Assembly (NCBI GenBank): GCA_003166855.1
Contig: PMUM01000237.1
Span: 1-39,185, forward strand
From: Acidobacteriaceae bacterium
GTDB lineage: Bacteria; Acidobacteriota; Terriglobia; Terriglobales; Acidobacteriaceae
Direction of reading: 5' to 3'
Length of the DNA stretch: 39,185 nucleotides
The translations under genes were made by a program, and so were the position numbers. Of this stretch, positions 1 to 39,185 are shown in pieces. How positions within the stretch are numbered: the stretch's first letter is position 1; each line of letters begins with the position of its first letter. The notes beneath the pieces are model-generated. The model did no database searches, was not told the DNA's origin, and saw only the letters and a list, made by a program, of their open reading frames with translations.

Positions 1-528
1 CATAAGCGCTAACTTAAGGATTACTTCCGCTTTGCCCGTCATCCACCCAGAGTCATCTACGGACGGCTTGCTGGCGCAATCGGTTGGCCGCGCCCTTGGC
101 TAGTTGCCGCGGTTTATCTGTTACCCCGGTTATTGCAGAGATATTCGCCGCTTACGTCAGCGTTGGTTTTGGGGGTGATTTGGGAAGTGTGGCATTTCCC
201 TCTTTATTACCACACGTTTCTGCATGATTTTCATGAGACCGCAAGCTTTACCATCGGGATCATGGGTCTCAGCCTATTGATCACGGTTTTATTTATCTAG
301 ACGTGCCAAAGTCTCACTCCGGTGATTGCGCTGCACTGGACCGCGAACGTATCAATGTCCGCCGTTCACAAGATGTTCCCAGGAGTTCCTAACGCCGACG
401 CGCAAGACCCGTACGACTTGATCACCATGGCGGTCATTACGCTTCTTGTTGTCATTCTTTTCATGCCCGGTCTTAATTTAATGAATCGCTCTCTGCGAAA
501 CCACCACCCGACGTGTTCTGGAGAGTGA
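1..528 (+). pseudogene. Decayed CPBP (CAAX-type) intramembrane protease, C-terminal half
   Basis: Reading frame 1 from about position 13 gives the second half of a CPBP/Abi family intramembrane metalloprotease. The motif GVIWEVWHFPLYYH near 174-215 matches the family's W-x-x-W-H-x-P block, and HWTANVS near 340-360 matches its C-terminal conserved H-x-x-x-N block, followed by a hydrophobic helix. The gene appears dead. An in-frame TAG at 298-300 sits where an aromatic residue is expected, and the frame is open on both sides of it. The normal EExxWRGYLLPRL active-site block is garbled near 95-130: RGYLLPRL is recovered only by dropping one T near 110-115, and the two glutamates are absent. Another stop lies at 10-12. 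The N-terminal part would lie left of the window. The family assignment rests on motif recall. Confidence 0.5.
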
Positions 529-959
529 GAAGTTGTATTCTCTTCCAGTTGGATTTTCCACTTCAGGTAGAGAAGTCCCGGTTCCGGGACAATGCGGGTC
601 GAGAGGCCGTTTTCGAGGCCAGTCGAACTCGGACGGCAGAGAGCTTCGCTGCAGAAGGAGATGCTGACGTGGAAAACGAGCCAGCTGGGATTCCCGCTGG
701 AGAGAGCGTGGTCATCACTGAAAACTGGCAAGATCGTCACCGAAGCGTACAAAATTCACACGCCCTAAGAATGGGCAGAGATTGGCCGCTAAAGCCGACC
801 ATCCGGACAGAATCGTTGCACTTGGCTGTGGATGCCGCAAAGACTAGCAACATACGACCAACAACTGCGCACTGTGGCGGCCCACTTGGCCAGGGACTAC
901 ACAGGAGCAGCGTCGCAAGGGGCATCCTTACGCATCCTTGGGGGAAGAAGAGTCGGACT
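529..959. other. Stretch without a convincing gene
   Basis: Open frames exist on both strands here (the longest plus-strand one runs 513-1088), but none shows a recognisable domain, a ribosome binding site or plausible composition. I also see no strong terminator or repeat. It may be further debris from the decayed CPBP gene on its left. Confidence 0.4.
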
Positions 960-1457
960 TCAGAGTTCCGACAAGTCTTTCGATTCGGGAGCGTAGCAAC
1001 GCAGAAGTGTAATGGAAACTACCAGTACAAGGATCAGCAGACCCAACAAACCAAGTTCAATCATCGAAGAGTGGAAAATGGCGCTTGAGCCTTCGGTCGC
1101 CCATGCACCTTCTTTCGTGAGCGTGGCTGCTTCCAGGGTAATCACCAAAACGCGGCGAATTGAGGCAATCAGTCCGACGATCAGAAAGGGTTCTGTAACC
1201 AGAACATGGGAGCGAATGGAGATACGTACTGTATGCAGAATCTCCACCAGCATCAGCACAATGAGGAGTTGGTTCAATACCCTCAGAGTCTGGGCTGCAA
1301 CCGTCCAATGACTGAGACCGATCCACAGTATTTGGCCCGCGGTTGCGATGGTCACAAAGGCGGTGACAGCCAGCAACACTGCGAGAACGGAGTAGATGAC
1401 TATCTCGGTCTTGCCCAGAAAGTAGTCAAAGTGGTGGCGTAATCTGTCCTCGACCAT
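960..1457 (-). CDS. PsiE-like membrane protein (phosphate-starvation-inducible family)
   Basis: 165 residues, mostly hydrophobic, with four likely membrane helices: about residues 17-40, 47-70, 80-100 and 130-155. The pattern resembles the PsiE family (E. coli PsiE is 136 aa), including an early HHFDYFLGKTE stretch, a LLIVLMLVEILHTV helix and a loop with IRSHVLVTEPFLIVGLIASIRR. The open frame extends upstream to 1763, but that extension lies over the end of the DUF3300 gene. The ATG at 1457 (Met-Val-Glu-Asp) is therefore preferred, though no strong Shine-Dalgarno precedes it. PsiE proteins are inner-membrane proteins of unclear biochemical role, induced by phosphate or carbon stress in E. coli. 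It is the last gene of a minus-strand group with the BON and DUF3300 genes; co-transcription is possible but unproven. Confidence 0.7.
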   Translation of the reverse strand: MVEDRLRHHFDYFLGKTEIVIYSVLAVLLAVTAFVTIATAGQILWIGLSHWTVAAQTLRVLNQLLIVLMLVEILHTVRISIRSHVLVTEPFLIVGLIASIRRVLVITLEAATLTKEGAWATEGSSAIFHSSMIELGLLGLLILVLVVSITLLRCYAPESKDLSEL

Positions 1458-1614
1458 ATCAGACTCAAGTTTGAAATCGAAATACGAATTGGTATCGCTG
1501 TGAAGCGGAGCGCAGACATAAGTGTCCGCGCTCCCAACCCCTTCTTTTCCCTTCTTTGCCGTCTCGGTAGCCTGTTTCAGAGCGTCCTCCAGCACTCTCT
1601 GCCCTGAAAGCAAG

Positions 1615-2493
1615 TTAGCGCGAGCGGTGATCGCGGTGTTCTTCCACGCGGGGGCGTCCTTCCCGCGCCGCCGTGCGCTCACGCTCAGTGCGCTCGTGTA
1701 GCACGTGCCGTTCGGGAAGCCGCTCTCCCACCCCGTATCGCCGGACCCCGTAGGGATGAACATACTCGTGCCGGTTGATCCAGGTCCGCCGCCAGGCTGC
1801 GTTGTTGATGATCACCACGTGCGAGCCCCAATCAAAGCGGCAATATCCCCAGCCCCACGGGCGAAAGAAATCCCCGATGGTCACGAAGAATCCAAAGCGG
1901 ATCACACCGCCGACCACGATTCCGGGCGCCGGCGGAAAGAAGACAATTGCCGGGTCATAGTACGGCACAGGGATGAATGCCGGATGCACGGGCACGATCG
2001 TGATGTACGGCCCACCGCTGACGATGATCTGGGCGTTGCTCCGCAGATATCCGTAATCCCTGGCCTTCTTGCGCTCTCTTTGCACTGCATCCATCACGTC
2101 CTGCTGCTGCGACAGAAATGCGTTGCCGAGATCGGTGGTCCAGCTCATGTCGTTGGCCATCATCTCCAGTACCGAGGGGAATGGCAGGAGCGCCTGCACG
2201 CTGGGATCCCACGGAAGATGATCCGCCTGGATCGCGTCGGCCAGGGCTTGCCCGGTGAGGTCGTGGTGCTGATCGGCCCAGCGCGCCGCATCCGGAATCT
2301 GGTCAGAATAGGTCGCGGCCGCAAGCACCTGCGCCAGGAGCGAATCCGGATACAGCGCAATGCGCGCTACCAGCTTGTCGAGTTGCCCCGGCGTGAACGA
2401 CGGCGCAGCCGTGTCCTGCGCAAAACTAAGAACGGGGACCACTGCTAAAACTACCAGAACTGCCAGCATCAGAATTGCTTTTTTGGTCTTCAT
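1615..2493 (-). CDS. DUF3300 secreted protein
   Basis: 292 residues. It begins with a clear signal peptide (KTKK followed by a hydrophobic stretch, likely cleaved after SFA-QD near residue 26). The N-terminal half has the DUF3300 signature: LDxLVARIALYPDSLLAQVLAAATY, then ARWADQH, WDPSVQALLPFP and MANDMSWTTDLGNAF. It continues with IVPVHPAFIPVPYYDP and a W/G-rich segment. The C-terminus is rich in Arg, His and Glu, and low in complexity. Molecular function is unknown; family members are exported or periplasmic. A perfect AGGAGG lies 7 bases before the ATG, which fixes the start. It lies 61 bases behind the BON gene on the same strand, so the two probably form an operon linked to the cell envelope. 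Confidence 0.9.
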   Translation of the reverse strand: MKTKKAILMLAVLVVLAVVPVLSFAQDTAAPSFTPGQLDKLVARIALYPDSLLAQVLAAATYSDQIPDAARWADQHHDLTGQALADAIQADHLPWDPSVQALLPFPSVLEMMANDMSWTTDLGNAFLSQQQDVMDAVQRERKKARDYGYLRSNAQIIVSGGPYITIVPVHPAFIPVPYYDPAIVFFPPAPGIVVGGVIRFGFFVTIGDFFRPWGWGYCRFDWGSHVVIINNAAWRRTWINRHEYVHPYGVRRYGVGERLPERHVLHERTERERTAAREGRPRVEEHRDHRSR

Positions 2494-2554
2494 ACAATCC
2501 TCCTAAATTAGGTCGTCAATTAGGCTGACGAAAATTAGGTACACGAACCTCGAT

Positions 2555-3328
2555 TCATTGATTGGCTACCAGCAGGTGATTCTCGACCGAGAACACCCCG
2601 GTTACCTCGCGCGCTCGCGTCTCGGCAATCTGCTTGTCCATCGCGCTATCCACAACCCCGTACAGCTTTACATTTCCGTTTTCAACCACAATGCGGATGG
2701 GAGCCTGTGGATCCAGCGAATATTTCTGGAGCGCGGGATCATGGTAGATCGCCATTGCCGTGCGTACGCGCAACTCGTCATCAAATTCAGAGAGTGGCAG
2801 GACGTTAATTTCGTCCCTCACGTCACGCACGCCAGGAGTGTCCTCCACAATGCCGAGGGCGGAAGTCTTGTCCGGGTAGCTCCGGGCCTGGCCGGAGATG
2901 GTTACGACGCCATCTCTCACGTCTACTTCGAAATTGTTGAATGTGATCCCGTAGCCAATGCGGTCATAGCGAAGCCGATTGGCAATGGTCTCGCGCAGTT
3001 CCTGATCCGAAACCGGGACAATCGGTTGCACCGCGATGAAATCGCGCACGCCCTCAATTCCGTGGTGCTTGCGCGCTAGGTGCTCGGCATCCATCTTTTC
3101 GCGATAGGTCTCAACCGAGCCTTGCAACAGCGCGACTCGATCGTCAACCGCGACGGTGACCTTGCGGAACTCCAGGCGGTTGCTGAAATCTTGCTGTAGT
3201 TGCTGAGTAAGAACGGCGTCCTTACTCGCCGCAGTTGTAGCTCCTCCATCGCTCCCCAGCGCGGAGCCAGAAATCACCAGCAAGAGCGCGAGTTGGAAGA
3301 ACCAGAGAGATCGGTTCAGGGTCTTCAT
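2555..3328 (-). CDS. Triple BON-domain exported protein
   Basis: 257 residues. A signal peptide (hydrophobic stretch ending near GSALGSDGG) is followed by three BON domains at about residues 35-105, 108-180 and 185-255. Each repeats the pattern of a charged helix, then D-x-V-x-L-x-G-x-V (VDDRVALLQGSVETYREK; VRDGVVTISGQARSYPDK; VENGNVKLYGVVDSAMDK), then A-x-x-x-x-G-V-x-x-V. BON domains bind phospholipid or form envelope assemblies, as in OsmY and DolP. The open frame could start at a TTG at 3334, but GGAGG at 3336-3340 is only one base from that codon. It is 7 bases from the ATG at 3328, so the ATG is chosen. An envelope-protective role is inferred from the family. Confidence 0.9.
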   Translation of the reverse strand: MKTLNRSLWFFQLALLLVISGSALGSDGGATTAASKDAVLTQQLQQDFSNRLEFRKVTVAVDDRVALLQGSVETYREKMDAEHLARKHHGIEGVRDFIAVQPIVPVSDQELRETIANRLRYDRIGYGITFNNFEVDVRDGVVTISGQARSYPDKTSALGIVEDTPGVRDVRDEINVLPLSEFDDELRVRTAMAIYHDPALQKYSLDPQAPIRIVVENGNVKLYGVVDSAMDKQIAETRAREVTGVFSVENHLLVANQ

Positions 3329-3369
3329 ATTCAAACCTCCAGGCTAAGAAATTCCTGTTCTTGAGTTTC

Positions 3370-3396
3370 CAGGCAGGGGACCCTACCTGTTTTTTT
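3370..3396 (+). terminator. Possible intrinsic terminator facing into the BON leader region
   Basis: CAGGCAGGG (3370-3378) can pair with CCCTACCTG (3381-3389), with one mismatch and the innermost pair opened to form a loop. It is followed by seven T residues. It reads on the plus strand, although the only nearby gene (BON) is on the minus strand, so it would stop antisense transcription entering the BON leader. The short loop makes the call uncertain. Confidence 0.35.
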
Positions 3397-3776
3397 CGAT
3401 TTGAATAGACGCACGGACAGCGGAAAAGGTTGCAATATCTTAGTTGTTTAATAGCAGATTTTCTTAGTGTCTTAACATAATATGCTAGGGTGTTTATTAT
3501 CTTTAGAAGCTGTTGATAATACTATAGATAATTCATTTTACCCCGCAACTACAGCCTCGGTATTTCCTGCCCTTCGAGTTGATTTCCACAGCGCATCGGA
3601 GCAAGGAGGAACACACGCGGCCGACTGGGCCGAGCGATTGAGACCTGGCGTTATCTGGGCTAATCCATTGAATCGGTTTGAGATCAGCGCTACTGTCTCT
3701 GTAAGCCCAAGAAAGAGATCTATCTGAATGTGACGAGGGCGAATGAGGTGTTGCAAACTGCTGTTCACTTGACGCT
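3397..3776. other. AT-rich divergent intergenic region
   Basis: This stretch separates the minus-strand BON gene from the plus-strand phosphatase gene and should hold divergent promoters. Positions 3420-3545 are visibly AT-rich compared with the surrounding sequence. No convincing open frame or RNA gene is seen, and I could not pick a clear -35/-10 pair. Confidence 0.4.
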
Positions 3777-4889
3777 ATGAAGCCCACCCCATGGTCGACC
3801 ATTCTTCGTGGGGTCACAACCGAAGGCCCCTACATCAATGAGCGGATGAGCGTTCTCGTTCTCACCATTGTGGTGGTGGCGGGGATCTCTGCGGTAGCCT
3901 TCGCGGACAAATCCGTGGCTTCGTTTTCCCTCGCTCCTCTGCATTTCCTGCCATTAGCTCTGAGCGCTCTAGTCCATCCGCTTCGCATCAGTCTTGCGCT
4001 TTCGATTGTCTGTCTGGTTCTGCATGACTTTGTTGGCCACATCCGTGATCTTGGAACCCGACACTTAGCAAAGGATGCGACCACCCTTCTTGGATATGTC
4101 TTCGTTGTCGTCGTCGTGAATCAGTTGGGCAGGCAGCGACAGCGACTGGCGGATCTGGCTGCAAGAGAACGCGACGAGCTTGCGAACGAAATTCACTTGG
4201 CTGCAGAAGTGCAACAGAGCATCTTGCCCCTTTCCATACCCACAGTACCTGGATTTGACTTCGCAGCACGAATGTACCCGTCCAAGATAGTAGCGGGGGA
4301 CTACTATGGATTCATTGAGCTGCCTACAGGGGAGATTGCGGTGGTGATTGTTGATGTTTCGGGAAAAGGAGTGGCTGCTGGTCTGCTGATGCCTTCCATC
4401 GAAGTAGCCCTGCGCCTGGATGCGCCGCGATTCCCGAGCACGAGTGATCTGTTACATACTTTCAACAACGTTGTTTGCGAGATCACTGGCGGACACCGGT
4501 TCATTTCCCTTTTTTACGGGAAACTCTGCGCTCAGTCACGTTCCTTGGAATATACAAATGCGGGACACAATCCGCCGCTCCTGCTTCGTGCGGGTAGCGA
4601 CCCAATCCCCTTGGACAAAGGAGGTCCGGTGTTGGGTGTGCTTCCCAATTCGGACTACGAGAGTGACACGATCGATCTACGCCACGGAGACGTTCTGGTT
4701 CTGTACACTGACGGGGCGGTCGAGGCTGAGAATCCAGCAGGAGAACAATACTCGGCGACACGGCTGGCAAAGATTGCGAGTATGTACTCGCAAAAGAGTG
4801 CTGACGAACTGGTAGAGACGATTTACGGATCAATCACGGAGTTTCGAGGAACAAGGCTGTTGGCTGACGATCTTACGCTAGTCTGTTGA
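3777..4889 (+). CDS. Membrane-anchored SpoIIE/RsbU-type serine phosphatase
   Basis: 370 residues. Residues 26-45, 52-85 and 103-116 are hydrophobic and should form a membrane region. A short charged coiled linker follows (about 118-148), then a PP2C-like SpoIIE phosphatase domain from 149 to the end. Visible motifs are EVQQSILP, GDYYGF (174-179), VDVSGKGVAAGLLM (192-205), YTNAGHNPPLL, VLYTDGAVEA near 310 and the terminal DDLTLV. RsbU-type proteins usually have GDYYDF, so the last acidic residue of that motif is Gly here; the other metal-binding Asp residues are present. These enzymes typically dephosphorylate an anti-sigma antagonist, but no STAS or RsbW-type partner is in this window. The start is the first ATG; no good Shine-Dalgarno is seen. 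The kinase gene begins 59 bases downstream on the same strand. Confidence 0.88.
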   Translation: MKPTPWSTILRGVTTEGPYINERMSVLVLTIVVVAGISAVAFADKSVASFSLAPLHFLPLALSALVHPLRISLALSIVCLVLHDFVGHIRDLGTRHLAKDATTLLGYVFVVVVVNQLGRQRQRLADLAARERDELANEIHLAAEVQQSILPLSIPTVPGFDFAARMYPSKIVAGDYYGFIELPTGEIAVVIVDVSGKGVAAGLLMPSIEVALRLDAPRFPSTSDLLHTFNNVVCEITGGHRFISLFYGKLCAQSRSLEYTNAGHNPPLLLRAGSDPIPLDKGGPVLGVLPNSDYESDTIDLRHGDVLVLYTDGAVEAENPAGEQYSATRLAKIASMYSQKSADELVETIYGSITEFRGTRLLADDLTLVC

Positions 4890-4948
4890 AGACGTGCTGA
4901 TTTTACGGTGACTGTTGGGCTCCCCTAAACCAACAGAGGAAATCCCCA

Positions 4949-6448
4949 GTGATGATCTCTGCAAACGCGGCGTTGACCGGGTCATACGACCCTCTGCAGG
5001 TTGCTCTCTCGGTTTTGATTGCGGTATCCGCGTCGTACGCGGCTCTCGATCTTGCTGGACGGGTGACAGCGACGCGCGGTCGAGCACGGTTGGCTTGGTT
5101 GATCGGCGGAAGCACCGCGATGGGCATCGGCATCTGGGCGATGCACTACATCGGAATGCTCGCCTTCCGCTTGCCCGTCCCGGTGGAATACGATTGGCCT
5201 ACTGCTCTGCTTTCGCTCCTGGTGGGGATCCTTTGTTCTGCTTTCGCCCTGGTGGTGGTGAGTCGAAGAAGAATGGGACTCACTTATGCCTTGATCGGCA
5301 GCGCCATTATGGGTTGCGGCATTGCAGCCCTTCACTACATCGCCATGGCTGCTATGCGTTTGCCTGCGGAATGTCGGTTTGACTTTCGCCTGGTAGCCCT
5401 TTCCGTGGCACTTGCGATCGTATTTTCTTTTGTTGCGCTGTGGCTGGAATTTTACTTTCGGGATGAGCCCAAGAACAGTGCTTGGCGGAAGCTGGGAAGC
5501 GCCTTGGTCATGGGCGTGGCCATCTCAGCCATGCACTACACCGGAGCGGCTGCGGCCACCTTTATTCCCGCAGCCTCAGCTTTGGACCAGTCGCATGCGG
5601 TGAGCATCTCGTCCCTGGGTACGCTCGGAATCGCTGCCGCTACCTTGCAAGTCCTTGGTGTGGCGGTATTGTCATCCTTAGTGGACCGACGATTCGACGC
5701 TCAGGCCTTGGAACTGGCCCTGGCCCAAGCCAGGCTGGAATTAGCCCATGTGGCGCGAATCGCAACCATGGGTGAATTGACCGCGTCCATCGCCCACGAG
5801 ATCAACCAACCTTTGACCGCGGTCGTCACGAACGGCAATTTCGCGCTTCGCCAAATCGCAAGTGGGGCGCCGAACCTGGAGGAGTTGCGGGAGGCAATTG
5901 CGGAGATTGTGAATGACGGAACCCGAGCCAGCGCCGTTATTTCGCGGATTCGTGCGCTGTTGCAGAAGGGCGCTCCTGATAGGGTTGAACTGGACATCAA
6001 TGAGGTGATTCAAGAAGTCACCATTCTTGTCCGCCATGAGGCGACCCTAAGCGGCGGTGTTTCCGTACGGCTCGACCTTGCCGCCGATCTGCCCCGCGTA
6101 CTAGGCGACCGAGTGCAATTGCAGCAAGTCTTAATCAACCTCATCATCAACAGCATTGAAGCAATGCGTACCCTCACTGATCGGCCACGGCAGCTTCTCA
6201 TCAAATCCGCAAAGAACGCGGATGCTGTGCTGATCCAAGTTCAGGATTCTGGAAAAGGACTCGATCCGGAGCAAGCAGGCCGTATCTTTGAACCATTCTT
6301 CACCACCAAGCCGCAGGGTATCGGAATGGGATTGTCGATCAGCCGCTCCATTATCGAGTCCCATGGTGGCCGTTTGTGGACCGTACCGGGTTCCTCCGGT
6401 GCGCTCTTCCAATTCACCCTGCCGACCAATGGGAACAGTGTTTCATGA
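4949..6448 (+). CDS. MHYT-domain sensor histidine kinase
   Basis: 499 residues. The N-terminal 245 form an MHYT sensor with seven hydrophobic helices and three His motifs: MHYIG (65-69), LHYIA (128-132) and MHYTG (195-199). MHYT sensors are proposed to sense O2, CO or NO through bound metal. A HisKA domain follows, with the phospho-acceptor His283 in SIAHEINQPL. A HATPase domain comes next, with the N box NLIINSIEAM, DSGKGLD, FEPFFTTKPQGIGMGLS and a terminal GALFQFTLP. The catalytic half is FixL-like. GTG at 4949 is taken as the start because AGAGGA lies 8 bases before it; ATG at 4952 is the alternative. The stop overlaps the next ATG (ATGA), so kinase and regulator are translationally coupled and should form a cognate pair. 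Confidence 0.92.
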   Translation: MMISANAALTGSYDPLQVALSVLIAVSASYAALDLAGRVTATRGRARLAWLIGGSTAMGIGIWAMHYIGMLAFRLPVPVEYDWPTALLSLLVGILCSAFALVVVSRRRMGLTYALIGSAIMGCGIAALHYIAMAAMRLPAECRFDFRLVALSVALAIVFSFVALWLEFYFRDEPKNSAWRKLGSALVMGVAISAMHYTGAAAATFIPAASALDQSHAVSISSLGTLGIAAATLQVLGVAVLSSLVDRRFDAQALELALAQARLELAHVARIATMGELTASIAHEINQPLTAVVTNGNFALRQIASGAPNLEELREAIAEIVNDGTRASAVISRIRALLQKGAPDRVELDINEVIQEVTILVRHEATLSGGVSVRLDLAADLPRVLGDRVQLQQVLINLIINSIEAMRTLTDRPRQLLIKSAKNADAVLIQVQDSGKGLDPEQAGRIFEPFFTTKPQGIGMGLSISRSIIESHGGRLWTVPGSSGALFQFTLPTNGNSVS

Positions 6449-7080
6449 ACGAGCGTGCACCCATCGTTTTCGTTGTCGATGACGATCCCTCGGTTCGTCG
6501 TTCGATCAAGCGCCTCATCGGATCGGTAGGTTTGCAAGTCGAGCTGTTCGGGTCCGCCCAGGAGTTCCTGCTAAGCAAGCGTCCGGATGCGCCCAGTTGT
6601 CTCGTCCTCGACATCAGGTTGCCAGGGATCAGTGGGCTCGATTTCCAGCAAGAATTGGCCGAGGCCAATATTCATATCCCGATCATCTTCATTACCGCGC
6701 ACGGCGACATTCCTATGACGGTGCGAGCCATGAAGGCGGGGGCCGTCGAGTTTCTTCCCAAGCCGTTCCGCGATCAGGATCTGCTGGATGCGATTCAACT
6801 TGCGCTGGAAAGGGATCGGGCCAGACGCCAACAAGAGGCGGAAATGGCAGTGTTGCGGGCGCGCTTCGAATCGTTGTCGCCACGAGAGCGCGAAGTCGTC
6901 GGCATGGTCGTCTCGGGCATGCTCAACAAGCAGATTGCGGCTGACATTGGAACCACCGAAAACACAGTGAAGGTTCAGCGGAGCCGCGCCATGGAAAAGA
7001 TGCAGGCACAGTCTTTGACCGACTTGGTGAAAATGATTGAAAAACTGCGGAGTCCCGCCCGCAAGCGCCGCGTAAACTAA
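6445..7080 (+). CDS. FixJ-type LuxR-family response regulator
   Basis: 211 residues. The receiver domain (about 6-120) has the acidic pocket VDDDPS near 11-16, the phospho-acceptor Asp56 in LVLDIRLPG, the Thr in FITAHGD and the Lys in FLPKPF. A LuxR-type helix-turn-helix follows (about 145-205): LSPREREVVGMVVSGMLNKQ, then IAADIGTTENTVKVQRSRAM. This is the FixJ/TodT/NarL arrangement. The frame is open upstream to 6376, but the ATG at 6445 overlaps the kinase stop by four bases and begins a normal receiver, so it is the true start. Phosphorylation by the upstream MHYT kinase is inferred from this coupling. Targets are unknown. Confidence 0.93.
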   Translation: MNERAPIVFVVDDDPSVRRSIKRLIGSVGLQVELFGSAQEFLLSKRPDAPSCLVLDIRLPGISGLDFQQELAEANIHIPIIFITAHGDIPMTVRAMKAGAVEFLPKPFRDQDLLDAIQLALERDRARRQQEAEMAVLRARFESLSPREREVVGMVVSGMLNKQIAADIGTTENTVKVQRSRAMEKMQAQSLTDLVKMIEKLRSPARKRRVN

Positions 7081-7314
7081 AGCATTATAGACATCCTTCT
7101 CTCTGTCACACGACGTTTACCCACGCTCAATAGCATTCTCCTTTCGCTGGTCTTAATCTTCAATCTCTGTTCTGCCTCATAACCCAACCTTAGTGCGGAG
7201 GCAACGCTTGAGTTGGCTGGGCGTCTTAGTGCGCACTTCGGAAGGAGCAATATCGCTACAACCTCCGAGGCACCCATATGCGACGCGGTCACTCTCCAAT
7301 AGAGAGGTTAGTGT

Positions 7315-9663
7315 GTGCGCCATCAACTTGCTGTGAAGACCAAAATCCTCCAACCCTTCCGTGAGCTGCTTGAGTCAGCGCCAGACGCGATGGTCATCGT
7401 GAATCAAGCCGGGGAAATCGTCCTCATCAATTCTCAGACAGAAAAACTGTTCGGATACGACCGCGAGGACCTGCTTGGTCATTCGGTCGAGCGACTGATT
7501 CCTGCCCGCTTTCAAGATGGACATCTAGACCACAGGGCAGCATATTTCAGTGATCCCCGCGTACGACCGATGGGTGCAGGCCTGGAACTCTACGCTATTC
7601 GCAAGGATGGCCACGAGTTTCCCGTCGAGATTAGTCTTAGTCCTTTAAAGACTGCTGAGGGCGTTCTGGTTACGGCCGCGATTCGCGACATTAGCGAAAG
7701 GAAACGCGTAGAGGGCCAGATTCACAAGTTGAATTTGGAACTGCAGGCCAAAGATCAGTTGCAATTGTTGCTCGACTCCACTGCGGAGGCGATCTACTCC
7801 ATTGATGTTGATGGAGCTTGCACACTCTGCAATGCAGCGTGTCTTCGATTGTTGGGCTACAGTCGCGACGCGGAACTACTCGCAAAGAACATGCATGCGC
7901 TGATGCACCACACCCGGCCCGATGGGCGCGCTTATCCCGAGGAGGAATGCAAGATTTTCCAGGCTTTCCGGCAGGGGAAGGGGACGCACGTGACGGACGA
8001 AGTTCTTTGGCGCGCGGACGGAACTAGCTTCCCCGCTGAGTACTGGTCTTATCCCGTACGCCACAACGGCCGGGTTGTAGGCAGCGTCGTCACCTTTTTC
8101 GATATTACTCAGCGCAAGAAGTCCGACGAAGCTCTGAGGCGATCGGAATCAAGGTATCGCTCAATTATTGAGAGCGCACCTTATGGCATTTTTCGCGTTG
8201 ACCAGAATGGTCGCATCGCCATGGCAAATTCAGCCTTCGCAGCTATGCTTGGTTACCAAGCTCCAGACGAGGTTCTGGGCCTCAAGACAGGTGCGGACGT
8301 TTATCTCAATTCGACGGAGCAGCAACACGCTCGTGATTATGCATCCGAAGATCCCGCGGTTGGTTACGAGGCCAAGTGGAAGCGTAAAGATGGGAAAACG
8401 ATAACAGTGCGACTCGGTGGGCGACGCCTGCCAAATGATGACGAACTTCCAGGCGGGTTCGAAGTCTTTGTTGAGGATATCACCGCACATCGATCTCTTC
8501 AGAAGCAGTTTGAACACGCCCAAAAGATGGAAGCAGTTGGCCGACTGGCGGGCGGAGTCGCCCACGACTTCAACAACCTGCTCATGATTATCAGCGGGTA
8601 CGCACAGCTTCTGGACGAGTCCTCTGCTGACCCCAAGAAGGTAGTTGAATACGCCAGCCGCATCCAAGATGCTAGCTCCAAAGCCGCCTCGGTGACTCGC
8701 CAACTGTTGGCTTACAGTCGGAAACAAGTGCTCGAACCAACTGTCCTCGATCTTAGCTACGTAGTGAAGGACCTGGCGAAAATGTTGCCACGTTTGCTGG
8801 GAGAAGATGTCGAAACAGTGATGGATCTCGACCCCCAGGTCGGTACAGTGCGGGCTGATCGAGGTCAGATTGAGCAGGTCATCATGAATCTGGTGGTGAA
8901 TGCCCGCGACGCCATGCCTCGCGGTGGCAAGCTCACGTTAGAGACATCGCACATTGGCACAGATGCAGTTCGCTCCGTTCGCCGTTCCTCTCTTCCGCCG
9001 GGAGGCTATGTCGTGCTAGCCGTGTCCGATACGGGCGTCGGCATGGATGCCGAGACGCAAAGCCGAATCTTCGAGCCCTTTTTCAGTACAAAGAGCAAGG
9101 AGGAGGGAACTGGATTGGGCCTGTCGGTGGTGTACAACATTGTCCGGGCGAGCGGCGGGCATGTCCGCGTGAGCAGCGAAGTGGGACGCGGCGCGACCTT
9201 TCAAATCTTTTTCCCGCGCGTCGCCACGCCGCCAAAACCGCAGCCTGCGGTCCTTCCCGTCGAGGCAGCGCGCAGCGGCATGGAGACAATCCTGGTAGCC
9301 GAGGATCAGCCGGACCTGCGCTGGATGGTCTGCCAATTCCTGCAGCAACTCGGCTACTCAGTGCTGGAGGCCAAAGATGGCGGCGATGCGGTTGCGTTGG
9401 CGGAGCAATACAAGGGAACGATCGATGTGCTCCTGACCGACGTGGTCATGCCACGCGTCCGCGGATCGGAAGTTGCGCGGAGGCTCTTGGCAAGTCGTCC
9501 TGCTATGAAGGTCATCTTTATGTCGGGATACACCGAAGGCGGATTCGGTTTGGCATCTGACGAGATACAGGAGCCCGGAACCACACTCTTGCAGAAGCCA
9601 TTCCAACTCGACGCACTCGCCCTGAAGATTCGGGAAGTCCTGGGAGCGCGCAGCCGGAGTTAA
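7315..9663 (+). CDS. Hybrid histidine kinase with three PAS domains and a receiver
   Basis: 782 residues with no membrane segment, so probably cytoplasmic. PAS1 spans about 15-130, PAS2 145-265 and PAS3 278-393. Each ends in a typical D-I-[ST]-x-R-K-type PAC segment ([24 protein letters not shown]). HisKA has the acceptor His417 in [11 protein letters not shown]. HATPase motifs are [25 protein letters not shown] and GTGLGLS. A C-terminal receiver (about 658-778) has EDQPDLR, phospho-acceptor Asp709 in LLTDVVMP and MSGY; its Lys is in LLQKPF. The start is GTG at 7315, with AGAGAGG about 7 bases upstream. The gene is 234 bases after the FixJ-type regulator on the same strand, and may have its own promoter. 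A phosphorelay partner is not visible. Confidence 0.92.
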
Positions 9664-9669
9664 CCGTAG

Positions 9670-9730
9670 CGCCGTAGCGCCGGCAACTTGCCGGCTGTCG
9701 CGGGGCGTCTCGCCCTCGCACCCGCGGGCC
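9670..9730. repeat. REP-like double hairpin between convergent genes
   Basis: Two short hairpins lie back to back. The first is GCCGGCA-ACT-TGCCGGC, a 7-base perfect stem. The second is GGGCG-TCT-CGCCC in the sequence reading GGGGCGTCTCGCCC. They fill the 87-base gap between the convergent hybrid kinase and DUF4149 genes, and may act as a bidirectional terminator. The style matches dispersed extragenic palindromes elsewhere in this window. Confidence 0.5.
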
Positions 9731-9750
9731 AAGTCGGTGATCGGCGGTCG

Positions 9751-10233
9751 TCAGTGACGGCTGAATACGCTGGCCGATAGGTAAATCACAACCAAACCCA
9801 ACAGAAGTACGGTGATCTCCGCGCGGGTCGACCAGGCGTGCAGTGCGTCGAATTGTACGCGCTCGGGCTGGTGGAGCGTGTCGGTGGTGTCGAAGGTTGC
9901 CACCTGTGCGCGCAGCGTGACCATGCGGGGAGTAATCCAGAATTGCGAAACCAGCGTGAGTGCGAGCATCAAGCAGATCAGCACATGACGCAGGGCAAAC
10001 ACGTGTGCTGTGCCCTCGGTGATGCGGCTATAAGCCAGCGAACTCAGCAGATACACGATGGCGGAAACGATGGCGATCCAGTGCAGCTTGGTCAGCAGGT
10101 TTCCCACTAAAGTGCCAGCGAGAAGCCGCGTGGGCAGCACATGAAACGCCGTGGGCGCCATGAAGGAGAAGAAGACGATCCCGCCAATCCAGACAACGAG
10201 CGAGAGAAGCATGAAGAAACGAAGGAAGGACAT
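9751..10233 (-). CDS. DUF4149 (TMEM205-like) membrane protein
   Basis: 160 residues with four membrane helices, at about residues 5-28, 50-70, 80-100 and 137-156. The N-terminus (FFMLLSLVVWIGGIVFF, then APTAFHVLP and a Gly-rich second segment leading into LHW) fits the DUF4149/TMEM205-like family. Its function is unknown; it should sit in the inner membrane. No Shine-Dalgarno precedes the ATG. Instead a perfect TATAAT lies 9 bases upstream, which would start transcription almost at the ATG (see the promoter entry). It lies downstream of moxR on the same strand, separated by a heptamer array. Confidence 0.8.
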   Translation of the reverse strand: MSFLRFFMLLSLVVWIGGIVFFSFMAPTAFHVLPTRLLAGTLVGNLLTKLHWIAIVSAIVYLLSSLAYSRITEGTAHVFALRHVLICLMLALTLVSQFWITPRMVTLRAQVATFDTTDTLHQPERVQFDALHAWSTRAEITVLLLGLVVIYLSASVFSRH

Positions 10234-10242
10234 GTCGGGAGA

Positions 10243-10248
10243 ATTATA
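10243..10248 (-). promoter_or_regulatory. -10 element of the DUF4149 gene, possibly leaderless
   Basis: On the minus strand, TATAAT ends 9 bases before the ATG at 10233. Initiation 7-8 bases downstream would give an mRNA with almost no leader, consistent with the missing Shine-Dalgarno. The best -35 candidate is TTTCTG at a 16-base spacing, which is weak. Confidence 0.35.
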
Positions 10249-10304
10249 GCCTTCGTGGCGAGATCAGAAAGTGAGAACCACAGAGGACACGGAGGACACA
10301 GAGG

Positions 10305-10367
10305 CTGAGAACTGAGAACTGAGAACTGAGTACTGAGTACTGAGTACTGAGTACCGAGTACTGAGTA
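10305..10367. repeat. Heptamer tandem array (CTGAGAA/CTGAGTA), 9 units
   Basis: Nine consecutive 7-base units: three CTGAGAA, four CTGAGTA, one CCGAGTA and one CTGAGTA. It ends 3 bases short of the moxR stop codon. The same heptamer recurs inside the dnaE2 frame at 38678-38705. Immediately left (10278-10304) is a run of near-repeats of the type CACAGAGGACACGGAGGACACAG. Confidence 0.9.
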
Positions 10368-10370
10368 CTC

Positions 10371-11381
10371 CTACACAGGCACCGTAACGTTCTCGATGAT
10401 CTCTTTCAGCACTTGATCCGACTGCTCGGACTTTTTCAGCGTCGAGGCATAGAGGCCGCTGACCACGATGCGGTGGGCGAAGACGGGAACGACGAGCGGC
10501 TTGATATCTTCCGGAGTGCAGAAGGTCCGGCCTTCGAGGAAGGCCATCGCCTGCGCGGCGCGGTAGAGAGCTTGCGACCCGCGGGGCGAAACGCCCAGCG
10601 AGAGGAATTCCGACTCGCGGGTGCGGCGCACGATTTCCAGAGCATACGTGACCAGAGAGTCGTCGACGCGAATCTGCTTCACCGCTTGCTGCATCTCGAG
10701 CACGTCTGCGCCAGTGAGAACAGGGCGGAGATCGTCCAAGTGCGCGGCTCCGGCTTCGGAGCGCAGAATCTGGCGTTCGGCCTGCGCGTCGGGATATCCC
10801 ATGCGCACGCGCATCAGGAAGCGGTCGAGTTGCGACTCAGGCAGAGGATAGGTTCCGTGATGCTCTACCGGATTTTGCGTCGCGATCACCAGGAATGGTT
10901 GCGGCAGTTCGTAGGAATGCGCGTCGACGGTGACCTGGCCTTCGCTCATGGCCTCGAGCAGCGCGGACTGCGTCTTGGGTGTGGTGCGGTTGATCTCGTC
11001 GGCCAGCAGGACGTTGGTGAACACCGGGCCGCGCTTGAACTCGAACTGCTGTTCGGCCGCCGAATAGATTGAGATACCGACAACGTCGGAGGGCAGCATG
11101 TCGCTGGTGAACTGCACGCGCTGAAAGGAGCAATCGATGGCGCGGGCAAGCGCCTGTCCCAGGGTGGTCTTGCCAACGCCGGGAACGCCTTCAATCAGCA
11201 GGTGTCCGCGCGCAAAAATACTGACCAGAGCGAGGCGGACAACGTCGTCCTTGCCACGAATCACACGGCGAAGGGCGTTTTCCAGTTCGGCGGCTTTGTG
11301 AGAAACAGCGATAGCGGTCTCGGGCGACATTGTTTCGATTCTACTATCCGGCGCTGTGGGGAGCGGAGTTACGTACGTCAT
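10371..11381 (-). CDS. MoxR-family AAA+ ATPase
   Basis: 336 residues. Walker A is GVPGVGKTT (65-73), Walker B is LLADEINRT (about 125-133) and sensor 1 is IATQNPVE (about 166-173). LPESQLDRFLMR and a C-terminal AAA lid containing VSPRGSQALYRAAQAMAF complete the standard MoxR pattern (AAA_3 plus lid). MoxR ATPases are chaperone-like and usually act with VWA and DUF58 proteins; neither is adjacent here. The first ATG (11381) is kept, but Met18 at 11330 would give a more typical N-terminus and neither has a clear Shine-Dalgarno. The region just upstream is a CAGCTNN heptamer array, so the promoter may lie within or beyond repeats. Confidence 0.93.
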   Translation of the reverse strand: MTYVTPLPTAPDSRIETMSPETAIAVSHKAAELENALRRVIRGKDDVVRLALVSIFARGHLLIEGVPGVGKTTLGQALARAIDCSFQRVQFTSDMLPSDVVGISIYSAAEQQFEFKRGPVFTNVLLADEINRTTPKTQSALLEAMSEGQVTVDAHSYELPQPFLVIATQNPVEHHGTYPLPESQLDRFLMRVRMGYPDAQAERQILRSEAGAAHLDDLRPVLTGADVLEMQQAVKQIRVDDSLVTYALEIVRRTRESEFLSLGVSPRGSQALYRAAQAMAFLEGRTFCTPEDIKPLVVPVFAHRIVVSGLYASTLKKSEQSDQVLKEIIENVTVPV

Positions 11382-11386
11382 AGGAC

Positions 11387-11421
11387 CAGCTGTCAGCTAT
11401 CAGCCGTCAGCTTTCAGCTAA
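11387..11421. repeat. Heptamer array CAGCTNN, 5 units (left arm)
   Basis: Five 7-base units in a row: CAGCTGT, CAGCTAT, CAGCCGT, CAGCTTT, CAGCTAA. It starts directly upstream of the moxR start codon. A second array of the reverse-complement heptamer lies 60 bases away, so the two arms can pair. Confidence 0.85.
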
Positions 11422-11481
11422 ACCCTAGATTGCGGCGCTGATCTTAAGAACGCCGCGTCTGCACAAGCTTGCTCTGGTTTT

Positions 11482-11523
11482 AGCTGACAGCTGACAGCTG
11501 ACAGCTGATAGCTGTCAGCTTAT
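11482..11523. repeat. Heptamer array AGCTGAC, 6 units (right arm)
   Basis: AGCTGAC three times, then AGCTGAT, AGCTGTC and AGCTTAT. The last unit contains the htpX stop codon (TAA, seen as TTA at 11520-11522). The unit is the reverse complement of the one at 11387-11421, so the two arrays form an interrupted inverted repeat filling the htpX-moxR gap. Confidence 0.85.
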
Positions 11524-12383
11524 TGCGTAAACTCCGCGGGCCTTCCCGTCAGGCGCTCGATGCGTTTGGCGATTGGGGGATGGGTTGAGAACAAGCTGCC
11601 GAAGTTCATTCCCAGCAATGGCTGGATGATGAACAGGTGCGCGGTCGATGGGCTCGCCTGCATCGGTATGCGGCGCGAGTAGGTGTCGAGTTTTTGCAGG
11701 GCGCTGGCGAGCGCATAGGGATTACCCGTGAAATGCGCGCCAGTAGCGTCGGCCTGGTATTCGCGCGAGCGCGAGACGGCGAGCTGAATCATGGTCGCGG
11801 CGATGGGGGCGACGATCAGCATCAAGAGTCCCGTGAGGCCTCCGCCACCGCGATCGTTGCGGTCGCGGCCTCCGTAGCCGCCGAAGAGCATGGCCCAGCG
11901 TCCCATGCTGGCGAGCATGGTGATGGCTCCGGCGATGGTTGCGGCGACGGAGCTGATCAGGATGTCGCGGTTGTTGACGTGGCCGAGTTCGTGCGCCAGG
12001 ACGCCTTCGAGTTCTTCGTCATTCAGTAGACCCAAAATCCCATGGGTCACGGCGACGGAAGCGTGGCTCGGATTGCGTCCGGTAGCGAAGGCGTTGGGCG
12101 ACTCGGTCGGGATCACGTAGATCTTCGGCATCGGGATGCCGATCTTCTGCGTGAGGCGTTCGACGGCGGCGTAGGCGCGCGGGAGTTCTTCGCGCGTGAC
12201 GGGTTGGGCTCGATATGCGGCCAGAGCGATTTTGTCGGAATAGAAGTACGAGACGAAGTTCATAACGGCGGCGAAGGCCAGAGCCAGGAACATCCCGTTC
12301 TGGCCGCCGAAGTAGCGGCCAAAGAACATCAGAAGCAGCGTCATCGCGGTCAAAAGGAACGCGGTCTTAAACATGTTTCCCAT
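11520..12383 (-). CDS. htpX: HtpX-type M48 membrane zinc metalloprotease
   Basis: 287 residues from the ATG at 12383. Two N-terminal membrane helices (GNMFKTAFLLTAMTLLLMFF and the next segment) precede the M48 domain. Zinc ligands are HELGH (131-135) and the Glu of SREYQAD (about 208). Flanking signatures are ESPNAFATGRNP, AVTHGILGLL, a further membrane pair around 145-200, and STHPPIAKRIERL at the C-terminus. HtpX degrades damaged inner-membrane proteins. The open frame reaches 12434, but the first 17 residues do not look like HtpX. ATG at 12383 (MGNMFKT) or at 12374 matches the family start; no good Shine-Dalgarno separates them. Length matches the family (about 290 aa). It lies upstream of moxR on the same strand. 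Confidence 0.92.
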   Translation of the reverse strand: MGNMFKTAFLLTAMTLLLMFFGRYFGGQNGMFLALAFAAVMNFVSYFYSDKIALAAYRAQPVTREELPRAYAAVERLTQKIGIPMPKIYVIPTESPNAFATGRNPSHASVAVTHGILGLLNDEELEGVLAHELGHVNNRDILISSVAATIAGAITMLASMGRWAMLFGGYGGRDRNDRGGGGLTGLLMLIVAPIAATMIQLAVSRSREYQADATGAHFTGNPYALASALQKLDTYSRRIPMQASPSTAHLFIIQPLLGMNFGSLFSTHPPIAKRIERLTGRPAEFTQ

Positions 12384-12457
12384 AATTTTTGTGGAACTAG
12401 TTGATTGGATGTTACGCCGAGTAGGGAGATGCACGTGTGCCGATTTGGAAAAATTTG

Positions 12458-12492
12458 GACCGGGAGGAGGGGGTCAACCCCTCCCCCCGGTC
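12458..12492 (-). terminator. Strong hairpin with T-run, terminator-like
   Basis: A 15-base arm at 12458-12472 (GACCGGGAGGAGGGG) pairs with 12478-12492 with a single mismatch across a 5-base GTCAA loop. Read on the minus strand it is followed within a few bases by AAATTTTT. It lies between the carboxypeptidase-domain gene and htpX, so it could end the ccm operon transcript before htpX. Confidence 0.5.
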
Positions 12493-12605
12493 TATTGGAA
12501 TCAGTGGGTTAGCGGGAAATCGGCGAAAAATCTATGAGGCTCAATGAGTTACGGGCAAAATATTGTGGAATAAGGAGTTAGGTGGGTTTGTCGGATGGGC
12601 CTCAC

Positions 12606-12677
12606 TGTGGGGTGTCACTTTTTTTCGAGAGATCCTCCAGTTCTCCTCCGTGTGGGGCGCACTTTCTCTCGAGAGAT
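12606..12677. repeat. Imperfect direct repeat pair, about 26 bases
   Basis: Copies at about 12606-12632 and 12652-12677 share GTGGGG, then CACTTT, then TCGAGAGAT. The repeat period is about 46 bases. Both lie in the non-coding stretch between htpX and the carboxypeptidase-domain gene. No function is evident. Confidence 0.5.
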
Positions 12678-12754
12678 GCAGTTTCGGAGGGGGTGAGACT
12701 GTTGGGCTTGCGGGAGCCGGTGGTGGCGGCTCGCCTCGCCTCGCTGCGCTTGCC

Positions 12755-12778
12755 GGGACGGGCGAAGGCGCCCGTCCC
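12755..12778. repeat. REP-like hairpin (type GGGACGGGCG)
   Basis: Perfect 10-base stem GGGACGGGCG (12755-12764) and CGCCCGTCCC (12769-12778) with loop AAGG, followed by CCACATTA. A related hairpin with the same loop region and trailing CCCCACATT lies at 15233-15260. It falls just past the stop codon of the carboxypeptidase-domain gene. Confidence 0.65.
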
Positions 12779-12801
12779 CACATTAGACCAAATCCACCAA
12801 C

Positions 12802-14202
12802 TTAGGCTTTTTGGGCTTCGCGTTTCAGGGCGCGCTGCAACGTCTGGTCCAGAGCGGATTTCGCGCTTTCATATTCTTGCTGGCTGATGCGGCCTTGTTT
12901 GTGTTCGACTTCGAGTTGGAATAGTTCTTCTTTCAGGCCTTCGAGCAACATGGAAGAAGAGGAGGCGCGGGGAGCCAGTGGTTGGGGGCTGACGCGGACC
13001 GCTCTCGTGGTTGGGGCCTCGGCAGGTTCATAGTCGTCATCTTCTTCCAGGACGGGAAGGCCCTTTCCTTTCGACAGGGCGGCGCGGTTGGCGGCTTGTT
13101 GACGCGACGCCACGAAGATTCCGCCGACGAGGAGGACTGCGGCGAAGCCGCCGAGAATCCACCAGCGATATTTCTGCAGGGGATCGGGAGCGTCGATGGG
13201 AGGTCCGAGGCCTCCGCCGGGGCGGCTCTCACTCTGCGCCGAGGAGCCTCCCCCCTGGCTGGTTTGTCCGTCTTCTGCGGGCGCGGCCAGCGTGCCTTCT
13301 CCGGAGAGTTTGAATGCCAGGGCCTGGCCTAATCCCGCGTTGGAGGCCACTTCTACGTTGGCATCGGGCTGGCCGGGATAGGGAGCAATCTGAAACGTGG
13401 CTCCGGGAGCGGCGGAGAATTCCATCGACTTGGGCGCGATGGCGACAAAATGCTCCAAGGAATACACGCTTTTGGGATCGATATTGACGCTGCCGGTGTA
13501 GGGAGCCGTATAGATGACGTTGAAGCGCGTTTCGCCGGGGCGAAGGGGAAAGAGGAAGGCGTACTTGTTTTTCGCATTCGCGCCTTCAGGCACGGGCGCC
13601 GACTTCACGGGCTGGCCGCCGGCGGTCATGGCTTGGGCTTCGGTGACCTGCGCTCCGTCGGGCACATAGAACTCGAGGTTGTGCTCGTTCATCTGGGTGC
13701 GCGGCGGCTTGGAGGTGTTGTTGACGGCGAAGGTGCGCTCGACCTGGAGCTGTCCGTTGCCGGCTTGGAAGCGCATGATGTCGGCGACCACTTCGATGCC
13801 TTCGACTTTCTTGCCAACGTCGTAGACTTGGACCTCGACCGACGTTGTTCCCGGAGGCGCCATGCGGTGGTAAGTGACTTCCTGATGGATCACACGGACG
13901 AGATGAGGTCCCTCGCCGTCGAGCTTGAAACTGAAATTGCCTTTGGCGTCGGCCTTGGTGCGGCCGGCTTCTTCCATGCCTTGACCCAGACTGAGGAGGA
14001 CGACTTCGTCGCCGCCGGCGGGCTTGCCGGTGGTGCCGTTCTTGACGGTGCCGGTGAGGGTTTGGGCGGAGGCTAGGGAAGCGAGGAGAAGGATGCAGGC
14101 AATCAGGAGGGCGCGGGAAATTGCATAGATCCTTCGCGAGACAAAGAACGTCTCGCTCAGGATGACAGGGGGATGGGGTTGCAAGATGAGGAGTCCTTTC
14201 AT
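12802..14202 (-). CDS. Membrane-anchored protein with carboxypeptidase-regulatory-like domain
   Basis: 466 residues. A signal or anchor helix (ALLIACILLLASLASAQ, about 30-46) leads into a carboxypeptidase-regulatory-like Ig fold (about 47-130, starting LTGTVKNGTTGKPAGGDEV). A beta-rich middle region follows, then a Gly/Ser linker, one membrane helix (WWILGGFAAVLLVGGIFVA) and a cytoplasmic tail. The tail ends in a SHOCT-like helical hairpin (EELFQLEVEHKQGRISQQEY). The frame is open up to 14538, but ATG 14202 overlaps the stop of the preceding gene by four bases, so that start is chosen. As the last gene of the ccm group it may help in haem or apocytochrome handling; this is context inference only. 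Confidence 0.75.
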   Translation of the reverse strand: MKGLLILQPHPPVILSETFFVSRRIYAISRALLIACILLLASLASAQTLTGTVKNGTTGKPAGGDEVVLLSLGQGMEEAGRTKADAKGNFSFKLDGEGPHLVRVIHQEVTYHRMAPPGTTSVEVQVYDVGKKVEGIEVVADIMRFQAGNGQLQVERTFAVNNTSKPPRTQMNEHNLEFYVPDGAQVTEAQAMTAGGQPVKSAPVPEGANAKNKYAFLFPLRPGETRFNVIYTAPYTGSVNIDPKSVYSLEHFVAIAPKSMEFSAAPGATFQIAPYPGQPDANVEVASNAGLGQALAFKLSGEGTLAAPAEDGQTSQGGGSSAQSESRPGGGLGPPIDAPDPLQKYRWWILGGFAAVLLVGGIFVASRQQAANRAALSKGKGLPVLEEDDDYEPAEAPTTRAVRVSPQPLAPRASSSSMLLEGLKEELFQLEVEHKQGRISQQEYESAKSALDQTLQRALKREAQKA

Positions 14203-14498
14203 GAGCGCGCTCTTTTTGGCGACGAGGCGGCTTTGGCTTCGAGGCGGGCGATCTCGGCCAGGAGGGTGGCGGCTTCGTCTTGCAGGGAAGCTTTCAGAGA
14301 CTGGTAGTCGACATCGGGCATTTTGCCGGCTTTGAATTCGAAATTCAGATCGCGGAGGTTTTCGTAGACGGCGTCTTTGCGCTCGCGCAGGTATGAGGCG
14401 CGAGTCTTCTCCGGGCCGACGAAGAAAGTGGTGGGAGAGAAAATGTAGAAGAGCGCGGCGGCGGTCGCCAGAAGACAGCATGCCAGTTCGAAGCTCAT
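14199..14498 (-). CDS. Short CcmI-like membrane protein
   Basis: 99 residues. One N-terminal membrane helix (about 4-22) is followed by a charged helical segment with RASYLRERKDAVYENLRDLN, FEFKAGKMPDVDYQSLKASL and EAATLLAEIARLE. This is the arrangement at the start of CcmI/CycH-type proteins (membrane helix, then an 'L-x-x-L-x-x-D-x-x-x-G-x-[IL]-x-x-x-[DE]-[YF]' segment), without the TPR part. Start and stop overlap both neighbours by ATGA, so it is translated with ccmH and the downstream gene. Role in cytochrome c maturation is inferred from position. Confidence 0.7.
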   Translation of the reverse strand: MSFELACCLLATAAALFYIFSPTTFFVGPEKTRASYLRERKDAVYENLRDLNFEFKAGKMPDVDYQSLKASLQDEAATLLAEIARLEAKAASSPKRARS

Positions 14499-14986
14499 AG
14501 GTCAGTCTCCTTGCGGGCCTTTTCGCGGAATTCTTCAAGTTCGGCGCCGCGGACGGGGCGCAGGCCGTCAGCGATGGCGGGCGCGGGACGATTCTTCCAG
14601 GAGCGGATCACCAGGACGACGATGCTGAGTCCCAGCGCCAGCGCGACGAAGGGAACGATCCATGCGGTGCGATCGAAGCCTGTGTTGGTTGGGGCGGCGA
14701 GCACGGTGGGTCCGTATTTCTGTACGAAGGACTGTTCGACGAGGCTGTCGCTGTCGCCGCGGCTGACGGCGGCCATCAGTTCGTTGCGCATGCCGTCGGA
14801 GTCGGGGCAGCCGACGTGATTGCATTCCAGAAGAATCTGGTTGCAGCTGCAAATGCACATCATCCGGTGGCCGATTTCGTTGAAGCGTGTGGCGGGATCG
14901 CCGGCGCCGGTAAAGGCGAAGACGGCGAGACCGAGGAGGCCGCAGTGCAGGAGGCGGCGGAGGATTTGGGGTGGTCTCGTCATCAT
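14495..14986 (-). CDS. ccmH: Cytochrome c maturation protein CcmH
   Basis: 163 residues from the ATG at 14986 (ATG 14983 is equally possible). There is an N-terminal hydrophobic export segment (LLHCGLLGLAVFAF), then the thiol motif MCICSCNQ. Next come LLECNHVGCP, FVQKYGPTVLAAP and a C-terminal membrane helix (WIVPFVALALGLSIVVLVI). In proteobacterial CcmH the motif is LRCxxCQ; here it is C-x-C-x-C followed by two more Cys, which I believe is the acidobacterial form. CcmH reduces apocytochrome thiols for haem attachment in the periplasm. The frame extends upstream to 15301, but that part is translated repeat sequence. It is coupled by ATGA to the next gene and follows ccmF. Confidence 0.88.
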   Translation of the reverse strand: MMTRPPQILRRLLHCGLLGLAVFAFTGAGDPATRFNEIGHRMMCICSCNQILLECNHVGCPDSDGMRNELMAAVSRGDSDSLVEQSFVQKYGPTVLAAPTNTGFDRTAWIVPFVALALGLSIVVLVIRSWKNRPAPAIADGLRPVRGAELEEFREKARKETDL

Positions 14987-15019
14987 TTTTCGTGCCTGCG
15001 TGAGAGTTCGGAGGTTGTG

Positions 15020-15116
15020 TCGTCCCTCCGGGACTCGGTTCCAATTTTTCCGACTCTTCCCGGCACTTCCGTGCCGCGCTTTCACATGCCGCTCCTTCGG
15101 GGCTGGAGTTTTGGCG
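15020..15116. repeat. Three-hairpin dispersed element, copy A (ccmF-ccmH gap)
   Basis: Three consecutive small hairpins: GTCCC-TCC-GGGAC (15022-15034), CGGCAC-TTCC-GTGCCG (15061-15076) and GCTCC-TTC-GGGGC (15091-15103). They are joined by ACTCGGTTCCAAT and CGCTTTCACAT. A second copy with almost identical spacing lies at 38470-38575. Differences fall in pairs that keep the stems. Confidence 0.75.
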
Positions 15117-15232
15117 GGTGCATGTTCACCGCCTTGCATTCGACCTCGACTGTTCGCTTCGCTCCGCGATTCTCGAATTCGTGCTGCTAGGTGAAGAAAA
15201 TCAAATTCAAAACCAACCGGGCTGCGCCCGGT

Positions 15233-15295
15233 GGACAGCCGAGGGCGGCTGTCCCCACATTCAAAACCTAATCTCCCACATTCAAAATCTAGTCT
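15233..15295. repeat. REP-like hairpin plus two 21-base tandem repeats
   Basis: GGACAGCCG (15233-15241) pairs with CGGCTGTCC (15246-15254) across AGGG. Two 21-base direct repeats then follow at 15254-15274 and 15275-15295, both starting CCCACATTCAAAA, with a weaker third up to about 15320. The hairpin is related to that at 12755-12778. It lies just downstream of ccmF. Confidence 0.7.
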
Positions 15296-15313
15296 CCCCA
15301 CCCATGCAGAAAT

Positions 15314-17368
15314 CTAATCTCCCGTGGCTACCGGGGCTGCTTGTTCCACCAACCTTCTTGCTGGGACGCGGACTGGGGCTGGGGCGTTGGGCACCAGGGC
15401 CAGGCCGGTTCCGACGAGCATGATCCAGACTCCGATCCAGATCCAGATCACCAGCGGGTTTAGATGCGCTTTGATAATCGGCTGTCCCTTTTCGTTCTGG
15501 CCTTCGTACACCAGGTAAAGATCTTCCTGGAACGTCGACCGGATGCTCGGCTTGGTGGACGCCTGCTGACTGGCTTTGTAGAACAGGCGCTGCGGCGTGA
15601 GCGTGTCCACCTTCTTGCCATGCTGGTAGATGTCCATGATCGCCCACTCGCTGGCATAGTTCGGGCCGTCGTCCTGGGTGAAGGAGCGGCAGACGAGTTC
15701 GTAACTTCCGATGGTCATCTTGTCGCCGTACGCCAGTCCGTTGCTCGATTCCTTATCCTGATTGAAAGCCGAGCCAGCGAATCCGAGGATGACGACCACG
15801 GCGCCGAAGTGGACGATGTAGCCTCCGTAGCGGCGCGTGTTGCGATGCGTGAGCTGGACCATGGAGGCGAACATGCCCTGTCCGCTATGACCGGAAATGA
15901 CTTTACCGCCGCGATAGAACTCGCTGGCGATGGTCAGCGTGACGAGCGCGCAAAGGCTGAGCGCCATCAGCGAGTAGAAGTAGGAAATGTCGATCCAGGG
16001 GCGAAGGCCGAACGGTCCTCCCCAGGAAGGCGGAGTCACCATCAGAATGATGGCGACGATGACCGCGCCGACGGTGGGCCAGAGGAAATTACGCTTCAGG
16101 CTTTCAAACGAGGTCTTGCGCCATGCGAGCAGCGGGCCGACGGCGGTAAGGATCAGGAGCAGCAGCGCGACCGGAATCGCAACCCGATTGTAAAAAGGTG
16201 CTCCAACGGTGACTTTGTTGCCCTGAACCAATTCGGAAATCTTCGGGAACCATGTTCCCCACGCCACGGTGAAACAGAGCAGCACAAAGAGAAGGTTATT
16301 GAACAGGAAGCTGGACTCGCGTGAGATCAAGGATTCCAGTTTGTGCTCGCTGCGCAGATGCTCTTTGTTCTTGATGTAGAAGAAAATGAAGACCGCGAAG
16401 ATGATGGCGAGAAAGTACGCGAACCAGCTGCCAATGGATGACTGCGCGAAGGCGTGAACCGAAGCGATGATGCCGCTGCGGGTGAGGAACGTTCCCCAGA
16501 TGGCGAGCCAGAACGAGCCAAAGACCAGCCACATATTCCAGACTTTCAGCATGCCGCGCTTCTCCTGCATCATGACCGAGTGCAGGAAGGCTGTGCCGAA
16601 GAGCCAGGGCATTAGGGAGGCGTTTTCGACGGGGTCCCATCCCCAGTAGCCGCCCCAGCCGAGCACCGAATAAGCCCAGTGCGCGCCGAGGAAGATGCCG
16701 CAGGTCAGGAGTCCCCAGGTGACCATGGTCCAGCGGCGGGTGATGTGGATCCATTTGTCGCCGGGATACTTCATGATCAGCGCGCCCAGCGCGAAGGCGA
16801 AGGGCACGGTGGTTCCGACATAACCCAGATACAGCATGGGCGGGTGGATGACCATCTCGGGATATTGCAGAAGAGGATTGAGGCCGCTGCCGTCAGCGCG
16901 CAGCGGGCCTTCGAGCAAACCGAACGGGTTGGCAGCAAAATTTACGAGAGCCAGAAAAAAGATCTGCACTCCGGCGAGGACCACCGACGCGTAGGCGAAC
17001 AGGCGGGGATCGGTTTTGTAGCGCAGGCGCAGAATGAAGCCGTATCCGGATAAGAGAAGCGCCCAGAAGAGGATTGAACCTTCCTGGCCCGACCACAAGG
17101 TGGCGAACTTATAAGGAGCTGGGAGATCGCGGTTGCTGTGGTGGAAGATGTAGGCAATGGTGAAATCGTCGCGGAAGGCGGCGACGACTAGGGCGATGGA
17201 GGCGAGAACAACGAATCCAAAAACGACAACGCCGGCCCGACGAGCGGTTTCGCCCAGGCGCTCCCACAGCGGGTCGCCGGGAAAGAAGAGGGCGACCATG
17301 CCGACTCCGAACGAATAGACGCTCAACGCCAATGCGAGGAGCAAGGCAAAACTACCAATTTGCGCCAT
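15314..17368 (-). CDS. ccmF: Cytochrome c haem lyase subunit CcmF
   Basis: 684 residues with about 14 membrane helices. The WWD haem-handling motif WGGYWGWDPVEN is at 238-249. Other CcmF signatures are WSGQEGSILFW, YPEMVIHPPMLYLGY, THRNTRRYGGYIVHFG and a periplasmic domain before the final helix. CcmF works with CcmH at the membrane to attach haem to apocytochromes. The frame extends to 17515, but the first 49 residues are Arg/Pro-rich and unlike the family; Met at 17368 (MAQIGSFALLLA) starts a normal first helix. No clear Shine-Dalgarno is seen. No ccmA, B, C or E is in the window, so the rest of the system must be elsewhere. The c-type cytochrome domain encoded at 35803 is a possible client. 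Confidence 0.94.
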   Translation of the reverse strand: MAQIGSFALLLALALSVYSFGVGMVALFFPGDPLWERLGETARRAGVVVFGFVVLASIALVVAAFRDDFTIAYIFHHSNRDLPAPYKFATLWSGQEGSILFWALLLSGYGFILRLRYKTDPRLFAYASVVLAGVQIFFLALVNFAANPFGLLEGPLRADGSGLNPLLQYPEMVIHPPMLYLGYVGTTVPFAFALGALIMKYPGDKWIHITRRWTMVTWGLLTCGIFLGAHWAYSVLGWGGYWGWDPVENASLMPWLFGTAFLHSVMMQEKRGMLKVWNMWLVFGSFWLAIWGTFLTRSGIIASVHAFAQSSIGSWFAYFLAIIFAVFIFFYIKNKEHLRSEHKLESLISRESSFLFNNLLFVLLCFTVAWGTWFPKISELVQGNKVTVGAPFYNRVAIPVALLLLILTAVGPLLAWRKTSFESLKRNFLWPTVGAVIVAIILMVTPPSWGGPFGLRPWIDISYFYSLMALSLCALVTLTIASEFYRGGKVISGHSGQGMFASMVQLTHRNTRRYGGYIVHFGAVVVILGFAGSAFNQDKESSNGLAYGDKMTIGSYELVCRSFTQDDGPNYASEWAIMDIYQHGKKVDTLTPQRLFYKASQQASTKPSIRSTFQEDLYLVYEGQNEKGQPIIKAHLNPLVIWIWIGVWIMLVGTGLALVPNAPAPVRVPARRLVEQAAPVATGD

Positions 17369-17587
17369 GAGGGAGAAACCCCAATGTATTTTTTCAGAAA
17401 GCGGAGGTAGAGGCAACCGCAACCTCGCAGAAACACGGTGCCGGAGGGACATCGACGGGGCGGACCGGGGAGAGGGCAGAGGCCGCGGAGAATTTACGTC
17501 GAGGAAAGTGAACAAGATCAGAGATGAGTGTAGAGATTTTTGGGAGGGACGGTTGGGCGTAAACGTTTCCGCCAGAGAGCGGAGCGC

Positions 17588-17608
17588 GGCGGCCGGGGCT
17601 CGGCCGCC
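17588..17608. terminator. GC-rich hairpin after the DUF2934 gene
   Basis: A perfect 8-base stem, GGCGGCCG (17588-17595) with CGGCCGCC (17601-17608), loop GGGCT. It lies 21 bases past the DUF2934 stop codon. No T-run follows, so it may be a REP-like element or a weak terminator. Confidence 0.4.
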
Positions 17609-17628
17609 AGGCGGGTTAAGGATTGACG

Positions 17629-18000
17629 CTACGCGGATTGCTGGTGATAGCGCTGACGAACCTCGTGCTCGGCAGCCAGCCAGTCTTCGGCGTCGTGGCC
17701 TGGTTCAAATCCGCGGCGCTCGGAGAGCAAATAAGCGAGACGGCGGATTTCATCTTCCAGATTGATGGGAACAAGATTGGTGCGCGGTTCGGTCTTGACG
17801 ATCTCCGGTTTCCGGGCGGCCTTTCTTGTCACCGTGGTTGGGACTTCGGACTGCTGTGTTTCAGCTACGGGAGTAGGCACGGTCTCAGCCGACGCCAAGA
17901 TCGGATCGGACGTAGCCACGGGGCTGCTTGGTACAGGGCTGCTGGTTGGGATGGTTGCTTTGACGCCGTTCGTTTTCTTGGGCAGTTTCGGTTTCGCCAT
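17629..18000 (-). CDS. DUF2934 domain protein
   Basis: 123 residues. A basic start (MAKPKLPKKTNGVK) and a Pro/Ser/Thr-rich low-complexity middle lead to a DUF2934-type segment at about 83-115: EDEIRRLAYLLSERRGF, then GHDAEDWLAAEHEVRQR. DUF2934 is a short domain of unknown function. The frame is open to 18066, but AGGAG lies 9 bases before the ATG at 18000, fixing the start. It is transcribed away from the tRNA-Glu gene and ends 260 bases before ccmF; the hairpin between them suggests a separate transcript. Confidence 0.8.
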   Translation of the reverse strand: MAKPKLPKKTNGVKATIPTSSPVPSSPVATSDPILASAETVPTPVAETQQSEVPTTVTRKAARKPEIVKTEPRTNLVPINLEDEIRRLAYLLSERRGFEPGHDAEDWLAAEHEVRQRYHQQSA

Positions 18001-18274
18001 AATCGGATACTCCTTGCATCCTCCTAGGTTTAGGAATGATTGGAATTGTTGATGAATGAACAACATACACTTTACCCCTGCGTATTCGCGGTGCGATAGT
18101 CTTGCTTTGCGGAGTTACATTTAACTATAGCGCTTGTGAGGCTGTGGATGGGAGCAAGTTGCATAAAAAAATGCGATGGAGTCGAGCGGAATTCCGGAAA
18201 TGAGACGGGAGAATCGAAGCGAGCACCAGCAACGGGAGGCGATGGCGGGCTGCCGGAAGGAGTGGAGGCTTTGT

Positions 18275-18280
18275 TATAAT
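18275..18280 (+). promoter_or_regulatory. -10 element of the tRNA-Glu gene
   Basis: A perfect TATAAT ends 15 bases before the tRNA 5' end, a suitable position for a stable-RNA promoter. No good -35 hexamer is seen 16-18 bases upstream. Confidence 0.45.
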
Positions 18281-18295
18281 TTACACTCGGTCCGA

Positions 18296-18370
18296 GGCGC
18301 TATCGTCTAGGGGTTAGGACGGAAGATTCTCAATCTTCAAACCCGGGTTCGATTCCCGGTAGCGCTACCA
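18296..18370 (+). tRNA. tRNA-Glu (anticodon CUC), CCA encoded
   Basis: The cloverleaf folds by eye. Acceptor GGCGCTA (18296-18302) pairs with TAGCGCT (18360-18366), with one G-U pair at the end. The D arm is GTC...GAC with GGGGTTAGG. The anticodon stem is GAAGA/TCTTC with loop TTCTCAA, giving anticodon CTC. The T arm is CCGGG-TTCGATT-CCCGG. Discriminator A18367 is followed by an encoded CCA. The serine recombinase gene on the opposite strand overlaps the 3' half, marking this tRNA as an integration site. Confidence 0.96.
18337..18370 (+). other. Probable attachment site: 3' part of tRNA-Glu shared with integrase gene end
   Basis: These 34 bases are both the tRNA 3' end (T arm, acceptor, CCA) and, in antisense, the last codons and stop of the serine recombinase. 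This is expected at the tRNA-side junction of an integrated element. I looked for a second copy of the tRNA 3' end at the right side of the island and did not find one in the window. The exact crossover bases cannot be given. Confidence 0.55.
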
Positions 18371-19887
18371 ACTACCTCATTGATGGGTGTTCCGCTCGGC
18401 AAGCCCTTGAATAGAAAGCTGGTTTCCTGAGTTCGATAAAGCCCGTCCGCGAATTCCACTCCCTGCGGGAATAGCACTTGCTGCAAACGCTGCTTCTGTT
18501 CGAGCGAACACCTCTGCCAAGCCCCTGCTGTGTCCAGCAGCAGATTCTCGGCAAAGTCGAGCACCTTCTCAACCTCGACTTCATCAAGCCGCGCTCGTCC
18601 GAGGTTCAATTCCGCCACGGCCAAATCCTCGACAAGAGGCGTCCGCATCTGGTCGTAGTCTTCGCGGGTTATTGCTTTACTGTACACAAACGCCTCCATC
18701 AGCTTCCGCTTTCGCTCCTTCAATTCGTTCACTTGCTTCTCGAATTGGTGAATGAGCGCAACAGAGTCGGCTTGCTTCGCGTTCCACACGTCGAGCACGA
18801 CCTTGTGGAATAGCCCAAGATAAGACGCATCGGGCTGCTGTTGGCGCAGGAAACCTGAGAATGTATCCTCCAGGTCTTGTCGCCTTACGTTTACTGGTGA
18901 CGGACACTTGCGATTCTGGCAGCGGTAATAGGCATATTTGACACCCATCTTCCCCTTGGACCAACTTGCAGTGAGCGGTTTATGGCAGGTACCACAGCGG
19001 ACAAAATTACGGAGCGGAAAGTCTGGGTTATTCCGATTTCGGGCCGTAATGCTGACGCGACGACCAATCAGAATCTCCTGAACGCGCTGGAAAACTTCAA
19101 CACTCACGAGTGGTTGGTAGTCGCCTTTCGCTTCGATCTCCCAGCCATGTACGCTCAAGATTGCTGCGTAGCGGGGGTTTCGCAGCATACGGCTAAATGT
19201 CTCTGCCGAGATTGGCTTGTCATTCTCGCTTCGCAATCCCAGCGCATTCATCTGTCCCCGCACTTGCTCCTTCGTGTGAAGGGCAGTCGCAAATAACTCA
19301 AACGCTTGAGAGATAAATGGGGCACGATCTGGGTCCGGCAGCAGCGCCTTATTTCCAGCGGCGTCACGACCATTGACGTAGCCAAGAGGCGCTTTGAAGG
19401 GCCACTTGCCTCCCTGAACCCGCGTCTTCATCCCGGCAAGGCTTCGCTCCCCGCGCAGTTTGTTATCAAGTTCAGCCTGGCCCGACATAATGCGCTCAAA
19501 GAACACTTCCTGAGGGCTTTCACCAAGCCGTTGCGAGTAGGAGCGTAATTTCACTCCCAGCTTTATCAGATAACTTCGCATCATGTCGTGGTCTTGCCCG
19601 TTTCTAGCCCAGCGGTCAATGTTGTGGACGACGACGTAATCAGGACGGGGCTTCGATACGCGGCAGTAGGTTAGCAATTCTTGCAATCGCGGACGATCAG
19701 CGGTCTTAGCAGACTCGCCTTCTTCTCGGAACAAACGTATGACTTCCCACCCGTTGCGCTCACACATCAGGCGGCAGTCCCGCTCTTGGGTCTCAAGGCT
19801 TGCGCCTTGAACCTGACGGTCAGTGGAAACACGTATGTAGATAAGTGCGCTCCCAGTTCGCGGGTTGGCTGATTCGATGTTCGCCAT
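18337..19887 (-). CDS. Large serine recombinase (integrase) of the tRNA-Glu island
   Basis: 516 residues. The N-terminal resolvase domain (about 13-160) has catalytic Ser21 in YIRVSTDRQ and DRWARN near 91-96. A recombinase domain follows (about 165-285; KAPLGYVN, RNPRYAAIL). A zinc ribbon has Cys298, Cys301, Cys323 and Cys328, and a Leu/Lys/Glu-rich coiled coil lies near 365-435. This is the full architecture of phage-type large serine integrases. The last residues (SATGNRTRV) and stop are read from the antisense of the tRNA-Glu 3' half, so the gene overlaps the tRNA by 34 bases. No Shine-Dalgarno is evident before the ATG. Its position against a tRNA 3' end indicates it mediates integration and excision of the element to its right. 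Confidence 0.93.
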   Translation of the reverse strand: MANIESANPRTGSALIYIRVSTDRQVQGASLETQERDCRLMCERNGWEVIRLFREEGESAKTADRPRLQELLTYCRVSKPRPDYVVVHNIDRWARNGQDHDMMRSYLIKLGVKLRSYSQRLGESPQEVFFERIMSGQAELDNKLRGERSLAGMKTRVQGGKWPFKAPLGYVNGRDAAGNKALLPDPDRAPFISQAFELFATALHTKEQVRGQMNALGLRSENDKPISAETFSRMLRNPRYAAILSVHGWEIEAKGDYQPLVSVEVFQRVQEILIGRRVSITARNRNNPDFPLRNFVRCGTCHKPLTASWSKGKMGVKYAYYRCQNRKCPSPVNVRRQDLEDTFSGFLRQQQPDASYLGLFHKVVLDVWNAKQADSVALIHQFEKQVNELKERKRKLMEAFVYSKAITREDYDQMRTPLVEDLAVAELNLGRARLDEVEVEKVLDFAENLLLDTAGAWQRCSLEQKQRLQQVLFPQGVEFADGLYRTQETSFLFKGLPSGTPINEVVGSATGNRTRV

Positions 19888-19951
19888 AAGGCTTTAAGAG
19901 AATACAGCGGAACACGCCACTGCGAAGTAACGTGTTCCGTGCAATGCTCAC

Positions 19952-20260
19952 TCAAGCGGCATGAATGACGGATGCGAGCGACTCGTTACCGAGTTCCGCC
20001 AAAGAGTCGCACTGATCGTTCTTTTCAGTCCTTTCAGTGCGGCCCCGCTGCTCAATGAAGGCGTTAACGCCAACGCTAGCCACCAAGTACAAATGGTCGA
20101 GCAACGCTTCAGCTTCTTCACCCGTGAGGTTTGGTTGCTGAAGAATCGCTCTACACATCTCGGCGGTAACATGACGCGCCTTCGGGTCAGGACGTGCTGG
20201 CCCCACAGCCACGGTCTTTTGTGCTGTGCGTTTACGTCCTTGCCGAGATGAAGCAAACAA
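19952..20260 (-). CDS. Small hypothetical protein upstream of the recombinase
   Basis: Up to 102 residues from a TTG at 20260, directly after an in-frame TAA. The N-terminus is basic (SSRQGRKRTAQK), and the rest is helical and acidic (TGEEAEALLDHLYLV). No family is recognised. An overlapping frame (19948-20283) starts with ATG, but its composition is less protein-like. No convincing Shine-Dalgarno precedes either. It lies 64 bases upstream of the recombinase start on the same strand, so it could be an accessory or directionality factor; that is speculation. Confidence 0.35.
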   Translation of the reverse strand: MFASSRQGRKRTAQKTVAVGPARPDPKARHVTAEMCRAILQQPNLTGEEAEALLDHLYLVASVGVNAFIEQRGRTERTEKNDQCDSLAELGNESLASVIHAA

Positions 20261-20404
20261 TTACATCTGCTCTCACTCGGCAAGCGGTTTGTTGCTGTAC
20301 ATAGTCAAATGCTACGAGTTGAGCGTCGATTCCAGCAATTAGAAATCCTCCTAAAAAGACACTTTCGTGCTCTCTGCTGGGTCATCGAAACGCCCCCATC
20401 GTCG

Positions 20405-20692
20405 CTACTGCACCAATTCAATGGGGGCAGGCATTGATTTCTGGGGTTCAGCCCACATCAAATCGTCACCGACAAGTGCTCGAATGGCTCGTTGCGTTGT
20501 CACATAGTCCCCAATCGAGCCCCACTCGCCTCTCATCAGGAATAACAAATTCAGCACCGCAGCCAACGATAGCTGGCCGAACGTGCCCTCTGATGAGCCG
20601 GGGATTGCCTGTTCTAATCTCCGATTGGCAGCTTTCAAGATATGCTGGTACACGTTCCGTCTTGCGTCTGTTTCACTTTCTGATGGGTTCAT
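20405..20692 (-). CDS. Small hypothetical protein
   Basis: 95 residues. AAGGAG lies 8 bases before the ATG, supporting real translation. The N-terminus is polar and acidic (NPSESETDARRN), followed by amphipathic helices (YQHILKAANRRLEQAI, LSLAAVLNLLFLMRGEWGSI). There is no signal peptide and no recognised domain. It is part of the island's minus-strand group behind which the recombinase lies. Confidence 0.55.
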   Translation of the reverse strand: MNPSESETDARRNVYQHILKAANRRLEQAIPGSSEGTFGQLSLAAVLNLLFLMRGEWGSIGDYVTTQRAIRALVGDDLMWAEPQKSMPAPIELVQ

Positions 20693-20922
20693 TTTGCAGA
20701 CTCCTTAATCTGCCGCATCCGCCTGCTAGGCGTTCCACCGTGGCGCATTGCGCTCGGATGGCGTGGTTCGTGCGAGACGAACCCGCTCTTGATGCTGATT
20801 ACATGATACGGGAAGGCGGCGCATTTGCCCAGCGTAGCGAGCGCTTTCCAAATGACCTCCGTAACTGGACCCGTCTTCCTTCTCGTGATGAAATCCCGGA
20901 AGAAGGTAGGGAAAAGGTAGCC

Positions 20923-21390
20923 ATGAAAAAAATACTTGCGTTGTTACTTTGCGTCATGATTTCAACAATGGCGTTTGGCAGAGACGACGGTTACGGAGTC
21001 TCGTACGACGGCGGCTCCGTACAAGGAATCAAAACTGGAGCCAGTCTGAAGATACATGTGGACTCGAATCAAATTCGGTTTACGCAGGGTAAGCAAGACG
21101 TGTTGGTCATTCCAGTCTCTGCTGTGAGCGAGATAACCTACGGACAAGACGTTCATCGCCGTGTGGGCGCTGCCATCGGCTTGGCAGTCGTTTCCTTTGG
21201 CATCGGTGGCCTGATGGCGCTTACCAAGTCCAAGAAGCATTACGTCGGACTGACTTGGGCCGACGGTGACAAAAAAGGTGGACTCGCAATCCAATGTGAC
21301 AAGAACGACTATCGAGGAGTTCTAGCGGCGTTGGAAGGAGTTACTGGTAAGAAGGCCACTGACTCCGAGACGATGACGGTCAAGAACTAG
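20923..21390 (+). CDS. Small exported protein with one internal membrane segment
   Basis: 155 residues. The signal peptide is MKKILALLLCVMISTMAFG, then the mature protein begins near RDDGYG. A beta-rich region (KTGASLKIHVDSNQIRFTQG, VLVIPVSAVSEITYG) precedes a hydrophobic Gly-rich segment (VGAAIGLAVVSFGIGGLMAL, about 88-107). A second beta-rich part includes YVGLTWADGDKKGGLAIQCDKNDY. This resembles small bacterial proteins with a PH-like fold, but I cannot name a family. The open frame extends to 20434; ATG 20923 is chosen because the signal peptide starts there and AAAAGG lies just upstream. A good intrinsic terminator follows at 21430. Confidence 0.75.
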   Translation: MKKILALLLCVMISTMAFGRDDGYGVSYDGGSVQGIKTGASLKIHVDSNQIRFTQGKQDVLVIPVSAVSEITYGQDVHRRVGAAIGLAVVSFGIGGLMALTKSKKHYVGLTWADGDKKGGLAIQCDKNDYRGVLAALEGVTGKKATDSETMTVKN

Positions 21391-21429
21391 ATAGTCGTAG
21401 CCTGATGTGAACGCTTTATCCTCACGAAA

Positions 21430-21460
21430 GGGGCTGTAATCCGCAGCCCCATTTTCTTCT
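21430..21460 (+). terminator. Intrinsic terminator
   Basis: Perfect 7-base stem GGGGCTG (21430-21436) and CAGCCCC (21444-21450) with a 7-base loop, followed by ATTTTCTTCT. It lies 40 bases after the stop of the small exported protein gene on the same strand. Confidence 0.8.
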
Positions 21461-21539
21461 CCGTCTCGATGCATATTCCCCATTTCTCTACGCCTTGACC
21501 CGAATCACCTACCAGATGAAAGTCAACCCGACTGGTTAG

Positions 21540-21902
21540 GCTCTGTTCCGTCGCACGGTAACCCTCACCGTCGCTCAAGCGTACGTCGGTCCAGAATTCT
21601 CTTCCTCGCTAACAACTACTGGCACAGACAGCACGACAGCGCAGATGATTACTGGCACGGGCAATACTCTTGATGTCATTCCTGCGGCACCTCGAACAGG
21701 AGTCGGAGCTAACGCCACATTTACCACCAGCCTAAGCGGAACTTCTTTCGGTGTCGTAGCGAGTGGGCCTGTCCCAACTGGCAACAATTTGGGGGTCGTG
21801 CAGACCTTGCTTGTGTATTACTGCGCAGGGGCTGTTGATATTGCAACGGGCACGTGCGGTGGTAATGCGGCTTACCTAGGCACCTTGACACGGCAGCAGT
21901 AG
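21540..21902 (+). pseudogene. Possible relic of a secreted repeat-type protein
   Basis: After an in-frame TAG at 21537, the frame reads about 120 residues rich in Thr, Ser, Gly and Val with strong beta-strand character (for example TVTLTVAQAYVG, GTGNTLDVIPAAP, GANATFTTSLSGTSFGVV). It has two Cys near the end and stops at 21900. It has no plausible start codon near its beginning; the first ATG is at 21645 with no Shine-Dalgarno. It looks like the C-terminal fragment of a larger surface or phage-structural protein, but no family is recognised. Confidence 0.3.
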
Positions 21903-22341
21903 AACTGACGGTGAAGACCCCCAACTGCTTCGCTTGGCTGTTTTCTCAGCGCTTGTATTCCCACTGACACCCTTTTCCACGTGTGGGTGGAAAATGTTCG
22001 CCCTTCTTCACGTGAGCTGTCTCTTCGGGGTGTGTCAGGCAATAAACGACTCCGTCACGTGGCACGATATCTCATGGCGTGTAGCCCATAGAAAGTACCT
22101 CCTGTCCGCGCACATCGTACCACTCAATTTCTCACACACTTCCAAAGCACGTGGCATGTTCCGCTTTTCGTAACAAGCTAGCTTCCTCGAATGAACTATC
22201 CCAAAGCCCGCGCCTATACGTACACCGTACTCTGAGGCCATGCGGAGCCGCTCAGGGTCCTGCGTCAAAAAGGGGGCACCTGGGGTCTCGCTTTCCCAAT
22301 AGGATTTGCCTCGGGCCGACGCCAGTGACACGAAATGTCCC
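21903..22341. other. Gene-free stretch in the island, with a palindrome
   Basis: No plausible protein gene is seen. A perfect 8-base inverted repeat, TTTTCCAC (21973-21980) and GTGGAAAA (21987-21994), could be a regulatory palindrome. The sequence is visibly less GC-rich than the flanking core genes. Confidence 0.4.
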
Positions 22342-22475
22342 TTTTGTGAACACAAGTGTCACTCGGCAAGGGCGTGTTCACAAAACGTCCCTGATTCGGA
22401 GTCCGTAACTCCCTTTGCTTTCAGCAACCGTATCCCACGCTTTAGCTGTTCACAAATGGAACGATTTGTGCTCAC
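22342..22475. promoter_or_regulatory. Candidate res-like/operator site of the small serine recombinase
   Basis: A perfect 12-base inverted repeat, TTTTGTGAACAC (22342-22353) and GTGTTCACAAAA (22374-22385), is separated by 20 bases. A second, closer pair follows: GTTCACAAA (22448-22456) and TTTGTGCTCAC (22465-22475), the same arm sequence with two changes. The second site ends 9 bases before the recombinase ATG. Paired inverted 12-base arms with unequal spacing just upstream of a resolvase gene are the layout of a res site or autoregulatory operator. Confidence 0.5.
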
Positions 22476-22484
22476 GTATCGGGT

Positions 22485-23072
22485 ATGAAAATCGCAATCT
22501 ATGCCCGAGTCTCCACTGGAAAGCAGGACAACGAGAACCAGCTATCACAGCTACGAGAGTTTGCCAGCAAGCAAGGGTGGACAGTCGTGCAGGAATACGT
22601 TGACGTAATCACAGGGAGCGGCAAGAAGGCACGTGAACAGTTTGACGACATGATGGAGGCTGCCAGCAAACATCAATTCGACTGCGTTTTGTTTTGGAAG
22701 CTTGACAGATTCTCACGCGAAGGCGTGCGAAGGACCCTGTTCTATCTCACTCAGCTAGAGGGCTGGAAAGTGGGATGGCGTAGCTTTCAGGAGCAGTGGT
22801 TCGACTCGTGCGGCCCTTTCAAGGATGCTGTCATCTCGATTATGGCGACTCTCGCCGAGCAAGAGCGCATCACGATTTCCGAGCGCACCAAAGCTGGATT
22901 GAAGCGTACCGTGCGGGAAGGCACCAAGCTCGGGCGTCCCGTCGTGGATGTCGATATGAGGCTGGTACAGAAACGGCGGGCCAAAGGCGAGAGCCTGCGG
23001 GCCATTGCAAAAGCACTGAGGGTTAGCCCCGCGCTGCTAGTCAAGCGGGCACGTCAGCACGTCGGACGCTGA
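22485..23072 (+). CDS. Small serine recombinase (resolvase/invertase type)
   Basis: 195 residues. The catalytic domain spans residues 1-140: Ser10 in IYARVSTGKQ, KLDRFSREG near 71-79 and the long-helix signature MATLAEQERITISERTKAGL. A linker with TKLGRPVVD follows, then a C-terminal helix-turn-helix (GESLRAIAKALRVSPALLVKRARQH). This is the size and layout of Tn3-type resolvases and DNA invertases. No Shine-Dalgarno is visible before ATG 22485. The candidate paired-arm site upstream suggests site-specific recombination and self-regulation. Its 3' end overlaps the open frame of the truncated HEPN-like gene. Confidence 0.92.
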   Translation: MKIAIYARVSTGKQDNENQLSQLREFASKQGWTVVQEYVDVITGSGKKAREQFDDMMEAASKHQFDCVLFWKLDRFSREGVRRTLFYLTQLEGWKVGWRSFQEQWFDSCGPFKDAVISIMATLAEQERITISERTKAGLKRTVREGTKLGRPVVDVDMRLVQKRRAKGESLRAIAKALRVSPALLVKRARQHVGR

Positions 23073-23466
23073 AGCCAGCCGGGACGAAGGCGCAAGCAAA
23101 GCAAATAGCGATACTAAGCAGGCCGGACGATGTTTGGCGTTTGATCTCCCCACCGCTGCTGGGTTCCATATTGCCCGTGCAACTGAATCAGTAATAACTA
23201 AAGCCATGGGTGCTTTTGGATGCCCGCAACCGAAAGAAAGCCAAAGAAACTGGGGCGTTTACATCAAGGCATTAGAGGATGCCGGTGCTAGCGCAACCCT
23301 AGTTCACCACTTGCGCCAACTAAAGGATTTGCATCGAAACCCACTAATTCATCCAGAGGTCACTCTCACCCAATTGGAAGCCCAGCAACTGTGGTCTATG
23401 TGCACCAGCGCTATGATCGCTATGATTACAGAAATTGACTCTCACGGCGCGAGTCAAAGCGTATAA
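23041..23466 (+). pseudogene. HEPN-like domain gene, 5'-truncated
   Basis: The frame is open from 23041, but the first possible start is TTG at 23134 (110 residues). The protein-like sequence continues upstream of that codon (AGRCLAFDLPTAAGFH spans it), so the real N-terminus is missing. The core resembles HEPN/DUF4145-type proteins: FHIARATESV at the start of the helical bundle and RNPLIHPEVTL near the end, which contains the R-x4-H motif of HEPN ribonucleases. Family members are usually larger than this and some are toxins or anti-phage effectors. The preceding recombinase gene runs into it, which suggests it was cut by a recombination event. It could still be translated from TTG 23134. Confidence 0.5.
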
Positions 23467-23477
23467 TTCGCGGCGTT

Positions 23478-23921
23478 ATGAGAATGATAGCTTTGCTGGC
23501 CCTACTTTTCGCTACTCAGCTCGCATTCGCCAAAAAGGATAAGTACGTCGATTACCATGCGCAGGCGGCCTCTGCGCGTGTCGAGGCTGAGACCATACGC
23601 TTCTTCACTCAAATGGGATACGTGCAGGACACGGAACATACGAGACAATGCAACGATCAGCCGAGTTCCGGCGCGCTAATTTTTCGCCATACAGGCGAAG
23701 GACAAATTGGGCCTAATGGATTGAGCAGATGCGTCGTTATAACAATCACTCCCGCCGAAAACTCCTCCACAGTACGCGTAGAGGTCTATGATCACCTGAG
23801 AGGCGGCATCAGCCTGCCAGCGACCAAGCATTATGACGCCGACCGCATCCACAAAGACTGGGATGCAGCCTTTGCGGCGATTGCGAAAGCCTCGGAAACT
23901 CAGAACCAAAGTGCGCCATAG
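23478..23921 (+). CDS. Small exported hypothetical protein
   Basis: 147 residues with a clear signal peptide (MRMIALLALLFATQLAFA, cleaved before KKDK). The mature part is mixed alpha/beta with two Cys (RQCNDQPSS and LSRCVVITI), compatible with one disulfide. No family is recognised. It starts 11 bases after the HEPN-like frame and is followed 17 bases later by another small gene on the same strand, so the three may be co-transcribed. Confidence 0.65.
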   Translation: MRMIALLALLFATQLAFAKKDKYVDYHAQAASARVEAETIRFFTQMGYVQDTEHTRQCNDQPSSGALIFRHTGEGQIGPNGLSRCVVITITPAENSSTVRVEVYDHLRGGISLPATKHYDADRIHKDWDAAFAAIAKASETQNQSAP

Positions 23922-23938
23922 GCTAGGATTCCACCCAT

Positions 23939-24268
23939 ATGAGTCCAGAAGAAAAACGAGAGCAAAAAGCAAAGGTTCTGCTGGAATATCAGGAGACTCA
24001 GGAAGAAATCGCCACGCTTGAAGTCAAAGCCAAACGCATCGGGCTTGAGATCAGCAAATTCGGACAATGGATGCAGCGTTCGCCCGCAACTCACATTTAT
24101 CGCAAAGAGCAGGAACAATACGGACTTCCCATAGAAACCATACCTTGGGAGACGCTGGAAGCAATGAAGGATTCGGGAAAACACTTTGAACTCGCCGATA
24201 AACTCCGGCAAGCCTGTCGCCGATTGGCGGATCTAGAAGAGCAAAAGAAGCAACTTCATCTCCAGTGA
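23939..24268 (+). CDS. Small coiled-coil hypothetical protein
   Basis: 109 residues, rich in Glu, Lys and Gln. Helices at about 1-45 (EEKREQKAKVLLEYQETQEE and on) and 80-108 (FELADKLRQACRRLADLEEQ) should form a coiled coil, with a short polar middle (SPATHIYRKEQEQYGLP). There is no signal peptide and no recognised domain. The gene follows the exported protein by 17 bases. Composition is clearly protein-like, but function is unknown. Confidence 0.6.
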   Translation: MSPEEKREQKAKVLLEYQETQEEIATLEVKAKRIGLEISKFGQWMQRSPATHIYRKEQEQYGLPIETIPWETLEAMKDSGKHFELADKLRQACRRLADLEEQKKQLHLQ

Positions 24269-24572
24269 AGGGGCATTTCCTGTCACGGCTACTCCATTGT
24301 AAAACTAAAAGTCAGTTAAGAGAGGATCGTCCGAATGGCTCCCTTGATTCCAGAACCGTGGGACCCAGGTCCGGTTCCGGCGCTCGTATTGGCTGCATAG
24401 CGAGGAGACAGCCCCGAGCCTCGATTTGATCCTCGGCGATTCTGGACGCACCGACAAAGGCTTACATGGGTAATGTACGAATCATGGCCACTCGCCAGAA
24501 CTACTTCACATGAGGCAACGGTGCCTTCTTCGGCAAGTTTAGGGTAGTCTCCGAACGATACAACCCCTACAA

Positions 24573-24851
24573 CTATTCGAGCTTGCCACGTAGCAGAAGC
24601 TTCGCGACAACGGCTGAGACTTGGTTCTCGTAACCTTGCTCCGCCATGCGTTGCAGATGTTTTCGCAACCAGGGTTCGTCCCAAAGTTCCCATCCCCGTG
24701 CCTCAAAATGGGCGCGGATGGCGATGCGGTCTACATCATTCCTGATCCGTCCGCAAGCCAGCGCCAGACGAACCGTTGGCTCTTCGGCACAAGCGCCGGA
24801 TTCGGTGAACTGAAGGGCGAGACGTTTGAAATCAGAATTCTTGTAGGCCAT
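24573..24851 (-). CDS. Small hypothetical protein
   Basis: 92 residues from ATG 24851 (MAYKNSDFKRLALQF). The sequence is helical and mixed-charge, with two Cys near 22 and 37, and includes EPTVRLALACGRIRNDVDR, HFEARGWELWDEPWLRKH and ENQVSAVVAKLLL. No family is recognised. The frame is open to 24932, but the upstream part is Arg/Pro-rich and unlikely. No strong Shine-Dalgarno is visible. It lies downstream of the thioredoxin-like gene on the same strand. The 304 bases to its left (24269-24572) show no convincing gene. Confidence 0.5.
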   Translation of the reverse strand: MAYKNSDFKRLALQFTESGACAEEPTVRLALACGRIRNDVDRIAIRAHFEARGWELWDEPWLRKHLQRMAEQGYENQVSAVVAKLLLRGKLE

Positions 24852-24976
24852 TACTGTTTCTATTTTAGCGCGAATGCGGGTGCGCGCGAAGGGTCGAGCG
24901 GCGGGAATGCGGGGCAATTGCGGGAAGCCCATGAGCAGGTTAGGTCACGAGCGGTTGTGACGAACGCCAACGCAGA

Positions 24977-25873
24977 CTATCGGTTTGTTTCCTTGAGCAG
25001 TTCCTCGACTTTGCCGCTTAGCGCCTGTTCAAGGTGCTCCGCCTTGTCGTATCCATGATGGACAAGCTTCACCGAACCGTTGCGGTCGATGAGAACTAAC
25101 GTGGGGAGCGCGTCCACGCCCAGCGTCTGCGCAGCCGCTCCCGAATCGAAGACGTTTGGAAGAGCCACATGGCGCTGGGCAAGCCGTCGATTACCCTTCT
25201 CAAGGGTCTCGCCGTCCCAGCCGGTATCCACGGCAAGGAAGACGACCTCAGGGTTGTTTTGAAACCGGGTATACACCGTCTGCAACTCGGGTAGTTCTTC
25301 AAGGCACTGAATGCACCAACTGGCCCAGAACGCGAGGATCACAACGTGTCCTCTCAGGTCCTCTGCATGGACAACGTGGTTGTCTGCTTGCAAGGTGAAA
25401 GAAGGGAGGGGGCGATCGGAGCTTTCAAAAGCAGCGTAAGTCGATAGCCTTGGAACGGCGAAGAACACGATCAACCCGGCAGCGATCAGCGAGACCGCAG
25501 ACAGCCGGATGCTGGAGGCGCGGTCCGATTGCCAGCGTCTTCGCGCAACAATGCCTGCGGTGACAACCGCAAGCGTTATCATCACGAGACCAATCTGAAG
25601 CAACAGCAGGTGCGGCCCATTGTTCATGACCAGAGCAGCTGTGCCCAGAAACCCGCCAACGCTGACTCGTACCACCTGCCACTCAAGGCGGTCTACCGCC
25701 GCTCTGCCGCGCGCGAACCCCGCCAGGAAGAATGCTGCTGCGGTAAGTGCATAGATCGCGCGAAAGTCGAATCCGATGGCCCTCGATGCCATGCAGGTGC
25801 CAACCACCGCGACAATCGCGATCACGCCTGAGAGCACATCCAGCAACGCTGGTCTTGCGGATCTCATGGTCAT
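24977..25873 (-). CDS. Membrane-anchored TlpA/ResA-type thioredoxin-like protein
   Basis: 298 residues. The N-terminal 140 hold about four or five membrane helices (11-30, 37-55, 70-84, 88-111, 125-140). A TlpA/AhpC-TSA-like thioredoxin domain follows (about 152-298): LPSFTLQADN, VVILAFWASWCIQC with Cys187 and Cys190, VDTGWDGE and a cis-Pro in DALPTLVLIDRNG. The fold suits a periplasmic thiol-disulfide reductase fused to a membrane module; the membrane part resembles a MauE/DoxX-like or DsbD-like region only loosely. AGGA lies 9-10 bases before the first ATG. Within the island it is the only clearly enzymatic cargo besides the recombinases and the Hsp70-like ATPase. Confidence 0.85.
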   Translation of the reverse strand: MTMRSARPALLDVLSGVIAIVAVVGTCMASRAIGFDFRAIYALTAAAFFLAGFARGRAAVDRLEWQVVRVSVGGFLGTAALVMNNGPHLLLLQIGLVMITLAVVTAGIVARRRWQSDRASSIRLSAVSLIAAGLIVFFAVPRLSTYAAFESSDRPLPSFTLQADNHVVHAEDLRGHVVILAFWASWCIQCLEELPELQTVYTRFQNNPEVVFLAVDTGWDGETLEKGNRRLAQRHVALPNVFDSGAAAQTLGVDALPTLVLIDRNGSVKLVHHGYDKAEHLEQALSGKVEELLKETNR

Positions 25874-25965
25874 TTTGTAGATTCCTGATGCTTTGTACGT
25901 TCGAAGGTGCCGGAAAGTTCATTGCTTTTGAGCTTCTAGTTAAGTATATTATTGCCCTAATTTGG

Positions 25966-26841
25966 TTATGTCTCTCGATTGTCCTCTGGGGGGCCGCATT
26001 TCTCCCATCTGCCGAAGCGTCCGCCCAAGGGTGTGCCAATCGCGGTATCGCCTGCATTTCCCGTGAACTTCCACACCCATCTCCAAGATGTTTCTCGTTC
26101 CTTTCGGAAAACGTCAAAGAATACATCTCGGTATTTGATCCGACCCCAGAAGTGAACGAACTTGCGCCCCTCTACGACATCAATAGCATCTTCCAAACTT
26201 TCCATTCTCTTGAGCATTCTCGCTTCCCCTCGCCAGTAGGTCTGCTTGGAGTCGGTGGGATCAATTCTCCAAGGCAAGTTATGCATGGGAGAGATGATCA
26301 GCGGAGGGGCATCTTGAGAATCGCTTACACAAGCTCCGTCGAATGCTTCCAAGATGTACCCTTCGGTGAGTCCGTAGCAGTGAACATCGTACATTACGCC
26401 CTGCCAGTGCTCACGACGGAGTACGGCTTGCTGCGTAGATGGATCAAAATCAACTGGAAAATTCCACTGATCCGGCGGCGGCCTAACTTTGATCCGAAAG
26501 CGCTCTTTGCTTATCGAGATTTGAACGCCCAAAACGGCGGCTTTTGCTGCCTTTCTGGTTTCATAGGATTGCCAAGCGATGATGCCCAAGGCAAGCATAG
26601 CGATGACGACAGTCAACCATTCGGGCTGTTTGATGGCTGTGTACCACTTTGGAGAGCTATCGTCGGTTGCTCCTGCCTCATTGGTTCCTTTGTTTGGCTT
26701 CTCGCTACCGCTGACCGTTCCCGCATTGTGTGCATCGGCGGATTCGGCGCTCTTCTTTTCGGGGGAACTGGAATTTGGCTGTTGGGCAAGCATCAACCCT
26801 GCAATGGCGCAAAGGGCAAAAACAGCAGCATAGATGCGCAT
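25966..26841 (-). CDS. Hypothetical membrane protein
   Basis: 291 residues. A signal-like N-terminus (MRIYAAVFALCAIAGLMLAQ) is followed by a Ser/Lys/Glu-rich disordered region (21-65), then a membrane helix (about 74-92; WLTVVIAMLALGIIAW) and a short basic segment (ETRKAAKAAV). A C-terminal domain of about 185 residues is rich in Trp, Arg and beta strands. The arrangement (short membrane part, then a soluble domain starting after 'YETRKAA') is common in uncharacterised proteins of mobile regions. No family can be named. No Shine-Dalgarno precedes the ATG. Confidence 0.6.
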   Translation of the reverse strand: MRIYAAVFALCAIAGLMLAQQPNSSSPEKKSAESADAHNAGTVSGSEKPNKGTNEAGATDDSSPKWYTAIKQPEWLTVVIAMLALGIIAWQSYETRKAAKAAVLGVQISISKERFRIKVRPPPDQWNFPVDFDPSTQQAVLRREHWQGVMYDVHCYGLTEGYILEAFDGACVSDSQDAPPLIISPMHNLPWRIDPTDSKQTYWRGEARMLKRMESLEDAIDVVEGRKFVHFWGRIKYRDVFFDVFRKERETSWRWVWKFTGNAGDTAIGTPLGGRFGRWEKCGPPEDNRET

Positions 26842-28018
26842 AGCAGCGCTATTGTACTAACATCCGCAGCACACTTGGCGTTCGCCACGTCGATACCAGA
26901 CCAGAGCACGGCGAATTGCCCGGAAGGCCCCGTGGATGCCGCAGGACGCGCTAGAGGGCCGTGTAGGCCCAGAGGATATTCGCTACTTGTTCACCTCTCC
27001 TGCGGCCTGCAATCGCTGGGGATCGGCATCTGGCGCGGGTTTTGCTATGCCATCGAGGCTACGGAGAACCCGGAAGTGCTCCTGACTCCGTGCCGTGGGA
27101 ACATCAAAATGCACAGAACTGGGGGTCCCGGCTTGGCGAACGCCTCGCAAGTGCCTGTAAATACAGGGCAGTCTGAAGGTCATCCATCTAGGAAAAGGGC
27201 AGATGGTGAAGCAACGCATGGGATCGCCTCTATGATGTTGAAAAGAAGCAGCCTGAGCCTAGCATGGCATAGCGTGGCGTGGGGGGGCAATGCGCTGGTG
27301 AAAACACGGCATTTGCACCGAAAGGTGCATACCGGAACGATGGTGGACGCGTGGTGAATGCGGGGCAGATCGCACGGCGTTGGCTTGGTGAAGAATGCGG
27401 ATCAAACGGAACGGCCAATGCCGGGGCACTGCGTGGTTACTGTCCGCTTACTCAGTCTCCGGCTAGCAGGCCGAACCCAGTGGCGAACAGGTGCGCTCAG
27501 ATCGCTGAGAGAACTCTCGGATTTGGAACTGGCAAGGTTGGGTTCTATTGGGTTCTATATACCATTGTTAGTAAGAAGCCAGTGTTCATCAGGCACGGAA
27601 TGTCACCGCTTCAAGCCCCGCAACCCTCAGCAAATCGAGATTACTGAGCCATTTCAAGAGGTTGGGCCACTCGTTCATTAGCATTCGGTTGAGTTCGATC
27701 TCGCTGACGCAAGGACTACCAAACTCTTGCTGTTATCTCCTGTTATTTCCCGCACTTGCCGCTCACGCCTCAAGGTCCCCGAAACACGCCGTATCACTTC
27801 GTGGGGCACAGCAGCAGGTAGGGGGCACAATTTGAGGCACAGGGGCAGAACACTGCTTGGAGAAGATCTATGGGCCGATCAGTGAGCTTAATCCGACGGA
27901 TTGTCGTGGAGGGTTGCGAGATTGTTAAGGCGACTGACACATCCTGCATCTTGCCGAAGTCTCGACCGAGGGCTCGGACGACTTGCCGTCGACATTGGTC
28001 ACCGCAGTAGATGGGAGT
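26842..28018. other. Gene-poor stretch of the island
   Basis: About 1.2 kb with only weak open frames on both strands (the longest are about 120 codons at 27279-27647 and 107 codons at 27358-27681). None has a recognisable domain or a ribosome binding site. No tRNA-derived direct repeat, terminator or palindrome stands out. It is best read as decayed or non-coding island DNA. Confidence 0.4.
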
Positions 28019-29344
28019 TTAGCGCGAGTCCATTGCTTTCAACGCCAAGCCGCGAGCTACCGAGGTAAATTCGTTTCCTCCCCGAATTCGCTTCTCTCCA
28101 AATCGGGTTTCGAAGATTCTCCTTACCGCTGGTACAAACGAAGAGCCACCCGTCAGGAAGACCATATCCACGCCCGTGGGCTGGACACCCGAGGACGTAA
28201 GCAGAGAATCGACGCACCGTTCGATCTGCCCAAGCTCCTCAGAAATCCACTCCTCGAAGGATGCTCGCTCCACGGTCGCTGCTAGATCCACAAACCCGTC
28301 CGAAAACTGGAATGTGGCCCGAGGGGCTTTCGATAAGTCGCTCTTAACTTTTTGCACGGCGCGGTGGAGGTGAAACCCGAGATCTTCTTTTATGAAGTGA
28401 ATGAGTGCTCCGATCTTCGCTGGTTCAAGCGATTGCGCGTGAACGCCTCTCAGCATCTCCAGCACGTCTCTAGCTCTTAACAACGACAGATGGTGCCAAC
28501 GCTCTAACTTTATATAAACCCAGTTTGGAACCGTTAGAATCTTGCCCAGTGAACGCAACTGCGATCCGGCGCCAAGAGCTGGAGACACGAGGTGCCGGAT
28601 GATCTTCGCATCGAAGGCATCTCCCGCTACGCCCACTCCGGCATTACCGATGATGCTGCCCGAGACTCTATCCCTTCGAACGGTTGGGCCCACGTGAACC
28701 AAAGAGAAGTCGCTCGTACCGCCGCCGAAATCCCCAATGAGGATGAGTTCGTCGTGATCAAGCGTGGACTCGTAATAATGAGCCGCTGCTATGGGCTCCA
28801 TCTCGAACTCTACGGATTCGTAGCCAGCCGAGTCGAAGGCCGATCGAAGTCGACCCTCCGCATAAGTGTCATCTTCCTGGTTCTCTGCTCCCACAAAATG
28901 AACCGGCCTTCCGACTACGGCAGACCTGATCTTGATCCCAAACTGATGTTCCGCCTTTTCGCGCAGGTCCCTGAGAATCCTTGCGATCAGATCTTCAAGC
29001 GTGAGCCTTCGACCGAAAACCTCCGTGCTGTGAAGGTTGCGACTGCTCAGGAACGACTTAAGTGATTGGATCAGTCGACCCTTCATGTCCGCCGAGAGAT
29101 ATTCCTCAATGGCCTCAGGGCCTGTCCACGACTTCAGAATATTTACTCCGCCTTCCTTCTGCCGCTGAAGATAGAGCAGCGACCGATACGCATCAGTCAG
29201 GCCCCCCAAGTACGGGAACTTAGCAAGCTGAACCTCACCTGAGCCGTTGGCATAGGCGATTGAACTGTTCGTTGTCCCGAAGTCAATACCGATGTTGCCT
29301 TTGCTCGTTTGAGAGGCTGAATACATTCGGTTCAATCGTAGCAT
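28019..29344 (-). CDS. Short Hsp70/YegD-like ATPase
   Basis: 441 residues covering essentially only the actin-like ATPase domain of Hsp70. Phosphate-1 motif is IGIDFGTTNSSIAYA (about 18-32), the central region has VGRPVHF and EPIAAAHYY, phosphate-2 is LIGDFGGGTSDFSLV, and the adenosine motif is MVFLTGGSSFVPAVRRIF. There is no substrate-binding beta domain (DnaK is about 640 aa), so it matches the YegD-type Hsp70 relatives (about 450 aa). Such proteins are putative chaperone-like ATPases with unknown clients. The first ATG (29344) is used; ATG 29326 is possible, and neither has a clear Shine-Dalgarno. No DnaJ or GrpE partner is nearby. It is the last island-like gene before the propeller cluster. 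Confidence 0.85.
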   Translation of the reverse strand: MLRLNRMYSASQTSKGNIGIDFGTTNSSIAYANGSGEVQLAKFPYLGGLTDAYRSLLYLQRQKEGGVNILKSWTGPEAIEEYLSADMKGRLIQSLKSFLSSRNLHSTEVFGRRLTLEDLIARILRDLREKAEHQFGIKIRSAVVGRPVHFVGAENQEDDTYAEGRLRSAFDSAGYESVEFEMEPIAAAHYYESTLDHDELILIGDFGGGTSDFSLVHVGPTVRRDRVSGSIIGNAGVGVAGDAFDAKIIRHLVSPALGAGSQLRSLGKILTVPNWVYIKLERWHHLSLLRARDVLEMLRGVHAQSLEPAKIGALIHFIKEDLGFHLHRAVQKVKSDLSKAPRATFQFSDGFVDLAATVERASFEEWISEELGQIERCVDSLLTSSGVQPTGVDMVFLTGGSSFVPAVRRIFETRFGEKRIRGGNEFTSVARGLALKAMDSR

Positions 29345-29676
29345 TCACAATTTCACGCGAAGGTAACACCCGGGCCGTCAGACCTGAGTAGGCAAGGCAC
29401 AGCATCATCCGACTTCGACCGTGACTCCAACGTGGTCGTTAGACGGACTTGGCGGCACGTCTGGAGATTCGCCGGGATTGAGTAGAGAGCTTAGTACAGT
29501 ACCGGGTCCCTTTGTTGCGATTGTGGAAATAGATCGAAGACTCTTTCCTTGGGCGCGGCCGAGCCTAGCCCCTGAAAGAGGCTCACGTAGATTCCTCCGG
29601 ATGTCTGACTGTTTGTTTCTGGTGTTTGGGCTACCAAACTCCCATCGCTGATTTCTCAGGGACTGGTTTCGAGGGA
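29345..29676. other. Stretch without a convincing gene, possible island edge
   Basis: A minus-strand frame (29405-29704) and a plus-strand frame (29421-29651) are both unconvincing. The region separates the Hsp70-like gene from the YVTN propeller gene and is a plausible place for the right end of the island. However, no copy of the tRNA-Glu 3' end was found here. Confidence 0.35.
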
Positions 29677-30723
29677 TCAGTTTGGCAGAGCGACCACTCC
29701 CCATGGTCCGTCACCGACTTTTACTTTCTTCGCTACAGCCAGGCTCCCAAGGTTCACCACCGAGACATCATTGGAAGGACCGTTGGCGCTGAAGAGGGTC
29801 TTGGCGTCGGGAGAGAGGGTGATGCCCCAGGGGCGTTCCCCGATCTCCAGGGACGCCGTGATTTTGTTGGAGGCGGTATCGATGACGAAGAGCTTGTGAC
29901 CGCGTCCGGTGCTGACGTAGAGCGTGGCTCCGTCGGGTGAGAGTAGAACGGTCATGGGTTTGATGACACCGCGCTCACCTAGCGTAATGGTCTGGATGGC
30001 CTCATGCTTGACGGCATCGACTACGGTGACGGCACTATCATTTTCGGCGCTGACGTAGGCGCGGGAGCTGTCGGGCAGAAACGCCACGGAGCGGGGACGG
30101 CGTCCAACTTTGATGGTCTTGATTAGAGTGGCCGACGCGACGTCGATCGCCGAAATGGTTCCGGTGTTTTCGGAGGTCACGTAGACGAACTTGCCGTTGG
30201 GGCTTACCTTCACGCCCTCAGGCTCTTCTCCCACTGGAACAGTTTTGGTCACTTTACCGGAAGCGATGTCGACGAAGCTGGCCTTGGCGTCGTCTTCGTT
30301 GGAGACGATGATGGTGCGTCCATCGTTCGTGAGGTCGAAGTTTTCGGGATCGGAGCCGCACTGAATGGTGCGAACGAGTTTGTTCTGCTGCACGTCGAAG
30401 ACACCGATGCCGTCGGCGGTCTTGTCGGGCGGCGGAAGCTTGCTTTCATCCACGCCGGGGCCGGCGAGCGGCGAACCGCTCAGGGTCATGTAGAGAAAAT
30501 GGCGGTCCGGACTGGCGTGAATGCCACGAGGACGCTTGCCGAGAGGGACAGTGGCAATCACTTGGAGAGTGGACGCGTCGATCACACTGAGATCGCCGGA
30601 TTTTTCATTGGTGACGTAGATGCGAAAATGCGACGAGTCGCCGGCTTTTTGGGACAGGCTGGCGATTGCGCAAAGGAAGATGAGGACGAAAACCGCCAGC
30701 CACTGAGGTCTTGATTTCGACAT
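29677..30723 (-). CDS. Secreted YVTN-family beta-propeller protein
   Basis: 348 residues. The signal peptide (WLAVFVLIFLCAIASLSQ) is followed by about seven propeller blades. Each carries the YVTN-type core, for example FRIYVTNEKSGDLSVIDAST, KFVYVTSENTGTISAIDVAS, SRAYVSAENDSAVTVVDAV and TLYVSTGRGHKLFVIDTAS, with linkers of the form VGRRPRSVAFLPD. YVTN propellers are exported and bind proteins or sit in the cell surface; some accompany PQQ-dependent dehydrogenases, which fits the PQQ-like genes nearby. The start has AGGG close upstream. The gene follows GloVer paralogue 1 by 53 bases on the same strand. A decayed copy of its 5' half lies at about 32128-32335. Confidence 0.88.
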   Translation of the reverse strand: MSKSRPQWLAVFVLIFLCAIASLSQKAGDSSHFRIYVTNEKSGDLSVIDASTLQVIATVPLGKRPRGIHASPDRHFLYMTLSGSPLAGPGVDESKLPPPDKTADGIGVFDVQQNKLVRTIQCGSDPENFDLTNDGRTIIVSNEDDAKASFVDIASGKVTKTVPVGEEPEGVKVSPNGKFVYVTSENTGTISAIDVASATLIKTIKVGRRPRSVAFLPDSSRAYVSAENDSAVTVVDAVKHEAIQTITLGERGVIKPMTVLLSPDGATLYVSTGRGHKLFVIDTASNKITASLEIGERPWGITLSPDAKTLFSANGPSNDVSVVNLGSLAVAKKVKVGDGPWGVVALPN

Positions 30724-30776
30724 GCCCTATTTGAACATAATTCTGGAGCGGAGCTCCATCGGTTAGAGAATCAGGG

Positions 30777-32048
30777 CTAGGGATTCTTGATTTGCCAGAT
30801 CACGCCGCAATATAAATCGCAGCCGACCACGCCGCCGTTGATTGCGGTGCCGTAGAGAGTTCCGGTGGAGGGATCCACGGTGACGCGGCCCGTCGGGTAT
30901 CCGCCGACCGTGTTGTAGGTGAACTGGAATAGCGTCGTGAGTGTCCAAGCGCTGCCAGTTGAGGCAGGAGACAGCAGGAATACGGTTCCGTCTCCTGTGG
31001 TCTTTCCATTTTGACTGCTGGTGGTGCCGTAGAGAGCGCCGTTCGTTGGAGCCCAGGTGAGTCCGCCGACAGGGTTGACTCCACTCTGTTTGCTGAAGGT
31101 GTAGAGGATGGTCTGAGTCCAGGTGGCTTTGGCGGGCGTGAGTTCGTACACAACTCCGTCATTGTTCGCGGAGCCTCCGCCATTGGTGACACCATAGAGG
31201 TTTCCGCTGGCGTCGAACAGCAGGCTGCCGGAGGGAGTGATGCCGGATTTTGTGCTGGCTTTGAAGGAAAACAGGAGCGATTCAGTGGCCAGTTGACCGT
31301 TGGCGGCAGGTACGAACTTGAATACAGTTCCGTTGTCGAAGGCGCCGCCTAACGATGTGACTCCATACAAAGCTCCGGAAGAGTCCATCGTGAGGGGGCC
31401 GTTGGGAGTGCTGGCGTCGGCCAGATCGCCGAACGAATACAGCACGCTTTCGGTGTAGGTTCCACCGGTGGCGGGCGTGAGCTGGTAGATCACGCCGCTG
31501 TCCCAGGTACCGCCGCGGATGGTGACACCATAGATGACGCCCGCGGAATTCATGGTAAGAGTAGCGAACGCGGGAAGTCGGCCGTCAGAGTTCCCGGTGA
31601 AGGCGTACAGAGTTTGCTCGGTCCAAGCGCCGCCCAGCTTGACTGGCGGAATGAGCTTGTACACCACACCGCAGTTGCAGACGGGATCGCCGCCGGAATA
31701 GGTGGTGCCGTAGAAGGCTCCGGTGCTGTCGGTGACGAGATCAGAAATCGGGACGTATCCGCCGCTGCCATAGGGGACGAAATTGTAGAGAGTCGTCAGA
31801 GTCCATGCACCGCCGAGGACCGCGGGAGGAGCCATCTTGAAGATCGTTCCGACTCCGTAGGTGCCACCGGCGCGGGTCGTACCGTAAAGATTTCCGGAAG
31901 AGTCCTCGAGGAGAGCGCCCTGGGGCCAGAAGCTGGTGGTTTCCTTGAACGTGTAAAGCGTGCTTTCGGTTTGTGCGTTCGCGAATCCGCTGAGCGCAAG
32001 AGTCACCATCAACACGGCGTTTCTAAGAGTCGATATCCGAAAGCACAT
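30777..32048 (-). CDS. GloVer-type tandem-repeat secreted protein, paralogue 1
   Basis: 423 residues. The signal peptide (VLMVTLALSGFANA) is cleaved before QTES. The rest is a run of about eight imperfect repeats of 45-50 residues with the core D-x-x-G-x-L-Y-G-x-T-x-x-G-G (SSGNLYGTTRAGGTYGVGTI, STGAFYGTTYSGG, ASGNLYGVTNGGG, SSGALYGVTSLGGAFDNGTV). Each is followed by F/V-K-L-x-P and then a W/T-x-x-x-L-Y-x-F strand. This is the GloVer-type choice-of-anchor repeat common in Acidobacteriota; its role is unknown but extracellular. AAGGAG lies 6 bases before the ATG. Its closest relative is the next gene upstream (32362-33642), with the same length and repeat order. Confidence 0.85.
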   Translation of the reverse strand: MCFRISTLRNAVLMVTLALSGFANAQTESTLYTFKETTSFWPQGALLEDSSGNLYGTTRAGGTYGVGTIFKMAPPAVLGGAWTLTTLYNFVPYGSGGYVPISDLVTDSTGAFYGTTYSGGDPVCNCGVVYKLIPPVKLGGAWTEQTLYAFTGNSDGRLPAFATLTMNSAGVIYGVTIRGGTWDSGVIYQLTPATGGTYTESVLYSFGDLADASTPNGPLTMDSSGALYGVTSLGGAFDNGTVFKFVPAANGQLATESLLFSFKASTKSGITPSGSLLFDASGNLYGVTNGGGSANNDGVVYELTPAKATWTQTILYTFSKQSGVNPVGGLTWAPTNGALYGTTSSQNGKTTGDGTVFLLSPASTGSAWTLTTLFQFTYNTVGGYPTGRVTVDPSTGTLYGTAINGGVVGCDLYCGVIWQIKNP

Positions 32049-32092
32049 ACAGTCTCCTTGGGCAATGCCGGCTCTGCCGGAGTTTCTAACGA
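32049..32092 (-). promoter_or_regulatory. Leader hairpin of GloVer paralogue 1
   Basis: On the minus strand the leader contains CCGGC-AGA-GCCGG a few bases upstream of AAGGAG. The same hairpin, with a longer loop, occupies the same position before paralogue 2 (33643-33700). It may affect translation, or simply be a retained feature of the duplication. Confidence 0.4.
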
Positions 32093-32127
32093 CCTGGCTG
32101 CCACTAACAAACAGAACGACGCTCAGC

Positions 32128-32335
32128 TTAGGGCAGCGGGCTGGCGTTCATGCCGCGGGGGATTTTCGGGGGATCACGGTGGCGATCACTTGGAGAGTGG
32201 AGGAGCGAATCTCACAGGTCGCCGGTCTTTCACCAGGCTATGCAGATGCGAAAGTTATATCCCCAATGCTTGGGGCGGGCAGCTGCGAAAGTGATTCACG
32301 AACGCAGAGTGCCCGCCACTGATTTTGGTACCGCC
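32128..32335 (-). pseudogene. Decayed second copy of the YVTN propeller gene (5' part)
   Basis: This spacer aligns by eye with the first part of the YVTN gene (about 30500-30715) in the same orientation and order. Shared blocks on the plus strand are CTGGCGTnnATGCC, then ATCACTTGGAGAGTGGA (identical in both), TCGCCGG, AGATGCGAAA and GCCACTGA. The coding frame is broken by stops and small indels. The rest of the copy is gone, so this is the residue of a duplicated YVTN-GloVer unit. Confidence 0.7.
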
Positions 32336-32361
32336 TCAACCAATCCGCGGCACGATACTGG

Positions 32362-33642
32362 CTACGGACTTACAATCTGCCAGACCGTTCCACAGTACAA
32401 ATCGCAGCCTTCGATACCACCGTTGATCGCGGTGCCGTAGAGATCTCCAGTCTTGGTGTCGAGGGTGACAGCGCCGGTTGGGTAGCCGCCGCTCACTTTA
32501 TAGGTGAACTCGAACTCCGTCTTCTCCGTCCACGCACCGCCTTTTACAGCAGGTGGCGATAATTTGAAGACCGTTCCATCGCCCGAGGTCAGTCCGTTTT
32601 GGCTGCTGGTGGTGCCGTAAAGGGTGTTGGTGGCGTGGTTCCAAGTCAGCCCGGCCACTGGATTCGTCCCGGTCGATTTTGCAAAGGAGAAGATGATGCT
32701 CTCGGTCCAGGTGGATTTGGTCGGAGTGAGCATGTAGACCACTCCATCGCCGGTCGCGTCGCCGCCGCCGTTGGTGACACCATAGACGTCCCCACCGGAG
32801 TCGAACACCAGATTGCCGTTTGGATAACTTCCCGTTGTCGTGGAACCGCCGAAAGAATAGAGGATCGATTCAACGCCCAACTGGCCATTCGCGGGTGGAA
32901 CAAACTTGTACAGGATTCCCTGGCCGAACGCGCCGCCGTGAGAGGTAACGCCATACAGGTTTCCCTTGGAGTCCAGCAGGATCGAACCACTGGGTGTACT
33001 GCCGTCCGCCAGATCGCCGAAGGAATAGAGCACGCTCTCCGTGTAGGTCTTGCCGTTGGTGGTCGTAAGCTGGTAGAGCACGCCGGTGTCCCATGTGCCA
33101 CCCCTCGCCGTCACACCATAGAGTGCGCCTTTTGTCGTCAGAGCAAGCGACGTTGCGCCGGGAAGACGACCGTCAATGTCATTGCCGGTGAAGCCGTGGA
33201 GCACCGACTCGGTCCACGCGCCGCCTTTGACCGCGGGTGGGTTCAACTTATAGACGACTCCACAGTTGCATACGGGATCACCGCCGGAATATGTGGTTCC
33301 GTACAATGCCCCGGCCTGGTCTTTAACGAGATCGGAAATCGGCACGTATCCAGTGCCTCCATAGGGAACGAAGCTGTAGAGAGTGGTCATGGTCCAGGCT
33401 CCACCGGAAACCGCCGGAGGAGACAGTTCCATAACAGCTCCCACGCCGTACGCGCCGCCGCCGCGGGTGGTGCCATACAGATTTCCCGATCCATCTTCCA
33501 GAAGCGCGCCCTGGGGCCAGAAGTTGGTCGTCTCGCTGAACGTGTAGAGCAGATTCTCGGTCTGTGCGTTCGCGATTACGCTGAGTGCAACGAGGGTCGT
33601 AATCAGCAGAGCGTTTCTTAGACTAGGTATCCGAAAGCACAT
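32362..33642 (-). CDS. GloVer-type tandem-repeat secreted protein, paralogue 2
   Basis: 426 residues. The signal peptide (LLITTLVALSVIANA) is cleaved before QTEN, followed by the same run of about eight GloVer repeats as paralogue 1 (GSGNLYGTTRGGGAYGVGAV, QAGALYGTTYSGGDPVCNCG, TKGALYGVTARGGTWDTGVL, SKGNLYGVTSHGGAFGQGIL). Both paralogues keep the two-Cys segment DPVCNCGVVYKL and the ending GCDLYCG-x-[VI]-WQI. By eye about two thirds of positions are identical, so the duplication is not recent. AAGGAG lies before the ATG. The next gene upstream is the PQQ-like propeller; all four secreted-protein genes of this group read in the same direction. Confidence 0.85.
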   Translation of the reverse strand: MCFRIPSLRNALLITTLVALSVIANAQTENLLYTFSETTNFWPQGALLEDGSGNLYGTTRGGGAYGVGAVMELSPPAVSGGAWTMTTLYSFVPYGGTGYVPISDLVKDQAGALYGTTYSGGDPVCNCGVVYKLNPPAVKGGAWTESVLHGFTGNDIDGRLPGATSLALTTKGALYGVTARGGTWDTGVLYQLTTTNGKTYTESVLYSFGDLADGSTPSGSILLDSKGNLYGVTSHGGAFGQGILYKFVPPANGQLGVESILYSFGGSTTTGSYPNGNLVFDSGGDVYGVTNGGGDATGDGVVYMLTPTKSTWTESIIFSFAKSTGTNPVAGLTWNHATNTLYGTTSSQNGLTSGDGTVFKLSPPAVKGGAWTEKTEFEFTYKVSGGYPTGAVTLDTKTGDLYGTAINGGIEGCDLYCGTVWQIVSP

Positions 33643-33700
33643 ACTATTCTCCTTGAGGCAGTGCCGGCGTTTCTGCCGGGGGTTTGCACGGACCTGCTGG
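33643..33700 (-). promoter_or_regulatory. Leader hairpin of GloVer paralogue 2
   Basis: On the minus strand CCGGC-AGAAAC-GCCGG lies a few bases upstream of AAGGAG. The stem is the same as in the paralogue 1 leader while the loop length differs. Adjacent leader sequence (the plus-strand block GACCTG near 33690) is also shared between the two. Confidence 0.4.
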
Positions 33701-33726
33701 ACACAACCGCTCCGCTTCAGTCCCGA

Positions 33727-35412
33727 TTACTTTGCCGCGCAGGGGCAAAGGCCATACACGTCGAGCTCAGTCGAAGTTCCCAAGTAGACCTTGCCGTTGG
33801 CAACCATCGGAACCTGGAACTTGACCGGAGGACCCGCGACATCGCGTGCGGACGCTGCTTGCGTGGAGTCGTACAACTCCGTGAGGGTCGTAGCGTCAAA
33901 GGCGCGAAGCACCGCAGGCGTGAATGACGGCAGATGATCGGGATCGTCAATGTAATCCTGGGCCCACACGATGCCGTTAGTGGTTCCATTGGCCGAGACG
34001 GCCGGCGAGGTCCCGTTGCTAAAGACAATACTGCTGGCCAACACACCGGAGGTGCTGACGCCCGCCGAGGACACTGTGAAAGCGCGCAGGGAGTCGCCGT
34101 CGCCGCCGTTGTAGACATATTGCTTGGTTCCAGTCGACCAGTAAGCTGGGGATTGCTCTCCGCCGCCGTTGGGCAGAGTCATTTGCGAGATCTGTCCGCC
34201 GGTATGTCCCAGGTTGTCGCGGTTCAGGACGTATCCGGCGAAGGTCGTCTCACAGGTAGAGACTTGCTTTCCGGTGGTGAAGATCATGTTCGTGACGGTT
34301 CCCGTCTGCGGAGGCAAAAGCAGCGGGCCGGCCGATCCGTAATCCAGACCGTGGGCATAGCGGCAGGCCTGGTCACTGGTGGTGAAGTAGTCTGCCGGAA
34401 CGAGCGAATACGTTCCAGTCCCGGAATTCAGCGTCAGGACCAGCTTGACTAGGCTGTCGCCCCAATTAATGGTACCGTCCCAATAACCATCGCCCGTGAC
34501 TGCATAAATATTTCCGCTGGTATCCGCGACGACAGCGCCGCCCGCGCCCCAGATTCCAGCGTGGCCTTCGCCCGGGATGCCGGGAAACTTTCCTGCGACA
34601 TGAGACTTTTCATCGTCCGTATAGAATGCGGCCAACAGCTTCAGACTGGTCGGGTCAAAAGCCAGCACCCAACCGGAATCACCCGCGAAGCCGACGACGA
34701 GCACTCCCTGAGGGAATCCGGCTTCGGGGACAAGCAGCAGGCCGGGACGGCTCTGCTGGTGATGCGGTCCGAATGTGGCTGCACTTCCATTGAGCGAGCA
34801 TCCTGTGTTCCCCGTTTGCGAGCAAATCACAGCGGGGCTGCCCGGCTTTTCCGCGCCGCTGGTGATGTCGAGCGCGTGCAAGCGAACCACCCAGTTGACG
34901 GTCGTGCCCGAGGTTTCCTGGGTGCGGACGACAGCGTAGATGGTGTTGGTGTTCAGGTTAATCACCGGCGTCGAAGTGATTCCGACGATCGGGAACAACT
35001 GGCAAATGCCCGATCCTTGCGAGCACGGCACGGGAGCCACGCTGGGAGGATTCAGGAAGTTGGTGTGCCATAGCGGCGCCGGATTGATCGTGGCGCTGTC
35101 GGCATCGAATGCATAGATGCTGTCGTATTCTGTGGCCACGAACACGACGTTGTGCACGCCGCCTTGCGCCATGGTGAGGTTCTGCACGTAGAGCGGCTCT
35201 GCATAAACCTGGCCGTCCACGGGATAGCTGAAGATCTTGCCGAACGAACCGGAGTTCACGTTCGTCGGAGTCAGGATTGTCTCCTGCAAATTTTGACCCG
35301 TATGCGCGTTGTCGTTGTGGCGGGTCAACACATTGACAGTTCCGGTTGGCGCCTTCTGAGCGAGGGCGAGCGTGGACATAAGAACGAGGGCAAGGGTCAG
35401 CACACGGTACAT
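33727..35412 (-). CDS. Secreted PQQ-like beta-propeller protein
   Basis: 561 residues. Signal peptide: VLTLALVLMSTLALAQ. The mature protein starts with VNVLTRHNDNAHTGQNLQET and LTPTNVNSGSFGKIF, then PVDGQVYAEPLYVQN and VVFVATEYDSIYAFDAD, a pattern I associate with acidobacterial proteins annotated as pyrrolo-quinoline quinone repeat. Later blades include WVLAFDPTSLKLLAAF, GNIYAVTGDGYWDG and NGKVYLGTSTELDVYG. Several Cys pairs suggest disulfides. No catalytic PQQ-dehydrogenase motif is evident, so enzyme activity is uncertain. The frame begins with TTG at 35424, but GGAGG lies inside that extension. It is 5-6 bases before ATG 35412, which is therefore the start. A good promoter lies 90-130 bases upstream. 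Confidence 0.85.
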   Translation of the reverse strand: MYRVLTLALVLMSTLALAQKAPTGTVNVLTRHNDNAHTGQNLQETILTPTNVNSGSFGKIFSYPVDGQVYAEPLYVQNLTMAQGGVHNVVFVATEYDSIYAFDADSATINPAPLWHTNFLNPPSVAPVPCSQGSGICQLFPIVGITSTPVINLNTNTIYAVVRTQETSGTTVNWVVRLHALDITSGAEKPGSPAVICSQTGNTGCSLNGSAATFGPHHQQSRPGLLLVPEAGFPQGVLVVGFAGDSGWVLAFDPTSLKLLAAFYTDDEKSHVAGKFPGIPGEGHAGIWGAGGAVVADTSGNIYAVTGDGYWDGTINWGDSLVKLVLTLNSGTGTYSLVPADYFTTSDQACRYAHGLDYGSAGPLLLPPQTGTVTNMIFTTGKQVSTCETTFAGYVLNRDNLGHTGGQISQMTLPNGGGEQSPAYWSTGTKQYVYNGGDGDSLRAFTVSSAGVSTSGVLASSIVFSNGTSPAVSANGTTNGIVWAQDYIDDPDHLPSFTPAVLRAFDATTLTELYDSTQAASARDVAGPPVKFQVPMVANGKVYLGTSTELDVYGLCPCAAK

Positions 35413-35509
35413 CGGAACCTCCAAGCGGTTTTGCGATTAGTCCGGGGGGAGACTAAGTCCGGAACAGCTGTGAACCTGAGCGTTTTCCGGCAGGATAACC
35501 GGGTGCCAA

Positions 35510-35539
35510 ATAATATTCATCGGACAAGGACTTTGACAA
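35510..35539 (-). promoter_or_regulatory. Sigma-70-type promoter of the PQQ-like propeller gene
   Basis: On the minus strand TTGTCA (35534-35539) and TATTAT (35510-35515) are separated by 18 bases. Transcription would start near 35503 and give a leader of about 90 bases. The rest of the 390-base divergent gap (35413-35802) shows no gene, and no clear plus-strand promoter was picked. Confidence 0.45.
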
Positions 35540-35802
35540 GATGAAAGAATATGCAACATCACGAGTTGCGATTCTTCCTTTTGGCATGTTGCAAGTTCTT
35601 GCACAGTCCGATCGCGCGCGGGTGCCGAGTCGTTGTATTCTCCGCACACCTTAAATGTAGTGAGGAAGCGTGGGCCGGGTCGATGTTCCCATCAAGATTC
35701 ATCGGAACAGTTCTCGGAGGCGGGTGCTCGAGCGGTGTTTGCTTCGCACCCTTTATGATCAAAGGCTAATCTAAGAGGCAGACTATAACCGCGAGGATAC
35801 CT

Positions 35803-37461
35803 ATGCGCTTTGGAACCAGCAAGATAGTCTCGGCTGTTCTGTTGTCCATGCTTTCGATTGCCGCACTGCAGGCGGACGACAAACCTTTTCACGACGCGCC
35901 AGCCACGGCAAAAGCTCAGAAGAATCCGTTTGCGGGGCAGCAGGCCGCGGCGGACGCCGGGAAAACACTCTATGCGCGGAACTGTCTGGCTTGCCACGGT
36001 AAGACCCTGCAGGGCACGGGCAACGTGCCTTCTCTCGTGGACGGCAAATTGAAGGGAGTGACTGCCGGCGAAGTGTTCTGGTTCGTCACCAAGGGAGATA
36101 AAGATAACGGAATGCCGTCGTGGGCTTTTTTGCCGGAAGAGAAACGCTGGCAGATTGTGACGTACGTGGAAGAGATGGCGTCGGTCAAGCCCGCGGCCGG
36201 TCCAACTTCGGCTCCAGTGGCGGAAGTGACGGGGACGAAGGTGAAGGGTGCGCCACCGGTCGCCCCTTTTACGGATTTTCGCTATGAGAAGCCGGGGACG
36301 ACTCGCAAGATCACGGTGAAAGATCTTCCGCAACCCTACGCGACGGATTCGGCGCAGAACGGCGCCGAGTTGGTGGCGCGTCCGCAGAATGCGTGGCCGG
36401 TGGCTCCTGCCGGGTTCAAGGTGGAGATGTTCGCGGCGGGTCTTGAAAATCCTCGATTACTGCGCACTGCTCCCAACGGCGACATTTTTCTGGCGGAGAG
36501 CGAGCCCGGGCGAATTCGTGTATTCCGGGGGATGGCCAGCGATGGCAAACCGGAGCAAATGCAGATTTTCGCGAGCGGCCTGAAACAGCCGTATGGGATT
36601 GCTTTTTATCCGCCGGGGCCGGACCCGCAATGGATCTACGTGGGCAACACGAATGAAGTGATTCGCTTCCCGTATCACAATGGAGACTTGAAGGCGAGCG
36701 GCGAGTCGCAGCACATTGCTGACCTACCCTCTGGAGGCGGGCACTGGACGCGGGCTGTCGATTTTTCCTCGGATGGCAAGAAGATGTTTGTGGGGGTGGG
36801 ATCGGCGTCGAATGACGACGACGTTGATACGCATCCGGGTGAGAAGGATCGCGCCGATATTCTGGTGTGCGATCCGGCGAATTGCCAGTTGAAGGTGTAT
36901 GCCTACGGAATTCGCAATGCCGGAGGCGGGATTGCGGTGAATCCGCAGACGGGCGAGTTGTGGTGCTCGACCAACGAACGCGACGCGCTCGGCGACAATC
37001 TTGTGCCCGACTACATCACGCACGTGGAGGAAGGCGGATTCTATGGCTGGCCGTGGTGGTACATCGGAGCGCATCAGGATCCGCGGCAGCAGGGGAAGCA
37101 TCCGGAATTGAAAGGCAAAGTGATCGTGCCCGACGTGTTGCTGCAACCGCACAATGCTTCGCTGGAATTCACGTTCTATGGTGCGGACAAATTTCCTGAG
37201 GAATATAAGGGAGACATTTTTGCTTCCGAACACGGATCGTGGAACAAGGCGATGCGCGTGGGCTACGAGGTGATTCGCGTGCCGCTGCATCAGACGGGGC
37301 ACGCGACGGGCGAGTATCAGGATTTCCTGACTGGGTTTGTGCTGCCGGATGGTCATGTGTGGGGGCGTCCGGTGGGAATCACGGTAGCGCCGGATGGATC
37401 GCTGCTGGTGAGCGATGACGGGTCGAACTCGATCTGGAGGGTGAGTTACGTCGGTAAGTGA
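35803..37461 (+). CDS. Cytochrome c fused to a sorbosone-dehydrogenase-like (PQQ) domain
   Basis: 552 residues. The signal peptide (IVSAVLLSMLSIAALQA) precedes a small cytochrome c domain (about 45-130), with haem motif CLACH at 61-65 and a likely axial Met in GMPSWAF. After a linker, a glucose/sorbosone dehydrogenase-type six-blade propeller fills about 200-552: RLLRTAPNGDIFLAESE, GLKQPYGIAFYPPG, SGGGHWTRAVDFSSDGKKMF, VGVGSASN, GIRNAGGGIAVNPQTGELW, NERDALGDNLVPDYI and RPVGITVAPDGSLLVSDD. Such enzymes oxidise sugars or aldoses in the periplasm using PQQ; the fused haem domain would take the electrons. GAGG lies 6 bases before ATG 35803. Haem attachment would need the Ccm system, part of which is encoded at 14199-17368. 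Confidence 0.9.
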   Translation: MRFGTSKIVSAVLLSMLSIAALQADDKPFHDAPATAKAQKNPFAGQQAAADAGKTLYARNCLACHGKTLQGTGNVPSLVDGKLKGVTAGEVFWFVTKGDKDNGMPSWAFLPEEKRWQIVTYVEEMASVKPAAGPTSAPVAEVTGTKVKGAPPVAPFTDFRYEKPGTTRKITVKDLPQPYATDSAQNGAELVARPQNAWPVAPAGFKVEMFAAGLENPRLLRTAPNGDIFLAESEPGRIRVFRGMASDGKPEQMQIFASGLKQPYGIAFYPPGPDPQWIYVGNTNEVIRFPYHNGDLKASGESQHIADLPSGGGHWTRAVDFSSDGKKMFVGVGSASNDDDVDTHPGEKDRADILVCDPANCQLKVYAYGIRNAGGGIAVNPQTGELWCSTNERDALGDNLVPDYITHVEEGGFYGWPWWYIGAHQDPRQQGKHPELKGKVIVPDVLLQPHNASLEFTFYGADKFPEEYKGDIFASEHGSWNKAMRVGYEVIRVPLHQTGHATGEYQDFLTGFVLPDGHVWGRPVGITVAPDGSLLVSDDGSNSIWRVSYVGK

Positions 37462-37469
37462 AGGGATTA

Positions 37470-37576
37470 TTCACCATAGAGATACAGAGGCACAGAGGAA
37501 AGCGATAGCCACGGATCGCACTGATGTCAATTATCAATCAAGGGTTTCTCTGTGCCCTCTGCGTCTCTGTGGTGAA
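37470..37576. repeat. Large inverted repeat between convergent genes
   Basis: The arm at 37470-37503 begins TTCACCATAGAGATACAGAG and is the near reverse complement of the arm at 37543-37576. Differences are about five substitutions and two one-base indels over about 34 bases. The 39-base centre includes CACGGATCGCACTGATG. It fills the gap between the dehydrogenase and dnaE2 genes and could terminate both. Related CACAGAGG runs occur at 10278-10304. Confidence 0.75.
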
Positions 37577-37581
37577 TTGTT

Positions 37582-39185
37582 TTAGTGGAAGTCGTGCGAG
37601 ACGGTTTCGGCTTTGGTGACGAACAGGGGCAGCACGCGCTCGGCTTTCACGGAGATAACGTTGTCTTGATTTTGCAGGATGCCTTCGATGGCGAGGAAAC
37701 GCTCGCTGGCCAATAGCAGGCGGTTTTGATGAAACAGGTCGGGGGTGATGATCGCGTTGGCCACTCCGGTTTCATCTTCCAGACTTAAAAATACAAATCC
37801 TTTGGCGGTGCCCGGGCGCTGGCGGGTGATGACGCAGCCTCCGATGCGGAGGCGCTTGCCGTTGGGAATGTCGCGCAGTTCGCTGGCGCGGCGAATGCCC
37901 ATGGCATTGAGCCAGTCGCGGCGGTAGGCCATGGGATGCGGGCCGACGGTGAGTCCGGTGCCGTGGAAGTCGGCGACCAGGCGCTCTTCGTGATTCATGG
38001 GCTGCAGCGGCGAGGGCGAGTCGGGCTCGGGCTGTTGTTCGAGCAGCGGGCCAGAGTTGCGGACGGCGCGTTCGACCTGCCAGAGGGCATCGCGGCGGTG
38101 GAAGCGGAGTTTCGAGTGCGCAGAATTGTTGATTGAGTTCGCGGAGATTGGTGTTGCGTTGCCGATTGCATTCAACGCGCCGATTTCTGCCAGCGTGTTG
38201 AGTTCGTCCTTGCGCAGTTCGGGGACGCGGCGGGTGAGATCGTGAATGGAGACGAAGGGAGCGCGCAGGCGTTCGCGCACCAAGGCCTGAGCGGCTTCTT
38301 CGCGTAGGCTGCGGACGTAGCGCAGGCCCATGCGGAGGGCGATGGTGGGGTTCCCTTCGGCTCGTTCAGTATTCTTTTGAAGTTGTAGATCGGGCATCTT
38401 TCCAGGGCTTACGAGTTTTGAGCGCCACGCATTGAGCACTGAGGAAAGTTGAGATTCCTCCACCTGTGTGCCGTCCCTACGGGACTCGTTCCAATCTTCA
38501 GGTCCTTCCCCAGGACTTCCGTCCTGGGCTTTCACATTCCGTCCCTTGCGGGACTGGTTCTTTCGCCTCTCCGGGGCTTCTCCATCGCTGGTGTCTGATC
38601 CACGGCTGGAGTTTACCCTGAGCGCAGTCGAAGGGCCGTGGGCTGCATTCTGTCGCCGCTCCGCGGCTGGGTTTTCATTGAGAACTGAGAACTGGGAACT
38701 GAGAACTGTTTCCAGCGTGCAATTCCAGTCTGCCTTCGTCACATCCACCGGCAGAAGTTTCAGGCCGTGGCGTTGCGCGTCTTTGACGATCGTTGCGGGA
38801 GAATAAAATCCCATGGGCTGGTTGTTGAGCAATGCGGCGGTGAAGGCGGCCAGGTAATGGCACTTCAAATAAGCGCTGGCATAGGCGATGAGCGCGAAGC
38901 TGGCGGCGTGGGATTCGGGGAATCCGTAGAGCGCGAACGACGTGATGGAGAGAATGATTTCTTCCTGTGCTTTAAGCGGGATTCCGTTGTGCGTCATGCC
39001 GGCGCGAAGTTTCGCTTCGATTTCCTTCATTCGCGCTTGCGAGCGTTTGAAGCCCATAGCGCGGCGCAGTTCTTCGGCTTCGCCTCCGGTGAAGTTGGCG
39101 GCGATCATCGCCAGGCGCAGCAGTTGTTCCTGAAAGAGTGGAACGCCGAGCGTGCGCTTCAGCACGGGTTCGAGCGATGGGTGCG
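37582..39185 (-). CDS. dnaE2: Error-prone DNA polymerase DnaE2 (ImuC), C-terminal part, with repeat insertion
   Basis: The frame runs off the right edge; 534 residues are visible. Family blocks are LKRTLGVPLFQEQLLRLAM, GFPESHAASFALIAYASAYL, KCHYLAAFTAALLNNQPMGF, LLPVDVTKADWNCTLE, ALRMGLRYVRSLREEAA and an OB-fold region (RIGGCVITRQRPGTAKGFVF, then LSLEDETGVANAI). The C-terminus SHDFH matches the terminal SRDFH of DnaE2 proteins. DnaE2 performs translesion synthesis, usually with ImuA and ImuB; those genes are not in view. Between the WNCTLE and ALRMGLRYV blocks there are about 120 residues where relatives have roughly 10-20. That stretch (about 38356-38709) is translated repeat DNA yet stays in frame. 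The catalytic Asp residues lie outside the window. Confidence 0.92.
   Translation of the reverse strand, partial: HPSLEPVLKRTLGVPLFQEQLLRLAMIAANFTGGEAEELRRAMGFKRSQARMKEIEAKLRAGMTHNGIPLKAQEEIILSITSFALYGFPESHAASFALIAYASAYLKCHYLAAFTAALLNNQPMGFYSPATIVKDAQRHGLKLLPVDVTKADWNCTLETVLSSQFSVLNENPAAERRQNAAHGPSTALRVNSSRGSDTSDGEAPERRKNQSRKGRNVKAQDGSPGEGPEDWNESRRDGTQVEESQLSSVLNAWRSKLVSPGKMPDLQLQKNTERAEGNPTIALRMGLRYVRSLREEAAQALVRERLRAPFVSIHDLTRRVPELRKDELNTLAEIGALNAIGNATPISANSINNSAHSKLRFHRRDALWQVERAVRNSGPLLEQQPEPDSPSPLQPMNHEERLVADFHGTGLTVGPHPMAYRRDWLNAMGIRRASELRDIPNGKRLRIGGCVITRQRPGTAKGFVFLSLEDETGVANAIITPDLFHQNRLLLASERFLAIEGILQNQDNVISVKAERVLPLFVTKAETVSHDFH
38470..38575. repeat. Three-hairpin dispersed element, copy B (inside dnaE2)
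   Basis: Hairpins GTCCC-TAC-GGGAC (38473-38485), CCCAGGAC-TTCC-GTCCTGGG (38509-38528) and GTCCC-TTGC-GGGAC (38541-38554) match copy A at 15020-15116 in order, spacing and connecting sequence (ACTCGTTCCAATC and GCTTTCACATTCC). The element is read in frame as part of dnaE2. Confidence 0.75.
38615..38635. repeat. Palindromic dispersed repeat (CCCTGAGCG...TCGAAGGG type)
   Basis: ACCCTGAGCG followed by CAGTCGAAGGG. This motif is, to my knowledge, widespread as a short extragenic repeat in many bacteria. Here it lies inside the dnaE2 reading frame. Confidence 0.6.
38678..38705. repeat. Heptamer array (CTGAGAA), 4 units, inside dnaE2
   Basis: TTGAGAA, CTGAGAA, CTGGGAA and CTGAGAA in a row. It is the same unit as the intergenic array at 10305-10367. 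On the coding strand it is translated as part of TVLSSQFSVLNEN. Confidence 0.8.

Follow-up and report, generated by a model that had tools for sequence, protein, structure and literature searches.

A dnaE2 gene of an Acidobacteriaceae bacterium carries an in-frame insertion of 118 residues, here called link1, which very probably represents non-coding repeats captured by the gene. According to this reading, intergenic repeats and transposon ends insert occasionally, in-frame copies in tolerant joints of the polymerase survive, and their hairpins draw in further repeats. The gene lies at the edge of the analyzed stretch of DNA (39,185 nt; contig PMUM01000237.1 of assembly GCA_003166855.1), hereafter referred to as the window. 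In soil acidobacteria, dnaE2 appears to have repeatedly taken up repeat DNA, including apparent transposon hairpin ends, with its frame kept, yielding floppy loops derived from non-coding sequence. Three joints of this one polymerase hold a differing repeat fill across many species, and its replicative paralogue is nearly free of insertions. This constitutes a replicated natural experiment, in which one can directly test at which places proteins admit added sequence and how non-coding DNA is turned into protein.

The minus-strand frame at the window edge encodes the C-terminal 533 residues of DnaE2, including the Pfam domains finger, HhH_6, and OB. Its best NCBIfam model was the error-prone polymerase PRK05672 (418.7 bits against a cut-off of 939 bits, for a query that is a C-terminal fragment only), whereas the best replicative model scored 181.8 bits. 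The window is terminated by an N in contig C374; the coding sequence for the N-terminal portion is found at C374 39189-39394 and on contig C373. Matches at 39186 and 39189 lie in different frames, but the N separates them and thus no frameshift is implied. None was seen within the frame or across the window edge, so that the gene remains open, as the sequence-only reading had described it, rather than a frameshifted pseudogene.

The conserved DnaE2 blocks end at approximately residue 162 and restart at approximately residue 281; the borders of link1 (Table 1) are thus 12 to 14 nt from those previously proposed for an in-frame insertion of about 110 to 120 codons (38356-38711). In Taq DnaE, only 8 residues separate aligned residues 879 and 888, whose counterparts in the query are residues 154 and 284. 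An AlphaFold2 model (57 sequences; mean pLDDT of 65) assigned pLDDT values below 50 to residues 166 to 250 and 252 to 275, i.e., to the segment between the two bordering strands, and low values also to residues 344 to 358. The global model is weak (pTM of 0.37; the top Foldseek hits were DnaE structures with low TM-scores), and the structure was therefore read only locally. On this prediction link1 is probably disordered, in line with the disordered loop suggested earlier.

Table 1. Features of the dnaE2 region of the window
Feature	Position	Strand	Remarks
dnaE2, C-terminal part (finger end, HhH, OB)	37582..39183	-	Uninterrupted ORF; cut by assembly gap (N) at window edge
link1, 118-residue in-frame insertion before the HhH domain	38344..38697	-	Between predicted strands 156-160 and 280-284; alignment, structure prediction
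Heptamer array, CTGAGAA type on + strand	38679..38710	-	Spans 5' border of link1
F1a, three-hairpin element	38555..38668	-	Interrupted by F2; resembles end repeats of Y1 transposase gene on contig C436
F2, 27-nt palindromic unit, core CCTTCGACTGCGCTCAGG	38608..38634	-	Within loop of F1a hairpin; sister: 3 nt
F1b, second three-hairpin element	38468..38551	-	Resembles end repeats of Y1 transposase gene on contig C48
RF01687 (Acido-Lenti-1) match	38509..38555	+	Antisense to dnaE2; 46.2 bits, gathering score 37
link2, second variable joint, after the HhH domain	38116..38163	-	16 residues in window

Along dnaE2, link1 comprises the heptamer array, F1a with F2 inside it, F1b, and a tail without a recognized family. 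The heptamer array and the palindrome (38616-38635) had both been noted from the sequence and were found in place. The three-hairpin element noted with them is present and has an F1b-like copy elsewhere in the window (15016-15115, upstream of ccmH by the annotation of the sequence-only reading, resembling F1b-carrying joints, with an RF01687 score of 35.8, just below the cut-off of 37), but it is actually two elements, F1a and F1b. Folded as single-stranded DNA, the link1 region gave a z-score of only -1.9.

The proposed origin from dispersed repeats was borne out in the bacterium's own 6.94-Mb genome. With short flanks, link1 had at least 50 matches at an E value of ≤1, itself included (a lower bound, as 40 of 101 first-look candidates were scored). 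An 18-nt pattern of F2 occurs in 31 exact copies and 18 copies with one mismatch, compared to none in a backward-read control. F2 is enclosed by complementary arms of at least 6 pairs in 9 of 29 copies, versus 129 of 4,487 positions in a control of random genomic sites rather than of other repeats; the window copy is enclosed by a stem of 7 pairs. By eye, F2 resembles the core of another repeat family, F4.

The three-hairpin elements can be named: they correspond to end repeats of IS200-like transposase genes and to an Rfam family. F1b exceeds the gathering score of the RF01687 covariance model, and F1a, which is split by F2, reaches only 24.5 bits (38636-38668), below the cut-off. At least 62 above-cut-off matches were counted in the genome (a lower bound, as first-look candidates were partly scored), versus none in any of 14 control genomes; 140 kb of unselected DNA from the same genome contained none, where the genome average predicts approximately 1.3. 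The genome has eight matches to PF01797 (Y1 transposase). Copies of F1a flank one Y1 gene as inverted repeats (L323, 307-395 and 937-846), and copies of F1b likewise flank another (L322, 191-277 and 813-727). Both partner proteins (C436 and C48) pass the PF01797 and NF033573 cut-offs. They are not RAYTs as judged by NF047646, which gave 16.9 bits (cut-off, 80) for one of them and no match at an E value of ≤0.01 for the other.

Within the genus, 29 of 36 distinct Y1 loci had flanking inverted repeats (40 loci less 4 whose flank was too short), and 12 of 115 DnaE2 joints matched a Y1-flanking repeat at an E value of ≤1e-4. RF01687 matches were detected in 17 of 20 and 7 of 16 Y1 loci (two sets), never more than 300 nt from the Y1 gene, and formed an outward-facing pair around it at 12 loci; 12 of the 36 loci lacked a match. 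These observations suggest that the Acido-Lenti-1 "RNA" of Rfam represents a terminus of a Y1 transposable element, in which case its annotation would change. Acido-Lenti-1 was listed as probably RNA and probably not cis-regulatory in Table 1 of Weinberg et al. 2010 (PMC2864571). The available text of that paper describes it in other terms than those found here for the family that F1b matches, i.e., repeats around Y1 transposase genes and inside dnaE2, and the available text of the literature consulted states no link between Acido-Lenti-1 and a Y1 transposase. From the matched inverted repeats around Y1 genes, F1a and F1b are probably solo ends of two IS200-like elements, which the Y1 (HUH) transposases encoded in the same genome would move.

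To place the insertion among related genes, we compared three joints of DnaE2: link0 in the N-terminal part, link1 before the HhH domain, and link2 after it (link1 was measured in all loci, and link0 and link2 only in the full-length set of 63 rows). In the 63-row alignment, insertions of at least 10 residues occur at link0 in 32 rows, at link1 in 33, at link2 in 32, and at the N terminus in 29, versus at most 6 rows at any other place. Among joints of at least 30 nt in unique loci, a labeled repeat family was found in 12 of 30 (link0), 29 of 55 (link1), and 12 of 30 (link2); besides the window, 28 unique loci carry a recognized family in frame at link1. The labels are F1a, F1b, F2, F4, F5, F6, F8, and period-7 arrays of several sequences. 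F4 and F6 share a 13-nt end, and F1a and F1b both resemble RF01687, so that these labels are partly related and represent at least five kinds of repeat.

When mapped on a tree built from the conserved parts, the minimum number of link1 changes came close to that of carriers, with 7 for 8 (F1a), 3 for 4 (F1b), 8 for 8 (F6), and 14 for 15 (period-7 arrays). Gain and loss are indistinguishable in these parsimony counts, for which 36 of the 89 inner branches had been drawn open. Period-7 arrays were present in 25 of 101 joints (23 of 115 after removal of duplicates) and in none of 126 core windows, whereas periods of 5, 6, 8, and 9 each occurred in at most 1 of 101 joints. The joint DNA of relatives was also searched against 283 kb of the window's genome outside dnaE2, part of which had been chosen for repeat matches. 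At an E value of ≤1e-6, matches were obtained for 9 of 24 (link0), 18 of 55 (link1), and 0 of 22 (link2) joints, compared to 0 of 120, 1 of 140, and 0 of 110 core windows, respectively; codon-shuffled joints gave none. Nine genomes were present twice and were removed for the unique-locus family counts; they are still included in the block-recognition set, the 63-row alignment, the E ≤1e-6 test, and the count of 25 of 101 period-7 arrays. The result for link2 and the proportion of link1 joints with a recognized family (29 of 55, the rest being unexplained) speak against the capture of repeats as a general account.

The replicative polymerase served as a comparison. In 30 genomes of the same genus, DnaE1 had an internal insertion of at least 10 residues in only 2 (maximum, 17 residues), versus 28 of 30 DnaE2 loci at link1 (range, 4 to 118 residues; best matches, 26 from the genus and 4 from other genera of the family). 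In the available text of an earlier paper, DnaE2 but not DnaE1 is described as heterogeneous in length, mainly ascribed to the PHP and thumb domains, and the SOS polymerase is described as non-essential where studied (PMC3919608).

The nearest relative found (genome G004) carries the same dnaE2 on PLBY01000119 with 93% identity (401 columns). Its link1 has the same mosaic with 3 nt in place of the 27-nt F2, which suggests that F2 entered the loop of the F1a hairpin after the split or was lost in the sister. The sister's link2 contains an in-frame CACCACGGAG inverted-repeat element that is absent from the window. Between the two genomes, link1 has a dN of 0.053 and a dS of 0.053 (dN/dS of 1.01), which indicates no constraint on link1 at the peptide level. 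The conserved flanks are under strong purifying selection as judged by dN/dS ratios of 0.05 for the N-side core (dS, 0.331), 0.10 for HhH (dS, 0.373), and 0.11 for the C-terminal part (dS, 0.210); link2 gave a dN/dS of 0.70 with a dS of 1.35, from 16 codons whose sequence is not comparable. The sequence-only reading had named conservation of the segment as ordinary protein in relatives as an outcome that would refute it; the sister, which shares the segment, shows no such conservation.

The divergence of link1 itself is unexpectedly low for a passenger, i.e., approximately 5% (4 of 78 sites) compared to 21 to 37% at synonymous sites of the flanks (approximately 69 of 297; P = 0.0002), and it is also below the divergence at the fourfold sites of six genes called in a separate 8.6-kb part of the window (0.12 to 0.23). 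This is too little for a neutral passenger of that age and would be explained by recent exchange or by constraint as DNA. Gene conversion from other genomic copies is an unlikely cause, since the F1a and F1b copies in sampled DNA of the genome are only 67 to 83% identical.

These data bear on the possibility that link1 is a selected part of the protein, i.e., a disordered tether for a partner (e.g., ImuB, the clamp, or SSB) that is bound by it, kept for its length and charge, with the repeats as raw material. A location at the joint between domains beside HhH, the presence of at least 10 residues in 28 of 30 close relatives, and the low overall divergence from the sister would all suit such a tether. 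However, link1 spans 4 to 118 residues in the same set with differing content, measures at most 5 residues in 35 of 104 related loci, and evolves at the dN/dS given above, and we regard a selected tether as unlikely. The link1 peptide is probably without a selected function.

The RF01687 match raises a different possibility, in which the element is kept as nucleic acid, with an Acido-Lenti-1 RNA antisense to dnaE2 or a DNA hairpin site acting there. All 10 above-cut-off RF01687 matches in dnaE2 genes, including that of the window, lie on the antisense strand; they are not independent of one another, and such a bias is not predicted by chance capture unless the insertions share ancestry. Among 20 dnaE2 loci scored, 9 of which had been chosen as F1a or F1b carriers, a match was found in 8 of these 9 and in none of the other 11. 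The antisense strand has three terminator-like sites (two of them overlapping) where 0.8 are expected, and the low nucleotide divergence with equal dN and dS also agrees with a role as nucleic acid. Set against this, other sequence fills most related joints (F1a or F1b is present in 10 of the 55 link1 joints that reach 30 nt), Y1 transposase genes have RF01687 at their flanks, a search for promoter-like sites within the insertion gave none, and the window block around the non-coding RF01687-like copy (15059-15104) differs by 33% in the sister. A function of this kind is therefore very unlikely.

Two other causes of the orientation bias were considered. Availability of open frames is unsupported, as open readings of F1b are commoner in the opposite orientation. 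Avoidance of terminators is only suggestive, given the sites mentioned above and a T content beyond either end of RF01687 copies of 2.81 versus 2.62 (n = 21). Intergenic copies are open in 27 of 42 (F1a) and 46 of 72 (F1b) frame readings, and in-frame capture of these two families is thus easy; this does not hold for every family, F4 being open in only 4 of 18 readings.

That dnaE2 is decaying, with insertions piling up in a gene no longer needed, is hardly credible: in one other acidobacterium the dnaE2 frame shifts inside a link1 octamer array (L119:4440-4900, attributable perhaps to misassembly or to an off allele), but this is the only broken case in 105 loci with both blocks recognized (9 of the 104 unbroken loci are second copies of a genome), and the flank dN/dS of 0.05 to 0.11 and the sister with the same mosaic make a pseudogene unlikely. 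An assembly artefact, i.e., repeats misjoined into dnaE2, might be suspected from the fragmented assembly (479 contigs, 6.3% contamination, and a window that ends at an N gap) but is practically dismissed by the sister mosaic at the same place and the 28 other loci with a recognized family in frame at link1.

Capture of non-coding repeats is consistent with where the repeats lie elsewhere. The gene calls came from a home-made program based on hexamers. Unselected stretches totaling 650 kb (taken by number alone; coding fraction, 0.77) contained 27 repeat loci, of which 19 were intergenic, 2 partial, 2 genic, and 4 internal, the last all in one gene for an Lhr-type helicase. Other stretches totaling 645 kb, from contigs mostly picked for repeat matches or length (coding fraction, 0.82), contained 53 loci, of which 49 were intergenic, 2 partial, and 2 genic, and the rest of the window has 2 loci, both intergenic. 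The 30 best of the at least 62 RF01687 copies above the cut-off were assigned where possible: 20 are intergenic and 1 is partial, and the other 9 are at contig edges. Among fetched loci, intergenic or partial positions account for 57 copies of F1a, F1b, or F2 and a gene edge for 1, and internal copies were confined to dnaE2 (F1a, F1b, and F2), the Lhr-type gene (F2), a PAD_porph-family deiminase (F2), and an ORF without a Pfam match (F1a). The suggestion that repeats colonized the gene without breaking it, as in Rickettsia, holds up: the repeats are dispersed and mostly intergenic elsewhere, the F2 site is empty in the sister, and relatives hold different repeats at the same joint.

Under this preferred reading, out-of-frame insertions and those in folded parts would mostly be purged, the surface joints of an SOS polymerase would tolerate the remainder, and a resident hairpin would raise the chance of further nesting; the heptamer array sits at the link1 border.

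Repeats in DnaE2 are already known. Repetitive extragenic palindromes (REPs) in frame inside genes, many of them DNA repair genes and with DnaE2 named, were reported by Di Nocera et al. in 2013 (PMC3733652), so that the event, though real, is less unusual than the sequence-only reading supposed. Both cases involve dispersed palindromes in frame inside ORFs. Theirs are GTAG and CGTC REPs, which in genes of a single category are mostly found at differing sites, and no acidobacterium appears among the hosts given for intragenic REPs in the available text, whereas here several repeat kinds are heaped at three shared joints, which is the variant described in this study. REPs inside genes have also been described in flexible linkers (PMC6006769).

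The Rickettsia palindromic elements (RPEs) are likewise translated in frame at tolerant places (PMC2229807, PMC10969869). As described there, RPEs measure 105 to 146 bp and are spread over many genes, whereas here hairpin ends, a nested palindrome, and heptamers are heaped at one joint and have a likely transposase source. The repeats are RPE-like in behavior. Structural parallels are seen in IS200/IS605-like TnpA-Y1 elements, REPtrons, and TIRtrons, in which, as far as the available descriptions go, inverted hairpin repeats bracket a Y1 transposase and many solo copies occur; the partner transposases differ from these by the NF047646 result. By eye, they have the tyrosine motif Y---Q--HH, the signature of subclass 1.2, which is described as mostly cyanobacterial and Bacteroidetes and as generally without typical terminal structures (PMC6006769). 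Tyrosine transposases flanked by terminal repeats have been reported from acidobacteria (PMC3733652, PMC6006769). Our literature searches found none of six palindrome strings and no work combining acidobacteria, palindromic repeats, and in-frame insertion.

The genes adjoining dnaE2 may indicate that the whole mutasome operon is affected by repeats. Contig C373 carries ImuA-like and Y-family (ImuB-like) frames next to dnaE2, all below curated cut-offs (e.g., 40.6 versus 150 bits for the ImuA model). On one stretch of this contig (L172), the ImuA-like frame has, by eye, an F5-plus-F2-like stretch and the ImuB-like frame a heptamer-like stretch. In 57 ImuB-like rows, two internal places vary by at least 10 residues (11 and 25 rows), and others do so in fewer. 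A more ambitious reading would make the operon (imuA-like, imuB-like, and dnaE2) a preferred in-frame target of HUH ends, via single-stranded DNA in active SOS genes, with the heptamer and octamer arrays, whose unit length is not a multiple of three, acting as a slippage switch that turns dnaE2 off and on. We consider this combination improbable.

In-frame repeats were also seen in other genes. The Lhr-type ATP-dependent helicase (L229:3767-8548, minus strand) contains several, F2 included; many of its relatives have open frames of approximately 1,440 to 1,650 codons with match breaks at similar places. A UvrD-like helicase (L184:17736-18998, minus strand) and an AIRS-domain protein (PurL-like by eye; L197:10559-12565, minus strand), both cut by the end of the stretch or contig, seem to hold repeat-derived stretches in frame. 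In the PAD_porph-family deiminase (L355:746-1831, minus strand), F2 is in frame and the Pfam match runs through it.

Several other repeats occur in the window. An inverted repeat of the TTCACCA...GAG type, F5-like by eye, lies between convergent genes past the dnaE2 stop (37470-37580). Further heptamer arrays are located at 10305-10363 and 11387-11507, in the latter of which CAGCTGT-type units in 26-nt arms make an inverted repeat. Long imperfect direct repeats (300 nt at 74%, with a spacing of approximately 1.6 kb) at 30548-33644 suggest a tandem pair of related genes.
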